A DNA stretch of 64,000 nucleotides from Mesorhizobium sp. LNHC252B00 (GTDB taxonomy: Bacteria; Pseudomonadota; Alphaproteobacteria; Rhizobiales; Rhizobiaceae): contig NZ_AYWO01000020.1 of the NCBI RefSeq assembly GCF_000502955.1, positions 27,374 to 91,373 of the forward strand, written 5' to 3'. Under the pieces are notes generated by a model. That model saw nothing but the letters and a program-made list of their open reading frames with translations. It was not told where the DNA came from and searched no databases. Below, in pieces: positions 1 to 64,000 of this stretch; the first letter of the stretch is position 1; each line of letters starts with the position of its first letter. A program made the position numbers and the translations under genes.

Positions 1-1
1 C

Positions 2-1030
2 CAGCGCTTCCGAGCGGTTCTCGGCGTTCTGATGCTGTCGACTGAAGGCGGCGACATCGACAAGATCGTCGCCGCAGAGCGCAAGGCGATCCTGCGCGTC
101 TTCGGCATCGCGGCCTTGGTCACCGCCATCCTGTCGATGCTGCTCGCCTCCACCATAGCCAATCCGCTGCGCCGGCTGTCGGCGGCGGCGGTGCGGGTGC
201 GGCGCGGCGTCAAGAGCCGTGAGGAAATCCCCGACTTTTCCGACCGCCAGGACGAGATCGGCAATCTCTCGATCGCGATACGCGACATGACCAAGGCTCT
301 CTACGCCCGCATCGAGGCGATCGAAAGCTTTGCGGCCGACGTGTCGCATGAATTGAAGAACCCGCTGACGTCGCTGCGCAGCGCGGTGGAAACCTTGCCG
401 CTGGCCAAGAACGACGATTCGCGCGGCAGGCTGATGGACGTGATCCAGCACGATGTCAGGCGGCTGGACCGGCTCATCACCGATATTTCCGATGCCTCCC
501 GTCTTGATGCGGAGCTCGCGCGCGAAGATGCCGGGACCGTCGACTTGAAGAAATTTATCACCGATCTCGTCGTCGTTTCGCGTGAAGCCACGCGCAACAA
601 GAAGGCGGTCGAGATCGAGTTCAAGATCGCCAAACTGCCGCAGGGCGTCAAAGGCTATTTCGTCGTCGGGCATGACCTGCGCATCGGCCAGGTGATCACC
701 AACCTGATCGAGAACGCTCGCTCCTTCGTTCCCGAGGACCATGGTCACATCGGCCTGTCGTTGGCACGCGCCGGCAAGTTCAACATCATCACGGTCGACG
801 ACAATGGTCCCGGCATCCGCGCCGACAACATCGACCGCATCTTCGAACGGTTCTACACCGACCGGCCGGCCGGCGAGGCGTTCGGCCAGAATTCAGGCCT
901 TGGCCTGTCGATATCCAGGCAGATCGTCGAGGCCCATGGCGGCACCTTGACCGCCGAGAACATCCCCGGCACCAAACCCGGCGAGATCAAGGGCGCGCGC
1001 TTTGTCGTGACGCTGCCGGCCGAAGCATGA
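2..1030 (+). CDS. chvG: ChvG-type sensor histidine kinase, 3' part only
   Basis: The reading frame is open to the left edge, so the N-terminal sensor half is missing. Visible in order are a membrane segment (about nt 110-190), a HAMP-like linker, an H-box SHELKNPLT with the phospho-accepting His at nt 347-349, an N-box (LIENARSF), and G boxes DDNGPGI and GLGLSI. This is the inner-membrane kinase of the ChvG/ChvI (ExoS/ChvI) pair, which in rhizobia controls envelope, acid-stress and symbiosis genes. The hprK–EIIA–HPr genes downstream are the usual neighbours, and chvI is expected just upstream, outside the window. The stop codon lies inside a palindromic repeat. Family identification is firm; the symbol rests on motif plus synteny. 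Confidence 0.88.
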   Translation, partial: QRFRAVLGVLMLSTEGGDIDKIVAAERKAILRVFGIAALVTAILSMLLASTIANPLRRLSAAAVRVRRGVKSREEIPDFSDRQDEIGNLSIAIRDMTKALYARIEAIESFAADVSHELKNPLTSLRSAVETLPLAKNDDSRGRLMDVIQHDVRRLDRLITDISDASRLDAELAREDAGTVDLKKFITDLVVVSREATRNKKAVEIEFKIAKLPQGVKGYFVVGHDLRIGQVITNLIENARSFVPEDHGHIGLSLARAGKFNIITVDDNGPGIRADNIDRIFERFYTDRPAGEAFGQNSGLGLSISRQIVEAHGGTLTAENIPGTKPGEIKGARFVVTLPAEA

Positions 1031-1152
1031 TCCCGAAAAGTGGAAACCGGTTTTCTCGGACGAACGGTTCCGTTCGTCCAGAGATCATGCTTCATCCAAC
1101 AGGCATGATCCAGCAAAGTGGAAAACGGTTTTCGGACAAGATCATCATGCTT
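1024..1152. repeat. Two tandem palindromic intergenic repeats
   Basis: Two copies (about 1024-1092 and 1102-1152) of an imperfect palindrome begin GCATGATCC and end GATCATGCTT, with a core of AAAGTGGAAAACGG type. The first copy overlaps the chvG stop codon. Related elements lie at 22313-22349, 47370-47418 and 48461-48492. The HprK start follows 28 bases after the second copy. Confidence 0.8.
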
Positions 1153-1179
1153 CATCCAAAAACATGATCGTGCAAGATC

Positions 1180-1644
1180 GTGCCTGATCCAGTTGCGCAG
1201 CCAGAAAACATTCACGGAACCGCGATCCTGATCGGCGAGCGCGGCGTCCTTATCACCGGGCCGTCCGGCGCCGGTAAGACGACGTTGGCGCTGACACTCC
1301 TGGACCATTGCCGCGCGCGCGGACTGTTCTCGCGGCTGATCGGCGACGACAGGCTGCTTGCCGCCGCCCGCGCCGGGCGGCTGGTCTGTCGCGTGCCGGC
1401 GACCATCGCCGGTCTCGCCGAAGTGCCTGGGTTCTTGCCGCGACCGCTGCCGTTCGAGCCGGGCGGAGTGATCGACCTGCATGTGAGGCTGGTGCCAAAG
1501 GCAGAGATGGCCCGTTTCCAGGAGGAGGAAATCAGCGAGCCTGTCGCAGGCTGCCCGGTGCCGCGTATCGACCTTGCCGAGCGTAACGCCGCCACGGCAC
1601 TGCCCGCCGTGATGGCGCGGCTGTCGATCGCGCCTTTTCTATGA
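1180..1644 (+). CDS. hprK: HPr kinase/phosphorylase, short alphaproteobacterial form
   Basis: The 154-residue protein has a P-loop GPSGAGKT at residues 27-34. This is the kinase domain only: the N-terminal domain of the roughly 310-residue Firmicutes enzyme is absent, as is normal in alphaproteobacteria. It should phosphorylate the regulatory serine of HPr, whose gene lies two genes downstream, linking the incomplete PTS to metabolic state. Translation probably starts at GTG 1180, just after a repeat; no strong ribosome binding site is visible. The position between chvG and the EIIA-Man gene matches the conserved rhizobial cluster. The identification rests on the P-loop, the length and the synteny. 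Confidence 0.86.
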   Translation: MPDPVAQPENIHGTAILIGERGVLITGPSGAGKTTLALTLLDHCRARGLFSRLIGDDRLLAAARAGRLVCRVPATIAGLAEVPGFLPRPLPFEPGGVIDLHVRLVPKAEMARFQEEEISEPVAGCPVPRIDLAERNAATALPAVMARLSIAPFL

Positions 1645-1808
1645 TCCGCCCCGGCTTTTTTGCTGCAATGCGTCAAAATGGCATGGACCTGCGCAATTTT
1701 GGGCTTGTCAACGGGCCGTGCGTCGACAAGATAGCGCTCCCGCCGCCTGGAATGGCTGGCGAGCATAAAATGCGCCTGTGAAGCGGCGATGACGGGAGCC
1801 ACCAAAGA

Positions 1809-2210
1809 ATGATCGGACTCGTGCTTGTAACGCACGGTCAACTGGCCGCCGAGTTTCGACATGCCGTGGAACATGTCGTCGGGCCACAAGACAATTTCGA
1901 AACCGTGGCGATCGGCGCCGATGACGATATGGAGCAGCGTCGCCGCGATATCGTCGACGCTGTTGCCCGTGTCGACACCGGGGCGGGGGTCATCGTGCTG
2001 ACCGACATGTTCGGCGGCACGCCCTCCAACCTTGCCATCTCGGTGATGGAGTCCGGCCGCACGGAGGTGATCGCCGGCATGAACCTGCCGATGCTGATCA
2101 AGCTCTCCTCGATCCGCAAGGGCGACAATATGGCGGCGGCGCTCGATGAGGCGCAGGCGGCCGGCCGCAAATATATCAACGTCGCCAGTCAGCTTCTGAG
2201 CAGCAAATGA
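1809..2210 (+). CDS. PTS EIIA component, mannose family
   Basis: The 133-residue protein opens MIGLVLVTHG, placing the phosphorylatable His at residue 9, and contains the family signature TDMFGGTPSN. It is a single EIIA-Man domain with no attached EIIB and no sugar permease nearby, so it is a regulatory rather than transport PTS component. It should take phosphate from HPr(His). Its stop codon overlaps the ATG of the HPr gene (ATGA), so the two are translationally coupled. Such genes are often called manX or ptsIIA-man in rhizobia; the real target of the phosphorylated protein cannot be read from the sequence. Confidence 0.88.
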   Translation: MIGLVLVTHGQLAAEFRHAVEHVVGPQDNFETVAIGADDDMEQRRRDIVDAVARVDTGAGVIVLTDMFGGTPSNLAISVMESGRTEVIAGMNLPMLIKLSSIRKGDNMAAALDEAQAAGRKYINVASQLLSSK

Positions 2211-2518
2211 ACGCGCTGTCCCCGGAAAAAGATCAGATCGCCAAAGATACCATCACGAGGGACTTCCCCATCATCAACCAGCGCGGCCTGCACGCCCGCG
2301 CCTCGGCGAAATTCGTCCAGCTGGCCAGCGGTTTCGACGCCTCGGTGCATGTCGAGAAGGACGGCGTCAAGGTCGGCGGCACCTCGATCATGGGCCTGAT
2401 GATGCTGGCGGCAAGCCCCGGCTACTCGATCCGCGTCACCGCCAGCGGGCCGCAGGCGCGGCAGGTCATCGACGCTCTGGAGCAGCTGGTGGCGTCCCGC
2501 TTCGGCGAGGAAAGCTGA
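2207..2518 (+). CDS. ptsH: Phosphocarrier protein HPr
   Basis: The 103-residue HPr has the active-site context NQRGLHARAS with the phospho-His at residue 29. The regulatory serine region GGTSIMGLMM places Ser60 as the likely HprK target. An N-terminal extension of about 15 residues precedes the fold. It overlaps the EIIA gene by four bases and, with hprK and EIIA, forms the phosphorylation branch of the incomplete PTS. No EI gene is in the window. A perfect seven-base-pair hairpin (2536-2554) follows the stop but has no run of T. Confidence 0.9.
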   Translation: MNALSPEKDQIAKDTITRDFPIINQRGLHARASAKFVQLASGFDASVHVEKDGVKVGGTSIMGLMMLAASPGYSIRVTASGPQARQVIDALEQLVASRFGEES

Positions 2519-2558
2519 TCCGCCACACTGCGAACGCATGTCCGAGAGACATGCACGA

Positions 2559-2574
2559 ATAAAGATTTCTTTAT
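2559..2574. promoter_or_regulatory. Palindromic operator-like site upstream of ahcY
   Basis: The sequence is ATAAAGATTTCTTTAT: perfect seven-base arms with a two-base centre, standing out as AT-rich in GC-rich surroundings. It lies 121 bases before the ahcY start and directly ahead of a weak promoter candidate (TTGTCG 2581, 17-base gap, TAGTCA 2604). Its position and shape fit an ArsR-family regulator such as SahR, known to control ahcY and methionine-cycle genes in proteobacteria. The regulator assignment is inference. Confidence 0.5.
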
Positions 2575-2694
2575 ATCCCATTGTCGTCTCGGTGCCGATC
2601 TGCTAGTCAGACCGGCAATTCGCGCCCTTCGACGCGCCTGCCGGCGTGGGCGCATCCGCAACCAATTCGCAGCACAAAACTTCGGAGCACTGCC

Positions 2695-4095
2695 ATGACG
2701 GGTAGCAAGGACTATGTGGTCGCCGACATCTCGCTTGCCGGCTGGGGTCGCAAGGAAATCGAGATCGCCGAGACCGAAATGCCGGGCCTGATGGCCAGCC
2801 GCGAGGAATTCGGCGACAAGCAGCCGCTCAAGGGCGCGCGCATCACCGGCTCGCTGCACATGACCATCCAGACCGCGGTCCTGATCGAGACGCTGAAGGC
2901 GCTCGGCGCCGATCTCCGCTGGGCCTCCTGCAATATCTTCTCGACCCAGGATCACGCGGCCGCGGCCATCGCCGAGGCCGGTATCCCGGTGTTCGCCGTC
3001 AAGGGCGAGTCGCTCGAGCAGTACTGGGACTATACCGACAAGATTTTCCAGTGGGCCGACGGCGGCCTCTCCAACATGATCCTCGATGATGGCGGCGACG
3101 CCACCATGTACATCCTGATCGGCGCCCGCGCCGAGGCCGGCGAGGACGTGCTGTCCAACCCGCAGAGCGAGGAAGAGGAATACTTCTACGCGCAGGTCAA
3201 GAAGCGCCTGAAGGCCTCGCCCGGCTTCTTCACCAAGCAGAAGGCGGCGATCCGTGGCGTCACCGAAGAGACGACGACCGGCGTCAACCGGCTTTACCAG
3301 CTGCAGAAGAAGGGCCTGCTGCCCTTCCCCGCCATCAACGTCAACGACTCGGTCACCAAGTCGAAATTCGACAACAAATACGGCTGCAAGGAATCGCTCG
3401 TCGACGGCATCCGTCGCGGCACCGACACGATGATGGCCGGCAAGGTAGCCGTCGTCTGCGGTTACGGCGACGTCGGCAAGGGCTCGTCGGCCTCGCTCAA
3501 GGGCGCCGGCGCCCGCGTCAAGGTTACCGAGGTCGATCCTATCTGCGCCCTGCAGGCGGCGATGGATGGTTTTGAAGTCGTCACGCTGGAAGACGCGGCA
3601 CCCACCGCCGACATCGTCATCACCACCACCGGCAACAAGGACGTCGTCACCCTCGACCACATGCGCTCGATGAAGGACATGGTGATCGTCGGCAACATCG
3701 GCCACTTCGACAATGAGATCCAGGTGGCCGCGCTGCGCAACCTGAAATGGACCAACGTCAAGCCGCAGGTGGACATGATCACCTTCCCGGACGGCAAGCG
3801 GATGATCCTTCTGTCCGAAGGCCGCCTGCTCAATCTCGGTAACGCCACCGGCCACCCGAGCTTCGTCATGTCGGCATCCTTCACCAACCAGGTGCTGGCC
3901 CAGATCGAGCTGTACACCAAGCCCGGCCAGTACGAGAACCAGGTCTATGTCCTGCCCAAGCATCTCGATGAAAAGGTCGCGCGCCTGCATCTCGACAAGC
4001 TTGGCGCCCGTCTTACCGAATTGTCCGGTGAGCAGGCGGCCTATATCGGCGTCACGCCGCAGGGTCCGTTCAAGCCGGAACACTACCGCTATTAA
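2695..4095 (+). CDS. ahcY: S-adenosylhomocysteine hydrolase
   Basis: The NAD-dependent cytosolic enzyme splits S-adenosylhomocysteine into adenosine and homocysteine, clearing the product inhibitor of methyltransferases. The start ATG at 2695 gives 466 residues, the usual rhizobial length; the frame is open further upstream, but that part has no AhcY similarity. The NAD-binding glycine motif GYGDVGKG begins near residue 256, and the C-terminus ends with the conserved FKPEHYRY. The gene is monocistronic, flanked by an upstream palindromic operator and a downstream terminator. A long open frame on the opposite strand is a shadow. Confidence 0.97.
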
Positions 4096-4125
4096 CCAAA
4101 TCTAAAATTGCTACCAGATATTGAG

Positions 4126-4160
4126 GCCGGGCGATTGACTTTTCGCCCGGCTTTATTTTT
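4126..4160 (+). terminator. Rho-independent terminator of ahcY
   Basis: GCCGGGCG (4126-4133) pairs with CGCCCGGC (4144-4151) across a ten-base loop and is followed by TTTATTTTT. It starts 30 bases after the ahcY stop. Confidence 0.85.
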
Positions 4161-4294
4161 GCGCGCAATCGCCTTCACGACGATTCGGCGAGGGTTTATT
4201 GTCAGGTGATTCGCGACGCTTCCAGCCCGAGAGGGGTTCAAGAGAGGTGTGCATCAGGGCGGTCTTGCATTCAGGCGGCGGAGAGGACCAAGAC

Positions 4295-6850
4295 ATGCCG
4301 GGGCAACACCCGCACAGAGCGGGACGGGCCGTTTCCGGCGGCCATGACGATTCGAGGATCACTGGCTCCGCCTTGCAAAGCGGGGGCGTGTCCTGGCGCG
4401 TCCGTGCGTCGATCTTCCTTGCCACCTCCGCGCTTGCCGGCCCTTTGGCAGGTGCTGTCGCGCATGCCGAGACCGCTGGTTCCGCCGTCGCCGGATTGTC
4501 GATGAGCGCCGTAGAGGTGATGCAGCTTGCCGTGTTTGTCGGGGTGACGGGCGCTGCCCTTCTCTCGGCCATCGTTCTCATCCGCGAAAGAGCCCGCACC
4601 TCGGCGGAAAATGTCGAGCTCAGGAGCCGCCTCGCCGATATCAACGCGGCGCTCCGCCGCTCGGAGGCGCTGCTCAATCTGCGCGACCAGCGCGTGGTCG
4701 TCTGGGCCGCGGAAAACAAGAAGCCGGAACTCATCGGCACATTGCCCGTCGAAAGCGGCGCTCCGGAGGACCGGGCCGCTTTTCTTGCTTTCGGCCGCTG
4801 GCTGATGCCGCGTTCGGCGGCAGCACTTGAACATGCCGTTGCGGGATTGCGCGAAAAAGCCAAACCCTTCGACCTCGTCATCGAATCGCAGGCCGGCGCT
4901 CCGCTCGAAGTGCATGGCCGCAAGAGCGCGGCGCATGTGCTCGTACGTTTTATCTCGCTTTCGGAGACGCAGCGCAGCCAGGCCAGGCTGAAGATCGAGA
5001 ACCAGCGGCTGGCCGCCGACCATGATACGATGATCGGCCTGCTCGACGCGCTGAACATGCCGGCCTGGCTTCGCAGCGCGGATGGGCGGCTGAAGTGGGT
5101 CAACCGGGCCTATGCCAATGCGGTCGAATCCGAAAATGCCGAAACCGCGGTTCGGGAGGCAAAAGAGTTCCTCGGCGGCCAGGCACGCGACACGATTGCC
5201 GCCCAGCACAAGACACATCCGGTCTTCGAACAGTCGCTTTCCACCGTGATCGAAGGTGATCGCCGTGTGTTTGCGGTCACCGATTTCGCCGGCAGCGATG
5301 GCTCGGCCGGCCTTGCTTGCGACACCAGCGCTATCGAGACGGTTCGCGGCGAATACGAGCGGACCGTCAGGAGCCACGCCGACACGCTCGATCAGCTCAA
5401 TACGGCGGTCGCCATTTTCGACACCGACGAGAAGCTGCGGTTCTTCAATCAGGCCTTTCAGAAGCTATGGGGCCTCGACAGTGGTTTCCTGCACAGCGCT
5501 CCCGACAATGCGCTGCTGCTCGACCGGCTGCGCAGCGAGGGCAAGATCGCCGAGCAACCGGAATGGCGCCGCTGGAAGGAAGGTTTGCTCGGCGCCTATC
5601 GTGCCGTGGAATCGCAGGAGCATTGGTGGCATCTGCCGGACGGCAAGACCATCCGCGTCGTCGCCAACCCGCAGCCCAAGGGTGGCGTGACCTGGGTGTT
5701 CGAGAACCTGACCGAGAAGATGGACCTCGAAAGCCGCTACCAGACAGCGGTGCGGGTCCAGGGCGAGACGCTCGACAATCTTGCCGAAGGCGTGGCGGTG
5801 TTCGGCCCCGACGGCAGGCTTCGGCTGTCGAATCCCGCCTTTGCCACACTCTGGGGTTTGAGCGGCGAAGCGGCCAAGCCAAATGTCCACGTCTCCACGG
5901 TCCGCGACCTTTGCGACCGGCAGGCGGCGGACAGTCCCTGGCCAGGCTTCGTCGCCGCCATCACCGGCTTCGACGACGAGCGCCGCGACCGCCATGGCCA
6001 GACCGAACTCAACAACGGCAATGTGCTGAGCTACGCCATGATCCCGTTACCCAACGGGCAGGTGATGATGACCTTCGTCGACGTTACCGACAGCGTTAAT
6101 GTCGAAAGGGCGCTGAAGGACAAGAACGAGGCGCTGCAAAAATCCGACCAGCTCAAGAACGAATTCGTCCAGCACGTCTCCTATGAACTGCGCTCACCGC
6201 TGACCAACATCATCGGCTTCACCGAACTGCTGTCGCAGCCCACGACCGGTCCGCTGACGCAGAAACAGCGCGAATATGTCGAGCATGTCAGCTCGTCGTC
6301 CTCGGTGCTGCTCACCATCGTCAACGACATCCTCGATTTGGCCACGGTGGACGCCGGCATCATGCAGCTCGACATTTCCGAGGTGCACGTCGATCGCACC
6401 ATTGCGGCCGCGGCCGAACTGGTCGCCGACCGGCTGGAAGAGCATTCGATCAGGCTTGAGGTCGACGCCAGTGCTGCGCCGAAGACGTTCCACGGCGACG
6501 AAATCCGCGTCCGCCAGATCCTCTACAATCTGCTTAGCAACGCCGCCAACTACGCGCCGGAAGCCAGCACCATCCGGCTCACTTGCCGCAATCTGGCGGA
6601 CGGGGTGGAATTCTCGGTTCATGACGACGGCCCCGGCATGCCGCCGGACCTGCTCGATTCTGTGTTTCGCCGCTTCGAGCCGCGCGCCAATGGCGGCCGC
6701 CGGCGCGGTGCCGGTCTCGGCCTGTCGATCGTCAAAAGCTTTGTCGAGCTGCATGGAGGCAGCGTTCGCATCGAAACCGGCAAGGACAAGGGCACGACCG
6801 TCATCTGCACCTTTCCCGACATGCCGGGCATCCGCGCCGCGGCCGAGTAG
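4295..6850 (+). CDS. divL: DivL-like PAS-domain kinase with Tyr in the H-box
   Basis: The start at ATG 4295 (851 residues) is preferred because a GGAGAGG sequence lies ahead of it; a TTG at 4199 would add 32 residues. Two hydrophobic segments near the N-terminus suggest membrane anchoring, followed by at least two or three PAS-like regions and a HATPase module with N-box (NLLSNAANYA) and G boxes (DDGPGM, GAGLGLSI). The H-box reads VSYELRSPLTN: Tyr (nt 6182-6184, residue 630) replaces the phospho-accepting His. That is the hallmark of Caulobacter DivL, the cell-cycle pseudokinase that works with CckA and DivK. The tsaE fusion gene begins eight bases after its stop, so they are probably cotranscribed. 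Confidence 0.85.
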   Translation: MPGQHPHRAGRAVSGGHDDSRITGSALQSGGVSWRVRASIFLATSALAGPLAGAVAHAETAGSAVAGLSMSAVEVMQLAVFVGVTGAALLSAIVLIRERARTSAENVELRSRLADINAALRRSEALLNLRDQRVVVWAAENKKPELIGTLPVESGAPEDRAAFLAFGRWLMPRSAAALEHAVAGLREKAKPFDLVIESQAGAPLEVHGRKSAAHVLVRFISLSETQRSQARLKIENQRLAADHDTMIGLLDALNMPAWLRSADGRLKWVNRAYANAVESENAETAVREAKEFLGGQARDTIAAQHKTHPVFEQSLSTVIEGDRRVFAVTDFAGSDGSAGLACDTSAIETVRGEYERTVRSHADTLDQLNTAVAIFDTDEKLRFFNQAFQKLWGLDSGFLHSAPDNALLLDRLRSEGKIAEQPEWRRWKEGLLGAYRAVESQEHWWHLPDGKTIRVVANPQPKGGVTWVFENLTEKMDLESRYQTAVRVQGETLDNLAEGVAVFGPDGRLRLSNPAFATLWGLSGEAAKPNVHVSTVRDLCDRQAADSPWPGFVAAITGFDDERRDRHGQTELNNGNVLSYAMIPLPNGQVMMTFVDVTDSVNVERALKDKNEALQKSDQLKNEFVQHVSYELRSPLTNIIGFTELLSQPTTGPLTQKQREYVEHVSSSSSVLLTIVNDILDLATVDAGIMQLDISEVHVDRTIAAAAELVADRLEEHSIRLEVDASAAPKTFHGDEIRVRQILYNLLSNAANYAPEASTIRLTCRNLADGVEFSVHDDGPGMPPDLLDSVFRRFEPRANGGRRRGAGLGLSIVKSFVELHGGSVRIETGKDKGTTVICTFPDMPGIRAAAE

Positions 6851-6858
6851 CACGCTCG

Positions 6859-8370
6859 ATGACGGGATTGGTGCTGGAGCGTTTGCTCGCCGACGAGACA
6901 CAGACAGCACGGCTGGGCGAAGATCTTGCCCTGTCGCTGCGCCCGGGTGATGTGCTTGCCCTCAAGGGCGATCTCGGCGCCGGCAAGTCGACGTTGGCGC
7001 GGGCCTTGATCAGGACCTTGGCCGACGATGCCGGTCTCGATGTTCCGAGCCCGACCTTCACGCTGGTGCAGAGCTACGACACGCGCATCCCGGTCCATCA
7101 TTTCGATCTCTACCGCCTGTCCTCGGCGGCCGAGATCGATGAGCTCGGCTTCGACGAAGCCCTGACCCAAGGCGCCGCTTTGGTCGAATGGCCGGAACGG
7201 GCGGAAGATTATCTGCCGAAAACCACGGTCCTGATCGAGCTCGTCCAGCATGGCGACGGCCGGTTGGCGAGATTGTCGGGGCAGGGCGCTGCCTTCGATC
7301 GGGCGGCACGATCGCTGGCCATGCGCGACTTTCTCGTGAACGCCGGCTGGGGGCAAGCGCAGCGCCGCCATTTCATTGGCGATGCTTCGGCCCGCTCCTA
7401 CGAGATCGTTTCGCTGCCGGACCGGAAGCCGCGAGTGCTGATGAATTCCCCCCGGCTGGTGCTCGGCCCACCCGTGCGCGACGGCAGACCCTATGCCGAG
7501 ATCGCTCATACCGCCCAGTCGGTCTCCGCCTTCGTCGCCATCGACCGCGCCTTGAAGGCCGGCGGCGTCACCGTTCCGGAAATCCATGCCGAGGACCAGG
7601 AGCAGGGATTCCTGCTGCTCGAACATCTTGGTTCGGAAGGGTTTCTCGGCAGCGATGGCCAGCCGCTGGCCGAGCGCTATGCGGCGGCAGCCGAACTGCT
7701 GGCCATGATGCATGGCAGAGCCTGGCCGCAGCGCCTGGAAACAGGGCACGGCGGCTTCCACGACGTGCCGCCTTTCGACCGTGATGCCATGATGATCGAA
7801 GTCGATCTGCTGGTCGATTGGTACGTGCCGGCGCTATCGGGCAGCCCGGCAAGCGACAGCTTGCGCGCCGGCTACCACAGGGAGTGGAATGCGCTTCTCG
7901 ACCGGCTGCACGGCCGCGAAGTCACACTGATGCTGCGCGACTTCCATTCGCCCAACATCATCTGGCGCGGCGATCTTTTCGGTCATGACCGGCTGGGCAT
8001 CGTCGATTTCCAGGATGCGCTGATCGGCCCGTCCGCCTATGACGTCGCCTCGCTCGCCATGGACGCGCGCGTCACGATGTCGCCCGAGATCGAGAGAGAG
8101 ACGCTCGATGCCTACATCACGGCGCGCCACGCAGCCGGCGCTTTCGACGAGGCAAGTTTCCTGGAATCCTACGCAATCATGGCGGCGCAGCGGAACTCCA
8201 AGATCCTCGGCATCTTCGTCCGTCTCGAAAAGCGCGACGGCAAACCCTATTATCTGAAGCATCTCCCGCGCATTCGCGATTATCTGCGCCGGGCCTTGTC
8301 TCATCCGGCGCTGGCAAGCATGCGCGATTTCTACAACGCCAACGGTTTGCTGGAGGAGCGAGCGCTGTGA
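6859..8370 (+). CDS. tsaE: TsaE fused to an AmgK-like sugar kinase
   Basis: This is a 503-residue fusion. Residues 1-150 are TsaE, the ATPase of the tRNA t6A-forming complex, with a P-loop GDLGAGKST at 37-45 and the PSPTFTLVQSYD motif. Residues from about 155 form an aminoglycoside-phosphotransferase fold with LRDFHSPN (catalytic Asp361) and IVDFQDA (metal-binding Asp383). That half resembles AmgK, the MurNAc/GlcNAc anomeric kinase of cell-wall recycling. The partner nucleotidyltransferase MurU overlaps its 3' end by four bases, which supports that reading. The fusion is known in Rhizobiales. The kinase substrate is inferred from family and context. Confidence 0.88.
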   Translation: MTGLVLERLLADETQTARLGEDLALSLRPGDVLALKGDLGAGKSTLARALIRTLADDAGLDVPSPTFTLVQSYDTRIPVHHFDLYRLSSAAEIDELGFDEALTQGAALVEWPERAEDYLPKTTVLIELVQHGDGRLARLSGQGAAFDRAARSLAMRDFLVNAGWGQAQRRHFIGDASARSYEIVSLPDRKPRVLMNSPRLVLGPPVRDGRPYAEIAHTAQSVSAFVAIDRALKAGGVTVPEIHAEDQEQGFLLLEHLGSEGFLGSDGQPLAERYAAAAELLAMMHGRAWPQRLETGHGGFHDVPPFDRDAMMIEVDLLVDWYVPALSGSPASDSLRAGYHREWNALLDRLHGREVTLMLRDFHSPNIIWRGDLFGHDRLGIVDFQDALIGPSAYDVASLAMDARVTMSPEIERETLDAYITARHAAGAFDEASFLESYAIMAAQRNSKILGIFVRLEKRDGKPYYLKHLPRIRDYLRRALSHPALASMRDFYNANGLLEERAL

Positions 8371-9095
8371 CAGCAAAACCGGACACTGCCATCGTACTTG
8401 CCGCCGGGCTCGGCAAACGCATGCGGCCGATCACCGACACCATTCCCAAGCCGCTGGTCAGGATCGCCGGCAAGACGCTGCTCGACTGGAGCCTCGACAG
8501 CCTGGCCGCCGCCGGTGTCGCCAAGGCGGTGGTCAACGTTCACTATTTTCCCGACCAGATCGTCGCCCATGTCGCGGCGCGCCAGTCGCCGAAGATTGTT
8601 ATCTCCGATGAGAGCGAAAGACTTCTCGATTCCGCCGGCGGCATCGTCAAGGCGTTGCCGGAATTGGGCGAGCAGCCCTTCTACATCCTCAACGCGGACA
8701 CCTTCTGGATCGACGACGGTCCACTCAATCTCAAGCGCCTCGCCCTTGCATGGGACGCGGCGAAAATGGATATTCTGCTGATGCTGGCGGATCTTAATCA
8801 GGCGACCGGACACTACGGCAGCACCGACTTCCTGGTGGCGCCGGATGGAGCCTTGCAGCGCTCGAAAGGCGATCCGGCGGGTCTGATCTATGCCGGAGCG
8901 GCGATCGTCCATCCGCGCCTATTCAGGCAAGCAGCGGCCGGGCCGCACTCGCTCAACGCCTATTTCGATTCGAGCATCGCCGCCGGCCGACTGTTCGGCA
9001 TGCCCATGCACGGCCAGTGGATCACCGTCGGTACGCCTGATGCCATTGCGCTCGCCGAAGCGGCGGTCGCCGGCGCGCTAATCGAGTCTCAATGA
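8367..9095 (+). CDS. murU: MurU-like sugar-1-phosphate nucleotidyltransferase
   Basis: The 242-residue protein begins with a nucleotidyltransferase signature, LAAGLGKRMRP at residues 11-21, followed by IPKPLVRIAGK. In Pseudomonas-type cell-wall recycling, MurU makes UDP-MurNAc from the MurNAc-1-phosphate produced by AmgK, bypassing the fosfomycin-sensitive de novo route. Here it starts at GTG 8367, overlapping the kinase fusion, and its stop overlaps addB (ATGA). The pairing with an AmgK-like domain is the main reason to choose MurU over a glucose- or mannose-1-phosphate transferase; exact substrate specificity is not proven by the sequence. Confidence 0.75.
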   Translation: MTAKPDTAIVLAAGLGKRMRPITDTIPKPLVRIAGKTLLDWSLDSLAAAGVAKAVVNVHYFPDQIVAHVAARQSPKIVISDESERLLDSAGGIVKALPELGEQPFYILNADTFWIDDGPLNLKRLALAWDAAKMDILLMLADLNQATGHYGSTDFLVAPDGALQRSKGDPAGLIYAGAAIVHPRLFRQAAAGPHSLNAYFDSSIAAGRLFGMPMHGQWITVGTPDAIALAEAAVAGALIESQ

Positions 9096-12000
9096 GCGGC
9101 TCAAGCCGCGTTTTCTCGATCCCCCCCGGGGCGCCGTTTCTACCGACGCTTGCCGAAGCGCTGCTTGCCGGCCGCCTTGTTCCTGGCTTTCGCTTCGACG
9201 GCGATCCGCTCGCTTTGGCCGATGTCACCATCTATGTGCCGACGCGCCGCGCCGCGCGCGCGCTGCGGGGTGTCTTCGTCGACAGCCTGGCGGCACGCGG
9301 CGGCGGCGGTTCGGCGATCCTGCCGGTTGTCCGGCCACTCGGCGAGTTCGATGAGGATGAGGCCGCGTTCGAAACCGAGGCAGCGGCGGCGATCGATCTC
9401 GCACCGCCGATAGCCGCGACTGAGCGCCTGTTGCTGCTGACGCCGCTGGTGCGCGCCTGGAAACGCCGGCTGCCGGCGCATGTCGCCGCGCTCTTCGCCG
9501 AGGAGATCGTCATCCCGGCCTCCACCGCCGATGCGATCTGGCTGGCGCGCGATCTGGCAAGGCTGATGGACGAGATCGAGACGGAAGGCACGGACTGGGC
9601 CAAGCTCACCGACCTGGTGACCGGCAATCTTGCCGGATGGTGGCAGGTGACGCTTGAATTCCTCGGCATCGTCACCGACGCCTGGCCGAAATTCCTCGCG
9701 GAAAGCGATCGCTCCAATCCAGCCGCGCATCGCAGCGCGCTGATCCGCGCCGAGGCGGCGCGGCTGCAGCGCAATCCGCCCGCTGGACCGGTCATCGCCG
9801 CCGGCTCGACCGGCTCCATTCCGGCCACCGCTGAGCTGCTTGCGGCGATCGCCCGCTTGCCCGGCGGCGCCATCGTGCTGCCAGGCCTCGACCGGACGCT
9901 GGACGAAGCGTCCTTCCAGGCAATCGCCGCGCCGGGTGCGCGTCCGGCCGTGCTAGGCCATCCGCAATATGGCCTGGCCAGGCTGATCGCCAAGATCGGG
10001 GTGTTGCGCGGCGATGTCGAGGAGATCGGCGCGCCCGTGCCACGGCTCGCGCTTCGCGCCGCCCTTGTCGGCGAAGCCCTGCGGCCGGCTGAGACCACCG
10101 AATTTTGGGCCGAGACGCGCAATGGCTTTTCGACGTCCGATATCGCCGGGGCATTCGCCGGCGTGACCTTGCTCGAAGCAGCCAGCGAACGCGACGAAGC
10201 CGTGGCCATTGCCGTGGCGCTCAAGCGCGCGGTCGAAGTATCAGGCCAAAAGGCCGCTCTCGTCACCGGCGACCGCGCGCTGGCGCGGCGCGTCTCGGTC
10301 GAGCTCCAGCGCTTCGGCGTCGTCGCAGACGATTCCGGCGGCACCTCGCTCGCCAACACCCCGCCGGCCAGCCTGCTCCGGCTGGCGCTCGAAGCGGTGT
10401 TCCGGCCAGGCGATCCGGTAGGCCTGCTGTCGCTGCTCAAGCATCCGCTGCTTGGCCTCGGCCTCGAACGGGCTGATGTGCGCCATGCTGCGGAACTGGT
10501 CGAACTGGTGGCGCTGCGCGGCGGCACAGGCCGTCCCGACATCGTTTCGTTGCCGGAACTATTCGAGGCTCGCCTCACCGGCCTGGGCAGCGGCAGCCGG
10601 CCGCCCTTCTGGTTTTCCCGGTTGACCGTGCGCGCCATCGAAAGCGCACGGAATTTGCTGGACCGTCTCACGCAAGCACTGGCGCCACTTGCGGCTTTCC
10701 GGGGCCAGGATGACGCCGACCTTGCCGCGCTGGTCACAGCCAGCGTCGTCGCACTCGAAAATCTCGGCCGCACCGCCGATGGCGGCCTTGGCGAACTCTA
10801 TGCCGGTGACGCCGGCGAAAAGCTTGCCGAACTGCTGCGCGGGTTGGTCGCGGCTTCCGCATCGCTGTCCTTCGCGGCGAGCGAATGGCCAGACGTGATG
10901 GCGGCGCTGATCGCGCCAGAAACGGTCAAGCCGGCGCAAGGCACCGACAGGAACATCGCTATCTGGGGCGCGCTGGAAGCACGCTTGCAGACTGTCGACA
11001 CGCTGGTCATCGGCGGGCTGAACGAGGGCGTATGGCCGCGCAAGCCCGAGAGCGACCGCTTCATGTCGCGGCTGATGAAGACTGGCATCGATCTCGAACC
11101 GCCGGAACGGCGCATCGGCCTTGCCGCGCATGATTTCCAGATGGCCATGGGCGCGAAGAAGGTGCTGCTGGCCCGCTCGGCGCGTGCCGGCGATGCACCG
11201 GCGGTGCCGTCGCGCTGGTTGCAGCGCCTGCTCACGTTCATCGGCAACGACCAGGCGGCAGCGCTGCGCCGCCGTGGTGACGAACTGCTCACCTGGGCGC
11301 GCGCACTCGACTCCGGTCCAAGACAGGATTTCGCGCCGCGGCCGCAGCCGAGGCCGCCCTTGTCAGTGCGCCCTGGCCATTTCTCGGTCACCGAGATCGA
11401 GACACTGCGCCGTGATCCCTATGCCGTCTACGCAAGACGAATCCTCGGCCTGGTGCCGCTCGATCCGGTCATCCGCGACCCCGGTGCGGCCGAGCGCGGC
11501 ACGCTGTTCCATGCCATCCTGCACCTGTTCGCGGCACGCGTCGCCGATCCACGTGCTCCCGATGCGCTCGCCGGCCTCATATCAGCGGGCCGTGCCTGTT
11601 TTGCCGATGCAGCCCTTCCAGCCGATGTCGAAGCGGTGTGGTGGCCGCGTTTCGAAAAACTTGCCACCAACATCATCGAGTGGGAACGCACGCGCGCCGG
11701 CGCGGTGATCCGGCGGCATGCCGAGGAGCGCGCCGGAAAGACCGTCGTTGGCCAGTCCGGCGTGACGCTGTCCGGCTATGCCGACCGTGTCGACCTGCTG
11801 GCTGGCGGCATAGCCGACATACTGGACTACAAGACCGGATCCTCGCCGTCCAAGGCGCAGGCGCACACGCTGCTGGCGCCGCAACTGGCGCTGGAGGGCG
11901 CGCTGCTCAGGCGCGGAGCCTTCAAGGATTTGGGCGCGCGTGAACCGTCGCAACTGGCCTTCATCAGGTTGAAGCCGAATGGCGAAGTGTTCGAAGAATC

Positions 12001-12226
12001 CATCCTCGAACACAACCGCCAGCCGCGCACCGCAGCCGATCTTGCCGAAGAGGCCTGGGCGCGGCTGGAAAAGCTGTTGATCCACTATGCCGACCCGGCG
12101 ACCGGTTACCTGTCGCGCGCGCTGCCGTTTCGCGAGGGCGAGACCGATGGCGATTACGACCATCTTGCCCGCGTGCTGGAATGGTCGGCCGGCGGCGACG
12201 CCGGTGACGAGGGAGGGGAGGCATGA
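9092..12226 (+). CDS. addB: AddB subunit of the AddAB double-strand-break repair nuclease
   Basis: The 1044-residue protein has an inactivated helicase-like N-terminus and a C-terminal RecB-family nuclease domain containing GYADRVDLL and ILDYKTG near residues 895-915. AddAB resects double-strand ends until it meets a recombination hotspot and then loads RecA. Only one cysteine is present in the whole protein (in GRACFA), so the four-cysteine iron-sulfur cluster of Bacillus AddB cannot form. The gene overlaps both its upstream neighbour and addA by four bases (ATGA). Confidence 0.93.
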   Translation: MSGSSRVFSIPPGAPFLPTLAEALLAGRLVPGFRFDGDPLALADVTIYVPTRRAARALRGVFVDSLAARGGGGSAILPVVRPLGEFDEDEAAFETEAAAAIDLAPPIAATERLLLLTPLVRAWKRRLPAHVAALFAEEIVIPASTADAIWLARDLARLMDEIETEGTDWAKLTDLVTGNLAGWWQVTLEFLGIVTDAWPKFLAESDRSNPAAHRSALIRAEAARLQRNPPAGPVIAAGSTGSIPATAELLAAIARLPGGAIVLPGLDRTLDEASFQAIAAPGARPAVLGHPQYGLARLIAKIGVLRGDVEEIGAPVPRLALRAALVGEALRPAETTEFWAETRNGFSTSDIAGAFAGVTLLEAASERDEAVAIAVALKRAVEVSGQKAALVTGDRALARRVSVELQRFGVVADDSGGTSLANTPPASLLRLALEAVFRPGDPVGLLSLLKHPLLGLGLERADVRHAAELVELVALRGGTGRPDIVSLPELFEARLTGLGSGSRPPFWFSRLTVRAIESARNLLDRLTQALAPLAAFRGQDDADLAALVTASVVALENLGRTADGGLGELYAGDAGEKLAELLRGLVAASASLSFAASEWPDVMAALIAPETVKPAQGTDRNIAIWGALEARLQTVDTLVIGGLNEGVWPRKPESDRFMSRLMKTGIDLEPPERRIGLAAHDFQMAMGAKKVLLARSARAGDAPAVPSRWLQRLLTFIGNDQAAALRRRGDELLTWARALDSGPRQDFAPRPQPRPPLSVRPGHFSVTEIETLRRDPYAVYARRILGLVPLDPVIRDPGAAERGTLFHAILHLFAARVADPRAPDALAGLISAGRACFADAALPADVEAVWWPRFEKLATNIIEWERTRAGAVIRRHAEERAGKTVVGQSGVTLSGYADRVDLLAGGIADILDYKTGSSPSKAQAHTLLAPQLALEGALLRRGAFKDLGAREPSQLAFIRLKPNGEVFEESILEHNRQPRTAADLAEEAWARLEKLLIHYADPATGYLSRALPFREGETDGDYDHLARVLEWSAGGDAGDEGGEA

Positions 12227-15200
12227 AAAAGGCCTATCCCATCCCGAGCGACACCGCGACCAGCCAGGCCCGCGCCGCCGACCCTCAGAATTCCGCCTGG
12301 CTGTCGGCGAACGCCGGCTCCGGCAAGACCCATGTGTTGGCCCAGCGCGTCATCCGGCTGCTGCTGCGCGGCACCGATCCGTCGAAGATACTGTGCCTGA
12401 CCTACACGCGCGCCGCCGCCGCCAACATGTCCAATCGGGTTTTCTCGACACTGTCGGAATGGACGACGCTTGGTGACGCGGATCTGGCGGCAAAGGTCGA
12501 GGCGCTGGAAGGCCGGCGGCCGGATCCAGAGACCATGCGCCGGGCGCGGCGCCTTTTCGCCGAGGCGCTGGAAACGCCCGGCGGCCTGAAGATCCAGACC
12601 ATTCACGCCTTCTGCGAATCCGTGCTGCACCAGTTCCCTCTGGAGGCCAACATCCCGGCCCATTTCGAGATGCTCGATGGCCAGATGGAGGCTTCGCTGT
12701 TTGCCGCGGCGCGCCGCGACATGATTTCCGGCACTGCCGCCGGCGACCGGGATCTGGCCGAGGCCTTTGCCACCATCCTCGACCGTGGCGGTGAGGCCGG
12801 GCTCGATGCCTTGCTAGGCGAGATCGTGCGCAAGCGCGACGGCTTGCGCAATTTCATCGACGCGGTCGGACGCGACGGCACGCGCTTCCAGGCATTGGTC
12901 GACGAATTCCATTTCCGCCGCGGTCAGACCGCCGAAGGAATAGCGGCATCGGTCTGGCCGTTGCCGGGCTTCCTGCCCGATTATTTTGCCGGCTTTGCCC
13001 AGGCCGCCGATGCCGCCGATGCCAGGACGGTGCTGAACAACATCCTCCCCTATGCGCGCCAGGCCTTCGCCGAGAACGATCCCATTCGCCGCCTGCAATT
13101 GCTCGCAAGAGCCTTCCTCAAGACCGATGGCGACGCCTACGACCCGGCAAAAGCCTTCAAGAAGGCGCTGGTCGACCGACTGCCGGATCTGGCGGAGCGC
13201 TATCTCTCAGCAGCCAGTACGATCGTTGAAACCGTCGATCGGCTGGCCCTGTTCCGGATGCTGGAAGGCACGGTTGCCGCGCTGACCATCGCCGACTGGC
13301 TGATCGCCCGCTACGAAGTGCTGAAGCGCAGCCGCGGCTTTCTCGACTTCAACGACCTGATCACCCGCACCGTCAACCTTCTGGCGCGGCCCGATGCCGG
13401 CCCCTGGGTGCAATACAAGCTCGACCAGGGCATCGACCACATCCTGCTCGACGAGGCACAGGACACCAGCCCGGATCAATGGGAGGTTGTGAAGCGGCTG
13501 GCGGAAGAGTTCTTTGCCGGCTTCGGCGCCCGCGACAGGGTCCATCGCACGGTCTTTGCCGTCGGTGACGAGAAGCAGTCGATCTATTCCTTCCAGGGTG
13601 CGGCGCCGGATTCCTTCGCCGACAGCCGGCTGTTGTTTGCTGGCAGGGTGCGCGACGCCGAGGCGTCCTTCGCCGATCTCAAGCTGACCTGGTCGTTCCG
13701 CTCGACCGACGATGTTCTGGCCGCCGTCGACCGCGTCTTCGCAGATCCCCTGGTGCGGCGCGGCATCAGTCACGATCCCGATCCGCTGAGCCACAAGGCG
13801 ATCCGCACCGATGCGCCGGGCTATGTCGAGGTCTGGCCATCGGTCGGCGCCGACGTCGTCGACGAGCCCGACGATTGGACGCAAGCCATCGACCATGCGC
13901 ATGCGCCGGCGGTGCGCGTGGCCGAGAACGTCGCCGCCACCATTGCCGGCTGGATCGGCACCAGTGAGATCATCGAAGGCCGCGGCAAGCGGCTGCGGCC
14001 TGGCGACGTGCTAGTGCTGGTGCGCAAGCGTGACCGCTTCGTCCATGCGCTGACCCGGGCGCTCAAACGCCGCGACATCCCGGTCGCCGGCGCCGACCGG
14101 CTGAGCCTGCCCGGCCATATCGCCGTCAAGGACCTGATCGCGCTTGGCCATCTCCTGATCCAGCCGCAGGACGATCTGTCGCTCGCCGCCGTGCTGCGCA
14201 GTCCGATCTTCGATTTGCCCGAGGAGGAGCTGTTCACGCTCGCTGCGCAGAGGGCAGCTGGGCTGTCGTTGCTCGCATCGCTGCGCCAGCGTGCCGGCGA
14301 AAGCGAGCGACTGACAAAGATCGTCGCGCAATTGGACATCTGGACAAATGAGGCCGCCTTCAAGCCGGTGTTCGAGTTCTATGCCGGGCTGCTGGCGCGC
14401 GATGGCGTGCGCAAAAAGATGATCGCGCGGCTCGGGCCTGAGGCCGGTGACATTCTCGACGAGTTCCTGAGTTTCTGCCTCGCCGAGGAGCGAACCGGCC
14501 TGCCTGGGCTGGAAGCCTTCCTGTCGACACTGGAAAACGCCGGTCCCGAGATCAAGCGTGAGATGGACCAGACCCGCGACGAGGTCCGGGTCATGACCGT
14601 GCATGCCGCCAAGGGCCTGGAGGCGCCGGTCGTGTTCCTGGTCGATGGCGGTTCCGCCCCGTTCAGCGACCAGCATCTGCCGCGCCTGATGCCCTTTGAC
14701 GGCTCCGGCGCCACCTGGGATGGCAAGGGCTATCTCTGGCGCTCGGCCAGCGACGTCGCCAACGGCTTTTCCAAAGCAGCGGCAGCGCGGGCACGGGAAC
14801 TTGCCGACGACGAATACCGCCGGCTGCTCTATGTCGGCATGACCCGTGCCGAGGACCGGCTGATCGTCTGCGGCTATCACGGCAAGCGGGCGCCGAACGC
14901 CGGCACCTGGCACTCGATCGTCAGCCGTGCACTGGTCGGCGCTCCGGAGAGCCAGCAGCATCCGCATCCCGCCGGCGGCGAGCCGGCGCATCGTTTCCAT
15001 GTCACGAAGCTGCCGCCGGTCGCACTGGTATCCAGCGAGCAGGCACGGCAGGCCGACGCTTTCGAGCCTTTGCCGTCGGGCCTGTTCCGGCCCTTGCCGC
15101 CGTTCGAGGACTTGCCGCGTCCCCTGTCGCCATCCGGCGCCGCGGCGCTGATCGACGAAGGCAAGGAAGCCGTGATCGACAAGGCGTCGCCGGTTATCGA

Positions 15201-15741
15201 TGCCGATGCGGAGCCAGGTTTTGCCGTGCTGCGCGGGCTTGCCCTGCACAAGCTGCTGCAGATGCTGCCTGGCATTGCCGAGCACGAGCGCCAGGGCGCG
15301 GCGGAACGCTACCTCGCACGAACGGGTGCGGAATGGCCTCCGTCGGAGCGGGAGAAGGGCCTGGCTTCGGTGACCGCCATCCTTGCCGACGCCAGCTTCG
15401 GTCCGCTGTTTGCGCCGTCGTCGCGTGCCGAAGTCGCGATCATGGGCAGCCTGGAGGTCAAGGGCAAAAAGCGCTCGATTTCCGGCAAGATCGACCGGCT
15501 GGCGGTGACGCCGGACAGTGTGTCGATCGTCGACTACAAGACCAACCGGCCGGCACCCGCCTCTCTGGCCGAGGTGCCGCCGGCCTATGTCCTGCAGCTG
15601 GCGCTCTATCGTGCCCTGCTGCAACCGCTTTATCCCGGTCGCGCGGTCCAGGCGGCCTTGCTGTTCACCGAGGCGCCGCGGCTGATCGAGCTGCCGGCGG
15701 GCGCCATGGATGACGCCCTTGCTCGACTCACGGGAGCGTGA
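12223..15741 (+). CDS. addA: AddA helicase/nuclease subunit
   Basis: This 1172-residue UvrD-type helicase has a C-terminal nuclease. Motifs in order are Walker [10 protein letters not shown] (about residues 29-37), [11 protein letters not shown], the Walker B region [46 protein letters not shown], and the nuclease segment ISGKIDRLA ... IVDYKTNRP. It forms the AddAB complex with the overlapping upstream gene and processes double-strand breaks for RecA-dependent repair. The 577-residue open frame on the opposite strand is a codon-bias shadow. The trxA start lies 75 bases downstream. Confidence 0.96.
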
Positions 15742-15815
15742 CACAACACCTGCTTGAAGAAGGGCGCGATCACCACCACATTTGGTGCGACGAAAAATTT
15801 CGAAAGGATTTCCGC

Positions 15816-16139
15816 ATGACCACCGTCAAGGTCGACAAGAGCAATTTCCAGGCCGATGTGCTTAACGCCAGCGTACCGGTCGTCGTCGATTTCTGGGCGG
15901 AATGGTGCGGTCCCTGCAAGATGATCGCGCCGGCGCTTGAGGATATCGCCACCGAACTTGGCGCCAAGATCAAGATTGCCAAGCTGAACATCGACGAGAA
16001 TCCCGAGCTTGCCGCGCAGTTCGGCGTGCGCTCGATCCCGACGCTGATGATCTTCAAGGGCGGCGAAGTGGCCGACATGAAGGTCGGTGCGGCGCCCAAG
16101 ACCGCGCTGTCGCACTGGATCAATGGCAGCCTCGCCTGA
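15816..16139 (+). CDS. trxA: Thioredoxin
   Basis: The 107-residue cytosolic thioredoxin has the redox motif WCGPCK and the conserved cis-proline context RSIPTLM. ATG 15816 is preferred over an upstream in-frame start at 15738 because it gives the standard thioredoxin length. It follows addA closely, an arrangement common in rhizobia, and is closed by a strong terminator. Confidence 0.96.
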
Positions 16140-16161
16140 TCCATCTGAAATTCCTGATATC

Positions 16162-16188
16162 AAGCCCGGCCTCGCGCCGGGCTTTTTG
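16162..16188 (+). terminator. Rho-independent terminator of trxA
   Basis: AAGCCCGGC pairs with GCCGGGCTT across a five-base loop and is followed by TTT. It starts 22 bases after the trxA stop. Confidence 0.88.
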
Positions 16189-16199
16189 TTGGCGTCGTC

Positions 16200-16299
16200 T
16201 ACAGCGCCGCGCGTCCTCGGACGCGCAAAGGACGCTGTAGCAGTTTGATTGGCGCATGATCCTTTCAGAAAATCGATTCCGATTTTCTGGGTCATGCGC
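16200..16299. repeat. Two adjacent palindromic repeats
   Basis: The first palindrome (16200-16239) begins TACAGCG, contains CGCGCGTCC facing GGACGCGC, and ends CGCTGTA. The second (16252-16299) begins GCGCATGATCC, has a central pairing CAGAAAATCG/CGATTTTCTG and ends GTCATGCGC. Both are non-coding and sit between the trxA terminator and the cupin gene. Confidence 0.7.
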
Positions 16300-16365
16300 T
16301 GCCACGCTCTGGCCCTCGCGTCCGGCCACTCCATGTCATCTGCTTGAGGGAGATAGGAGAACCCA

Positions 16366-16647
16366 ATGACCGGATCCGCCAAGGCCACCGTCTTCATCGA
16401 CAATGAACGCGTCATCGTCACCGAATACCGCTTCGCGCCGGGCGAGAACACCGGCTGGCACCGCCACGGCCACGACTATGTCGTCGTGCCGCTGATGGAC
16501 GGCAAGGTAAAGCTGTTGACCAAGGACGGCGAATCCTTCGCCGAGATGAAGAAGGGCGCGCCCTATTTCCGCAAGGAGGGCGTCGAGCACGACGTCATCA
16601 ACGCCAATGACGGTGAATACGCCTTCATCGAGATCGAGCTGAAGTGA
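16366..16647 (+). CDS. Small cupin-domain protein
   Basis: The 93-residue single-domain cupin has the first metal motif as WHRHGHDY (His32, His34, His36), with PYFRKEGVEHDV supplying the later His. The fold is a small β-barrel that normally binds a divalent metal. A Shine-Dalgarno-like GAGGGAGATAGGAG sits just ahead of the ATG. Neither neighbour suggests a pathway, so the substrate is unknown; ligand-binding, isomerase or dioxygenase roles are all possible for such proteins. Confidence 0.8.
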   Translation: MTGSAKATVFIDNERVIVTEYRFAPGENTGWHRHGHDYVVVPLMDGKVKLLTKDGESFAEMKKGAPYFRKEGVEHDVINANDGEYAFIEIELK

Positions 16648-16719
16648 TGGACTGCCATCAGCTGCCATCTTGATGGCAGGAGCAAAAAAGGCTATATCTT
16701 TCTCAAAAGGGAGTTTGAA

Positions 16720-16968
16720 ATGGCCGAACCCCAGCTTTCCGTCCGCAGCGCAAAAGCACGTGATCTTGCGCATCGACTCGCTCGTCGCGAAAACCGCTCA
16801 ATAGCTGATATCGTCGAACGCGCGCTTGAATCCTATGAGATTCGGGAGGCCGGGCGAGAACCGGCATCCGCCTTCTACTCTCGCCTGACGGCAAGCGTTG
16901 GCGTCGACATCGATCTGGAAGAAATCATCCGGGAAAGCCGCAAGGTCCATACAGGGCCGGAGCTTTGA
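16720..16968 (+). CDS. vapB: VapB-type antitoxin
   Basis: The 82-residue protein has an N-terminal ribbon-helix-helix-like DNA-binding segment (LSVRSAKARDLAHRLARREN, then SIADIVERAL) and a charged C-terminal tail suited to toxin binding. It overlaps the PIN-domain toxin gene by four bases (TTGA), the standard antitoxin-first arrangement. It should neutralise the toxin and, with it, repress its own promoter in the short gap after the cupin gene. Assignment to the Rv0623-like VapB family is by pattern and context. Confidence 0.85.
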   Translation: MAEPQLSVRSAKARDLAHRLARRENRSIADIVERALESYEIREAGREPASAFYSRLTASVGVDIDLEEIIRESRKVHTGPEL

Positions 16969-17378
16969 TTTTCGTCGACACCAATGTGATTTCAGAGAGC
17001 CTTAGAAAGGCGCCTGACGTGGCTGTCATGGCTTGGCTGGTCCGCAACGATGCCGAACTGGCGCTTCCTACGGTGGCGATTGCCGAAATCGCTTTCGGCA
17101 TCCAAAAGATACGACCTGACGAGCGTGCCGATCGCCTGGAGCAAGGTCTCTCCCAATGGCGCCATCGCTTTGCCGGTCGCATTTTTGGGCTGACGGAGGA
17201 GGCGGCTCTGGCTTATGGCGAGATTATGGGAACGGCGACGCGCCGTGGCCGGGGCATGTCGGCACCCGATGGCATGATTGCAGCGATAGTGCGCGTGAAT
17301 GGCGGTCAGCTGGCAACGCGTAACCTGAACGACTTCGGCCCGGCCAACCTTGAGCTGATCTCACCTTGGGATTTCTAG
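16965..17378 (+). CDS. vapC: VapC-type PIN-domain ribonuclease toxin
   Basis: The 137-residue PIN domain has all four expected acidic residues in place: Asp5 in FVDTNVIS, Glu41 in AIAEIAFG, Asp102 in SAPDGMIAA and Asp123 in TRNLNDF. These coordinate the metal ions for RNA cleavage. It starts at TTG 16965, overlapping the antitoxin stop. This pair looks complete and functional, unlike the broken PIN toxin near 61.8 kb. The RNA target cannot be told from the sequence. Confidence 0.9.
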   Translation: MIFVDTNVISESLRKAPDVAVMAWLVRNDAELALPTVAIAEIAFGIQKIRPDERADRLEQGLSQWRHRFAGRIFGLTEEAALAYGEIMGTATRRGRGMSAPDGMIAAIVRVNGGQLATRNLNDFGPANLELISPWDF

Positions 17379-17412
17379 GGCGTCTCACCGTTCACGGAAA
17401 AGGCGGAATGCT

Positions 17413-17832
17413 CTACCAGTCGGCGATGCGATCGCCGCCGACGAATTGCGCACTTTTTTCGGTATATTCGAACAGCTCGATCTTCACGCCGTTGGGATCG
17501 CGTATCCAGGCTTGAAACGTGTCGTCGCAGGCGTGCTTCTTATCCGTGACATCGACGCCTTTCGATTTGATATGGGCGATCGCCGCGTCGATGTTTTCAA
17601 CCTCAAGGCAAAAGTGGTTGATCTGGTTGTGCTCGCTATAAGCAGTGCCGTCCTTCTGAAACACCTCGACATGGCTGCTGCCGCCGCAATTGAGGTAGAA
17701 CCCGAAAATCTTGCCGTCGCGCAGGAAATTGAACTGGGTGTCGAGGCCGAGCACGTCGCGATAGAAGCTTCGCGTCGCTTCCAGGTCATGCGCGAAGATG
17801 CAGACATGGGCGAGCTGCCTGACCTTGATCAT
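17413..17832 (-). CDS. VOC/glyoxalase-family protein
   Basis: The 139-residue protein has the paired βαβββ glyoxalase fold: an N-terminal LAHVCIFAHDLEATRSFY with a candidate metal His9, a central NHFCLEV and the C-terminal VKIELFEY with the last Glu ligand. It may be lactoylglutathione lyase-like or a small dioxygenase/isomerase. The start is ATG 17832; the frame runs further upstream only as a shadow of folC. It is the last gene of the minus-strand folC/trp-type block, 26 bases after the folC stop. Confidence 0.82.
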   Translation of the reverse strand: MIKVRQLAHVCIFAHDLEATRSFYRDVLGLDTQFNFLRDGKIFGFYLNCGGSSHVEVFQKDGTAYSEHNQINHFCLEVENIDAAIAHIKSKGVDVTDKKHACDDTFQAWIRDPNGVKIELFEYTEKSAQFVGGDRIADW

Positions 17833-17858
17833 GACTGGCTCCTCTCGAAGGTCTGGCC

Positions 17859-19184
17859 TCAGGTCGGCGGCGTGCCGTTCTCGGCCAGCACCGCGCCAGC
17901 CAGGTACAATGAACCGCCGATCAGGATGCGCGGCGGCGGGCCGTCCCAGGTGTCGCGCAGCAGCATCAGCGCATTGGCAACCGAACTCACCGGCTCGGCC
18001 GTCAGTCCCGCTTCCGTCGCGCGGATCGCCAGTTCGTCGTTCGGCACGCCGGCCTCGCTGAGGCTCACCGGCACCGTGTAGACATGCCGGGCAAGGCCTT
18101 TGAAAGCCCGGAAATAGCCGCTCTGGTCCTTGGTGTTGATCATGCCGGAAATGAGCAAGAGCGGACGCGGGTTCTTTTCTTCCTGCTCGGCTAGCGCTTC
18201 GGCAACCACCATGCCGGCGCCCGGATTGTGGCCGCCGTCCAGCCAGATGTCGGCACCCTTCGGTGCCAGTTCCGCCAGCCGGCCCTGCGCCAGCTTCTGC
18301 ATGCGGCCGGGCCAAGCGACATTGATCATCGCCTTTTCGGCGGCGCGATGGCTGATCTCGAAACCGGCCGCCTTGACCGCGGCGATCGCCGCCGCCGCAT
18401 TGGCGAACTGGTGGCGCCCCGGCAGCCGTGGCGGCGGCAGGTCCATCAACCCGTCCTCGTCCTGGTAGACCATGCGGCCGTTTTCTTCATAGGCGAGGAA
18501 ATCCTGGCCGTAGACGAAGGTCGGGCACTCAAGCCGATCGGCGGTTTCGATCAGCACCTGCAGTGCTGTCTCGCTTTCCTGTGCGCCGATGACCACCGGG
18601 CAGCCAGGCTTGATGATCCCGGCCTTTTCGGCGGCGATCAGTTCGACACGGTCGCCGAGATAGGCCTCGTGATCGAGCGACACCGGCATGATCACCGATA
18701 CGGCCGGCTCCTTGACGACATTGGTGGCGTCGAAACGGCCGCCGAGCCCGACCTCGATGATGGCGGCATCGGCCTGGTGTTCGGAAAACAGGAGGAAGGT
18801 GACAGCGGTGAGGATCTCGAAGACGGTAATCGTCTCACCTTCGTTGGCCCTGGCGACGCGCGCTATGGCATCGGCGAACACCCTGTCCTCGACCAGCCTG
18901 CCGCCGCCATCGGCGGCCAGCCGGTAGCGCTCATGCCAATTGACCAGATGCGGCGAGGTGTGGACATGGACGCGGTAGTCCGCTGCCTCGAGCAGGGCGC
19001 GCGAAAACGCGGCGCACGAACCCTTGCCATTGGTGCCGGCGATGTGGATGACCGGCGGCAGCCGGTCCTGCGGGTTGTCAAGCCGCTCCAGCAGCCGCGA
19101 AATGCGGTCGAGCGAAAGGTCGAAGCCTTTCGGGTGAAGCGCCATCAGGGCTTCGATTTCGCGGTCGGCGGCAAGCGTCATCAT
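17859..19184 (-). CDS. folC: Folylpolyglutamate/dihydrofolate synthase
   Basis: The 441-residue Mur-ligase-family enzyme has the signatures HIAGTNGKGS (P-loop) and SPHLVNWHERYRL near the N-terminus, LGGRFDATNV centrally and LDGGHNPGAG in the C-terminal domain. It adds glutamate to dihydropteroate and folates, an ATP-dependent cytosolic step. Its place after trpA and accD is the usual rhizobial order. A 436-residue opposite-strand frame is a shadow. Confidence 0.95.
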   Translation of the reverse strand: MMTLAADREIEALMALHPKGFDLSLDRISRLLERLDNPQDRLPPVIHIAGTNGKGSCAAFSRALLEAADYRVHVHTSPHLVNWHERYRLAADGGGRLVEDRVFADAIARVARANEGETITVFEILTAVTFLLFSEHQADAAIIEVGLGGRFDATNVVKEPAVSVIMPVSLDHEAYLGDRVELIAAEKAGIIKPGCPVVIGAQESETALQVLIETADRLECPTFVYGQDFLAYEENGRMVYQDEDGLMDLPPPRLPGRHQFANAAAAIAAVKAAGFEISHRAAEKAMINVAWPGRMQKLAQGRLAELAPKGADIWLDGGHNPGAGMVVAEALAEQEEKNPRPLLLISGMINTKDQSGYFRAFKGLARHVYTVPVSLSEAGVPNDELAIRATEAGLTAEPVSSVANALMLLRDTWDGPPPRILIGGSLYLAGAVLAENGTPPT

Positions 19185-19246
19185 GGAAGAATCCTATGCG
19201 GGCCGCAAAGCACGCGCAATCGTGGTTCGGGGCGCACGATGTCGCG

Positions 19247-20173
19247 TCAGGCGTGCGGTCGGGCTTCCGTCGGAATGGTAGCCGGCGGCAGGATTTCCGG
19301 CTCGATCGGCTTTTGCTCCTCCGGCAGCTTGAGCAGCATCCTGAGCAGGCGCGCGATGGTTTCGCGCAGTTCCAGCCGCGACACCACCATGTCGACCATG
19401 CCATGCTCCATCAGATATTCGGAGCGCTGGAAGCCATCTGGCAGCTTTTCGCGGATGGTCTGTTCGATCACGCGCGGTCCGGCAAAGCCGATCAGCGCGC
19501 CGGGCTCGGCGATGTGCACGTCGCCCAGCATGGCGTAGGAGGCAGTGACGCCGCCGGTGGTCGGGTTGGTCAAAACGACGATGTAGGGAAGACCGGCTTC
19601 CTTCAGCCTGTCGACGCCGACCGTGGTCCTCGGCAATTGCATGAGGGACAAAATACCTTCCTGCATGCGGGCACCGCCGGAGGCGGCAAACAGGATCAGC
19701 GGCCGCTTGCGCTGCAGGGCGACTTCAAAGCCATGCACGATGGCGTCGCCGGCGGCCATACCGAGCGAGCCGCCCATGAAGGCGAAGTCCTGCACCGTGA
19801 CCACAACCGGCAGGCCCTCGACGGTCCCCAGCGCGTTGATGATCGCGTCTTCCAGGCCGGTCTTGGCCTTGGCGTCCTTCAGCCGGTCGACATAACGCTT
19901 CTCGTCGCGGAATTTCAGCGGGTCCTGCATGACCTTGGGGTTGTCCAGGGTCTCGTATTTGCCGTCGTCGAAGAAGAATTTCAGCCGCTCCTTGGCCGAG
20001 ATCTTCATGTGATGACCTGACGAAGGGATGACGAACTGGTTGGATTCCAGATCCTTGTGGAACACCATCTCGCCGGTCTCCGGATCCTTGATCCAGAGAT
20101 TCTCGGGCATGTCGGTGCGCCGGCCGAGCATCGAATTGATCTTCGGGCGAACGTAATTGGTGATCCAGTTCAT
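19247..20173 (-). CDS. accD: Acetyl-CoA carboxylase carboxyltransferase β subunit without zinc finger
   Basis: The 308-residue carboxyltransferase β subunit pairs with AccA to transfer CO2 from biotin-carrier protein to acetyl-CoA, the first step of fatty-acid synthesis. Crotonase-fold signatures [10 protein letters not shown] and [16 protein letters not shown] are present. The N-terminal region where the Escherichia protein has a four-cysteine zinc ribbon reads [17 protein letters not shown] ... VIPSSGHHM here, with all four cysteines replaced. This loss is seen in rhizobial relatives and suggests the regulatory nucleic-acid-binding role of the finger is gone. It lies between trpA and folC. 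Confidence 0.95.
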
Positions 20174-20221
20174 CGCTTCGGCTCCTGTCCTGACGAAGAG
20201 TTGGGTAAAGAGGTAGGGAAA

Positions 20222-21061
20222 CTATTCGGCGGCAGCAAGGCGGGCCGAGCGCACACCTTGCGCAAGACCGCTGACCAGCGTGGCCACGGCTTCGGCAGGG
20301 TCGGCGGTCTTCTCGCCTTTCGGCCCCAGGACATTGGCCACTGCATTGACGATCGCGGTGCCGACGACGACGCCGTCGGCATTGGCGCCGATCACGCGGG
20401 CCTGCTCGGCGGTCTTGACGCCGAAGCCGACGCAGACCGGCAGGCCGGTATGGCCCTTGATGCGCTTGACGGCCGCCGCCACCTTGCCGGTGTCGGCCAG
20501 CGCCGAGCCGGTGATGCCGGTCATCGATACGTAATAGACGAAGCCCGACGTGTTCTGCAGCACCTTGGGCAGGCGCTTGTCGTCGGTGGTCGGCGTCGCC
20601 AGCCGAATGAAATTGATACCGGCTTTCAGCGCCGGAATGCACAGTTCCTCATCCATCTCCGGCGGCAGGTCGACGACGATCAGCCCATCGATGCCGCTGG
20701 CAATAGCATCCGTGAGGAAGCGGTCGACGCCATAGATGTAGATCGGGTTGTAATAGCCCATCAGCACGATCGGTGTCTCGTTGTCGCCGGTCCGGAACTC
20801 CGCCGCCATCTTGAGTGTCTTGACCAGCGTCTGGCCGCCTTTCAGCGCCCTGAGGCCCGCGGCCTGGATCGCCGGGCCGTCGGCCATCGGATCGGAAAAC
20901 GGCATGCCGAGCTCGATGATGTCGGCGCCTGCGCCAGGCAGTGCCTTCATGATCGACAGCGAGGTGTCGTAGTCCGGGTCGCCACCCATAAAATAGGTGA
21001 CGAGGGCCGGGCGGCCTTCGGTCTTCAGCTTCGCCATGCGGCGATCGATGCGGGTCACCAT
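20222..21061 (-). CDS. trpA: Tryptophan synthase α subunit
   Basis: The 279-residue TIM barrel cleaves indole-3-glycerol phosphate to indole, which is channelled to TrpB. Catalytic residues are visible as Glu50 in [12 protein letters not shown] and Asp61 in the following segment. It starts two bases after the trpB stop, so the α and β genes are translationally linked. Confidence 0.97.
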
Positions 21062-21063
21062 GA

Positions 21064-22284
21064 TCAGATCTCCATGCCCAGCATCGAGGCCACAGTATGC
21101 ACGTCCTTGTCGCCACGGCCGGACAGGTTGACGATCACGATCTGGTCCTTGTTCATCGCAGGCACGATCTTCACCGCATGCGCGATGGCATGCGCCGATT
21201 CCAGCGCCGGGATGATGCCTTCGACCCGCGTCGTCAGCTTGAAGGCCTCCAGCGCTTCGTCATCGAGGATCGGCACATATTCGACGCGGCCTGAATCACG
21301 CAGCCAGGAATGCTCCGGGCCGACGCCGGGATAATCGAGACCGGCCGAGATCGAATGCCCGTCCATGATCTGGCCGTCGGCATTCTGCAGGAGATAGGTG
21401 CGGTTGCCGTGCAGCACGCCCGGTGCGCCGGCATTCATCGAGGCGCAATGCTCGATGCCGTCGAGGCCACGGCCGCCGGCCTCGATGCCAATAATGCGCA
21501 CCTCCTTGTCGTCCAGGAAGGGATGGAACAGGCCGATGGCGTTCGAACCGCCGCCGACAGCGGCGATGATGGTGTCCGGCAGCCGGCCCTCCTGCTCGAG
21601 GATCTGCGCCCGCGCCTCGATGCCGATCACCGACTGGAAGTCGCGCACCAGTTCCGGATATGGATGCGGGCCTGCGGCGGTGCCGATCAGGTAGTAAGTA
21701 TCCTCGACATTGGTGACCCAATCACGAAGGGCTTCGTTCATTGCGTCCTTAAGCGTGCCGTGGCCGGCGGTCACCGGCCGCACTTCGGCGCCGAGCAGCT
21801 TCATGCGGAAGACGTTGGGGCTTTGCCGGGCGACATCGGTGGCGCCCATGTAGACGACGCAGGGAAAGCCGAAGCGGGCCGCGACCGTCGCCGACGCCAC
21901 GCCGTGCTGCCCGGCACCGGTCTCGGCGATGATGCGCTTCTTGCCCATGCGCTTGGCCAGCAGGATCTGGCCGAGACAATTGTTGATCTTGTGCGAGCCG
22001 GTGTGGTTCAGATCCTCGCGCTTGAAATAGACTTTCGCGCCGCCGAGATGGCGTGTCAGGCCTTCAGCGAAATAAAGCTTCGAGGGTCGCCCGGCATAGT
22101 GGGTCGAGAGGTCAGTCAGTTCAGCCCTGAAATCCGCATCGTTCTTGACCTCGTTCCAGTGCCGCTCCAGGTCGAGGATCAGCGGCATCAGCGTTTCGGC
22201 AACGAAACGACCGCCGAAAATGCCGAACATGCCCTTTTCGTCGGGCCCGGTGCGGAAGGAATTGGGTATCGCCGGCTTGTTCAT
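21064..22284 (-). CDS. trpB: Tryptophan synthase β subunit
   Basis: The 406-residue PLP enzyme condenses indole with serine. The PLP-binding lysine is Lys99 in [10 protein letters not shown], and the phosphate-binding loop GGGSNAIG is present. It is second in trpF–trpB–trpA. A 78-base gap containing a palindromic repeat separates it from trpF. Confidence 0.97.
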
Positions 22285-22312
22285 CGCCGATCTCCTGGCA
22301 TCTTGATTTCTT

Positions 22313-22349
22313 GAGCATGCTTGTCGGAAAACCGGTTCCCCGCATGCTC
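22313..22349. repeat. Palindromic repeat between trpF and trpB
   Basis: A palindrome running from GAGCATGC to GCATGCTC with the core GTCGGAAAACCGGTTCC. It belongs to the same family as the copies at 1024-1152 and lies inside the trp operon spacer, where an RNA hairpin could affect transcript stability. Confidence 0.75.
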
Positions 22350-22362
22350 TGGATTGAACCGG

Positions 22363-23022
22363 TCAGGCGGCGCGGTTGTCGCGCGCTGCCCTGACGGCCC
22401 GGAAAAACTGCTCGATCAGCGCCGGATCCTTGACGCCCGGCGCACTTTCCACGCCTGAGGAAATGTCTATTCCGGGCGGATTGGCAAGCCGAAGGGCATC
22501 GCCGATATTGCCGGCGTTGAGCCCACCGGAAAGCATGTAATCGACGCCGGCGTCAAGGCCGGCGAGGATGCGCCAGTCGTAGACAACACCATTGCCCCCC
22601 GGCAGTTCGGAGCCTTTCGGCGGCTTGGCGTCGAACAGGAACCGGTCGGCGATGCCGACGAACGGCTTTATCCGTTCGAGATCCGCGGCCTCGCTGAGCG
22701 GCAGCGCCTTCATCACCGGCAGGCCATAGCGGGCTTTCATCTCGGTCACCCGCTCCGGCGTCTCCGCGCCATGCAGCTGCAGCATGTCGGGCTGCATCTT
22801 GGCAACGATTTCGTCCAGGAAGGTGTCGCCTGCATCGACGGTGACCGCAACCGCAATCGCCTTGCCACGCGCCGCCTCGCGCAGACGGCCAGCCTCGGCA
22901 GGTTCGACATAGCGTGGGCTTTTGGCAAAGAAAATAAAGCCGACATGGCTGGCGCCGCAGGCCAGCGCCGCGGCCATTGCCCCGTCGGTCTTCAAGCCGC
23001 AGATCTTGATGTCGAGTGCCAT
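22363..23022 (-). CDS. trpF: Phosphoribosylanthranilate isomerase
   Basis: The 219-residue TIM barrel opens MALDIKICGLKT, where Cys8 is the catalytic base, and has FLFDAKPP carrying the catalytic Asp. It converts phosphoribosylanthranilate to CdRP in tryptophan synthesis. Start ATG 23022 is the family start; the frame extends 22 residues further upstream without similarity. It is the first gene of the trpF–trpB–trpA–accD–folC block. Confidence 0.96.
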   Translation of the reverse strand: MALDIKICGLKTDGAMAAALACGASHVGFIFFAKSPRYVEPAEAGRLREAARGKAIAVAVTVDAGDTFLDEIVAKMQPDMLQLHGAETPERVTEMKARYGLPVMKALPLSEAADLERIKPFVGIADRFLFDAKPPKGSELPGGNGVVYDWRILAGLDAGVDYMLSGGLNAGNIGDALRLANPPGIDISSGVESAPGVKDPALIEQFFRAVRAARDNRAA

Positions 23023-23126
23023 GCGCGGGAATTGGCATGAAAAGCGAAAAGAGTCGAGAAAAAGCATACTGTTTGCCGGCAACGCCAAAGGCGCTACCTA
23101 TGGATGGACAAGGCGGGAGTACGATC

Positions 23127-23345
23127 ATGACCGAGAGAACCGTTGCCGAACTCAGGCAGAAGATAACGCAGGCGCGCGAGGTCATTGCGCACCTGATGGA
23201 CAAGGCCGCCTTCAACGGCGCCGAGGCGCACCGCGCGCTCGACTATTTCGGCAGCGATGCCTTCGACCGCAATTTTTTGCCGTGGCCGCATCACGGCGAA
23301 GAGGGGCTGCGTCCGGAGGAACTCAACGCGACGAATGACGATTGA
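23127..23345 (+). CDS. Small conserved-looking hypothetical protein
   Basis: The predicted 72-residue soluble protein has an N-terminal helix (RTVAELRQKITQAREVIAHLMDK) and a C-terminal acidic stretch. ATG 23127 is preceded by a GGGAG element; an upstream in-frame ATG at 23016 would overlap trpF. Codon use looks like its neighbours. No function is recognised. Confidence 0.6.
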   Translation: MTERTVAELRQKITQAREVIAHLMDKAAFNGAEAHRALDYFGSDAFDRNFLPWPHHGEEGLRPEELNATNDD

Positions 23346-23350
23346 ATGTC

Positions 23351-23561
23351 GTCATCCTAGGGCGGAGCGACGCGAAGCGGAGCGCAGACCCTAGGATCCA
23401 TGCCGTGACATCCTCCGAAAAATGCGACGGTGGAGAATGAATGCGTTCGTTTTGTTCTGGTGGATATCCGAGACCTGCACCGTTGCGGCGCTTGTGCGTC
23501 ACGGCATGGATCCTAGGGTCTGCGCCGCGTCACTTCGCTCCTTGCTTCGCCCCAGGATGAC
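23351..23561. repeat. Long inverted repeat, roughly 60-base arms
   Basis: The left arm (23351-23409) runs from GTCATCCTAGGGCGGAGCG to ATCCATGCCGTGAC. The right arm (23498-23561) is its imperfect reverse complement, GTCACGGCATGGATCCTAGG through CCCAGGATGAC. The 88-base centre is unrelated. It occupies most of the 303-base gap between the small hypothetical gene and the metallopeptidase; no transposase is present. The rest of the gap (23562-23648) holds nothing I recognise. Confidence 0.85.
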
Positions 23562-23648
23562 GAAGTTGAGATGGCTCAGCCCATCTCCATCGTTTGCACC
23601 GTTGACAGCGGACAGCGGACAGCCCTTAAGGCCTCACTTCGCCCATCC

Positions 23649-24407
23649 CTATTCGAACGCAATCGCCTGAAGCGCGCCGCCATTGCGCTTCAGCCAGACC
23701 TTGCAGCGCTCGGTGTCCGGGCAAAGCTGCTCGCACAGCTTCCAGAATTTCGGACCGTGGTTCATCTCCTTGAGATGCGCGACTTCATGCGCGACGAGGT
23801 AATTGATCACCGGCGACGGCGCCATCATGATCCGCCAGGAGAAGGACAGATTGCCGTCGGAGGTGCAGGAGCCCCAGCGGCTCGACGTGTCCTTGAAGCG
23901 GACGGCCTTGGCGCGCTTGCCCAACGCCTGGGTGTGCTTGAGCACCAGCTTCTCGATGTCCTTCTTGGCCTCGCGCTTGAGAAAGTCGGTGATGCGGCGC
24001 GGCAGGTGTATGCGATCGCCGTGCACGATCAGCAGCGGCCCGCGCTCATCGCTCGACACCGTCACGGTCCCGCGCTTTGACGGCTCGTGGACGATGCGAT
24101 GCGCCACGCCACGCACCGGAATCTTGATGCCGGGCCGCACCTGCGGCCGAGCCGGAACCTTGGCCAGCCGCTGTTCCAGCCAGTCCTGATGGCGGTCGAG
24201 GAATTTTTCCACCTCGCCCCGGCGCAAGCCCGGCGGCACCGTAATGCGCAGGCCACGGCCGCCGGAATCGATGCGCAGCGTCAGCCGTCGGGCGCGGTCG
24301 TTTTCGACGATCTTGAGTGGCAACGAGCGGCCGGCAACGACATGCTCGCGCTCTTCGACAGGCGCGGGCTTGGGCTTTGTCAAATTGCGGAAGAAGCCGA
24401 AGGACAT
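23649..24407 (-). CDS. YgjP-like M48-family zinc metallopeptidase
   Basis: The 252-residue protein has a zinc motif HEVAH at residues 207-211 followed by NHGPKFW with His217 as the probable third ligand, and the family segment SSRWGSCTSDGNLSFSWRIMMAP. No signal peptide or membrane segment is evident, so it is probably cytosolic. The substrate of this family is not established. It lies downstream of a terminator that closes the DUF2852 gene, so it is probably transcribed separately. Confidence 0.85.
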   Translation of the reverse strand: MSFGFFRNLTKPKPAPVEEREHVVAGRSLPLKIVENDRARRLTLRIDSGGRGLRITVPPGLRRGEVEKFLDRHQDWLEQRLAKVPARPQVRPGIKIPVRGVAHRIVHEPSKRGTVTVSSDERGPLLIVHGDRIHLPRRITDFLKREAKKDIEKLVLKHTQALGKRAKAVRFKDTSSRWGSCTSDGNLSFSWRIMMAPSPVINYLVAHEVAHLKEMNHGPKFWKLCEQLCPDTERCKVWLKRNGGALQAIAFE

Positions 24408-24455
24408 GGCCGGACGATACGCGATTCGAGGAAAACGGATAGAATAAAGAATGGA

Positions 24456-24492
24456 ACAAAAAAGAAACGGCGCCGCTCGTGCGACGCCGTTT
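24456..24492 (-). terminator. Rho-independent terminator after the DUF2852 gene
   Basis: Read on the minus strand, AAACGGCG pairs with CGCCGTTT across about twelve bases and is followed by CTTTTTT. It lies 28 bases after the stop of the DUF2852 gene. Confidence 0.8.
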
Positions 24493-24519
24493 TTTCACGA
24501 TCTGACCAGTCGCTGGATG

Positions 24520-24999
24520 TCAGTCGTCAAGCAGGTTCGAACCCTTGCCGCGCTTGGTGGTCGTCCCGGTGCTCGGATCGGCCTTCGTCGGCGCCGTCGA
24601 CTTGTTGCGGTTGGCCATGAAGCGGTCGAACTCGTCCTGGTCCTTGGCTCGGCGCAATTCGCGGGCGTAGTCGTCGAACTCGGTCAGCATCTCGTCGAGC
24701 TTGCGGCGTTCCTCAGCGAGGCGCTCAAGTTCCTTTTCGCGCCAGTCGTCAAAGGCGACGTTGCCGGTGCGGGCGGAGCCGTGACCCCAGCGCGCCGCCT
24801 TGTCGGAACCACGGCGGCAGCCGGCGAAGATGCCGTCGGTGGCCCGGTTGACGTCACGCTTCAAGCCGTCGAGGCGGTCGCCCCAGATGATGTAGGCGAG
24901 CATGGCGAAGCCGAGTGGCCAGAACACCATGAAACCGATCACCATCAACGCGATGGTTGCCGGCGTCCAAGCCGGGCGGATCAATGCAGATGTGTTCAT
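24520..24999 (-). CDS. DUF2852 membrane protein
   Basis: The 159-residue protein has a hydrophobic N-terminal segment at about residues 12-40 (WTPATIALMVIGFMVF onwards), followed by a soluble charged helical region (EKELERLAEERRKLDEMLTEF, then further charged residues) likely to form a coiled coil. The pattern fits the DUF2852 family common in Rhizobiales. Function is unknown. It is a single gene between the BenE-like transporter and a terminator. Confidence 0.82.
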   Translation of the reverse strand: MNTSALIRPAWTPATIALMVIGFMVFWPLGFAMLAYIIWGDRLDGLKRDVNRATDGIFAGCRRGSDKAARWGHGSARTGNVAFDDWREKELERLAEERRKLDEMLTEFDDYARELRRAKDQDEFDRFMANRNKSTAPTKADPSTGTTTKRGKGSNLLDD

Positions 25000-25074
25000 T
25001 TTCTCCCATTCCTTCGGTTGGAGACAGCCAAGACCGGCTGTGTGGAATCGAAATGGGAAGAAGAAAACGGCGAT

Positions 25075-26259
25075 TCAAGACAATATCCGCCAAAACCGGA
25101 CAAGAGGCTGAAATGATTGTTGCTTTTTGAATGCTTCGAGGAAAAGCACGACCAATCCGGCGACAAGTCCCCAAAATGCCGCGCCGACGCCGAACAGCGT
25201 CAGTCCCGACGCGGTGACGGCGAAGGTGACGGTGGCAGGCATGCGTTCGCCTTCATCCTTCAAGGCGATCGACAAAGCATTGGCAAGCGGCGCCATCAGC
25301 GCGAGACCGGCCACCAGCACGATCAGGCTCTGCGGCAGGACGGCGAATATCGCCACCAGCGAAGCGCCGAAAATGGCGAAGATGAGATAGGCGAGCGCAT
25401 AGAACGGACCGGTCTTCCAGCGCTCGGCGGGGTCCGGATGGACGTCAGGCCCGGTGCAGATCGCCGCCGAAATCGCCGCCAGATTGGTGGTCGAGCCGCC
25501 AAACGGCGCCGACAGCAGCGAAAACAGGCCGGTGACGCCGATCAGCGGCCCGGGCTCCGGGTGATAGCCGGCGGCGCGCAGCACGGCGAGGCCGGAGAGG
25601 TTCTGCGAAGCCATGGTGACGAGATAGAGCGGCAGTGCCAGGCCGATGATCGCGGCGGCGCTGAACTGCGGCGCGATCAGCGTCAGCGTCGACAGTTCCG
25701 GCGTCGGCAGGCCGCCGACGCGGCCGGTGAGAAATGCCGCGAGGCCGCCGCCGATCAGCACCACCAGCACCGACACCGCCGGATTGAACAGCCTGATGAC
25801 GAAGAAGGCCGCGATCAGCGGCAGGATCAGCCAGGGATCGGCGGGGATGGCCTTGACTGCGTTGATGGCGAAGCTGACGAGGATGCCGGCCAGCATGCCG
25901 GATGCCACCGACGCCGGTATCCTGGCGATCAGCCGCGTCAGTGGTCCGAACAGGCCGGTGGCGATCAACAGGATGCCGGTGACGATGAAGGCGCCGACCG
26001 CCTCGTTCATCGAAAAGCCGCTCGACGCGGCGATCAGCGCCAGACCCGGCGTCGACCATGCGGTGATAACAGGCATTTTCGTGCGCCAGGACAGCCACAG
26101 GCACTCGATCGCCATCGCCAGGCAGATCGCCGTTACCCAGCTCGCCGTCTCGATCTGCGTCGCACCGACCGCCTTGGCGGCGGCAATGACGATGGCCAGC
26201 GTGCCGCCGAAACCGACGATCGCCGCGACGAAGGCGGATATCGGAATGGAAAGGCGCAT
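25075..26259 (-). CDS. benE: BenE-family benzoate/proton symporter-like protein
   Basis: The 394-residue polytopic membrane protein has about twelve hydrophobic segments and the family signatures WSTPGLALIA and FGGSTTNLAAI. BenE proteins import benzoate with protons. ATG 26259 is chosen because GAGGGGAA precedes it; the upstream extension would run into the α/β hydrolase gene, which ends four bases before this start. No benzoate catabolic genes are in the window, so the true substrate is uncertain. Confidence 0.88.
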   Translation of the reverse strand: MRLSIPISAFVAAIVGFGGTLAIVIAAAKAVGATQIETASWVTAICLAMAIECLWLSWRTKMPVITAWSTPGLALIAASSGFSMNEAVGAFIVTGILLIATGLFGPLTRLIARIPASVASGMLAGILVSFAINAVKAIPADPWLILPLIAAFFVIRLFNPAVSVLVVLIGGGLAAFLTGRVGGLPTPELSTLTLIAPQFSAAAIIGLALPLYLVTMASQNLSGLAVLRAAGYHPEPGPLIGVTGLFSLLSAPFGGSTTNLAAISAAICTGPDVHPDPAERWKTGPFYALAYLIFAIFGASLVAIFAVLPQSLIVLVAGLALMAPLANALSIALKDEGERMPATVTFAVTASGLTLFGVGAAFWGLVAGLVVLFLEAFKKQQSFQPLVRFWRILS

Positions 26260-26263
26260 CAGT

Positions 26264-27052
26264 TCAGTTTCCCCTCTGTGCCATCGCATCGACGGCCCGC
26301 ACCAACATGTCGAGATCCTGCGGCCGCGACAGGCGGTGGTCGCCATCGGGGATCAGCGACAAGGTCACGTCGTCGGCCGGCAGCAGGCTGACCAGCTTCA
26401 GCGCGTGGCTTGCCGGCACGTCAGCATCGGCCAGCCCCTGCAGGATGTGCACCGGGCAATGCGTGTCGATCGGGCCCGTCATCACCCTGTTTTCGCGCCC
26501 GTCCTCGATCAGAGCGCGCGTATAGATGTAAGGCTCGGCGGAATAGTCCGACGGCTCCTCGAAGAAGCCTTTTTTGACGAGATCGCGCTTCTGCGCCTTG
26601 GTCAGCACCGGTTCGACCAGTTCGGTGGTAAAATCAGGCGCCGGCGCCAGCAGCACCAGGCCGGCGACGCTGCTGCCGCCCGCTTTGTGCAATTCCTGCA
26701 CCATGCGCAGCGCTATCCAGGCGCCCATCGAGGAGCCGACCAGGATCTGCCGGCCCTTGGTGAAATGCCGGAACACGGCAAGGCTCTGCGCGAGCCATAT
26801 CGAAATCGTGCCGTCGGCAAAGGCGCCGCCGGATTCGCCATGGCCGGAATAATCATGGCGTAGGAACGCGCGGCCTTCCCTTGCCGCCCAATCCGACAGC
26901 GTCTGCGCCTTCGTGCCCAGCATGTCCGACTTGTAGCCGCCAAGCCAGACGATGCCGGGCGCGGAGCCGGCACTATGGCGCACCGCGATGCGCGATCCCC
27001 CAACACCGGGAAAGATTGGGACATCGATAAAGATGGGGGGCGTGGCGTTCAT
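26264..27052 (-). CDS. α/β-hydrolase
   Basis: The 262-residue α/β-hydrolase has a nucleophile elbow GSSMG and a C-terminal GDHRLSRP with the catalytic His; an acidic residue in the ADADVPASH region probably completes the triad. It resembles a palmitoyl-thioesterase or serine-aminopeptidase-like fold with no signal peptide. Its stop lies four bases before the benE start on the same strand, so the two are cotranscribed. Substrate unknown. Confidence 0.82.
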   Translation of the reverse strand: MNATPPIFIDVPIFPGVGGSRIAVRHSAGSAPGIVWLGGYKSDMLGTKAQTLSDWAAREGRAFLRHDYSGHGESGGAFADGTISIWLAQSLAVFRHFTKGRQILVGSSMGAWIALRMVQELHKAGGSSVAGLVLLAPAPDFTTELVEPVLTKAQKRDLVKKGFFEEPSDYSAEPYIYTRALIEDGRENRVMTGPIDTHCPVHILQGLADADVPASHALKLVSLLPADDVTLSLIPDGDHRLSRPQDLDMLVRAVDAMAQRGN

Positions 27053-27171
27053 GGCTTTTTCCTCAACGTCGGTCTTGTGGCACAGCCAGCGGCGAGGCGG
27101 AAAGTGCTCGCGATGTTTCTTTGTTTGGTGCAGGGCAGCGATCAGGGTGATTTTCTGTCAATGCTGTGCTA

Positions 27172-27200
27172 TTGACTCCGCCCGCGCGCTCACCACATTG
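27172..27200 (+). promoter_or_regulatory. Weak candidate promoter of infC
   Basis: TTGACT (27172-27177) is followed after 17 bases by ACATTG (27195-27200). The -35 is good and the -10 poor. It lies 60 bases ahead of the infC start in the divergent gap with the hydrolase gene. Confidence 0.3.
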
Positions 27201-27259
27201 ACGCGTCCACGCATCAACACTGACAAACCCTGAACGAAACGGCCAAGGAGACCACGACC

Positions 27260-27796
27260 ATTCGCAGACCTTTCAAAGCAGCGGCGCCGACCAAGGATGG
27301 CCCGCGCTCCAACCGTGATATCCGGGTTCCCCGGGTCCAGCTTATCGACGCCGAAGGCCAGAACCGCGGCGATGTTTCCATCAACGACGCATTGCTGCTC
27401 GCCGAAGAGGCTGGGCTTGATCTCGTCGAGATATCGCCCAATGCGGTGCCCCCCGTCGTCAAGATTCTCGATCTCGGCAAGTTGAAATACGCCAACCAGA
27501 AGAAGGCGGCCGAGGCGCGCAAGAACCAGAAGGTCATCGAGATCAAGGAGATCAAGATGCGCCCGAACATCGACAGCCATGACTACGAGACCAAGATGAA
27601 GGCGGTTCGCCGCTTCTTCGAGGAAGGCGACAAGGTCAAGCTGACGCTGCGGTTCCGTGGCCGTGAGATGGCGCATATGGAACTCGGTATGCAGCTTTTG
27701 AACAAGGTCCGCGAGGAAGTGGCGACGATTGCCAAGGTCGAAGCGGAACCGAAGCTCGAAGGCCGGCAGATGATGATGGTGCTGTCGCCGCGCTAA
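27260..27796 (+). CDS. infC: Translation initiation factor IF-3, AUU start
   Basis: The 178-residue IF-3 binds the 30S subunit and checks start codon–initiator tRNA pairing. No ATG, GTG or TTG allows the full N-terminal domain; the first conventional start (TTG 27392) would delete residues including the conserved [14 protein letters not shown]. An ATT at 27260, nine bases after a clean AAGGAG (27245-27250), gives (M)[16 protein letters not shown] and a full-length product. AUU is the classical infC start, allowing IF-3 to repress its own synthesis. A terminator follows 75 bases after the stop. Confidence 0.93.
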
Positions 27797-27871
27797 GGTG
27801 TGCTGAACTATCAACACACCTCAGTCACGATGACGCGCTAACGCGCTTAAATCCGCCTGAATCACATCCCA

Positions 27872-27906
27872 AGGCGTCCCGGCGATCGGCGGGACGCCTG
27901 TTTTCT
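27872..27906 (+). terminator. Rho-independent terminator of infC
   Basis: AGGCGTCCC pairs with GGGACGCCT across a ten-base loop and is followed by GTTTTCTTT. Confidence 0.85.
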
Positions 27907-27935
27907 TTGGCCGAGGCTGCGATCGCCGGTTTTTT

Positions 27936-28628
27936 ATGCATGTCACAAGACCGCGCCTTCGGGCGACATGCATCACGCTCTACGATGATCGGATTCCAAG
28001 GTTGGATAAAGAACTCAAATACGGGCTGGGCAATTACCAGCGTACGCGTCGGATGGTGCTTGCCGGGCTCGTGGCGGTGCTGTTCGCAGCGCTGCTGTTC
28101 GGCCAATCGACCTTTCCGCCCGACACGCCGGTGCATGAGTCGATCGAAATGTTCGGCGTGCTGCTGATTTTCCTCGGCATCGTCGGGCGCCTTTGGTCGA
28201 CGCTCTACATAGGCGGACGCAAATCTTCCGAGGTGGTGACCGGCGGGCCTTACTCGATCACCCGCAACCCACTCTATGTCTTCTCGACCGTAGCCGCGGC
28301 CGGCGTCGGGGCGCAGATCGGCTCGTTCTCCGGCATCGCTCTCTTCGCGCTTCTGTGCGCGGGCGCCTTCCATATCGTCATCCTGCGCGAGGAGAAGTTC
28401 CTCAAGGAAGCGCTTCCCGCCACATATCAGGCCTATCTGGCGAGAGTGCCGCGCTTCTTCCCGAAGCTTTCCCTTTACCAGGAGGGTGATACCGGCAGCT
28501 TCAAGCCGCGCCTATTGTTGACCACGCTGCTCGACGGCCTGGTGTTCCTCGTCGCGCTGCCGGCCTTCGAACTGATCGACGGCGCCCAGCAGTCGGGCAT
28601 GCTGCCGGTATTGTTCCGGCTGCCCTGA
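27936..28628 (+). CDS. Isoprenylcysteine-methyltransferase-like membrane protein
   Basis: The 230-residue integral membrane protein has about five hydrophobic segments and the ICMT/PEMT-type motif GPYSITRNPLYVFS followed by ILREEKFL. These proteins use S-adenosylmethionine to methylate small or lipid-linked substrates; the bacterial substrate is unknown. The start is uncertain: ATG 27936 opens the frame, but the first 22 residues look unlike a family N-terminus, and TTG 28002 (LDKELKYGLG) is an alternative. Single gene between infC and rpmI. Confidence 0.78.
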   Translation: MHVTRPRLRATCITLYDDRIPRLDKELKYGLGNYQRTRRMVLAGLVAVLFAALLFGQSTFPPDTPVHESIEMFGVLLIFLGIVGRLWSTLYIGGRKSSEVVTGGPYSITRNPLYVFSTVAAAGVGAQIGSFSGIALFALLCAGAFHIVILREEKFLKEALPATYQAYLARVPRFFPKLSLYQEGDTGSFKPRLLLTTLLDGLVFLVALPAFELIDGAQQSGMLPVLFRLP

Positions 28629-28658
28629 CTCGACGACAGAGCCGCATCTCTACTGGTG

Positions 28659-28687
28659 TTGCACAGCCGCCGGCTTTGACGTATAGG
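28659..28687 (+). promoter_or_regulatory. Promoter of the rpmI–rplT transcript
   Basis: TTGCAC (28659-28664), a 17-base spacer and TATAGG (28682-28687) give a good σ70-type match. Transcription would start near 28694, leaving a leader of about 138 bases. Confidence 0.55.
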
Positions 28688-28701
28688 ACCGCCGTTCAAG
28701 A

Positions 28702-28764
28702 AAACCGCCCGGCAGGGCATGCCGTGGCGGTTTCATTTGCTTTTCGGGCTTTGGTCGGCCCGAA
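28702..28764 (+). promoter_or_regulatory. Structured 5' leader of rpmI
   Basis: Two hairpins are visible: AAACCGCC (28702-28709) with GGCGGTTT (28726-28733), and TTCGGGC (28743-28749) with GCCCGAA (28758-28764). They lie in the rpmI leader. L20 autoregulates its operon through leader RNA in other bacteria, so a similar role is plausible but unproven. Confidence 0.4.
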
Positions 28765-28831
28765 GCGAACAAGACAAGAGGCGTGGAGTGCCGGAGGCAC
28801 GACAGGGACCTCATAGAAACGGAGTAGCAAA

Positions 28832-29035
28832 ATGCCCAAGATGAAGACCAAGTCCGCCGCCAAAAAGCGGTTCAAGATCACAGGTACGGGTAAAGTTTTG
28901 TCGGCTGCGGCCGGCAAGCGTCACGGCATGATCAAGCGTTCCAACAAGTTCATTCGAAATGCCCGCGGCACGATGGTTCTGGCTGAACCGGATGGCAAGA
29001 AGGTCATCAAGAATTTTCTGCCGAACGGCCTCTAA
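28832..29035 (+). CDS. rpmI: 50S ribosomal protein L35
   Basis: The 67-residue basic protein opens [20 protein letters not shown], an unmistakable L35 N-terminus. An AACGGAG element precedes the ATG. It forms an operon with rplT, 145 bases downstream, with a palindromic repeat in the gap. Confidence 0.98.
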
Positions 29036-29117
29036 GGCGCGATGCCAAAAAGTTGCAGACTTTTTGGATAACATCCCGCTCAAATAAGGCATTCGGTCCG
29101 GACACGCATTTGTTTTA

Positions 29118-29163
29118 CGCAATTCCGAACGGAAAACCGCAAGGCACTTTTCCTGGAATTGCT
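29118..29163. repeat. Palindromic repeat of the CAATTCC/GGAATTG family
   Basis: Runs from CGCAATTCCGAACGGAAAAC to TTTTCCTGGAATTGC, between rpmI and rplT. Relatives lie at 33651-33720 and 49017-49060. Confidence 0.7.
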
Positions 29164-29180
29164 TTTAAGGAGATCATGAC

Positions 29181-29582
29181 ATGGCACGCGTAAAGAGAGG
29201 CGTCACCTCGCACGCCAAGCACAAGAAGGTCCTGAAAGCCGCCAAGGGCTTCTATGGCCGCCGCAAGAACACCATCCGCATCGCCAAGCAGGCGGTGGAA
29301 AAGTCGCTGCAGTACGCTTACCGCGACCGCAAGAACCGCAAGCGCTCGTTCCGCGCGCTGTGGATCCAGCGCATCAACGCAGCGACCCACGAGCATGGCC
29401 TGACCTACGGCCGCTTCATCGACGGCCTCAACAAGGCCGGCATCGAGATCGATCGCAAGATCCTGTCGGACATGGCCATCCATGAGCCGCAGGCTTTCGC
29501 AGCCCTGGTCGCCAAAGCCAAGGTGGCGCTCGAATATCTGAAGAACACCACGCCGAACGCTTTTGAAAGCGCTGTCGCCTAA
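29181..29582 (+). CDS. rplT: 50S ribosomal protein L20
   Basis: The 133-residue protein has the L20 signatures [19 protein letters not shown] and [20 protein letters not shown]. It is an early 23S rRNA-binding assembly protein and the known autoregulator of the infC–rpmI–rplT genes in other bacteria. A clean AAGGAG precedes the ATG by six bases, and a strong terminator follows the stop. Confidence 0.98.
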
Positions 29583-29621
29583 GACCAGCGCTTCCCAAGC
29601 ATTCGCAATTCTGATTTGGGG

Positions 29622-29658
29622 AACCCGCGCTGGCACGGCTGGCGCGGGTTCTTTTTTG
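29622..29658 (+). terminator. Rho-independent terminator between rplT and pheS
   Basis: AACCCGCGC pairs with GCGCGGGTT across an eleven-base loop, followed by CTTTTTTG. It separates the ribosomal genes from pheS. Confidence 0.88.
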
Positions 29659-29728
29659 ACCCTGATGTAACCAAAATGGTGACGACGAACCAAAATGGTG
29701 TCGGTCGCCCGATCGAGAGAGTTTCGCC

Positions 29729-30826
29729 GTGAACGACACAGCTGGAAATCTTGAAGCGCTGGAGGCCTCGCTGCTTGCCGACATCGCAGCGGCCTCCGAC
29801 GAGGCCTCGATCGAGGCCGTGCGAGTCGCGGCTCTTGGCAAGAAGGGTTCGATCTCCGAGATGCTGAAGACGCTCGGCGCCATGACCGCCGAGGAGCGCC
29901 AGGTGAAGGGCCCGGCCATCAACGGCCTCAAGAACCGCGTCACCGATGCGCTGACGGCCCGCAAGGCTGAGCTCAGGGATGCGGCGATCACCGCGCGTCT
30001 CGCCGCCGAAAGGGTCGACGTGACGCTGCCGGTGCGGCAGTCGCCGGCCGAGCGCGGTCGCATCCATCCGATCAGCCAGGTCATCGACGAGATCGCGGCG
30101 ATCTTCGGCGATCTCGGCTTCTCCATAGCCGAAGGTCCAGATATCGAGACCGACTACTACAATTTCACCGCGCTGAATTTCCCGGAAGGCCATCCGGCGC
30201 GCGAGATGCACGACACCTTCTTCTTCCAGCCGGACGAGAAGGGCGAGCGCAAGCTTTTGCGCACCCACACCTCGCCGGTGCAGATCCGCACGATGGAGAC
30301 GAAGAAGCCGCCGATCCGCATCGTCATTCCTGGAAAAACTTATCGGCAGGATTCCGACGCTACCCACTCGCCGATGTTCCATCAGGTCGAGGGGCTGGTC
30401 ATCGACAAGACGGCGAATGTCGCCAACATGAAGTGGGTGCTGGAGGAGTTCTGCAAGGCCTTCTTCGAGGTGCCGCAGGTCAAGATGCGCTTCCGGCCGT
30501 CCTTCTTCCCGTTCACCGAGCCGAGCCTCGAGGTCGACATCCAGTGCGACCGCTCGCGGCCCGGCGAAGTACGCTTCGGCGAAGGCTCCGATTGGATGGA
30601 GATCCTCGGCTGCGGCATGGTGCATCCCAACGTGCTGCGCCATGGCGGGCTCGATCCGGACGAATATCAGGGCTTTGCCTGGGGCATGGGCATCGACCGC
30701 ATCGCCATGCTGAAATACGGCATGCCGGACCTGCGCGCCTTCTTCGACGCCGATGTCCGCTGGCTGTCGCATTACGGTTTCAGGCCGCTCGACATGCCGA
30801 CCTTGTTCGGGGGCCTAAGCGCATGA
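29729..30826 (+). CDS. pheS: Phenylalanyl-tRNA synthetase α subunit
   Basis: The 365-residue class II synthetase subunit has an N-terminal coiled coil for tRNA binding (residues 1-90), a motif 2 region around MHDTFFFQ and [12 protein letters not shown], and motif 3 as [13 protein letters not shown]. It forms the α2β2 enzyme with PheT. The start is GTG 29729. Its stop overlaps the ATG of a GFA-family gene (ATGA) rather than pheT, which is unusual. Confidence 0.97.
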
Positions 30827-31245
30827 CAGCGCCGCACGCCGGCGGCTGCCGCTGCGGCGCTGTGCGGTTCGAGGCCACGGCCGAACCGCATCACGTCAGC
30901 TATTGCCACTGCGGCGATTGCCGGCGGGCGAGCGGCGCGCCGGTATCGGCCTTTGTCGGGTTCCTGGCCGGTCAGGTCGCGTTCACAGGCAAGGCGCTGA
31001 AGATGTTCGAGAACGGCCCGGTGACGCGCTCGTTCTGCGGCGTCTGCGGCTCGCCCATCGCCTATGTCGACGAGCGGCTGGAGGACGACATCTATTTCAT
31101 GCTCGGCGCCATGGACGCACCAGCCAATTTCGAGCCGACGCTGCATGCCTATGTCAGCGAGCAGCTTGCCTTCCTGCATATGTCTGACGACCTGCCGAGA
31201 CATCTGAAAACAAGCGTCAAAAGACCAGACGGAACAGTCCAATGA
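30823..31245 (+). CDS. GFA/CENP-V-family zinc protein
   Basis: The 140-residue protein has the full cysteine pattern of the glutathione-dependent formaldehyde-activating fold: Cys9 and Cys11 (GGCRCGAV), Cys28, Cys30 and Cys33 (SYCHCGDC), and Cys72 and Cys75 (FCGVCGSP). Two zinc sites are expected. It overlaps pheS at its start and pheT at its end, each by four bases (ATGA), so it is translationally locked into the pheST operon. Activity towards S-hydroxymethylglutathione is established for only a few members, so no reaction is assigned. Confidence 0.88.
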
Positions 31246-33650
31246 AATTCACCCTCTCCTGGCTCAAGGATCATCTCGAGACCGACGCCACGCTCGGCGA
31301 GATCGTCGAGCGGCTGACCTCGATCGGCCTCGAAGTCGAGCATGTCGACGACAAGTCGAGCCTGAAACCCTTCGTCATCGCCAAGGTGCTGACGGCGGTT
31401 CAGCACCCCGATGCCGACCGGCTGCGCGTGCTGACCGTGGATACGGGCGATGGCAGGCCACCCGTGCAAGTGGTGTGCGGCGCGCCTAACGCCCGCGCGG
31501 GTCTGATCGGCGCCTTTGCCGCGCCCGGCACCTATGTCCCCGGCATCGACGTGACGCTGACGGTCGGCAAGATCAGGGGCGTCGAAAGCCATGGCATGAT
31601 GTGTTCTGAGCGCGAGCTGGAACTGTCGGACGAGCACGACGGCATCATCGACCTGCCCCAGGATGCGCCTGTCGGCACCAGCTTCGCGGCCTATGCGCAT
31701 CTCGACGATCCGGTCATCGAGATCAACCTGACGCCGAACCGGCCTGACGCCACCAGCGTCTACGGCATCGCCAGGGATCTGGCGGCGAGTGGACTTGGCC
31801 GTCTCGTCGGCGGCGCGATCATGCCGCATGTCGGCAACGGCATGTGCCCGGTCAAGGTGACGATCATAGCGCCGGAGCTCTGCCCCGGCTTCGCGCTGCG
31901 GCTGGTCAAGGGCGTCAAGAACGGCCCGTCGCCGAAATGGCTGCAGCAGCGGCTGATCGCCATTGGTCTGAGGCCCATCAGCGCGCTGGTCGACATCACC
32001 AACTACGTCACCTTCGATCGCGGCCGCCCGCTGCATGTGTTCGATGCCAGCAAGGTCTCAGGCAATCTCACCGTGCGCCGTGCGCGCGATGGCGAAAAGG
32101 TACAGGCGCTCGACGGCCGTGAATACACGCTGACGCCGGAGATGTGCGTCATATCAGATGAAGACGGCGTCGAGTCGATCGCCGGCATCATGGGCGGCGA
32201 GCATTCGGGCTGCGACGAGAACACCACGGACGTACTGATCGAATCGGCCCTTTGGGACCCGATTACCACCGCGCGCACCGGCCGCACGCTCGGCATCATC
32301 ACCGACGCGCGCTATCGCTTCGAGCGCGGCGTCGATCCCGAGTTCATGGTGCCCGGCGTCGAGCTGGCGACCAGATTGGTGCTCGATTTCTGCGGCGGCA
32401 CGCCGACGGAGATCGAAGTGGCAGGCTATGCCGGCCACACACCAAGGATCGTCTCCTTCCCGCTCTCGGAAGTGAAGCGGCTGACCGGCATCGAAGTGCC
32501 AACATCGGAGAGTCGCCATATCCTGTCGCGCCTTGGCTTCAGGCCTGAGGGCTCGGGCGACGTCATCGATGTGGCGGTGCCGTCCTGGCGTCCCGATGTC
32601 GACGGCAAGGCCGATCTGGTCGAGGAGGTGATGCGTATCCACGGCGTCGACAACATCGCCCCGCAGCCGCTCGGCGCGCATGACGCGGTCAACGCGAGAA
32701 TACTCACCACGCTGCAGGTCCGCACCCGTACGGCCAAGCGCGCGCTTGCCGTACGCGGCATGATGGAAGCCGTCACCTGGTCGTTCATTCCGGCCAAACA
32801 CGCCGAATTGTTCGGCGGCGGCCAGACCGCGCTGAAGCTCGCCAACCCGATCGCCGCCGACATGTCCGACATGCGGCCCTCGCTGCTGCCGGGGCTGATC
32901 TCCGCCGCCCAGCGCAACGCCGACAGGGGCATTGGCGACGTGGCGCTGTTCGAAGTTTCGGGCACCTATGAAGGCGACGGCGCCGACCAGCAGCGGCGCG
33001 TGGCCGCCGGCGTGCGCCGCGGTACCGCCAAGCTCGACGGCTCCGGCCGCAACTGGGCCGGCAATTCCGGCCCGGTCGGCGTGTTCGACGCCAAGGCCGA
33101 CGCTATCGCCGCGCTCGAAGCCTGCGGTGCGCCGGTCGAGCGGCTGCAGATCGAGGCAGGCGGACCGGGCTGGTATCATCCCGGCCGTTCCGGCACGATC
33201 AAGCTCGGCCCGAAAACCGTGCTCGGCACCTTCGGTGAATTTCACCCGAAGACGCTTGAGGGCCTCGACGCTTCCGGGCCACTCTGCGGCTTCGAAGTGT
33301 TCGTCGATGCCGTGCCCGAGCCGAAGGCCAAGCCGACGAAGACCAAGCCGAAGCTCGAGCTCTCCGCCTTCCAGATGGTCAAGCGCGACTTCGCTTTCGT
33401 CGTCGACAAGACCCTCGAGGCCGGCACGCTGGTGCGCGCAGCGCTCGCCGCCGACAAGAAGCTGATATCAGGCGTTTCGGTCTTCGATATTTTCGAAGGG
33501 GCATCGCTCGGAGCGGGCAAGAAGTCGATCGCCATCGAAGTATCGATCCAACCGGTCGAGAAGACGTTGACCGACGAGGATTTCGAGGCATTGGCCAAGC
33601 GCATCGTCGATAATGTCGGCAAGCAGACCGGCGGCGTTCTGCGCGGCTAG
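31242..33650 (+). CDS. pheT: Phenylalanyl-tRNA synthetase β subunit
   Basis: The 802-residue protein opens [20 protein letters not shown], with a tRNA-binding EMAP-like domain (about 40-150), B3/4 editing domain, B5 domain and a C-terminal anticodon-binding ferredoxin-like domain ending in [16 protein letters not shown]. It provides the editing and tRNA-binding half of the synthetase. Length and domain order are normal. Confidence 0.97.
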
Positions 33651-33720
33651 AGCAATTCTGGGAAAACTGCGTAACGATTTTCCCGGTAAAAACGCATAGC
33701 GCTTTCCCTTGGGAATTGCG
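33651..33720. repeat. Palindromic repeat after pheT
   Basis: Runs from AGCAATTCTGGGAAAAC to CTTGGGAATTGCG directly after the pheT stop. It belongs to the same family as 29118-29163. Confidence 0.65.
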
Positions 33721-33768
33721 CAGGAGCCAAGACTTGCGGGCAGGTGGCGAATCGCCGTCCAAAGGGCG

Positions 33769-34371
33769 ATGGACCATCTGCGCTATTCCGGCCTTCCTTT
33801 CGAAACGCAACGCATGGCGTTTCTTGAGATCGTCTCGGCCGATCCGCTTGTTCGCGAAGCGCTGACGCATGCCCGCGCGCTTGGTCTTGCCGACTGGCTG
33901 GTCGTCTCCGGCGCGCTCTACAACTCTGTCTGGAACCATCTGACCGGCAAGCCGCCGGGCTATGGCATCAAAGATGTCGACCTGTTCTATTTCGATGACA
34001 GCGACCTGTCCTACGAGGCGGAGGACGCGGTGATCCGCCGCGCGGCGGTGCATTTTGATGGACTGGCGCTGCCGGTCGAGGTGCGCAACCAGGCGCGGGT
34101 GCATCTGTGGTATCCCCTAAAATTCGGGCAACCCTGCCCGCGCTACACGAGCTCCAGCGAATCCGTCAGCTATTTCGCCTCTAAGACCCACGCGGTCGGC
34201 GTGCGATACGACGCGGACGGGCAGCTCGATCTCGTTGCGCCGTTCGGGCTCGACGACATCTTTTCGTTCCGCATCGTGCCGAACCGGGTGATGGACAATC
34301 AGCGCACGCACGAGGTGAAGGGCAAGCGTGCGAAGGAGAACTGGCCGGAGATTTCAGTGGTGCCGTGGTAG
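33769..34371 (+). CDS. Nucleotidyltransferase-fold protein
   Basis: The 200-residue protein has a nucleotidyltransferase-like pattern: VVSGALYNSVWNHLTG followed by KDVDLFYFD with Asp69 and Asp71 as candidate metal ligands. It resembles COG3575-type uncharacterised proteins. ATG 33769 is chosen because the alternative TTG at 33709 lies inside the intergenic repeat; the frame is open from there. The substrate is unknown and the neighbours do not help. Confidence 0.75.
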   Translation: MDHLRYSGLPFETQRMAFLEIVSADPLVREALTHARALGLADWLVVSGALYNSVWNHLTGKPPGYGIKDVDLFYFDDSDLSYEAEDAVIRRAAVHFDGLALPVEVRNQARVHLWYPLKFGQPCPRYTSSSESVSYFASKTHAVGVRYDADGQLDLVAPFGLDDIFSFRIVPNRVMDNQRTHEVKGKRAKENWPEISVVPW

Positions 34372-34400
34372 AAGTGCCGGAATAAGAAAATGTCGGCGCG

Positions 34401-34566
34401 AGGCACCCCCCTCTGGCCTGCCGGCCATCTCCCCCGCAAGGAGGGAGATTGGCAGCTTCGGCCTTGTCGCTCCTCCTGCAACCTTGGCGATTGGCGAAAG
34501 CAGCAACGGCATCCGATCTCCCCCCTTGCGGGGGAGATGTCCGGCAGGACAGAGGGGGGTGTTTCG
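34401..34566. repeat. RIME-like inverted repeat, copy 1
   Basis: Arms of about 50 bases (34401-34456 and 34515-34566) contain CCCCCTCTGGCCTGCCGG and CATCTCCCCCGCAAG, and their reverse complement. The interior holds GGCGATTGGCGAAAGCAG. It lies after the nucleotidyltransferase-like gene. Other copies are at 40407-40566 and 50974-51135. Confidence 0.85.
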
Positions 34567-34645
34567 CGCTGACTTCTCGCAACCTTCGCTGTCACGTTCG
34601 CATGAAAAAGGGGCGCCGAAGCGCCCCCTCCAACGGTGACCTGAC

Positions 34646-35644
<999 letters not shown>

Positions 35645-35737
35645 GCGTCTCCTTGTTGTGATGCCTGGAAGATAGCGCCTTGCTTTGCGTTCGATAATAC
35701 GTTAATGTGTGTACGGGTTGTTCTAAAAAGTAGATCA

Positions 35738-36628
35738 ATGAACCGAGCACATCTTTCACAGCTGGCAGTGCTGGCAACCGTTGCCCAATGCGGCAGCTTT
35801 CGCGGCGCGGCCAAGGAATTGGCAATCGCGCCGTCGGCGGTAAGTCACGCCGTGTCCAGCCTGGAAACACGGCTAGGCGTACGCCTGTTGGCGCGCAGCA
35901 CGCGCAGCGTCGCGCCGACGGAAGAAGGCGCGCAGTTGCTGGAGCGATTGCGCCCAGCTCTTTCGGAGATCGACCTGGCGCTGGAGACGGCGATCGAAGC
36001 GCGCGATCGGCCTGCCGGCAATCTGCGGCTCAGCGTACCCCGCACGGCAGCGCATCTGGTGCTGACGCCACGGCTTGGTGCTTTTGCTGCGGCCTATCCC
36101 GATATCGTGCTGGAGATCGCCATCGAGGACCGCTTCACCGATGTCGTCGAAGGCGGCTTCGATGCCGGCGTTCGGCTCGGCGAGAGTCTGCAACGTGACA
36201 TGATCGCGGTGCGGATCGGGCCGGACATTCGCGGCGCGGTGGTGGGCGCCCCATCCTATTTCGAGGTCATGCCCAGACCGCGCCACCCGCGCGACCTTGC
36301 CGACCATCGCTGCCTCCGCTTCCGCTTCTCCAGCGGCATCCTTTACCGCTGGGAGTTCGAGAGAAATGGCGAGGTGATCGAGATCGCCACGCAGGGGCCA
36401 CTGATCCTCGATGAGGATCGGCTCATCGCGCAAGCAGCGGTCGATGGCGCCGGGCTTGCCTTCGTCTTCGAGGACTATGTGCGGGCACCGCTTGCCGACG
36501 GCCGGCTGATCCGCGTGCTGGAGGACTGGTGCCCGCCCTTCGACGGGTTCTTCGTCTACTACCCCAGTCGCCGCCAGATGCGCCCGGCGCTGCGCGCCTT
36601 CGTCGATTTCTTCAAGGTGAGCGGGTAG
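35738..36628 (+). CDS. LysR-type transcriptional regulator
   Basis: The 296-residue regulator has an N-terminal winged HTH (residues 5-63, SFRGAAKELAIAPSAVSHAVSSLE) and a substrate-binding-like effector domain. ATG 35738 is the family start; the frame extends upstream into the aldo/keto reductase gene. Divergent placement suggests it controls that reductase and itself from the 93-base gap. The effector domain resembles the CrgA/AaeR subgroup. Inducer unknown. Confidence 0.9.
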   Translation: MNRAHLSQLAVLATVAQCGSFRGAAKELAIAPSAVSHAVSSLETRLGVRLLARSTRSVAPTEEGAQLLERLRPALSEIDLALETAIEARDRPAGNLRLSVPRTAAHLVLTPRLGAFAAAYPDIVLEIAIEDRFTDVVEGGFDAGVRLGESLQRDMIAVRIGPDIRGAVVGAPSYFEVMPRPRHPRDLADHRCLRFRFSSGILYRWEFERNGEVIEIATQGPLILDEDRLIAQAAVDGAGLAFVFEDYVRAPLADGRLIRVLEDWCPPFDGFFVYYPSRRQMRPALRAFVDFFKVSG

Positions 36629-36744
36629 GCGGCGCTTTACCCTGCCCTTGTGGCCATGGTGGGCGATGAGCCAGCACTGCACATTGGCTTTTCTTCCGAT
36701 ATCGGGCAAACCTCGTGGCCTGTAAATCGTGATGGAGAAGCCTG

Positions 36745-37731
36745 ATGTTTCGATGGGGTGTGTTGTCCACAGCCAAGATCGGCCGCGAGCATTTGTTGCC
36801 GGCAATGGTCGAGGCGGAGAATGGTGTGCTGTCGGCGATCGCCAGTCGCGACCTGTCGAAGGCCAAGGCACTGGCCGAGCGCTTTGGCGCCCGCCATGCC
36901 TTCGGCTCCTATGAGGACCTGCTCGCCTCCAACGAAATCGACGGCGTCTACATCCCGTTGCCGACCTCGCAACATGTCGAATGGACAGCCAAGGCCATCG
37001 AAGCCGGCAAGCATGTGCTGGTCGAAAAGCCGCTGGCGCTCGACGCCAAGGACATTCTCCCGCTGATCAAGCTGCGCGACGCCAAAAAAGTGCTCGTCTG
37101 CGAAGCGTTCATGGTCATCTACCACCCGCAATGGATCAAGGTGCGCGATCTCATCGCCAGCGGCGCCATCGGCCGGCTGCGCCATGTGCAGGGCGCGTTC
37201 TCCTACTACAATGTCGACCCCAACAATATGCGCAACAAGCTCGATCTCGGCGGCGGCGCGCTGCCCGACATCGGCGTCTATCCGACTGTGTCGACGCGCT
37301 TTTCGACTGGCAAGGAGCCGCTGCGCGTGCAGGCGACAATCGAACGCGACGAGAAATTCGGCACCGACATCTACTCCTCGATCCGCGCCGATTTCGGCGA
37401 CTTCGAACTGTCCTTCTACCTGTCGACGCAGATGGCGGCGCGCCAAGTCATGGTGTTCCACGGCGAGAAGGGTTTCATCGAAGTGTTCTCGCCCTTCAAC
37501 GCCGGGCTGTACGACCATCACCGGGTCGAACTGCACAACCAGAACCACACCGAGGCGCAAGTGTTCCGCTTTCCCGGCACGCAGCAATACCGGCTGGAGG
37601 TCGAGACCTTCGCGCGTGCGGCACAGGGCGGCAAGGAGCGCGTCTTCACGCTGGAGGAATCCGTGCTCAACCAGAAAGTCATCGACGCCATCTTCCGCGC
37701 CGGCGGCAAGGACAGCTGGGAGACAGTCTGA
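36745..37731 (+). CDS. Gfo/Idh/MocA-family oxidoreductase
   Basis: The 328-residue NAD(P)-dependent dehydrogenase has an N-terminal Rossmann fold ([12 protein letters not shown]) and the EKPLAL motif with catalytic Lys95, then a C-terminal α/β substrate domain. Members oxidise sugars, inositols or dihydrodiols; this one resembles the dihydrodiol/1,5-anhydrofructose-type branch but the substrate is not determined. The FAD dehydrogenase starts 26 bases downstream on the same strand. Confidence 0.85.
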
Positions 37732-37757
37732 GCTTAGCCGGCTGATTGGGAGGGGAA

Positions 37758-39413
37758 ATGTCTGACGACGCGGACGTGATCATTGTCGGCGCCGGCCTTG
37801 CCGGGCTGGTTGCCGCCGCCGAACTTGCCGAGGCCGGCAAACGGATCATCATCGTCGACCAGGAGCCGGAGCAGTCGCTCGGTGGCCAGGCATTCTGGTC
37901 GTTCGGTGGCCTTTTCCTTGTCGATTCGCCCGAGCAGCGGCGCATGCGCATCCGCGATTCGCATGACCTGGCACTGGAGGACTGGCTGGGCACCGCGGCG
38001 TTCGATCGGCCCGAGGATTTCTGGCCGCGCCAATGGGCGGAAGCCTATGTCGGCTTCGCCGCCGGCGAGAAACGCTCCTGGCTTCTGCAGCGCGGCCTGA
38101 AGTTTTTCCCCGTGGTGGGCTGGGCCGAGCGCGGCGGCGGCAATGCCATCGGCCACGGCAATTCGGTGCCGCGTTTCCACATCACCTGGGGTACCGGCCC
38201 GGGCGTGCTGGAACCCTTCGTCCAGCGCGTGCGCGAGGCCCAGAAGCAAGGGCTGATCAGTTTCAGATTCCGCCACCGCGTCAATCAATTGACCCGCACG
38301 GGTGCTACCGTCGACGGTGTGCGCGGCGACATACTGCAGCCGAGCACAGTCGAGCGCGGCCACAAGAGTTCACGCGACATCGCGGGCGATTTCGCATTCC
38401 GAGCGCAGGCGGTGATCGTTGCCTCCGGCGGCATCGGCGCCAACCATCAGCTTGTCCGCGAAAACTGGCCGAAGCGGCTGGGCGCCGCACCTAGGCGGAT
38501 GATCACCGGCGTGCCCGACCATGTCGACGGCCGCATGCTGGCGATCACGGAGCAGGCCGGCGGCTCGATCATCAACCGCGACCGCATGTGGCACTATGTC
38601 GAGGGCGTCAAGAACTGGTCGCCGATCTGGACCGATCATGCGATCCGCATCCTGCCCGGCCCGTCTTCGCTGTGGCTCGACGCACGCGGCAAGCGCCTGC
38701 CCGTGCCGCTCTATCCTGGCTTCGACACGCTGGGCACGCTGTCCCACATCATGAGCACCGGCTTCGATTATTCCTGGTTCATCCTGACGAAGAAGATCAT
38801 CCAGAAGGAGTTCGCGTTGTCGGGCTCCGAACAGAACCCCGATTTGACCGGCAAAAGCTGGCGCCAGGTACTCGGCCGCGCCACCTCGGGCATTCCGGGC
38901 CCGGTCAAGGCGTTCATGGAAAAAGGCGAGGATTTTATCGTCGAGGCGGACCTGCCGACACTGGTCGCCCGCATGAACGCGCTGGCCGGCGGCGAACCGC
39001 TGCTTGAGTTGGCCCAGGTCGAGCGCGAAATCCGCGCTCGTGACCGGCAGCTCGACAATCCGTTCTCAAAGGACATGCAGATCACCGCTTTGCGCGGCGC
39101 TCGCGCCTATCTCGGCGACAGGCTGATCCGCACGGCCAAGCCGCACAAGATGCTCGATCCGGCGAACGGCCCGCTGATCGCGGTGCGCCTCAACATCCTG
39201 ACCCGCAAGACGCTGGGCGGCCTGCAGACCGATCTCGACAGCCGCGTGCTGGGTGCCGATGGCCAGCCGATCGCCGGGCTCTATGCGGTCGGCGAAGCCG
39301 CCGGGTTCGGCGGCGGCGGCGTGCATGGCTATGCGGCGCTTGAGGGGACCTTCCTGGGCGGCTGCATCTTTTCCGGCCGCAGCGCCGGCCGGTCGGCGGC
39401 TGCCTCGGTGTAA
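37758..39413 (+). CDS. FAD-binding dehydrogenase, KsdD/fumarate-reductase type
   Basis: The 551-residue flavoprotein has an N-terminal dinucleotide fold IIVGAGLAGL (glycines 11-16), GGQAFWSFGG and a C-terminal FAD-contacting segment GLYAVGEAAGFGGGG followed by ALEGTFLGGC. It belongs to the FAD-binding_2 group with 3-ketosteroid dehydrogenases and fumarate reductases. ATG 37758 is chosen for the GAGGGGAA ahead of it. No steroid genes are nearby, so the substrate is open. It is probably cotranscribed with the Gfo/Idh gene. Confidence 0.83.
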   Translation: MSDDADVIIVGAGLAGLVAAAELAEAGKRIIIVDQEPEQSLGGQAFWSFGGLFLVDSPEQRRMRIRDSHDLALEDWLGTAAFDRPEDFWPRQWAEAYVGFAAGEKRSWLLQRGLKFFPVVGWAERGGGNAIGHGNSVPRFHITWGTGPGVLEPFVQRVREAQKQGLISFRFRHRVNQLTRTGATVDGVRGDILQPSTVERGHKSSRDIAGDFAFRAQAVIVASGGIGANHQLVRENWPKRLGAAPRRMITGVPDHVDGRMLAITEQAGGSIINRDRMWHYVEGVKNWSPIWTDHAIRILPGPSSLWLDARGKRLPVPLYPGFDTLGTLSHIMSTGFDYSWFILTKKIIQKEFALSGSEQNPDLTGKSWRQVLGRATSGIPGPVKAFMEKGEDFIVEADLPTLVARMNALAGGEPLLELAQVEREIRARDRQLDNPFSKDMQITALRGARAYLGDRLIRTAKPHKMLDPANGPLIAVRLNILTRKTLGGLQTDLDSRVLGADGQPIAGLYAVGEAAGFGGGGVHGYAALEGTFLGGCIFSGRSAGRSAAASV

Positions 39414-39444
39414 TAAGGTTCAGGCGGCGAGGCGAAAAGACCGC

Positions 39445-40383
39445 TCACCAGTGCCAGGCACCCTGTCCAAGGGCAGCAACCGCGTCAACGATCCGGGTAA
39501 AACTCGCGCGGGCGCGGCCGACCGTGTGCCGGGCCCTGAGATAGCCGTGCACCAGGCCCGGTTCCTCGAACCAGTATGCCCGTCCGCCGGCCGCGACGAT
39601 GCGGTCGCGATAGGCTCCGCCGTCGGACGATAGCGGATCGCATTGCGCGGTGATCAGTACGGTCGGCGGCAGGTTGGCGAAATCGGCGTCGGCAAGCGGC
39701 GACTGCGTGATGTCCCCGGTGCCGTCTCGCCCGCCGGTGCGGATGTTCTTGTAGAATTCGAGATCGCGCATGGTCAGCATCGGCGCTTCGGCATGCCTGA
39801 GATAGGATCCCTTCGACCGGTCGCCGCCAAGACCGGGATAGATCAGCACCTGGCCGATCGGCCGTTTCGCATGGCCGCGTGTCGCGTGGCTGACCGCGGC
39901 GGCAAGATTGCCGCCGGCGCTGTCGCCGCATAGAAGAATTGGGTGGCTGCGGGCGATGCCAGCCCATTCGAAGGCGCTCATCACGTCGTCGAAGGCCGAT
40001 GGATGCAAGTGCTCCGGCGCCAGCCGGTAATCGACCGAGATCACCTCGTAGCCGGTGCGGTCGCAGAGTTCGGCACAGACATCGTCATGGCTGTTCAGGC
40101 CGCCGAGAATGAAGCCGCCGCCATGGAAATACAGCACCGTCACGGCTGCTTGGCGTGCGCTTCGGTAAATGCGGATCGGGATCTCGTGCGTTCGCGTTGC
40201 AATGGCGGAGGTTTCGACCGCGACGCCTTGCGGGTAGCCGGCAAAGAATTCGCGGCACATGCGGTCGTAGATGTCGCGCTGCTGCGCGATCGTGTAATCG
40301 ATCGTGTCGGGCGGATAGTAGGAATTGGTCCGCTCGATGAAAGCCCAGGTCTCGGCGTCGATGAGCGTTTTGTAGTCGGTCAT
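39445..40383 (-). CDS. HSL-type α/β-hydrolase/esterase
   Basis: The 312-residue esterase of the hormone-sensitive-lipase family has the oxyanion motif HGGG at 87-90, nucleophile Ser155 in GDSAGG, and a C-terminal GLVHGYLR with the catalytic His. The start is ATG 40383; the frame upstream runs through a RIME-like repeat and is not coding. It lies downstream of the carnitine-type operon on the same strand but is separated by 205 bases and the repeat. A role in that pathway is possible but unproven. Confidence 0.88.
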   Translation of the reverse strand: MTDYKTLIDAETWAFIERTNSYYPPDTIDYTIAQQRDIYDRMCREFFAGYPQGVAVETSAIATRTHEIPIRIYRSARQAAVTVLYFHGGGFILGGLNSHDDVCAELCDRTGYEVISVDYRLAPEHLHPSAFDDVMSAFEWAGIARSHPILLCGDSAGGNLAAAVSHATRGHAKRPIGQVLIYPGLGGDRSKGSYLRHAEAPMLTMRDLEFYKNIRTGGRDGTGDITQSPLADADFANLPPTVLITAQCDPLSSDGGAYRDRIVAAGGRAYWFEEPGLVHGYLRARHTVGRARASFTRIVDAVAALGQGAWHW

Positions 40384-40406
40384 GGGCACTGGAAGGGCAG
40401 AGCCCG

Positions 40407-40566
40407 GGCACCCCCCTCTGGCCTGCCGGCCATCTCCCCCGCAAGGGGGGAGATTGGCAGCGTTGATCGCGGTGCACTTCTTGCAACGTTGACGGTTGGC
40501 GAAAGCAGAAATGACATCCAATCTCCCCCCTTGCGGGGGAGATGCCCGGCAGGGCAGAGGGGGGTG
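40407..40566. repeat. RIME-like inverted repeat, copy 2
   Basis: Same family as 34401-34566: a left arm with CCCCCCTCTGGCCTGCCGG and GGGGGGAGATTGGC, a right arm as the reverse complement, and interior GTTGGCGAAAGCAG. It lies between the esterase and the CaiD-like gene. Confidence 0.85.
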
Positions 40567-40588
40567 TGACGGAACGCCATCGTTCCCA

Positions 40589-41371
40589 TTACTTCCCCTT
40601 CCACACCGGATCGCGCTTTTCCGCAAAAGCGCGAAAACCTTCCATATTGTCTTCGGAGCCGTAGAGCGCATCGACCGTCGGCAGCTGCCGGCGCGTCACT
40701 CTGTTCATCGCGTCCTGGAAAGTCAGCGCTTCGGCCACGCGCGCCGTTTCCTTGATCGCTGCAAAGACCAGCGGCGGTCCGCCGGCGAGCAGCCGGGCGA
40801 TCTCCCAGACGCGGTCCTCAAGCTTTTCCTTGGGCAGCACTTCGTTGACCAGGCCCCAGCGATGCGCTTCGGCGACATCCATCCAGCGGCCGGTGAGCAG
40901 AAGGTCCATGGCGACATGATAGGGAATGCGCTTCGGTAGCTTGATCGTTGCCGCGTCGGCCAGCGTGCCGGCGCGAATTTCGGGCAGCGCGAAGGAGGAA
41001 TGGTCGGAGGCGTAGATGAGGTCGCAGGACAGCGCCAGCTCGAAGCCACCGCCGACCGCCATGCCGTTGACGCAGGCGATGACGGGCTTGTTGAGGTCGC
41101 GCAGTTCCTGCAGGCCGGCAAAGCCGCCGACGCCATAGTCGCCGTCGACCGCATCGCCGCCGGCAGCCGCCTTCAGGTCCCAGCCGGCGCAGAAGAACTT
41201 GTCGCCGGCGGTCTTGACGATGGCGACGCGCAAATTGGGATCGTCGCGGAATGCCTTGAAGGTTTCGCCCATCAGCCGCGAGGTCTTCAGGTCGATGGCG
41301 TTGGCCTTGGGCCGGTCGAGCGTGACCTCCAGGATGGTGCCCTCGCGGCGGGTCGAAATGACGTCAGACAT
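40589..41371 (-). CDS. caiD: Carnitinyl-CoA dehydratase-like enoyl-CoA hydratase
   Basis: The 260-residue crotonase-fold protein keeps both catalytic glutamates: Glu111 in GGGFELA and Glu131 in FALPEIRAG. It should hydrate crotonobetainyl-CoA to carnitinyl-CoA, or a similar enoyl-CoA. ATG 41371 overlaps the CoA ligase gene by eight bases. The neighbouring carnitine dehydrogenase, acyl-CoA dehydrogenase and CoA ligase make the carnitine reading likely; specificity is an inference from this context. Confidence 0.82.
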   Translation of the reverse strand: MSDVISTRREGTILEVTLDRPKANAIDLKTSRLMGETFKAFRDDPNLRVAIVKTAGDKFFCAGWDLKAAAGGDAVDGDYGVGGFAGLQELRDLNKPVIACVNGMAVGGGFELALSCDLIYASDHSSFALPEIRAGTLADAATIKLPKRIPYHVAMDLLLTGRWMDVAEAHRWGLVNEVLPKEKLEDRVWEIARLLAGGPPLVFAAIKETARVAEALTFQDAMNRVTRRQLPTVDALYGSEDNMEGFRAFAEKRDPVWKGK

Positions 41372-43448
41372 TCTTCTTGTCTCCCAGCACCAGCAGCGCA
41401 TCGGCGATCCAGGCGCCCTTGCCCTCCGTGCAGACGATCAGCGGGTTGATGTCGAGTTCCTCGATCTCGCCGGCATTCTCCTGCACGAAGGCGGCAATGC
41501 CCGAGATGGCGTCGATGGCAGCCTGAACATCGGCCTTCGGCCGGCCGCGATAGCCTTCGAGCAGCGGATAGAGTTTCAGGCCGTGCAACGCCGCCTCGAT
41601 GTCATCGCGGGTCGCTGGCAGCATTAGCGTGACGCTGTCGCGCAGCAGCTCGACCAGCACGCCGCCGGTGCCCAGCGTCATCACCGCGCCGAACATCGGG
41701 TCGCGGGTGAAGCCGACGATCAGCTCGGCGACGCCGTCGCGCACCATGCGCTCGACATAGAGCCCGGTGCCGAGCGGCAAGAGGTCATGCGCAGCGGTGC
41801 TGACGGACTCGGCGTCTTTGAGGTTGAGCTGCACCGCGCCGACCTCGGATTTGTGGGTGACACCCAGCGCCTTCAGCGCCACCGGGAAGCCGAGCGCCAT
41901 CGACGAGATCACCGCCTCGACCGCATTGGCGGCGCGCTCGCCTTTCGGCACCGGCAGGCCGGCCTTGATGAGGCGGGATTTCGCCTCGGCCTCGTCGGGC
42001 GTGACGTGTTCGCCGACAGGCGCGCCGGAGGCGGAGGTGTCGATCGGCTGCGCCTGCGGCTCAGCCCAAGCCCAACCGATGAAGGCCGCTGCCCCGGCTG
42101 CATCCATGGCTTCGGAAATCCCGAACAGCGGCACCATGCCGCGCGCCATAAGGCCGGCAGTGTATTCCTCCGGCAGGTTCTCCGGCAGCGAGGAGACGAT
42201 GGCACCCTGCGCCTTGTTGGTCTTAAGCGCAGATTCGAAGGCACGCAGCGTCGCCCACCAGTCGGTGTCCGAGCAGCGGTCGGGGCGCGGGAAGTCGAGC
42301 ACCAGCATGTTGAGGTCGAACCCGCCCGACACCATGGCGGTGAAGGTGGCGGTCATCGCCGGCTCATTGTTCCAGATGAAGGTGTGATAGTCCAACGGAT
42401 TGGCCACCGCGACCAGCGGCCCGAGCGTCGATTTGACATGGGCACGGTGGGTGTCGCTGAGCACCGGGAAATTGACCCAGCGGCCTTCGGCGCTGTCGGC
42501 CATGACCGAAGCCTCGCCGCCCGAGCAGCTCATCGATGACAGCCTATAGCCGGGCAACGGTCCGGTGATATGCAGCAGCTTCAGCGCCTCGATGAAGGCG
42601 GGGATGGAATCGACGCGCGCTATGCCCAGCCGCCTCAGGAAGGCGCCCGATGCGGCGTCCGACCCTGCCAGCGAGGCGGTGTGCGAGACGGTCGCTTGCC
42701 GCGCCTGTTCGGAACGGCCGACCTTCATGGCGATGATCGGCTTCTTCAACTCGCGGGCCCTGGCCGCCAGCCGTTCGAAGCCGGCTACGGAATCGAAGGC
42801 TTCGATGTGCAGGCCAAGCGAGGTGACCCGCTCGTCCTCGATCAGGCCGAGTGCCATTTCGGACAGGCCGGTCTGCGCCTGGTTGCCGGCGGTCATCAGG
42901 AAGGCGATCGGGAGGCCGCGCTTCTGCATCGTCATGTTGATGGCGATGTTCGACGACTGGGTGATGATAGCGACACCTTTGCCGCCGTCGGCCAGTCGGA
43001 TGCCGCCATGCTGGTCGGGCCACAGAAGTGCGCCGTCGGCATAGTTGATCAGGCCGTAGCAATTCGGGCCGATGATCGGCATCTGGCCCGCCGCCGCGAC
43101 CAGCTCGGCCTGCAGCCGCTCGCCGTCGTCGTCATAGGCCTCGGTCTCGAGGAAGCCGGCGGCAAAGCAGACTGCACCGCCGGCGCCGCGCTCGGCCAGC
43201 GCCTTGACCACCTCGATGGTCAAGTGCCGGTTGACGCCGACGAAGGCGGCGTCCGGCGCGCCGGGAAGATCGGCGACGGAGCGATAGGCCTTTCGGCCGG
43301 CGACCTCTTCCTTGCTCGGATGCACCGGCCAGATCTCGCCGGCAAAACCCATCTTGATCGATTGCGCCACGACGACTGCGGCCTGAGCGCCGCCGAAGAC
43401 GGCAATCGATTTGGGGCGCAAAAGACGTTCGAGTTTATGCATGGTCAT
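41364..43448 (-). CDS. NDP-forming acyl-CoA synthetase-like CoA ligase
   Basis: The 694-residue fused α/β acyl-CoA synthetase of the ADP-forming type has an N-terminal CoA-binding domain (PKSIAVFGGAQ at about residues 12-22), succinyl-CoA-synthetase-like domains with SHTASLAGSD, and a C-terminal ATP-grasp half. It forms a CoA thioester of a small acid. Between the CaiD-like hydratase and the acyl-CoA dehydrogenase, the best substrate guess is γ-butyrobetaine, carnitine or crotonobetaine. The true substrate is not shown by the sequence. Confidence 0.82.
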   Translation of the reverse strand: MTMHKLERLLRPKSIAVFGGAQAAVVVAQSIKMGFAGEIWPVHPSKEEVAGRKAYRSVADLPGAPDAAFVGVNRHLTIEVVKALAERGAGGAVCFAAGFLETEAYDDDGERLQAELVAAAGQMPIIGPNCYGLINYADGALLWPDQHGGIRLADGGKGVAIITQSSNIAINMTMQKRGLPIAFLMTAGNQAQTGLSEMALGLIEDERVTSLGLHIEAFDSVAGFERLAARARELKKPIIAMKVGRSEQARQATVSHTASLAGSDAASGAFLRRLGIARVDSIPAFIEALKLLHITGPLPGYRLSSMSCSGGEASVMADSAEGRWVNFPVLSDTHRAHVKSTLGPLVAVANPLDYHTFIWNNEPAMTATFTAMVSGGFDLNMLVLDFPRPDRCSDTDWWATLRAFESALKTNKAQGAIVSSLPENLPEEYTAGLMARGMVPLFGISEAMDAAGAAAFIGWAWAEPQAQPIDTSASGAPVGEHVTPDEAEAKSRLIKAGLPVPKGERAANAVEAVISSMALGFPVALKALGVTHKSEVGAVQLNLKDAESVSTAAHDLLPLGTGLYVERMVRDGVAELIVGFTRDPMFGAVMTLGTGGVLVELLRDSVTLMLPATRDDIEAALHGLKLYPLLEGYRGRPKADVQAAIDAISGIAAFVQENAGEIEELDINPLIVCTEGKGAWIADALLVLGDKKNV

Positions 43449-43450
43449 CT

Positions 43451-43503
43451 TTTCGTTTGAGCATCATCTTCTCCCAAGCCTAGCTCCGGCCTTGGGGGAT
43501 CAT
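43451..43503. repeat. Palindromic repeat in the carnitine operon
   Basis: GAGCATCATCTTCTCCC at one end faces GGGGGATCATGCTC at the other, filling most of the gap between the acyl-CoA dehydrogenase and CoA ligase genes. Confidence 0.55.
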
Positions 43504-43506
43504 GCT

Positions 43507-44670
43507 CTAAGCCCCGAACGGACGCAGCAGCGCCCGCGAAATAATATGTCGCTGAATCTCCGAAGTGCCTTCCCAAATTCGCTCGACCCGGGCGTCGCGC
43601 CAGATGCGCTCCAGCGGCAAATCGTCCATCAGCCCCATGCCGCCATGGATCTGGATCGCTTCATCGGCAACAAAGGCGAGCATTTCGGTGGCCTTCAGCT
43701 TGGCCATGGCCATGTCCTGGTCGGTGACGGTGCCCTGATCGTACTTCCAGCCGGCTTCGAACACCATCAGGTCGGCGGCCTTCAGTTCGGTCGCCATGTC
43801 GGCAAGCTTGAACGACACGCCCTGGAACTTGCCGATCTGCTGGCCGAACTGCTGGCGCTGCGCGGCATATTCCACCGCATGGCCAAGCGCCCGCTCGGCG
43901 CGGCCGAGACAGGTGGCGCCGACCTGCAGCCGAGTGGCGCCGAGCCAGGAATTGGCGACATCGAAGCCCTTGTGCACCTCGCCCAGAACCTGGGAGGCCG
44001 GCAAGCGGCAATCGTCGAATTCGAGGATGGCATTGGTGTAGCCGCGATGCGAGACGTTGCGGTAGCCGTCGCGGACGGTGAAGCCTTTGGTCCCTTTGTC
44101 GACAAAAAAGGCGGTGATCTTCTTGCGCTTGCCGCGCGGCGAATCCTCTTCGCCGGAAGCCATGAACACGATGGCGAAGTCGGCGAGGTCGGCGTGGGAG
44201 ATAAAATGCTTGGTGCCGTTGAGCACCCAGTCGTCGCCATTCTGCACGGCCGTCGCCTTCATACCGCGCAGGTCGGAGCCGGCGCCCGGCTCGGTCATCG
44301 CCAGGCAGTCCCATTTCTCGCCGCGGATGCAGGGGAACAAATATTTCTCGCGCTGCTCGGGTGTGCCGGCCAAGAGGATGTTGGAGGGCCGCGCCACGCA
44401 GGTCCAGTGCAACGCATAATTGGCACGGCCGAGCTCTTTCTCGTAGAGCAGCCAGGTCACCGTATCCAGGCCCGCGCCGCCGACATCGGCCGGCATGTTG
44501 GCGGCATAGAGCCCGGCCTCGATCGCCTTGGCCTTGATTTGCTCGATCAACTCGCGGCGCAGCACGCCGGTGCGCTCGACCTCGCGCTCATGCGGGTATA
44601 GCTCGTTCTCGACGAACGCCTTCGTCGTCTCGACGATGAGCTTCTGTTCCTCCGACAACCCGAAATCCAT
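43507..44670 (-). CDS. Acyl-CoA dehydrogenase, CaiA/butyrobetainyl-CoA type
   Basis: The 387-residue FAD enzyme has the acyl-CoA dehydrogenase signatures AMTEPGAGSDLRG, QFGQQIGKFQGV and EAIQIHGGMGLMD. Glu367 in WEGTSEIQR is the expected catalytic base. It oxidises a saturated acyl-CoA to the enoyl-CoA. Four bases separate it from carnitine dehydrogenase, so γ-butyrobetainyl-CoA to crotonobetainyl-CoA is the most economical assignment. General fatty-acyl substrates cannot be excluded. Confidence 0.85.
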   Translation of the reverse strand: MDFGLSEEQKLIVETTKAFVENELYPHEREVERTGVLRRELIEQIKAKAIEAGLYAANMPADVGGAGLDTVTWLLYEKELGRANYALHWTCVARPSNILLAGTPEQREKYLFPCIRGEKWDCLAMTEPGAGSDLRGMKATAVQNGDDWVLNGTKHFISHADLADFAIVFMASGEEDSPRGKRKKITAFFVDKGTKGFTVRDGYRNVSHRGYTNAILEFDDCRLPASQVLGEVHKGFDVANSWLGATRLQVGATCLGRAERALGHAVEYAAQRQQFGQQIGKFQGVSFKLADMATELKAADLMVFEAGWKYDQGTVTDQDMAMAKLKATEMLAFVADEAIQIHGGMGLMDDLPLERIWRDARVERIWEGTSEIQRHIISRALLRPFGA

Positions 44671-44674
44671 GATC

Positions 44675-45778
44675 TCAGCCCTTCTTCTTGCCGGTCTTTT
44701 TCTTCGGCTTTTCGGCTTTCTTCACCGGCTTCAACGTCTTGGCCTTCTCGGCCGCCTTGGAGGCCACAGGCTTTTTGGCCGCTAGCTTGGCCAGTTGCCT
44801 GGTATAGTCCTTGTGCAAGGCACCGGCACCCCAGCCCTTGCCTTTGTTCTGCTTCGACAGCGCGTCCATGATCGCAACCAGATTGTCGTCGCGGATCTTT
44901 TCCAGCTCGCGGATCGACAGCCCATGCGCCTGGTCGTCCGACTGCGTGGCGATCAGGTCGACCAGTTCATCGTTGAACTCCGGCACGTCCATCAGCTTGG
45001 TCCATGGCCATTTCAAGCACGGCCCGAACTGGGCCATGAAGTGGCGCATACCGGCCTCGCCCCCTGCGACGCGATAGACCTGGAACATGCCCATCTGCGC
45101 CCAGCGCAGGCCAAAGCCGAAGCGCATGATGTCATCGAGTTCCTCGACGGTGCAGATGCCGTCCTTTATTAGCCACAGCGCCTCGCGCCATGCCGCTTCG
45201 AGCAGGCGGTCGCCGACGAAGGCTTCGATCTCCTTGCGGATCACCACCGGCTTCATGCCGATCGAGGCATACATTTCCTTGGCGACCTCGATCGCCTCTG
45301 GGAAGGTCTGTTCGCCGCCGACGATCTCGACAAGCGGCAAGAGGTAAACGGGGTTGAACGGATGCCCGACGACCAGCCGCTCCGGGTGCTTCTTCATCGC
45401 CACCTGCATGTCGGTCGGCTTGATGCCCGAGGTCGAGGAGCCGACAATGGCGTTTGCCGGCGCATGGGTATCGATCTCGGCCAGCACGCGGTGCTTGAGA
45501 TCGAGCCGCTCAGGCACGCTTTCCTGGATGAAGTCGGCATCGGCAACCGCCTCGGCGATGGTCTTGGCAAAGGTCAGTTTGCCCTCTTTCGGCAAGCCGC
45601 CAGGCACCATCTGCTTGTAGGCGCGGCGCGCGCCTTTCATCACTTCGCCAACCTTGCGCGACGCTTCGGGATCGGGATCGAAGATCGACACGTCGATGCC
45701 GTTGAGCAACAGGCGCGCCACCCAGCCGGCGCCGATGACGCCGCCACCGATGGCGGCCGCCTTGTTGATGATGCTCAT
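44675..45778 (-). CDS. lcdH: L-carnitine 3-dehydrogenase with Lys-rich tail
   Basis: The 367-residue NAD-dependent 3-hydroxyacyl-CoA-dehydrogenase-fold enzyme has the dinucleotide motif IGGGVIGAGW (10-19), catalytic His139 in VVGHPFNPVYLLPLVEI and partner Glu151. It oxidises L-carnitine to 3-dehydrocarnitine. Some rhizobial homologues carry a fused thioesterase domain; here that part is absent and about 38 residues of Lys/Ala-rich low-complexity tail close the protein. It overlaps the HD-domain gene by four bases, and the BKACE gene lies one gene upstream, which strongly supports the assignment. Confidence 0.9.
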   Translation of the reverse strand: MSIINKAAAIGGGVIGAGWVARLLLNGIDVSIFDPDPEASRKVGEVMKGARRAYKQMVPGGLPKEGKLTFAKTIAEAVADADFIQESVPERLDLKHRVLAEIDTHAPANAIVGSSTSGIKPTDMQVAMKKHPERLVVGHPFNPVYLLPLVEIVGGEQTFPEAIEVAKEMYASIGMKPVVIRKEIEAFVGDRLLEAAWREALWLIKDGICTVEELDDIMRFGFGLRWAQMGMFQVYRVAGGEAGMRHFMAQFGPCLKWPWTKLMDVPEFNDELVDLIATQSDDQAHGLSIRELEKIRDDNLVAIMDALSKQNKGKGWGAGALHKDYTRQLAKLAAKKPVASKAAEKAKTLKPVKKAEKPKKKTGKKKG

Positions 45779-46404
45779 GCGGAAGCTCCGGTTCTTGTCT
45801 TGGCTGTTGCGGGATCGATGAGAGGCACGCGCTCGCCGGCGCGGATCACCGGGGGATCGTAAGCCTTGCGGGCAAACACTTCGAGCACGAAGGGCCGGAA
45901 GAATTCGATCGGCAGCGTGTCGTAGTCGGGGTCGAAGCTCGACTGGTCCCAGCGCTCGCAGAACTGATCGCAATCATCGAAATAGGCGTGGCCGGCGAAG
46001 CGGTCGCGCGCATGGCGGTTGCCGCCCAGATGATGGGCATAGTAGAGCCGCTGGAAATCGCCGTGCTTTTCCACCACCCAGGTGCATTGTTCGCGTACGA
46101 AAGGCTTCAGGATCGAAGCGGCATATTCGTCGTGATTGTAGGGCGCGTATATGTCGCCGATATCGTGCAGCAGCGCGCACGCGATCCAGTCGGTATCGGC
46201 GCCGTCGCGCCAGGCGCGGGTCGCCGCCTGCAGCGAATGGCCGAGCCGGGTGATCTTGTACCCCGACAGACCCGCGTCGAGCTGAACCAGCGCGTCGAGC
46301 AGCCGCTCGCCGGTCCTTGCCGCATAGTCGATTTCATGCGCGGTCAGGAACTCATAGTCGTCCCGGTCGCCATCCTTCATCGCCGTGAATTTTACGGTAG
46401 TCAT
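45775..46404 (-). CDS. HD-domain protein with PhnZ/TmpB-type diiron ligands
   Basis: In this 209-residue protein every ligand expected for HD-domain mixed-valence diiron oxygenases is seen in order: His56 (RLGHSLQAA), His80 and Asp81 (ALLHDIGD), His90 (YNHDEYAASIL), His113 (VEKHGDFQRLYY) and Asp152 (CERWDQ). Spacing follows PhnZ (His34, His58, Asp59, His80, His104, Asp161, from memory). PhnZ, TmpB and MIOX oxidatively cleave C–P or C–C bonds. The gene is locked between BKACE and carnitine dehydrogenase, with a four-base overlap to the latter. A hydrolase role is also possible; function is unassigned. Confidence 0.8.
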   Translation of the reverse strand: MTTVKFTAMKDGDRDDYEFLTAHEIDYAARTGERLLDALVQLDAGLSGYKITRLGHSLQAATRAWRDGADTDWIACALLHDIGDIYAPYNHDEYAASILKPFVREQCTWVVEKHGDFQRLYYAHHLGGNRHARDRFAGHAYFDDCDQFCERWDQSSFDPDYDTLPIEFFRPFVLEVFARKAYDPPVIRAGERVPLIDPATAKTRTGASA

Positions 46405-46426
46405 ATCGACCCTCCCGGCGAATAAT

Positions 46427-47344
46427 TTATGCCGCTATCGGCGCCCGCTTGGTGAGGTTGAGCTTCTTGCGCACTTCCTCCGGGCCGATGATCCTGGCGC
46501 CCAGATTGGTGACGATGCTGGCGGCTCGTTCGACCAACTGCGCATTGGTCGCCAGCACGCCCTTGTCGAGCCACAGATTGTCTTCCAGGCCGACCCGGAC
46601 ATTGCCGCCGGCCAGCACGGCGGCGGCGGCATAGGCCATCTGGTTGCGGCCGATGGCGAAGGCCGACCAGTTCCAGGTCGACGGCACGTTGTTGACCATT
46701 GCCATGAAGGTGTTGAGGTCGTCGGGCGCCCCCCACGGCACACCCATGCATAGCTGCACGAGCGCGTCGGGATCGAGCACCTTTTCCTCGACCAGCTGCT
46801 TGGCGAACCACAGATGGCCGGTATCGAAGGCCTCGATCTCCGGTTTGACGCCGAGCGCCGTCATCATGCCGCCCATGGCGCGCAGCATGCCGGGCGTGTT
46901 GGTCATGACATAGTCGGCCTCGGCGAAATTCATGGTGCCGCAATCGAGCGTGCAGATTTCCGGCAGGCACTGGCGCACATGTTCCATGCGGTTGGTGGCG
47001 CCGCCCATGTCGGTGCCTTTTTCGTTGAGCGGCAGCGGTGCTTCCGGCGAGCCGAAGACCATGTCGCCGCCCATGCCGGCGGTCAGGTTCAGGATGACGT
47101 CTACTTCCGCCTCGCGAATGCGCTCGGTGACTTCGCGATAGAGATGCACGTCGCGCCTGGGCTTGCCGGTTTCAGGGTCACGCACATGGCAGTGGACGAT
47201 CGCGGCGCCGGCTTTGGCCGCATCGATGGCCGAATCGGCGATCTGCTTGGGCGAGCGCGGTACATGCGGGCTGCGATCCTGCGAGCCGCCGGATCCGGTC
47301 ACGGCACAGGTAATGAAGACCTCACGGTTCATCGCAAGCGGCAT
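46427..47344 (-). CDS. BKACE-family dehydrocarnitine cleavage enzyme
   Basis: The 305-residue DUF849/BKACE protein has zinc-binding His51 and His53 in VHCHVRDPETG. BKACE enzymes condense a β-keto acid with acetyl-CoA to release acetoacetate and a new CoA thioester; next to carnitine dehydrogenase the substrate should be 3-dehydrocarnitine, giving betainyl-CoA. The start is ATG 47344, preceded by GGAGGAGA; the frame upstream is not coding. It is the first gene of the operon, divergent from the regulator. Confidence 0.9.
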   Translation of the reverse strand: MPLAMNREVFITCAVTGSGGSQDRSPHVPRSPKQIADSAIDAAKAGAAIVHCHVRDPETGKPRRDVHLYREVTERIREAEVDVILNLTAGMGGDMVFGSPEAPLPLNEKGTDMGGATNRMEHVRQCLPEICTLDCGTMNFAEADYVMTNTPGMLRAMGGMMTALGVKPEIEAFDTGHLWFAKQLVEEKVLDPDALVQLCMGVPWGAPDDLNTFMAMVNNVPSTWNWSAFAIGRNQMAYAAAAVLAGGNVRVGLEDNLWLDKGVLATNAQLVERAASIVTNLGARIIGPEEVRKKLNLTKRAPIAA

Positions 47345-47369
47345 GGAACTCTCCTCCGATAGAAACACT

Positions 47370-47418
47370 ATGCATGTCGCCCAAAAGTGGGAACCGGTTT
47401 TGGGACAACGACATGCAC
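47370..47418. repeat. Palindromic repeat in the carnitine regulatory gap
   Basis: Runs from ATGCATGTCGCCCAAAAGTG to GGGACAACGACATGCAC between the divergent BKACE and regulator genes. A shortened copy lies just after the regulator at 48461-48492. Confidence 0.75.
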
Positions 47419-47477
47419 AAAGACCAACCAACAATGACCGACTTGCCGGAAACTGTTTTGCGTTTTACGAAGCTTCC

Positions 47478-48458
47478 ATGACGAAAAGCGAAAAACCAAC
47501 GATCTTTCGTGCCGAACGCCTGCCACTCAGGGTGACGCTGCTGGTGTTTTCCGGCTCGTCGATCATGTGCGTCGCGTCGGCGGTCGATCCGTTGCGCGCC
47601 GCCAACCGCATCTGCGGCGAGACGCTGTTCGATTTCAAGCTGGTCTCGCTGACCGGCGAGGCTCCGGTCACCACCTGCGGCCTGCCGGTGGCGGTTAGCG
47701 GCCGTTTCGATGCGGGTGAGCCAACCGACGTTCTTGTCGTCGTCGCCGGCTTTGGCACCCAGAACTATGCGACATCGGGGCTGTTGTCAGGCCTGCGCCG
47801 GGCAGCGCGGACAGCACGGGCTTGCGGCGGTGTCGAAGCGGGCACCTGGCTGGTGGCGCGCGCCGGCTTGCTGGAAGGGCGCAGCGCCACCACCCACTGG
47901 GAGGACATGGAGGACTTTTCCTCGGCCTTCCCCGGCGTCGATGTGCGCCCGGACCGCTACGTCATCGACGGGCCGGTATTCACGTCAGGCGGCGCGTCGC
48001 CGACCTTCGACCTGATGCTGCATCTCATTCGCACGCGGCTGGGCATGGCCGTGGCGCTCGATGTCGCGAGCGTCTTCATCTACGACCAGGCACGTGCCGC
48101 GACCGACGCCCAGCCGCTGGTCTCGCTCGGTCGGCTCGATGGCTACGATCCGCGCCTGGCGCAAGCCATCCGGCTGATGGAATCGCATGTCGATCAGCCG
48201 CTGACCATAGAAGCGGTGGCCAAACGCGCCGGGGTGACGGCGCGAACCTTGGAAAGCATCTTTCGCAAGTCGATCGGCGAGACGCCGGGCGCCTATTATC
48301 TCAGGCTGCGCCTGGGTGCCGCGCGCCGGCTGGTGGTCGACACCAGGGTGGCGATGGCCGATATTGCCGGGCGGACCGGATTTTCGTCCGCCGCGGCGTT
48401 TTCGAGGGCGTTTTCAAGGGCTTTCGGCGAAGCGCCGGTCAGGCTGCGCCGGGGCTGA
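47478..48458 (+). CDS. cdhR: AraC-family GATase-like regulator of CdhR type
   Basis: The 326-residue protein has an N-terminal class-I glutamine-amidotransferase-like domain (about 20-190) whose usual nucleophile position reads GVEAGTWLVARAG without the Cys, and a C-terminal pair of AraC HTH motifs (about 225-325, VAKRAGVTARTLESIFRKSIG). ATG 47478 is the family start. It is divergent from BKACE with 133 bases between. CdhR of Pseudomonas, the carnitine-catabolism activator, has this architecture and neighbourhood, so activation of this operon by carnitine or a derivative is likely. Confidence 0.85.
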   Translation: MTKSEKPTIFRAERLPLRVTLLVFSGSSIMCVASAVDPLRAANRICGETLFDFKLVSLTGEAPVTTCGLPVAVSGRFDAGEPTDVLVVVAGFGTQNYATSGLLSGLRRAARTARACGGVEAGTWLVARAGLLEGRSATTHWEDMEDFSSAFPGVDVRPDRYVIDGPVFTSGGASPTFDLMLHLIRTRLGMAVALDVASVFIYDQARAATDAQPLVSLGRLDGYDPRLAQAIRLMESHVDQPLTIEAVAKRAGVTARTLESIFRKSIGETPGAYYLRLRLGAARRLVVDTRVAMADIAGRTGFSSAAAFSRAFSRAFGEAPVRLRRG

Positions 48459-48460
48459 CA

Positions 48461-48492
48461 TGCATGTCGCCCAAAAGGACAACGACATGCAC
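48461..48492. repeat. Shortened copy of the carnitine-gap repeat
   Basis: Matches both ends of 47370-47418 (ATGCATGTCGCCCAAAAG and GACAACGACATGCAC) but lacks the central part. It starts two bases after the regulator stop. Confidence 0.7.
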
Positions 48493-48499
48493 AGAAAGT

Positions 48500-48709
48500 T
48501 CAGGCAGCATTCTGGTGGTCGCTGCCGCCGTCGATCTGCGAGCGCATTTGCCTGGCAAGATGGGTCTCGAAACGGCTGGCAACGGCGCGGTCCCATTCGT
48601 TCGAGCGGCGCGTGCCATCCTTCGGATGCGGCATTGCCATCAGCCGGTCGATAATCGATTCGACTTCGCCCGGTGAGAGCAGGGCGTCGATTTCACGTTC
48701 GTTCTGCAT
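48500..48709 (-). CDS. Small acidic hypothetical protein
   Basis: The 69-residue protein is supported by a strong GGAGG eleven bases before ATG 48709. It has a predicted helical N-terminus (EREIDALLSPGEVESIIDRL) and a charged C-terminal half (RRSNEWDRAVASRFETHLAR). No family recognised. Its 3' end lies beside the repeat that follows the regulator gene. Confidence 0.6.
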   Translation of the reverse strand: MQNEREIDALLSPGEVESIIDRLMAMPHPKDGTRRSNEWDRAVASRFETHLARQMRSQIDGGSDHQNAA

Positions 48710-48915
48710 ATCGGGTCGCCTCCTTCTTCCTCTCCCGCCACGAGCAGTCTTATACGAGATACGTGACGGCAGTTTGAAGGCAAGAGCGAGGTCATTGAAG
48801 GGCGTCAAAGGGCAAAAACCGTGTCGTCGCACCCGGCTTTGCGCAAAGTTTGTTCCCGTGTCTGGGCAGGTCAGGCCAAGGAGAGTTCTACAGCTGCTTT
48901 TCGACCAGCAGGCAG

Positions 48916-48987
48916 CCGAGGATCTATGCGATCCTCGGTGCCTGTCGCGAAATGGGCGACTGGAGCATTTCGCGGTTTCGCGGAAAC
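48916..48987. ncRNA. Cluster of three hairpins, possible small RNA
   Basis: CCGAGGATC/GATCCTCGG with a five-base loop (48916-48938), CGCGAAATG/CATTTCGCG with an eleven-base loop (48946-48974) and GTTTC/GAAAC (48975-48987) follow each other directly. The first two stems are nine perfect pairs. They lie in the 408-base gap 48710-49117, which otherwise holds only the CAATTCC repeat at 49017-49060. No promoter was identified; a decayed coding fragment is an alternative. Confidence 0.3.
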
Positions 48988-49016
48988 GGCGAGCCGCTCT
49001 AACTCTTTGTTTTGAC

Positions 49017-49060
49017 GCAATTCCAGACGGAAAACCGCTTCACGCTTTTACTGGAATTGC
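49017..49060. repeat. Palindromic repeat of the CAATTCC/GGAATTG family
   Basis: CGCAATTCCAGACGGAAAACC faces CTTTTACTGGAATTGC. It lies just after the xylA stop. Confidence 0.65.
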
Positions 49061-49117
49061 TCCAGCAGAAGGCGATTGCCGCTCCAGAGGTGGCGGATAT
49101 CGGTCCAGAGATCGGCT

Positions 49118-50443
49118 TCACACGTATCGGTTGACGATGTTTTCCAGCAGTTCCTGGCGGCCCGACCTTGGCTGCGGCTCGATCTTCTTCTTGACGACAC
49201 GCTCGGCGATGTCCTCCAGCGTGCGCTTGCCCGACAGCATCGCCTTGCCCTCGGCTGTGTTCCAGCCGGCATAGCGTTCGGCCAGCGGTGCCGACAGCGC
49301 CTTGTCCTCGACCATGCGGGCCGCGGCCTTGAGGCCACGTGCGCAAGAGTCCATGCCGCCGATATGGCCGATCAGCAGATCCTGCGGATCAAGCGACTGG
49401 CGGCGCAGCTTGGCGTCGAAATTGGTGCCGCCGGTCTTGAAGCCGCCGGCCTGCAGGACCTGGTAGTAGGCCAATGCCATTTCAGGCACGTTGTTGGGGA
49501 ACTGGTCGGTGTCCCAGCCCGACTGATAGTCGTTGCGGTTCATGTCGATCGAGCCGAAGACGCCGAGCGCATTGGCCAGCGCCAGCTCGTGCTCGAAGGA
49601 ATGGCCGGCCAGAATGGCGTGGCCTTGCTCGATGTTGAGCTTGACCTCCTTCTCCAGTCCGAAGCGCTTGAGGAAGCCGTAGACGGTCGCGACATCGTAA
49701 TCATACTGGTGCTTGGTCGGCTCCTGCGGCTTCGGCTCGATCAGGATCGTGCCCTTGAAACCGATCTTGTGCTTGTAGTCGACGACGAGGCTGAGGAAGC
49801 GGCCGGCCTGCTCCTGCTCGCGTGCGAGGTCGGTGTTGAGCAGCGTCTCATAGCCCTCGCGCCCGCCCCACAGCACATAGTTCTCGCCCTTCAGCCGCTT
49901 GGTGACATCGATACAGCTTTTTACCGTCGCTGCCGCGTAGGCAAAGACATCCGGGTCGGGATTGGTGGCCGCGCCCGACATGAAGCGGCGATTGGAGAAC
50001 AGGTTGGCAGTGCCCCACAAGAGCTTGACGCCGGTATGCTTCATCTTTTCCTCGAAGTAGTCGGCGATCTCGTCGAGGCGTGCCGCACTCTCGGAAAAGT
50101 CCTTGCCCTCCGGCCGCACATCGGCGTCGTGGAAGCAGAAATAGGGCGCACCAAGCAGCGAGAACATCTCGAAGGCGACGTCTGCTTTCAGTTTCGCGAG
50201 TTCCATCGTGTCGACACCGCCGGCCTTGGGGAACCACGGCCGGTCGAAGGTCTGGCCGCCGAACGGATCGCCGCCCGGCCAGGCGAAGGAATGCCAGTAG
50301 GCGACGGCAAAGCGCAGATGGTCTTCCAGCCGCTTGCCGGCCACCACCTCGTCGGGATTGTAGAACCGGTAGGCCAGCGGATTGGTCGAATCCGGCCCCT
50401 CATATTTGATCTTCTTGATGTCGCCGAAAAATCCGCTGCTCAT
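49118..50443 (-). CDS. xylA: Xylose isomerase
   Basis: The 441-residue class II xylose isomerase has the long N-terminal segment typical of that class, and metal-site segments [24 protein letters not shown] and NIEQGHA. It converts xylose to xylulose for XylB. The gene is preceded by a gap with three operator-like direct repeats and is followed by a palindromic repeat. Length matches the family. Confidence 0.97.
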
Positions 50444-50469
50444 GTTTTTTCCTCTCGAATAGTTGGCCC

Positions 50470-50522
50470 TACCTCAGGCCCTGATTACCTCAGGTAATTC
50501 GCCGTGATTACCTCAGGCGTAA
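50470..50522. promoter_or_regulatory. Operator-like direct repeats between xylA and the NTF2-like gene
   Basis: TACCTCAGG occurs three times, at 50470, 50486 and 50509. The middle copy sits in a perfect palindrome TTACCTCAGGTAA (50485-50497), and the last in GATTACCTCAGGCGTAATT. They lie in the divergent gap ahead of xylA and could be regulator or sugar-operator sites. Confidence 0.5.
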
Positions 50523-50587
50523 TTGGTTTCGTTCGTCCGCTGGTCGAAAAAACTCATGTCAAAACAATCAGACAAAGGAGACAGGCC

Positions 50588-50950
50588 ATGACCGACCTCA
50601 ACAAGATCGCCCAAAGCTACATCACCGCCTGGAACGAAAGTGATGCCGGCCGTCGGGCCGATTTGCTCAAGGCGACCTTCACCGAAGACGTCAGCTATCG
50701 CGACCCGCTCATGAAGGGCGATGGCCATGCGGGTGTCGCGGCACTCATCGACGGCGTGCAGCAGCGATTTGCCGGCTTCCGGTTCTCGCTGAAGGGCACG
50801 CCGGACGGTTTTGCCGACAAGATCCGCTTCTCGTGGAATCTCGGTCCGGAGGGCACGGCCTCGGTGATCGAAGGCACTGACATCGGCATCATCGAGAACG
50901 GCCGCCTGAAGAGCGTCACCGGTTTTCTCGACAAAGTGCCGGCGCAGTGA
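50588..50950 (+). CDS. NTF2/SnoaL-like protein
   Basis: The 120-residue protein has the NTF2-like cone fold pattern (IAQSYITAWNESDAGRR, FTEDVSYRDPLM). ATG 50588 follows AAAGGAG by eight bases. It lies on the opposite strand between xylA and xylB. SnoaL-like domains may be enzymes or ligand carriers; the substrate is unknown and any link to xylose is only positional. Confidence 0.78.
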   Translation: MTDLNKIAQSYITAWNESDAGRRADLLKATFTEDVSYRDPLMKGDGHAGVAALIDGVQQRFAGFRFSLKGTPDGFADKIRFSWNLGPEGTASVIEGTDIGIIENGRLKSVTGFLDKVPAQ

Positions 50951-50973
50951 GGTTTTGCTGTTACGGTGGGCGC

Positions 50974-51135
50974 TAGGCACACCGCTCTGGCCTGCCGGCC
51001 ATCTCCCCCTCGAGGGGGGAGATTGGCTGTCACGCGGGCCTTCGCCGATTACCAAAGTTGAAAAAAGTGCGGCTACGTCAATGCTGCCAATCTCCCCCCT
51101 TGAGGGGGAGATGCCCGGCAGGGCAGAGGGGGGTA
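50974..51135. repeat. RIME-like inverted repeat, copy 3
   Basis: Arms contain CTCTGGCCTGCCGGCC and CTCCCCCTCGAGGGGGGAG, with their reverse complement on the right arm. It lies between the NTF2-like gene and the xylB stop. Same family as 34401-34566 and 40407-40566. Confidence 0.83.
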
Positions 51136-51144
51136 GACTCCCGC

Positions 51145-52599
51145 TCACGCCGTGGCGACCTTGACTGCCGGGTACAGCGCCCGGTAGCGCTGATAGGCAT
51201 CCGCATAGACGCCGCCAAGTGCGGCGTCTGGTTCGATCGTGGCATCGGTCCTCGGTGCCGTGCAGATTTCAAGCGGGTCGGCACCCGTCGCCGCGATCAG
51301 GCCGAGCCGCGCGGCGCCAAAGGCGGCGCCGAAGTCGCCGTCGGCGGGAATGTCGACAGGCAGTTGAAGCGCGGTGGCAATCGCCTTCAGCCAATAGCGC
51401 GAGCGCGAACCGCCGCCGATCGCCGTCACCCGCGTCAAGGTCGTGCCGGCCGTGGCCAGGGCTTCGAAGCTGTCGCGGAAGGCAAAGGCGACGCCTTCGA
51501 GCACCGCCTGGGTCAGCACCGCACGGCTCGATTCATGCGCCAGCCCGGTGAACGCGCCGCGAATGGCGGAATCATTGTAGGGTGTGCGCTCACCGGAGAG
51601 ATAAGGCAGGAAGGACACGCCGCTGGGCGCCCTCAGAGTGTCGCCGAGTTCGGCGGTCAGTTCGCCAGCGCCTTTTCCGGTGATCTCGGACAGCCAGTTC
51701 AGCGAATCGGTTGCCGACAGGATGACGCCCATCTGGTGCCAGGTGTCCGGAAGCGCGTGGCAGAAGGTATGCACAGCACTAGCCGGGTTGGGCAGGTAGG
51801 CGGCGTTGGCGGCAAACAGCACGCCCGATGTGCCGAGCGAAACGAAGGCGTGGCCGGCGCCGACCGTGCCCATGCCGCAGGCCGAGGCAGCATTGTCGCC
51901 GGCACCGCCGGCGATGGGAATGCCGGCCGGAACGCCCCATTTTGAAGCCAGTTCGGCACGCAGCGCGCCTGCCTTCTCCGTACCCTCGACCAGGGCCGGC
52001 ATTTGTTTTTCATCGAGCGATGTCGCGGCGAGCAGCTCGGTACTCCAGCGCCGCTTGCCGACATCGAGCCAGGACGTGCCGGCAGAATCCGACATTTCCG
52101 AAATGTGTTCGCCGCTCAGCCAGAGCCGCAGGAAATCCTTGGGCAACAGCACTTTTGCGACCTTGGCGAAGACAGCTGGCTCGTTGTTCTTCACCCAGGC
52201 AAGCTTCGGCGCGGTGAAACCGGGAAACACGATGTTGCCGGTCAGCGCGCGGAAGCGCGGATCGGCGTCGAGCAAGGCCGCCTCGGCATGACTGCGTGTA
52301 TCGTTCCACAGGATGCAAGGGCGCAGCACCTTGTCGGCGGCATCGAGCAGCGTTGCACCGTGCATGTGGCCGGACAGGCCGATGCCTTTGACCGCGGCGA
52401 GCTCCCCGGGATGCTTGGCTTTGAGGTCGGCAATCGCCTCTTCGCAAGCGCGGATCCAGTCGTCGGGGTTCTGTTCCGACCAGCCCGGATGTGGCCGCGA
52501 TACGTCGATCGACGCATGGCCGGAACCGATGACGGTTTGCCCGGCATCGATCAGCAGCGCCTTGACGCCCGACGTCCCGAGATCGAGGCCGAGATACAT
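51145..52599 (-). CDS. xylB: Xylulokinase
   Basis: The 484-residue FGGY-family kinase has the N-terminal phosphate-binding loop LGLDLGTSGVKALL, a central GLSGHMHGATLLD and a C-terminal AIGGGSRSRYWLKAIA. It phosphorylates xylulose after XylA. It is on the same strand as xylA but separated from it by the divergent NTF2-like gene and a repeat, so a single xylBA transcript would read through those. Confidence 0.95.
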   Translation of the reverse strand: MYLGLDLGTSGVKALLIDAGQTVIGSGHASIDVSRPHPGWSEQNPDDWIRACEEAIADLKAKHPGELAAVKGIGLSGHMHGATLLDAADKVLRPCILWNDTRSHAEAALLDADPRFRALTGNIVFPGFTAPKLAWVKNNEPAVFAKVAKVLLPKDFLRLWLSGEHISEMSDSAGTSWLDVGKRRWSTELLAATSLDEKQMPALVEGTEKAGALRAELASKWGVPAGIPIAGGAGDNAASACGMGTVGAGHAFVSLGTSGVLFAANAAYLPNPASAVHTFCHALPDTWHQMGVILSATDSLNWLSEITGKGAGELTAELGDTLRAPSGVSFLPYLSGERTPYNDSAIRGAFTGLAHESSRAVLTQAVLEGVAFAFRDSFEALATAGTTLTRVTAIGGGSRSRYWLKAIATALQLPVDIPADGDFGAAFGAARLGLIAATGADPLEICTAPRTDATIEPDAALGGVYADAYQRYRALYPAVKVATA

Positions 52600-52679
52600 G
52601 TGTTCCTCCCTTGCCGATAATTTTTTCGAGTCCCGAAAAAATCTGGCTTGTCAGTTTTTAAGACAAGATCGATCGCGGG

Positions 52680-54017
52680 TCAATTCTCTGACAAATTGGT
52701 CTCGGATAAATTGGCCGCGCGCCGAGAAAGCAGCGCCGACAGTGGACTGCCGGGCCGCGCCATTCCCCGTTCGGCCGTGAGCGCCCTGCCAAGCGCACCG
52801 TCACCGGCGCGCAGGACCGCCTCGATCAGCGTCAGGTCGATGACGTCGCGTTGGGCGTGGCTGCCGCCGAAACGGTGGGCGATCGCCCGTATCGGCCGGA
52901 TCAGGCGCACGGTCTCGGCATAGTTGCCCTCGCCAAAGGCCTTGATGGCGAGCGTCAGGGGATGGCCGACATCCCTGGTGAAAGCCGCATTGTCGTCGCT
53001 GCCGCCCATCGCCTCGCGTTGAGCCTCGAGCAAGGTCTGGGCCGGGGCGTCGAGCCCGGCGCCGACGAACGCCATCATCGCGTGGGCGTCGTTGAAGGCA
53101 TAATTGCCGGCCCCGGCCTTGCGCCAGTTGGCGGCGAGCCCCGCCCAGCGGTCGCCGACATCGATGCCGCCAAGGTAAAGCCGCCACAGGATTGCCGACG
53201 CGTCGACCATGTTGAGCGCCATCGTCGACTGCCCGCCATAGATGGGTCCGTCATAGAGCGCCAGCACCTCGTCTGTCTCGCCGAGATCATAGTGGAACAG
53301 CGCCAGGTGCCACCAATTGTGCACCTGCAGAAAGCTTTCCCTTGTCCACGCCTCGGGATCGGCGCGCATCCAGGCAATACCATCCCTTTGCCGGCTTTGC
53401 ATTTCCATGACATGAGCGACGGCATGCTGCGCCCACCCGTCGCGCGGCTCCATGTCGACTGCCGCGCGGCCAAGCTGCTCGGCCCTGATATAGTCAGCCA
53501 TCTCCTCAAGTCCGAACGCCTGCATGCCGAGCATGGCGTGGTAGCCAGGCATGCCGCTTTGCCATGATGGCAGGGCACGGGCGATGCGATCACGCAACAT
53601 GCGGGCATTGCCGGTGAAGAAATCGATCTGGTGGCCGACCTGCAGCGCCAGCCCGTCGCGAGGGGTCTCGATGGTGACATCCTCAAGAATGCGGCTGGCT
53701 TGATGCCAGCGTCCGTTGGCGAGATGGCCAAGGGCTGCGACATGCGCCTGCTCGCGCGTGGTCGCGGCAAGTGGCAATGCGGCCTGATGGCAAGCCTTGG
53801 CCACGTCCGTCGCCTCTTGCTCGGTGGCGAGGCCGAAAAGGTAGCCCTTGAAGACATGCGCCATGACGAAGCCGGGAGCTTTCGCGATGGCGCGGTCGAT
53901 GGAGGCCACGGGGTCGCCGATGAAGCACCGTAGTTCACGCACTGCCTGGCAGTAGGGCGTGAACCCCGCCTGCGTGGCACCCGAAAATGTCAGGCCCAAT
54001 GCGTCCCTGATTGCCAT
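52680..54017 (-). CDS. TTC38-like tetratricopeptide-repeat protein
   Basis: The 445-residue α-helical repeat protein resembles the TTC38 family conserved from bacteria to animals. Typical segments are AHVFKGYLFGLATEQEA, HAVAHVMEMQ and NWWHLALFHYDLGETDEVLALYD. No signal peptide or catalytic motif is evident. It is 80 bases upstream of xylB on the same strand. Role unknown; a xylose connection is only positional. Confidence 0.78.
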   Translation of the reverse strand: MAIRDALGLTFSGATQAGFTPYCQAVRELRCFIGDPVASIDRAIAKAPGFVMAHVFKGYLFGLATEQEATDVAKACHQAALPLAATTREQAHVAALGHLANGRWHQASRILEDVTIETPRDGLALQVGHQIDFFTGNARMLRDRIARALPSWQSGMPGYHAMLGMQAFGLEEMADYIRAEQLGRAAVDMEPRDGWAQHAVAHVMEMQSRQRDGIAWMRADPEAWTRESFLQVHNWWHLALFHYDLGETDEVLALYDGPIYGGQSTMALNMVDASAILWRLYLGGIDVGDRWAGLAANWRKAGAGNYAFNDAHAMMAFVGAGLDAPAQTLLEAQREAMGGSDDNAAFTRDVGHPLTLAIKAFGEGNYAETVRLIRPIRAIAHRFGGSHAQRDVIDLTLIEAVLRAGDGALGRALTAERGMARPGSPLSALLSRRAANLSETNLSEN

Positions 54018-54189
54018 GCAATGTCCTTCGATCGACCAGTGACCGGCCGTTCGATGCTTCGGCCCAAGGCGATCCTAACGCATGGGCCACGGGCACGCCA
54101 ACCGCGCGCTGCGCCGGTTTAGCCCAGTAGTCTTTCAAATGGTGAGCGACGACGGCGAGTTCTTTTTGCGGTGCCAACCGCCGAAGTCC

Positions 54190-54300
54190 GCGCTGCCCCT
54201 CATCGCCCTGTCGGACACGTCTTCTCGCACGGCGAAATCGAGCCCTCTCCCGTCACTATGCGGCGAGAGGATGTCGGCACGTAGGTGAGGGGGCAGCACA
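54190..54300. repeat. Imperfect palindromic repeat upstream of the TPR gene
   Basis: Arms CGCTGCCCCTCATC ... and ... GGTGAGGGGGCAGCAC face each other around CCCTCTCCCGTCACTATGCGG. It fills part of the 315-base gap 54018-54332 between the divergently oriented TPR and LysE gene ends; I see no gene in the rest. Confidence 0.6.
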
Positions 54301-54332
54301 AACGCTGCGTGATGAGCGAATCCAACTCTACC

Positions 54333-54956
54333 TCAATTGCTGGAACGCATGGCCACCGTGGCGATGCCGGCGCCGACCAGCAGGGTGCCGCCGGTGCGGT
54401 TGAAGATGCGGATTGCCTTGGGATTGCGCACGACGTTGCGCGCGCGCGCAGCGATCAGCGCATAACCGAAGGCGTTGGCGAAGGCGAGCGCCAGGAACGT
54501 CGTCTCGAAGATCAGCATCTGCGTCCAGAAATCGGCATGCCGGTCGAGGAACTGCGGCAGGAAGGCGACGAAGAAGGTGATGCTCTTCGGGTTGAGCGCG
54601 GTGACCAGCCAGGCATGTGCCATCATCTTGGCCGACGACACCGCATCGGTGCGCGGTTCGGCTTTCAGAGCGCCGCCGGCACGGAACAGTTTCACGCCGA
54701 GATAAATAAGATAGCCGGCGCCGATCAGCTTCAGGATGGTGAAGACGGTCGCCGAAGCGGCCAGCAGCGCGCCGATGCCCAGCATCGACAAGGTCATCGC
54801 GGTGAAGTCGCCCAGCGCCACGCCGACGGCCATCGGCAGTGCGGTGCGCCAGCCCTGGCCCAGCGCATAGGACACGACCAGAAGGATGGTTGGACCCGGA
54901 ATGATGAGAAGGATCGTCGATGCGGCAGCGAAGGCGGCCCAGTTTTCGAAGGACAT
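54333..54956 (-). CDS. LysE/RhtB-family amino-acid exporter
   Basis: The 207-residue inner-membrane protein has about six hydrophobic segments and the LysE signature IPGPTILLVVSYALGQGWR. Members export amino acids such as lysine, threonine or homoserine lactones; the substrate is unknown. Normal length. Single gene. The 382-base gap downstream of its start (54957-55338) contains a six-base-pair hairpin at 55173-55187 and no recognisable gene or RNA. Confidence 0.9.
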   Translation of the reverse strand: MSFENWAAFAAASTILLIIPGPTILLVVSYALGQGWRTALPMAVGVALGDFTAMTLSMLGIGALLAASATVFTILKLIGAGYLIYLGVKLFRAGGALKAEPRTDAVSSAKMMAHAWLVTALNPKSITFFVAFLPQFLDRHADFWTQMLIFETTFLALAFANAFGYALIAARARNVVRNPKAIRIFNRTGGTLLVGAGIATVAMRSSN

Positions 54957-55338
54957 GCTCGTCTCCTTTGAGCGTAAAGAAGAGGATAAATCCTTGCGTC
55001 CGGCAGAATGTAAAGAGGCGATTTCCCTAATTTCGCCAATGGCAGACCGGCGTCAGTTCGGGCCGCTCAGCGTGCTTATTATTTTCGGCCAGGCTGACAC
55101 TGGCACCGAGAACGCCGCGACAATGGCAGCGGCAAAAAACCTAGTGTCGGCTTTTAAGGTTTTGCACATGAGGCCATCGCTGATGGCTTGAGCTGTAGGA
55201 AACGCCGGCGCCGGGATTATGACCCGCCGAGGTCTTTTGTACAGAGCTCTCGGTCAACGGATCGCGCAGAAGGTCGATCGCCCACGGGCCATGCGCGAAC
55301 GCAGGCTGTGCAAGGTCTTCACGCTTTATCAACCATGA

Positions 55339-56169
55339 ATGATGAAAATGCCTGCCATCCGGCCGGACCGTGCTTCCCGCCGACAGCGTGGGGTTTGGGT
55401 ATATGCGCGAGTTGCCGCAAGGTCTGACGCCGCCGCGAAATGGCGACACAATCGAAGCCGGCATCGTCTTTCCCGCCGCGCTATCCTGTCCGGGGCAGGG
55501 GCGCTGGCGCTGCTTAGCGTCGCCGGTTGCTCGACCTCGGGCGGTGGCCTGCCGGCGCTGGAGCTCGACGACGTCTCCACTGGTTCGGTGCCGCCGATGC
55601 GGCCGGCGATCAGCGTCGACAAGAACGTCACCAGCCCCGGCGTGATGTATGCCGCACTGACGGATGGCGGCTTCAACGTCCCGGAAGTGCCGTATCTAAA
55701 GGTCAAGCCGGAATTCCGCCGCCAGATCGTCGTCGACACCACAGGCGAGGCGCCCGGGACCATCGTTGTCCATCTCAAGGAGCGCATGCTCTATCTCGTC
55801 CAGCCGGGTGGTGATGCCATCCGCTATGGCGTCGGCATCGGCAAGGACGGTTTCCGCTGGTCCGGCCGTGCCAACATCCAGTACGGCAGGGAATGGCCTA
55901 CCTGGACGCCGCCGCCAGAGATGATCGCCCGCAAGCCCGAGCTGGTTAAATGGCAGGCCGGCCAGCCCGGCGGCCTCACCAACCCGCTCGGCGCGCGCGC
56001 CCTCTACATCTATCAGGACGGTAAGGACACCGGCTATCGCATCCACGGTTCGCCCGAATGGCGGAGCATTGGCCAAGCGATGTCGTCGGGTTGCGTGCGT
56101 CTGATCAACCAGGACATCATCGACCTCTACAGCCGCGTCTCCAAGAAAAACCCGGTCGTCGTCGTCTGA
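55339..56169 (+). CDS. YkuD L,D-transpeptidase, probable Tat lipoprotein
   Basis: The 276-residue protein has a catalytic YkuD motif HGSPEWRSIGQAMSSGCVRL with Cys252. The N-terminus has LSRRAILSGAGALALLSVAGC: a twin-arginine motif (residues 45-50) followed by a lipobox with Cys64, so it may be exported folded and lipid-anchored. It should form 3-3 crosslinks or attach proteins to peptidoglycan. The N-terminal 40 residues are long for a signal peptide; no later start codon exists, so the start is uncertain. Rhizobiales carry many such enzymes. Confidence 0.87.
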   Translation: MMKMPAIRPDRASRRQRGVWVYARVAARSDAAAKWRHNRSRHRLSRRAILSGAGALALLSVAGCSTSGGGLPALELDDVSTGSVPPMRPAISVDKNVTSPGVMYAALTDGGFNVPEVPYLKVKPEFRRQIVVDTTGEAPGTIVVHLKERMLYLVQPGGDAIRYGVGIGKDGFRWSGRANIQYGREWPTWTPPPEMIARKPELVKWQAGQPGGLTNPLGARALYIYQDGKDTGYRIHGSPEWRSIGQAMSSGCVRLINQDIIDLYSRVSKKNPVVVV

Positions 56170-56255
56170 CACGCCGCCCGCCCCACTCTTCCGTTGCGCG
56201 ATAGCGAAAGACAGGCGAATGTGCCTGCGAATTCATCGCTCGGGAGACGTCGGGA

Positions 56256-57422
56256 ATGGCCGGAACTTTTGTCATCGCGCAGGGCGGCGGTCCAACCGCC
56301 GTCATCAACCAGACGGTGGTCGGGGCGACGCTGGAGATCCGCAAGCGGCATCCGGGTGCCAAGGTCCTCGGTTCCATCCACGGGGTGCGCGGCATCCGTG
56401 ACGGCAACTATGTCGACCTCTCCGCGATTCCCGAGGACCGGCTGCGGCTGATCGCCGGCACGCCAAGTGCCGCCCTTGGCTCGACCCGCGATAAGCCGGA
56501 TGCCGCTTATTGTGACGTCATCCTCAACGGATTGAAGAAGGCAGGCGCCGATGCCTTCATCTATATCGGCGGCAACGACACGTCGGGTACGCAGCAGATC
56601 CTGACCGATGCCGCAGGCGGCGAGATCGCCTTCGTCCATGCGCCAAAGACCATCGACAATGACCTCGAGGAAAACGACCACACGCCGGGCTTCATTTCGG
56701 CGGCCGAGTTCGTCGCCGGCGCCTTCCTGTCCGTCGACCTCGATTTTCGCGCCCTGCCCGGCATCTATGTCGGCATCGTCATGGGCCGGCATGCCGGCTT
56801 CCTGACCGCAGCCGCGGCGGCGTGGCAGCTTGACCCCGACAGCGGCCCGCACCTTGTCTATGTGCCCGAGCGCCCGTTCTCGGCCGCCGGCTTCATCGAC
56901 GACGTCCGCGCCACGCTCGATCGTTACAAGCGCTGCATCGTCGCCGTTTCGGAAGGCGTCAGCACCGCCGACGGCAAGGCGCTGGTCGAAAGCCTGGTGC
57001 CGCCGGACAAGCTCGAGCGCGACGCGCATGGCAACGTCAAGCTGTCGGGCAGCGACCTGCCGGCCGCACTTGAGCGCGCGCTGGCTGAAGGCCTGCCCGG
57101 CAAGCGGGCCCGCGTCGACGCACTCGGCTACATGCCGCGCGGCTATGTCGGCGCCATCAGCGCGATCGACGCGCAGGAGGCTTTCGATGCCGGCGCTTTC
57201 GCCGTCACTGTCGCTGAACAGGGCGGCGGCTCGGTGGCGCTGCAATATCACGGCAGCAAAACGGTGCTGAAGAAGGTGCCGCTGAAGAACGTCGCCGGCA
57301 AGACCCGCCATATGCCGGACGATTTCATGAAGCCCGATGTCAATCAGCTGTCCGATGCCGGCATGGCTTATCTCAAGCGGCTGGTGCCGGAAAAATACAA
57401 GGTCGGGAAGCCGTTCGTCTGA
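56256..57422 (+). CDS. pfp: Phosphofructokinase of the PPi-dependent type
   Basis: This 388-residue PFK-fold enzyme has GGND at residues 105-108 in place of the GGDG of ATP enzymes, and PKTIDND with Lys131 in place of the Gly of ATP-PFK. An Asp after GG(D/N) and this Lys mark pyrophosphate dependence. It would interconvert fructose-6-phosphate and fructose-1,6-bisphosphate reversibly. The MBL hydrolase starts 34 bases downstream. Cofactor preference is inferred from residues only. Confidence 0.88.
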   Translation: MAGTFVIAQGGGPTAVINQTVVGATLEIRKRHPGAKVLGSIHGVRGIRDGNYVDLSAIPEDRLRLIAGTPSAALGSTRDKPDAAYCDVILNGLKKAGADAFIYIGGNDTSGTQQILTDAAGGEIAFVHAPKTIDNDLEENDHTPGFISAAEFVAGAFLSVDLDFRALPGIYVGIVMGRHAGFLTAAAAAWQLDPDSGPHLVYVPERPFSAAGFIDDVRATLDRYKRCIVAVSEGVSTADGKALVESLVPPDKLERDAHGNVKLSGSDLPAALERALAEGLPGKRARVDALGYMPRGYVGAISAIDAQEAFDAGAFAVTVAEQGGGSVALQYHGSKTVLKKVPLKNVAGKTRHMPDDFMKPDVNQLSDAGMAYLKRLVPEKYKVGKPFV

Positions 57423-57456
57423 TGCCTGGCTCACACCTGATGCCGGGCCACAGGTG

Positions 57457-58176
57457 ATGCCGGAGTGGTTCAGCAAAAGCATCGTCGACGACAAGACGAC
57501 GATGCTGACCGAGCCGTTCGTGCATGCCTATGTGCGTGCCAATATCTGGCATCTGCGCGGCCGAGATGCCGACCTTCTGGTCGACACCGGCATGGGCATC
57601 TGTCGGCTTGCGCCGGAGATCGACACGCCCGACGGCAAGGCGCTGCTGGTCGTCGCCACCCACATTCATCTCGACCATGTCGGCTCACTGCACGAATTTC
57701 CGTGGCGAGCAGGGCCAAGGCACAGCGCGGAGCAGTTCGCGAGCATGGATGAGGCGGCGACTTACGCCTACATGTTCCACGATCTCGACGGCGCCGTTTC
57801 GACGCTGCCGGCGACAGGTTGGAAGGCGGCCGACTACAAGATCCCGCCCGCACCGCTGACGCGAACCCTGGACGAGGGCGACATCGTCGATCTCGGTGAC
57901 CGGCAATTCCGTGTGCTGCATCTGCCCGGCCATTCGCCGGATTCGATCGCGCTGTTCGACGAGGCCGATGGCCTTTTCTTCAGCGGTGACGCCATCTACG
58001 ACGACACGCTGATCGACGACCTGCCGGATTCGGATCGATCGGCCTACATCAGTACGATGCAGCGCCTGCTCGACCTGCCGATCCGCGTCGGCCATGGCGG
58101 CCACGGACCGAGCTTCGACAGCAAGCGCATGCACGACATTGCCACTGCCTATCTCGGACGAACCGGCGGGATCTGA
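57457..58176 (+). CDS. Metallo-β-lactamase-fold hydrolase
   Basis: The 239-residue protein has the metal motif THIHLDHVGS (His69, His71, Asp73, His74) and later ligands in HLPGHSPDSI and FFSGDAIYDD, closing with VGHGGHGPS. Cytosolic, with no signal peptide. Glyoxalase II, lactonase or quinolone-hydrolase-like activities all use this fold; none is singled out. ATG 57457 is chosen because the upstream frame overlaps pfp. Confidence 0.83.
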   Translation: MPEWFSKSIVDDKTTMLTEPFVHAYVRANIWHLRGRDADLLVDTGMGICRLAPEIDTPDGKALLVVATHIHLDHVGSLHEFPWRAGPRHSAEQFASMDEAATYAYMFHDLDGAVSTLPATGWKAADYKIPPAPLTRTLDEGDIVDLGDRQFRVLHLPGHSPDSIALFDEADGLFFSGDAIYDDTLIDDLPDSDRSAYISTMQRLLDLPIRVGHGGHGPSFDSKRMHDIATAYLGRTGGI

Positions 58177-58439
58177 GCCCCCGGCGGGCAGGGAAGACCG
58201 GACTGGCCCGTCGCCTGACGACATCGTGACCGCCGTCATTCCGGAAATTAAATCTTCGTAAGGTGGCCCGGAATCCCTAAATCGGGCCAAGCTGCGCCCT
58301 AGATTCAGAGCTGTCGATCCGGTCCGGCTGCCGTGCCAGGCGAGACAGGCAATCGCGACGTTCGACACGCCGAATGGCCGGTCTTCCGCACAAGGAGACC
58401 TCCACGGCGACCGATCAACTCTCGCCCGGACAAACGACC

Positions 58440-59969
58440 ATGTCAGACATAATTCGCAGACATCGCGTCGCGGCCTTGCTGGGCGCTGCGCTGATCGTAT
58501 CCCCCTTCGTCATGTCTTTCGCCCAAAGCGAGGGCAACACCGTTCCGACGACCCAGACACCGGTCGCCGGCCTCACCGCTCCCAACGGCTCGTTCGCTCC
58601 CATCGTGGCAGCCGACAAGCCGGCGGTGGTAACGATCACCACTGTCACGAAGGCAGAGCCTGGAACGACGAGCGATGCCTCTCCGTTCGACGGCGGCTCG
58701 CCTTTCGACGACTATTTTCGTCAGTTCTTCGGTGACCAGGGCATGCCGATGCCCAAGACACCGCCACAACAGCAACCGCAGCGTGCCGAAGCACTGGGTT
58801 CCGGCTTCCTCGTGGGCGCGGATGGTATCATCGTCACCAACAATCACGTGATCGATGGTGCCACCTCGATCAAGGTTGCGCTCGACGACGGCACCGAACT
58901 CCCCGCCAAGCTGGTCGGCCGCGATGCCAAGAACGATCTCGCCGTCCTCAAGGTCAAGGCGGACAAACCCCTGCCAACCGTCAAATGGGGTGATTCCGAC
59001 AAGCTCATGCCAGGCGACCAGGTATTGGCCTTCGGCAACCCGTTCGGCATCGGCACCACTGTCACCGCAGGCATCGTTTCGGCGCGCGGCCGCGATCTGC
59101 ACAGCGGCCCGTTCGACGACTTCATCCAGATCGACGCCCCGATCAACCACGGCAATTCCGGCGGCCCGCTGATAGATGTCGCCGGCAAGGTCGTCGGTAT
59201 CAACGCGGCGATCTATTCGCCCAATGGCGGTAGCGTCGGCGTTGGCTTCGCCATCCCGTCCGACCAGGCCCAGAAGGTGGTCGCCAAGCTGATGAAGGAC
59301 GGCTCGATCCAGTATGGCTATCTCGGCGTCGAGATCCAGCCGGTGACGGCGGATGTGGCGAGCGCAATTGGCCTCGATCATGCCGCCGGCGCGCTGGTTT
59401 CGCGGGTCAATGACGGTTCGCCCGCCGCCAGGGCCGGAGTCGAGGCCGGCGACGTCATCACCAGCTTTGCCGGACAGGATGTGAAGGATCCCAAGGACCT
59501 GTCGCGGGCGGTCGCCGATGTCGCGCCCGGCGCCAGAGAAACACTGAACATCTGGCGCAAGGGCAAGGCCGTGGATATTTCCGTCGATGTCGGGCGCAAC
59601 ACCGACGACGTGAAGACCGCGTCATTGGAAGACGGGTCCGGCGCGCCTGGCGTCGGGCAAGGCTCACGCGTCGCGGCGATCGGGCTTGGCCTGATGGACA
59701 TCACCCCTGACATTCGCGAGCAGATGAATCTCGCCCACAATCAGCGCGGTGCGATCGTTGCCAGCGTCAATCCCGACAAGGCTGCCGCGGCTTCCGGAAT
59801 CCAGGCAGGTGACATCATCGTCGCCGTCAATCAGGTGCCGGTGAAGAGCGCCAGGCAGGTCACCCAGGCGATTGCCCAGGCTGGCAAGTCCGGCAAGAAG
59901 TCGGTGCTGTTGCTGGTCGAGCGGGACGGAGGCCAGAGCTATGTCGCGGTGCCGTTCGCCAATGGCTGA
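58440..59969 (+). CDS. degP: DegP/HtrA-family periplasmic serine protease
   Basis: The 509-residue protein has a signal peptide (RRHRVAALLGAALIVSPFVMSFAQ), the trypsin-fold triad His136 (NNHVIDG), Asp166 (KNDLAVL) and Ser240 (NHGNSGGP), and two C-terminal PDZ domains (about 310-400 and 420-500). It degrades or refolds damaged periplasmic proteins. An upstream in-frame ATG at 58374 would bury the signal peptide, so 58440 is preferred, though its ribosome site is weak. The 263-base gap before it holds no gene I recognise. Its terminator is at 59992. Confidence 0.93.
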   Translation: MSDIIRRHRVAALLGAALIVSPFVMSFAQSEGNTVPTTQTPVAGLTAPNGSFAPIVAADKPAVVTITTVTKAEPGTTSDASPFDGGSPFDDYFRQFFGDQGMPMPKTPPQQQPQRAEALGSGFLVGADGIIVTNNHVIDGATSIKVALDDGTELPAKLVGRDAKNDLAVLKVKADKPLPTVKWGDSDKLMPGDQVLAFGNPFGIGTTVTAGIVSARGRDLHSGPFDDFIQIDAPINHGNSGGPLIDVAGKVVGINAAIYSPNGGSVGVGFAIPSDQAQKVVAKLMKDGSIQYGYLGVEIQPVTADVASAIGLDHAAGALVSRVNDGSPAARAGVEAGDVITSFAGQDVKDPKDLSRAVADVAPGARETLNIWRKGKAVDISVDVGRNTDDVKTASLEDGSGAPGVGQGSRVAAIGLGLMDITPDIREQMNLAHNQRGAIVASVNPDKAAAASGIQAGDIIVAVNQVPVKSARQVTQAIAQAGKSGKKSVLLLVERDGGQSYVAVPFANG

Positions 59970-59991
59970 CGCGAGGCGCTGAACTGAATGC

Positions 59992-60024
59992 AAAGCCGGC
60001 AGGCTCGCCGGGCCTGCCGGCTTT
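59992..60024 (+). terminator. Long-stem hairpin after degP
   Basis: AAAGCCGGCAGGC pairs with GCCTGCCGGCTTT across seven bases, a thirteen-base-pair stem. Only TTT follows, so it may be a weak terminator or a bidirectional stabiliser. Confidence 0.65.
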
Positions 60025-60111
60025 GTGCGCCAAGATTTCAGTTGCCCGCAGCGGCATCATCGAGAAAACTGCGACAGGTTGATGGATGCCTGCCGCAGAG
60101 GAATTACCGCG

Positions 60112-60723
60112 ATGGTCACCCGAGGTTTCTCTTCAGGACGGCGCCCGCCAACCGATGACGATGCGCGCATACCGCCCGGCCAATATCTCGAACAGGGTTT
60201 TCCGGTACTGTCGGCCGGTCCGACGCCGCGCGTGCGCACGGAGGATTGGTCGTTCACGTTGAAGCATGGGCCACGGCCGATCAAGAAGTGGAACTGGGCT
60301 GAATTCAACGCGCTGCCGTTGACCAAGATGACACGCGACATCCATTGCGTGACCGCGTGGACCAAGTTCGACACGCCGTGGCAGGGCGTGCTGGTCGACG
60401 ATATCCTTGCCGACGCGGGTTTGGAGCCGCCGACCGGCTTCACGCTGGCGCACGCGTTCGACGGGTACACCACCAATGTGCCGGTAAAGGATCTTACCGG
60501 CGGCAAGGCCATGGTGGCGCTGCTCTACGAAGGCGAGCCGATTGCGCCGGACCATGGCGGCCCGGCAAGGCTGCTGGTGCCGCACCTCTATTTCTGGAAG
60601 TCTGCCAAATGGCTGAACGGCCTGCAATTCACGACGCGCGACGAACCCGGTTTCTGGGAATTGCGCGGCTATCACATCTATGGTGATCCATGGCGCGAAC
60701 AGCGCTATACGGGCGATCCATGA
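60112..60723 (+). CDS. Sulfite-oxidase-fold molybdopterin protein
   Basis: The 203-residue protein has the molybdenum-cofactor Cys in DIHCVTAW (Cys79), followed by LPHLYFWKSAKW, typical of SUOX-fold domains. It lacks haem and dimerisation domains, so it is a single catalytic domain like YedY/MsrP but without an obvious Tat signal. ATG 60112 is chosen; the frame extends upstream to 60025. Its stop overlaps the reductase gene (ATGA), making an electron-transfer pair. Substrate unknown. Confidence 0.82.
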   Translation: MVTRGFSSGRRPPTDDDARIPPGQYLEQGFPVLSAGPTPRVRTEDWSFTLKHGPRPIKKWNWAEFNALPLTKMTRDIHCVTAWTKFDTPWQGVLVDDILADAGLEPPTGFTLAHAFDGYTTNVPVKDLTGGKAMVALLYEGEPIAPDHGGPARLLVPHLYFWKSAKWLNGLQFTTRDEPGFWELRGYHIYGDPWREQRYTGDP

Positions 60724-61466
60724 GCGCTGTGGCAGCAGTGCAATCGCCCTGGCAGACGGCCGGGATCGTCCGCATCGAAAAACGCACGCCGCGTGTTACC
60801 AGCTTCTTTTTCCGGCCATCGCGGCCGTTTGCCTACCGCGCCGGGCAACATGTCGATGTCAGGCTGACGGCACCGGATGGTTACCAGGCGCGTCGCTCCT
60901 ACTCCATTGCCTCCGCGCCCGAGACGGTTGGCGCGATCGAACTGGCGATCGAGAAGCTCGACGATGGCGAGGTTTCGCCCTTCTTCCACGAGGTCGCGGC
61001 GATTGGTGACGAAATCGAACTTCGCGGACCGCTCGGCGGGCATTTCGTCTGGCCAGAAGATGTGGGCGGACCGCTTGTGCTTGTCGGCGGCGGTTCCGGC
61101 GTCGTGCCCTTGATGTCGATGGCTCGCCATCGCGCCGCGCGCAATTCGACAGTGCCCGTCGTTCTGGTCTTTTCAGCCCGGATCTGGGACGAAGTGATCT
61201 TTCGCGACGAACTGATCGCCCTCGACGACCGCAGGGACGGGTTCGACCTAGTGCTGACACTGACACGCGAAGCCGCCCGGCGCCCGGCCGATTATGTGCG
61301 GCGGGTGGACGTCGCGATGATGGCGCAAGCAATGGCGCGGCTGCCCGAGCCGCCTGGTCTCGCCTTTGTCTGCGGCTCCAACGCGTTTGTATCAGTCGCC
61401 GCCCAGGCGCTGATTGATGCCGGCGTTGCAGCGGGAAACATTCGCACCGAGCGCTACGGAGTTTGA
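60720..61466 (+). CDS. Ferredoxin-reductase-type flavoprotein
   Basis: The 248-residue protein has the FAD-binding RRSYSIAS motif and NAD(P)-binding LVGGGSGVVPLMSM, with a C-terminal CGSNAFVS. It is an FNR-fold reductase without an attached [2Fe-2S] domain, so electrons probably pass directly to the overlapping molybdenum protein. It starts at ATG 60720, overlapping that gene by four bases. Such pairs occur in other alphaproteobacteria. Confidence 0.85.
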   Translation: MSAVAAVQSPWQTAGIVRIEKRTPRVTSFFFRPSRPFAYRAGQHVDVRLTAPDGYQARRSYSIASAPETVGAIELAIEKLDDGEVSPFFHEVAAIGDEIELRGPLGGHFVWPEDVGGPLVLVGGGSGVVPLMSMARHRAARNSTVPVVLVFSARIWDEVIFRDELIALDDRRDGFDLVLTLTREAARRPADYVRRVDVAMMAQAMARLPEPPGLAFVCGSNAFVSVAAQALIDAGVAAGNIRTERYGV

Positions 61467-61537
61467 ATGGACGTTGTTAACGCATGTGGTCTTGGCGCTG
61501 ACAGTTCGTGAAAGATGGTATTACCACGAGGATGAAG

Positions 61538-61771
61538 ATGGCCACTCCTGTTACGGCAAAGGGACAAGTGACCATTCCCAAACCGGTCCGCGATCTCCTT
61601 GGAATCGTCCCGGGCAGCAGAGTGGATTTCCGACGCGCTGCCGATGGCAGCGTGGTGCTGCCTCGCGTTGACAAAGAGCCGCCTGCGAGCCGCTTCGCCA
61701 AGTTGTACGGCCATGCCGGCGAGGAGCTCACGACCGATGCGATCATGGCACTGACGCGTGGCGAAGCGTGA
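61538..61771 (+). CDS. AbrB/MazE-type antitoxin
   Basis: The 77-residue SpoVT/AbrB swapped-hairpin protein has TAKGQVTIPKPVRDLLGI. ATG 61538 is preferred over 61532 for its GAGG spacing. It lies directly ahead of a PIN-domain toxin reading frame; its TGA overlaps the GTG that should start that toxin (GTGA). It should bind DNA and neutralise the toxin, but the toxin frame is broken, so it may now be an orphan antitoxin. Confidence 0.83.
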   Translation: MATPVTAKGQVTIPKPVRDLLGIVPGSRVDFRRAADGSVVLPRVDKEPPASRFAKLYGHAGEELTTDAIMALTRGEA

Positions 61772-62171
61772 CGCTGGTCGACACCATGTTCTGCTCGACC
61801 TCGTTACGGACGATCCGACCTGGGCGGACTGGTCGGTTGCACAGCTCGAGGCAGCGAGCCTCGATGGACCATTGTTGATCAATGATGCGGTCTATGCCGA
61901 GCTTGCTGTTCGCTACATCAGCGTCGAGGATCTCGACGCATTTCTGGATGCGGCCGGCCTCGAAATGGCTCCGATGCCAAGAGCAGCTCATTTCCTGGCC
62001 GGGAAGGTATTTACACAGTACCGCCGATCAGGAGGATCCAGGATTGGCGTGTTGCCCGACTACTTCATTGGCGCCCATGCCGCGGTCGCTCAGCTTCCGC
62101 TTCTGACCCGCGATGTCGGTCGATACCGGACCTATTTCCCGTCTTTGAGACTGATCACTCCGGACTCCTGA
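61768..62171 (+). pseudogene. vapC: Frameshifted VapC-type PIN toxin
   Basis: Starting at GTG 61768, the sequence reads VTLVDT and then goes out of frame at ACC ATG TTC; that frame stops after about 36 codons. The remaining PIN domain (VLLDLVTDDPTWADW ... LLTRDVGRYRTYFP) continues in another frame, open from GTG 61758. One inserted A after GACACC would restore VDTNVLLDLV. Translation from GTG 61758 would give the body without the first catalytic Asp. A real deletion or a sequencing error fits equally well. Confidence 0.78.
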
Positions 62172-62189
62172 AATGGCACCAACCGCCGG

Positions 62190-63299
62190 TCACGCCTCGA
62201 TTTCGAGCGCCGAAAGCGGTTTTGAGCAACAGGCAAGGATAAAACCGTCGTCGATTTCATGATCGAGGATGCCGCCATTGTGGCTCATCTCGACGTCGCC
62301 CGCGACCTTTTTCACCTTGCAGGTGCCGCACAGGCCGAACTCGCATGCAGCGGGAATCCGCACGCCTGAGGCCCGCGCGGTCTGCAGGACGGTTTGGCCG
62401 GCGACGCAGTCGGCATCGACATCCGAAAGCGAGAATCGGATCGGTGTCACGGCTTCGATCGGGGCGACGGCGTCGTCTCCCGCCGGCAAAGCGAACGGCG
62501 CCGGGATCTCCTCCACGGCCGGCGCCGCAAAGCTCTCCTGATGGTATTTCGTCATGTCGAAGCCGGCGGAGTCCAGCATGCCGCGCACGGCGCGCATGAA
62601 AGGATCGGGGCCGCAGCAGAAGATTTCGCGCTCGCGGAAATCGGGCGCCAGCAGCGGCAGCCTGATGGCGTCGATGCGGCCCATATGGCCGAACCAGCCC
62701 TCTCGGCTCGAACGCTCCTCGATCATGAAACCGAGCGACAAGCCCGGCATACGGCTGCCGAGCAGTTCGAGCTCCTTGCGGAAAATGATCTCTTCCGGGC
62801 GGCGCGCGCAATTGACGAAGCCGACATCGGTCCATGGCGCACAGTCGTTCAGCCAGCGCAGCATCGACATCATCGGCGTCACGCCCGAACCGGCCGAAAT
62901 GAACAGATATTTAGCCGCCGGGTGACTGTGCAGCGAAAAATCGCCGGTCGGCCCATAGGCCTTGACGTGCGAGCCGGGCGTCAGATGGTCAAACATCCAT
63001 CGCGTGCCGGTGCTGCCGGCTTGCGCCTTCACCGTCACTGCGATCGAGAACGGCCGCGATGGCGAGGACGACAGCGTATAGGTGCGCATCAGCGGCCCGT
63101 CCGCAGTCGGCAGTTCCAACGTCACGAACTGGCCCGGCTTGTAGCGGAACCAGGTCTGGTTGTCGGAGCGGAAGGTGAAGGTCTTGACGTCAGGCGCTTC
63201 GTCGCTGACGCCGATCACCTCCAGCACCTGCAGCCTGTCGTTCCAGGGCGTCATCTGGTCGAGATGGCGATAGAGGCCAAGATCCGTCATCGCATTCAT
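62190..63299 (-). CDS. gbcB: Glycine betaine demethylase, reductase component
   Basis: The 369-residue three-domain reductase has an FAD site RTYTLSSSP, NAD site SAGSGVTPMMSM, C-terminal plant-type [2Fe-2S] domain with CEFGLCGTC and the later ACCSKP. It passes electrons from NAD(P)H to the Rieske-type oxygenase GbcA, whose gene ends next to it on the same strand (38 bases apart). ATG 63299 is preceded by AGAGAGG. Together they demethylate glycine betaine to dimethylglycine and formaldehyde. Confidence 0.9.
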   Translation of the reverse strand: MNAMTDLGLYRHLDQMTPWNDRLQVLEVIGVSDEAPDVKTFTFRSDNQTWFRYKPGQFVTLELPTADGPLMRTYTLSSSPSRPFSIAVTVKAQAGSTGTRWMFDHLTPGSHVKAYGPTGDFSLHSHPAAKYLFISAGSGVTPMMSMLRWLNDCAPWTDVGFVNCARRPEEIIFRKELELLGSRMPGLSLGFMIEERSSREGWFGHMGRIDAIRLPLLAPDFREREIFCCGPDPFMRAVRGMLDSAGFDMTKYHQESFAAPAVEEIPAPFALPAGDDAVAPIEAVTPIRFSLSDVDADCVAGQTVLQTARASGVRIPAACEFGLCGTCKVKKVAGDVEMSHNGGILDHEIDDGFILACCSKPLSALEIEA

Positions 63300-63336
63300 C
63301 CTCTCTTGTCCCTCATGTTTTGTGCATGTGATGCAA

Positions 63337-64000
63337 CTAGGCGACGCTGCGTAGCGCCGGCCTTCCACCTTCGGCGAGGCGCGGGCCGATGAACGACGCG
63401 TACCATTCGACGAACTGGATCACGCCGCCCTCATGCAGCTCCGAATAGGGGCCTGGTTCGTAGGCGGGCGACAGGATGCCGAGAGCGTTTTCCTCAACGA
63501 TGCGGCGGTCCTGGTCGTTGGTTTCGGTCCACACATGGGTAAGGTCTTCGATGGTGTAGTCGACGCCCTCGACCGCGTCCTTGTGCACCAGCCATTTCGT
63601 CGTCACCGCCGTTTCCGTGGCGCTGATCGGCACCACCCGGAACGTCACCGCGTGATCGATAAGGATGTGGTTCCATGTCGTCGGATAGTGATAGTGCATC
63701 AAGGTGCCGATGCGGTCGGCGGAGACAGCGTCGGAGAGGTTCTTCTTCACCGCCAGTTTGCCGCTCATGGTGTAGCTGACGGCATCGCGCAGCAGCGGCG
63801 CGCGGGTGGCTCGATACTGCCCGGCCGGATCGATGCGGAACTTGCTCGGAAGTCCGACGGCCTCGCATTTGGCCCAATGCGCGACCATTTCAGGGTCGCT
63901 GTCGGCGCCGTTGACGCCGGTCACAGTCGGAGCCTCCGGGAAGGTCTTGCACAGCTCGGGATGGTTGGCGACGCAGTGATAGCACTCGCGATTGTTTTCC
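63337..64000 (-). CDS. gbcA: Glycine betaine demethylase oxygenase, 3' part only
   Basis: The frame is open at the right edge, so only the C-terminal part of this Rieske-type ring-hydroxylating-oxygenase α subunit is visible. Read on the minus strand from the edge it begins with ENNRECYHCVANHPELCKTF, typical of GbcA-type oxygenases, and continues through the catalytic-domain C-terminus. The Rieske centre lies outside the window. Its neighbour GbcB supports glycine betaine as substrate; choline or proline-betaine demethylases are the alternatives. Confidence 0.82.
   Translation of the reverse strand, partial: ENNRECYHCVANHPELCKTFPEAPTVTGVNGADSDPEMVAHWAKCEAVGLPSKFRIDPAGQYRATRAPLLRDAVSYTMSGKLAVKKNLSDAVSADRIGTLMHYHYPTTWNHILIDHAVTFRVVPISATETAVTTKWLVHKDAVEGVDYTIEDLTHVWTETNDQDRRIVEENALGILSPAYEPGPYSELHEGGVIQFVEWYASFIGPRLAEGGRPALRSVA

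What the first reader, a model, noticed from the sequence alone, without database searches (positions are those of the whole stretch)
45775..46404. PhnZ/TmpB-like diiron oxygenase candidate inside a carnitine operon
Seen: all six metal ligands (His56, His80, Asp81, His90, His113, Asp152) occur in order with PhnZ-like spacing, and the gene is locked between BKACE and carnitine dehydrogenase with a four-base overlap. Known: PhnZ and TmpB oxidatively cleave hydroxy-aminoethyl phosphonates, TmpB on a trimethylammonium compound, and MIOX cleaves a C–C bond. Inferred: this protein may oxidise a trimethylammonium hydroxy compound such as carnitine or a by-product, a step not in the accepted pathway.
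Basis: partly seen in the sequence, partly recalled or inferred. Interest (0 to 1): 0.82.

Follow-up and report, generated by a model that had tools for sequence, protein, structure and literature searches.

The report
Unassigned diiron oxygenase in carnitine operon
A small iron-enzyme-like gene of unknown job sits inside the carnitine-breakdown operon of a Mesorhizobium; its predicted shape and its relatives suggest an oxygen-using bond-cutter for hydroxylated trimethylammonium compounds, a step missing from the textbook pathway, but its substrate is not yet known.

Summary
The gene is real, on the minus strand (46404-45775, 209 aa), between BKACE and carnitine dehydrogenase (CDH), overlapping CDH by ATGA. 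All six HD-oxygenase ligands are present: H56, H80, D81, H91, H114, D153 (three were off by one). An AlphaFold2 model (pLDDT 86.5) matches PhnZ (Z 17.1), TmpB (16.4) and MIOX (11.1); every other entry shown is at 8.6 or less. It passes no curated PhnZ/TmpB/Phn-HD cut-off, lacks their YxxE loop, and has Asp where PhnZ and TmpB have His after the HD motif: a separate subfamily. Homologues occur in 109 of 385 alphaproteobacterial genomes. BKACE-HD-CDH holds in all 80 close loci kept and is linked at least twice, probably three times, on the tree; yet 20 of the 30 best CDH loci lack the gene. Elsewhere it directly follows hydroxylases: a TmpA-sister clade with a trimethyllysine-hydroxylase-type Asp (11 loci), PhyH enzymes (13), or 2OG-oxygenase-like phage genes (4). 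Best reading: an HD diiron oxygenase cutting the C-C bond beside the hydroxyl of a trimethylammonium compound feeding this operon (hydroxytrimethyllysine to gamma-butyrobetaine, or carnitine to glycine betaine). Chemistry and substrate are inferred, not shown.

The parts
45775..46404 (-). HD-domain oxygenase-like protein, 209 aa (ligands H56, H80, D81, H91, H114, D153)
46427..47344 (-). BKACE family protein (3-dehydrocarnitine cleavage in the accepted pathway), directly upstream, 22-nt gap
   Evidence: Pfam PF05853 327.7 bits; start placed at the MPLAMNREVF Met
44675..45778 (-). carnitine 3-dehydrogenase without the fused thioesterase domain, Lys-rich tail; its ATG overlaps the HD stop by 4 nt
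   Evidence: NCBIfam NF005716 593.5 bits, cut-off 592, covering 1-337 of 495 positions; sequence
43507..44670 (-). acyl-CoA dehydrogenase (candidate gamma-butyrobetainyl-CoA dehydrogenase; inferred from context)
   Evidence: Pfam PF00441/PF02770/PF02771; no NCBIfam cut-off passed, best acryloyl-CoA reductase 299 of 640 bits, crotonobetainyl-CoA dehydrogenase 188.7 of 540
41364..43448 (-). ADP-forming acyl-CoA ligase type protein
   Evidence: Pfam PF13549/PF13607/PF13380
40589..41401 (-). enoyl-CoA hydratase, best model crotonobetainyl-CoA hydratase (315.8 bits, cut-off 500)
39445..40671 (-). alpha/beta hydrolase (PF07859), last gene of the run; the ORF start given is too long
   Evidence: a homologue lies behind the operon in relatives
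47163..48458 (+). AraC-type regulator, best model GbdR (202 bits, cut-off 480), divergent; the ORF start given is too long

Best explanation
It is an HD-fold, probably mixed-valent diiron oxygenase of a subfamily separate from PhnZ, TmpB and MIOX. By analogy with them, one iron binds the hydroxyl of a substrate of the type R3N+-...-CH(OH)-X, O2 binds the second iron, the hydrogen on the hydroxylated carbon is removed, and the neighbouring C-C bond is cut, leaving a betaine carboxylate. In many other lineages a hydroxylase encoded just upstream would make the hydroxyl; in this operon the product enters carnitine / gamma-butyrobetaine breakdown. My specific pick (about 0.3) is a 3-hydroxy-alpha-amino-acid betaine such as 3-hydroxytrimethyllysine cut between C2 and C3 to gamma-butyrobetaine plus a glyoxylate-level imine; that would supply the ligase, dehydrogenase and hydratase of this operon. 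Shown: gene, ligands, predicted fold, conservation, gene contexts. Inferred: iron, O2 chemistry, substrate class, bond cut.
For: Fold: PhnZ Z 17.1, TmpB 16.4, MIOX 11.1, every other entry shown at or below 8.6 (a second look at Foldseek's own 498 best chains); Foldseek's ten matches with E<=0.001 are all PhnZ or TmpB. Ligands invariant in 68 of 68. Phosphatase Arg absent. Hydroxylase on the same strand within 150 bp upstream: TmpA-like in 11 loci (L004, L176, L180, L187, L188, L191, L195, L198, L199, L326, L343) and PhyH in 13 (L162, L163, L168, L171, L175, L178, L189, L197, L271, L327, L330, L332, L334), and a 2OG-oxygenase-like gene (by eye) in 4 phage-like contigs. On the 69-row tree the TmpA-like label needs 4 changes and PhyH 5 (one search gave 5 for TmpA-like because it also counted the divergent BBOX-like gene of L183); sisters L197 (PhyH) and L199 (TmpA-like) share a divergent LysR gene of one cluster: a swap of hydroxylase for what looks like one substrate. 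The adjacent TmpA-likes plus four unlinked ones from HD genomes form one clade beside TmpA (SH-aLRT 100, quick tree), all 15 with Asp at TmpA N187 / BBOX N191, the position of TMLH Asp231 thought to hold the substrate's alpha-ammonium (PMC7764450, passages). RidA-like gene (Pfam PF14588/PF01042) upstream of the pair in L191 and L195. L343 has an Asp-type hydroxylase-HD pair beside BKACE-CDH-thioesterase, a BBOX-like gene and a choline-type binding protein.
Against: The window's own genome shows no BBOX/TmpA/TMLH-type match (neither search rang in the 14 control genomes, though rang in 27 of 33 genomes) and no PhyH partner at E<=1e-10, so the hydroxylated substrate would have to be imported or made otherwise. 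Of six genomes with BKACE-HD-CDH checked for the TmpA/BBOX family, only G161 has an Asp-type copy; G457, G539 and G549 have Asn types and G000 and G488 none. 20 of the 30 best-scoring CDH loci of the family run BKACE-CDH without HD, so the step is dispensable. The Asp clade is sister to TmpA, and three other Asp-bearing proteins (L356, L367, L368) lie outside it. None of my hydroxylase, BKACE or CDH references lies within 5 kb in 29 of 60 nearer loci (L148-L207) and 54 of 60 further loci (L243-L302). The RidA link rests on two loci of one genus.
Confidence: 0.55

Rival explanations
1. Carnitine itself is the substrate: L-carnitine + O2 -> glycine betaine + glycolate, the carbon analogue of TmpB (X = CH2COO- in place of PO3), a one-step bypass of CDH and BKACE.
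For: In the window's genome carnitine, or carnitinyl-CoA from the hydratase, is the only evident beta-hydroxy trimethylammonium compound, since no partner hydroxylase was found. Fixed place between BKACE and CDH in 80 of 80 close loci kept; further links to BKACE-CDH in L203 and L343. By CIP reasoning (R)-carnitine and TmpB's (R)-substrate have the same handedness (inference).
Against: Redundant with the two enzymes beside it; the family's TmpA-like partners look unlike gamma-butyrobetaine hydroxylases (Asp for Asn), and a partner-linked HD (L327, PhyH) is 73-74% identical to this one, which suggests a shared substrate that is not carnitine; carnitine has no hydroxyl on the second carbon as in MIOX.
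Confidence: 0.2
2. A metal-dependent hydrolase (phosphatase or phosphodiesterase), as its 'HD domain' / 'phosphohydrolase' annotation suggests, perhaps a housekeeping or repair enzyme for a phosphorylated or CoA intermediate.
For: Pfam HD 23.4 bits, cut-off 22; some hydrolases such as YqeK also have extra histidines between HD and the last Asp (PMC8177086 legends).
Against: Fold ranks PhnZ, TmpB and MIOX far above hydrolases; no Arg three before the HD His in 68 rows; recurrent pairing with oxygenases.
Confidence: 0.12
3. A TmpB-like phosphonate oxygenase that makes glycine betaine and phosphate from a hydroxylated trimethylammonium phosphonate.
For: Upstream partners are TmpA-like (334-422 bits with NF049936, cut-off 400, in the 9 of 11 adjacent partners scanned); a periplasmic-binding-type protein (Pfam PBP_like_2; PstS-like by eye) follows the pair in L180 and a homologue in L187.
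Against: Asp replaces the His after HDxG of PhnZ and TmpB in 68 of 68 rows (that this His contacts the phosphonate is recalled, not from a call); partners replace TmpA's phosphonate-contact N187 by Asp (PMC9296572 passages); no YxxE loop.
Confidence: 0.08
4. Stand-in for the missing betainyl-CoA thioesterase of this operon, since it lies where cdhB lies in Pseudomonas (position recalled).
For: CDH here lacks the fused thioesterase domain.
Against: HD coexists with a thioesterase-fused CDH (4HBT_2) in L157 and L158 and with separate 4HBT_2 genes in L203 and L343; unfused CDH operons without HD show no gene between BKACE and CDH either; a stand-alone thioesterase homologue exists elsewhere in the genome (33% identity, E 2.1e-18).
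Confidence: 0.03

Closest known systems
PhnZ (2-amino-1-hydroxyethylphosphonate oxygenase, HD mixed-valent diiron oxygenase)
   Same: Fold (Z 17.1, 2.9 A over 153 residues), H..HD..H..H..D ligands, same 24-residue first spacing, hydroxylase partner in relatives
   Different: 23-27% identity in the structural alignments; no YxxE loop (LxGY); Asp for His after HDxG; not over the NCBIfam cut-offs
TmpB with TmpA (trimethylaminoethylphosphonate pathway)
   Same: Fold Z 16.4; relatives lie behind a TmpA-sister hydroxylase; quaternary-amine context
   Different: 21.7 bits against a cut-off of 300; partners carry Asp at TmpA N187; two loops shorter than in TmpB
MIOX (myo-inositol oxygenase)
   Same: Fold Z 11.1, diiron ligand set, cuts a C-C bond next to a hydroxyl
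   Different: Pfam MIOX 17.4 bits, cut-off 25; not found by profile search of the PDB at E<=1
Accepted carnitine pathway CDH-BKACE-betainyl-CoA thioesterase
   Same: The window operon holds CDH and BKACE
   Different: The HD gene is extra. Searches of the held open library: 'HD domain' with 'carnitine dehydrogenase' 0 papers; 'HD domain', 'carnitine', 'betaine' 3 papers, unrelated by title (listing only); 'PhnZ' with 'carnitine' 2 papers, passages unrelated. Most subscription papers are not in that library

Membership tests
[quoted passage not shown]
   H56, H80, D81, H91, H114, D153 in 68 of 68 rows
[quoted passage not shown]
   Z 17.1, 16.4, 11.1 against 8.6 or less for every other entry shown
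[quoted passage not shown]
   needs protein, EPR/Mossbauer and assays
PhnZ/TmpB subgroup | YxxE substrate loop | tested here: not met
   PhnZ Y24/E27 align without gaps to L46/Y49; position 49 is Y in 63, F in 3, C in 1, gap in 1 of 68
PhnZ/TmpB subgroup | curated NCBIfam score cut-offs (TIGR03276, NF052439, NF049941) | tested here: not met
   32.5/214.6, 25.5/300, 21.7/300 bits; ten relatives also far below, best 46.0, 31.3 and 42.5 bits
PhnZ/TmpB subgroup | adjacent Fe/2OG hydroxylase | tested here: inconclusive
   present in 24 relatives plus 4 phage-like loci, absent in the window operon and not found in its genome
MIOX (PF05153) | Pfam gathering score 25 | tested here: not met
   17.4 bits
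HD phosphohydrolases | Arg three residues before the HD His | tested here: not met
   A77 here; A 62, T 4, S 1, I 1 of 68, and A in 20 of 20 more (rule from PMC8177086 legends)
carnitine catabolic operon | constant company of CDH and BKACE | tested here: inconclusive
   80 of 80 loci kept, of 460 found; 15 of 37 HD genomes in the family sample; absent from 20 of the 30 best CDH loci

The most novel reading that the evidence does not exclude
A new HD diiron oxygenase subfamily that cuts carbon-carbon bonds in hydroxylated trimethylammonium compounds, for example 3-hydroxytrimethyllysine directly to gamma-butyrobetaine. With its Asp-type TmpA-sister hydroxylase it would form an all-oxygenase bacterial route from trimethyllysine into carnitine and glycine betaine, replacing aldolase plus aldehyde dehydrogenase.
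Probability: 0.3. Interest if true: 0.85.

Novelty: new variant of a known kind. Interest (0 to 1): 0.63.

Why it matters
Three HD oxygenases are listed as crystallographically and biochemically characterised in the 2020 review (PMC8177086 table): two for phosphonates, one for inositol; a 2023 review adds a Gimesia PhnZ and the fungal fusion PhoF, again for phosphonates (PMC10574752 passages). This subfamily occurs in 109 of 385 sampled alphaproteobacterial genomes, is annotated as 'HD domain-containing protein', 'phosphohydrolase' or 'inositol oxygenase family protein', and in part lies in betaine and carnitine gene clusters or behind hydroxylases. If the inference holds, it adds a C-C-cutting oxygenase step to quaternary-amine catabolism and makes a testable two-gene module.

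Tried and rejected
Thioesterase replacement: rejected because HD coexists with thioesterases. Simple TmpB function: unlikely, see the two Asp substitutions. D-carnitine or trimethylaminoacetone as substrate: considered; trimethylaminoacetone was seen in a Citrobacter study of carnitine growth (PMC12482172 passages), but as a ketone it offers no H-C-OH to attack. Phage records of INPHARED: no match. Ten paper searches; the original PhnZ and TmpA/TmpB papers are not held, so their details come from reviews or recall. PhnZ residues H62, K108 and R158 as phosphonate contacts are recalled only. That PDB 6zyk (best hit of the PhyH partner) is ThoJ, a beta-hydroxylase of dimethylhistidine, is recalled; the record says only 'Monooxygenase'.

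Limits of the counts. The position of L343 on the quick tree is unsure (long branch); changes on a tree do not tell gain from loss. L178, L184 and L188 dropped out of the residue counts because the ORF picker lost their HD frame; L013, L026 and L179 were left out of the tree, L242 too (near copy of L241), and L361 out of the hydroxylase tree (too short). In some searches the divergent BBOX-like gene of L183 was counted as a TmpA-like partner; one search recounts without it. Of about 140 match rows I fetched 89 stretches; the lower-scoring third was not examined. In the family sample G581, G473 and G392 were not fetched; by the coordinates their CDH lies on another contig (G581, G473) or gave no match (G392). 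The further loci (L243-L302) were screened only with my reference proteins, so hydroxylases of other kinds may be missed.

Full report
What is there. The finding's coordinates hold one gene on the minus strand, 46404..45775, 209 aa. It lies in a run of minus-strand genes: BKACE, HD protein, carnitine 3-dehydrogenase, acyl-CoA dehydrogenase, ADP-forming acyl-CoA ligase, crotonobetainyl-CoA-hydratase-like protein and an alpha/beta hydrolase, with a GbdR-like AraC regulator on the other strand. The HD stop and the CDH start share ATGA; a GGAGG precedes the HD start. Of the 80 genome contigs relatives kept (of 460 found), 77 are titled Mesorhizobium, up to 99% identical, so the host is most likely a Mesorhizobium.

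Ligands and fold. The six HD-oxygenase ligands are H56, H80, D81, H91, H114 and D153, invariant in 68 of 68 rows. The A1 profile (27 sequences) finds PhnZ (E 8.5e-12) and TmpB (E 7.2e-10) in the PDB. The AlphaFold2 model built from 24 sequences has pLDDT 86.5 and pTM 0.83. VIA-align gives PhnZ Z 17.1, TmpB 16.4, MIOX 11.1, then a tRNA processing enzyme 8.6 and HD hydrolases lower (it re-aligns Foldseek's own 498 best chains only). The residue three before the HD His, typically Arg in HD phosphohydrolases according to PMC8177086 (figure legends and table read), is Ala here and never Arg in 68 rows.

Not PhnZ or TmpB. NCBIfam scores are far below cut-offs (same for ten relatives). The YxxE loop described in PMC8177086 (section 1.4 read) is LxGY. 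PhnZ and TmpB carry His directly after HDxG; this family has Asp in 68 of 68 rows and in 20 of 20 more. Loops between D81 and H91 and between H114 and D153 are shorter than in TmpB (10 against 21, 39 against 57; counted).

Distribution and carnitine link. Matches: 109 of 385 genomes of the class (E<=1e-8), 37 of 199 of the family, 59 of 398 of the phylum sample (E<=1e-20). In the family sample, 15 of the 37 have BKACE and CDH around the gene (own genome, G457, G539, eleven in L148-L158, and L160 with a GDSL-type hydrolase gene between BKACE and HD), one (L159) has BKACE only. All 80 close loci kept have BKACE upstream and CDH downstream. Against this, 20 of the 30 best-scoring CDH loci run BKACE-CDH with no HD, two Mesorhizobium genomes of the phylum sample (G747, G750) lack it, and L161, 67% identical, has none of the carnitine references near it. 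On the 69-row tree the fifteen Rhizobiaceae-family operon copies form one clade (99/89) and L203, beside BKACE, CDH and a 4HBT_2 thioesterase, lies elsewhere: two changes. L343, from another class, adds a third, but its place on the quick tree is unsure.

Hydroxylase partners. In many other loci the HD gene directly follows a hydroxylase. Counting same strand and 150 bp or less upstream: of 60 loci L148-L207, 8 TmpA-like and 8 PhyH; of 20 loci L325-L344, 2 TmpA-like and 4 PhyH; of 60 further loci L243-L302, 1 PhyH; of 7 plasmid loci, 1 TmpA-like (L004). Of 5 viral contigs, 4 have the HD gene overlapping the end of a short 2OG-oxygenase-like gene; Pfam gave that gene no name in the two tested, and the type is read from its HxD...H pattern by eye. 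L003 has a fatty-acid-hydroxylase-type gene downstream. In 29 of the 60 nearer loci and 54 of the 60 further ones none of my hydroxylase, BKACE or CDH references lies within 5 kb. On the 69-row tree the TmpA-like label needs 4 changes and PhyH 5, and sisters L197 and L199 carry PhyH and TmpA-like respectively behind a divergent LysR gene of one cluster.

What the partners say about substrate. PMC9296572 (passages) names N187, N287 and R288 of TmpA as phosphonate contacts. All 11 adjacent TmpA-like partners have Asp at N187; R288 is Arg in 10 and Lys in 1. With four unlinked copies from HD genomes they form a clade of 15, SH-aLRT 100 on a quick tree, beside a TmpA clade that keeps Asn; three other Asp-bearing proteins (L356, L367, L368) lie outside it. 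PMC7764450 (passages) says that TMLH specificity is thought to come from Asp231 binding the alpha-ammonium, homologous to Asn191 of BBOX; my alignment puts TmpA N187 and BBOX N191 in one column. So both members of the pair differ from the phosphonate enzymes by a new Asp. This points to a substrate with an ammonium, perhaps an amino-acid end, rather than a phosphonate. A RidA-like gene precedes the pair in L191 and L195, two genomes of one genus, as an imine-releasing cut of a beta-hydroxy amino acid would want. L343 puts the Asp-type hydroxylase (422.5 bits with the TmpA model, over its cut-off of 400) and HD next to BKACE, CDH, a 4HBT_2 thioesterase, a BBOX-like gene (255 bits over a partial frame, cut-off 414.75) and a choline-type binding protein (257 of 379 bits): on paper a complete trimethyllysine-to-glycine-betaine set. 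This is inference.

The gap. The window's own genome shows no TmpA/BBOX/TMLH-type match and no PhyH partner at E<=1e-10. Of 21 genomes with BKACE-HD-CDH searched for the PhyH partner, 4 have a strong match (G464, G466, G161, G638; E below 1e-40), 3 a weak one and 14 none. Of six checked for the TmpA/BBOX family, only G161 has an Asp-type copy. Here the hydroxylated substrate must be imported, made by an unknown enzyme, or be carnitine itself, which is why direct carnitine cleavage stays as the main rival.

Verdict. Chemistry and substrate are unproven.

Noticed in passing
L239, L240, L241, L242 (viral contigs): Phage-like contigs with tail-type neighbours (by eye) carry a 178-184 aa relative of the HD protein overlapping the end of a short 2OG-oxygenase-like gene, so a hydroxylase-HD pair also travels in viruses of bacteria.
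   Followed up: partly
L343:6595-7833 and the 15-row clade: Asp-type hydroxylases sister to TmpA score near or above the NCBIfam TmpA cut-off (334-422.5 against 400 in 9 scanned) although the phosphonate-contact Asn is replaced; database names may be wrong for them.
   Followed up: partly
L257, L260, L262, L275: Tandem HD duplicates in some alphaproteobacteria (second copy 47-51% identical to my references), three of the four with PhyH-like genes nearby.
   Followed up: no
window 44675-45778: CDH lacks the thioesterase domain fused in some relatives and ends in a Lys-rich tail; a thioesterase homologue lies elsewhere in the genome (G000:C1:449426-449851, L303).
   Followed up: partly
L358, L359 (G457, G539): Two sister Mesorhizobium genomes carry close TmpA relatives (64% to 6npb) that score over the BBOX model's cut-off; the window's genome gave no match.
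   Followed up: no
L356, L367, L368: Bacterial BBOX-family proteins with a D-T-A-Y...H-T-D-G and N-N-x-D-R pattern that looks like trimethyllysine hydroxylase (resemblance recalled, not tested).
   Followed up: no
L186, L192 (1.2-1.3 Mb genomes): Streamlined small genomes keep the HD gene between a glutamine-amidotransferase/phosphoribosyltransferase (purF-like) and a glutamate-cysteine-ligase gene (Pfam for L186) and carry an unlinked Asp-type hydroxylase (L351, L352).
   Followed up: partly
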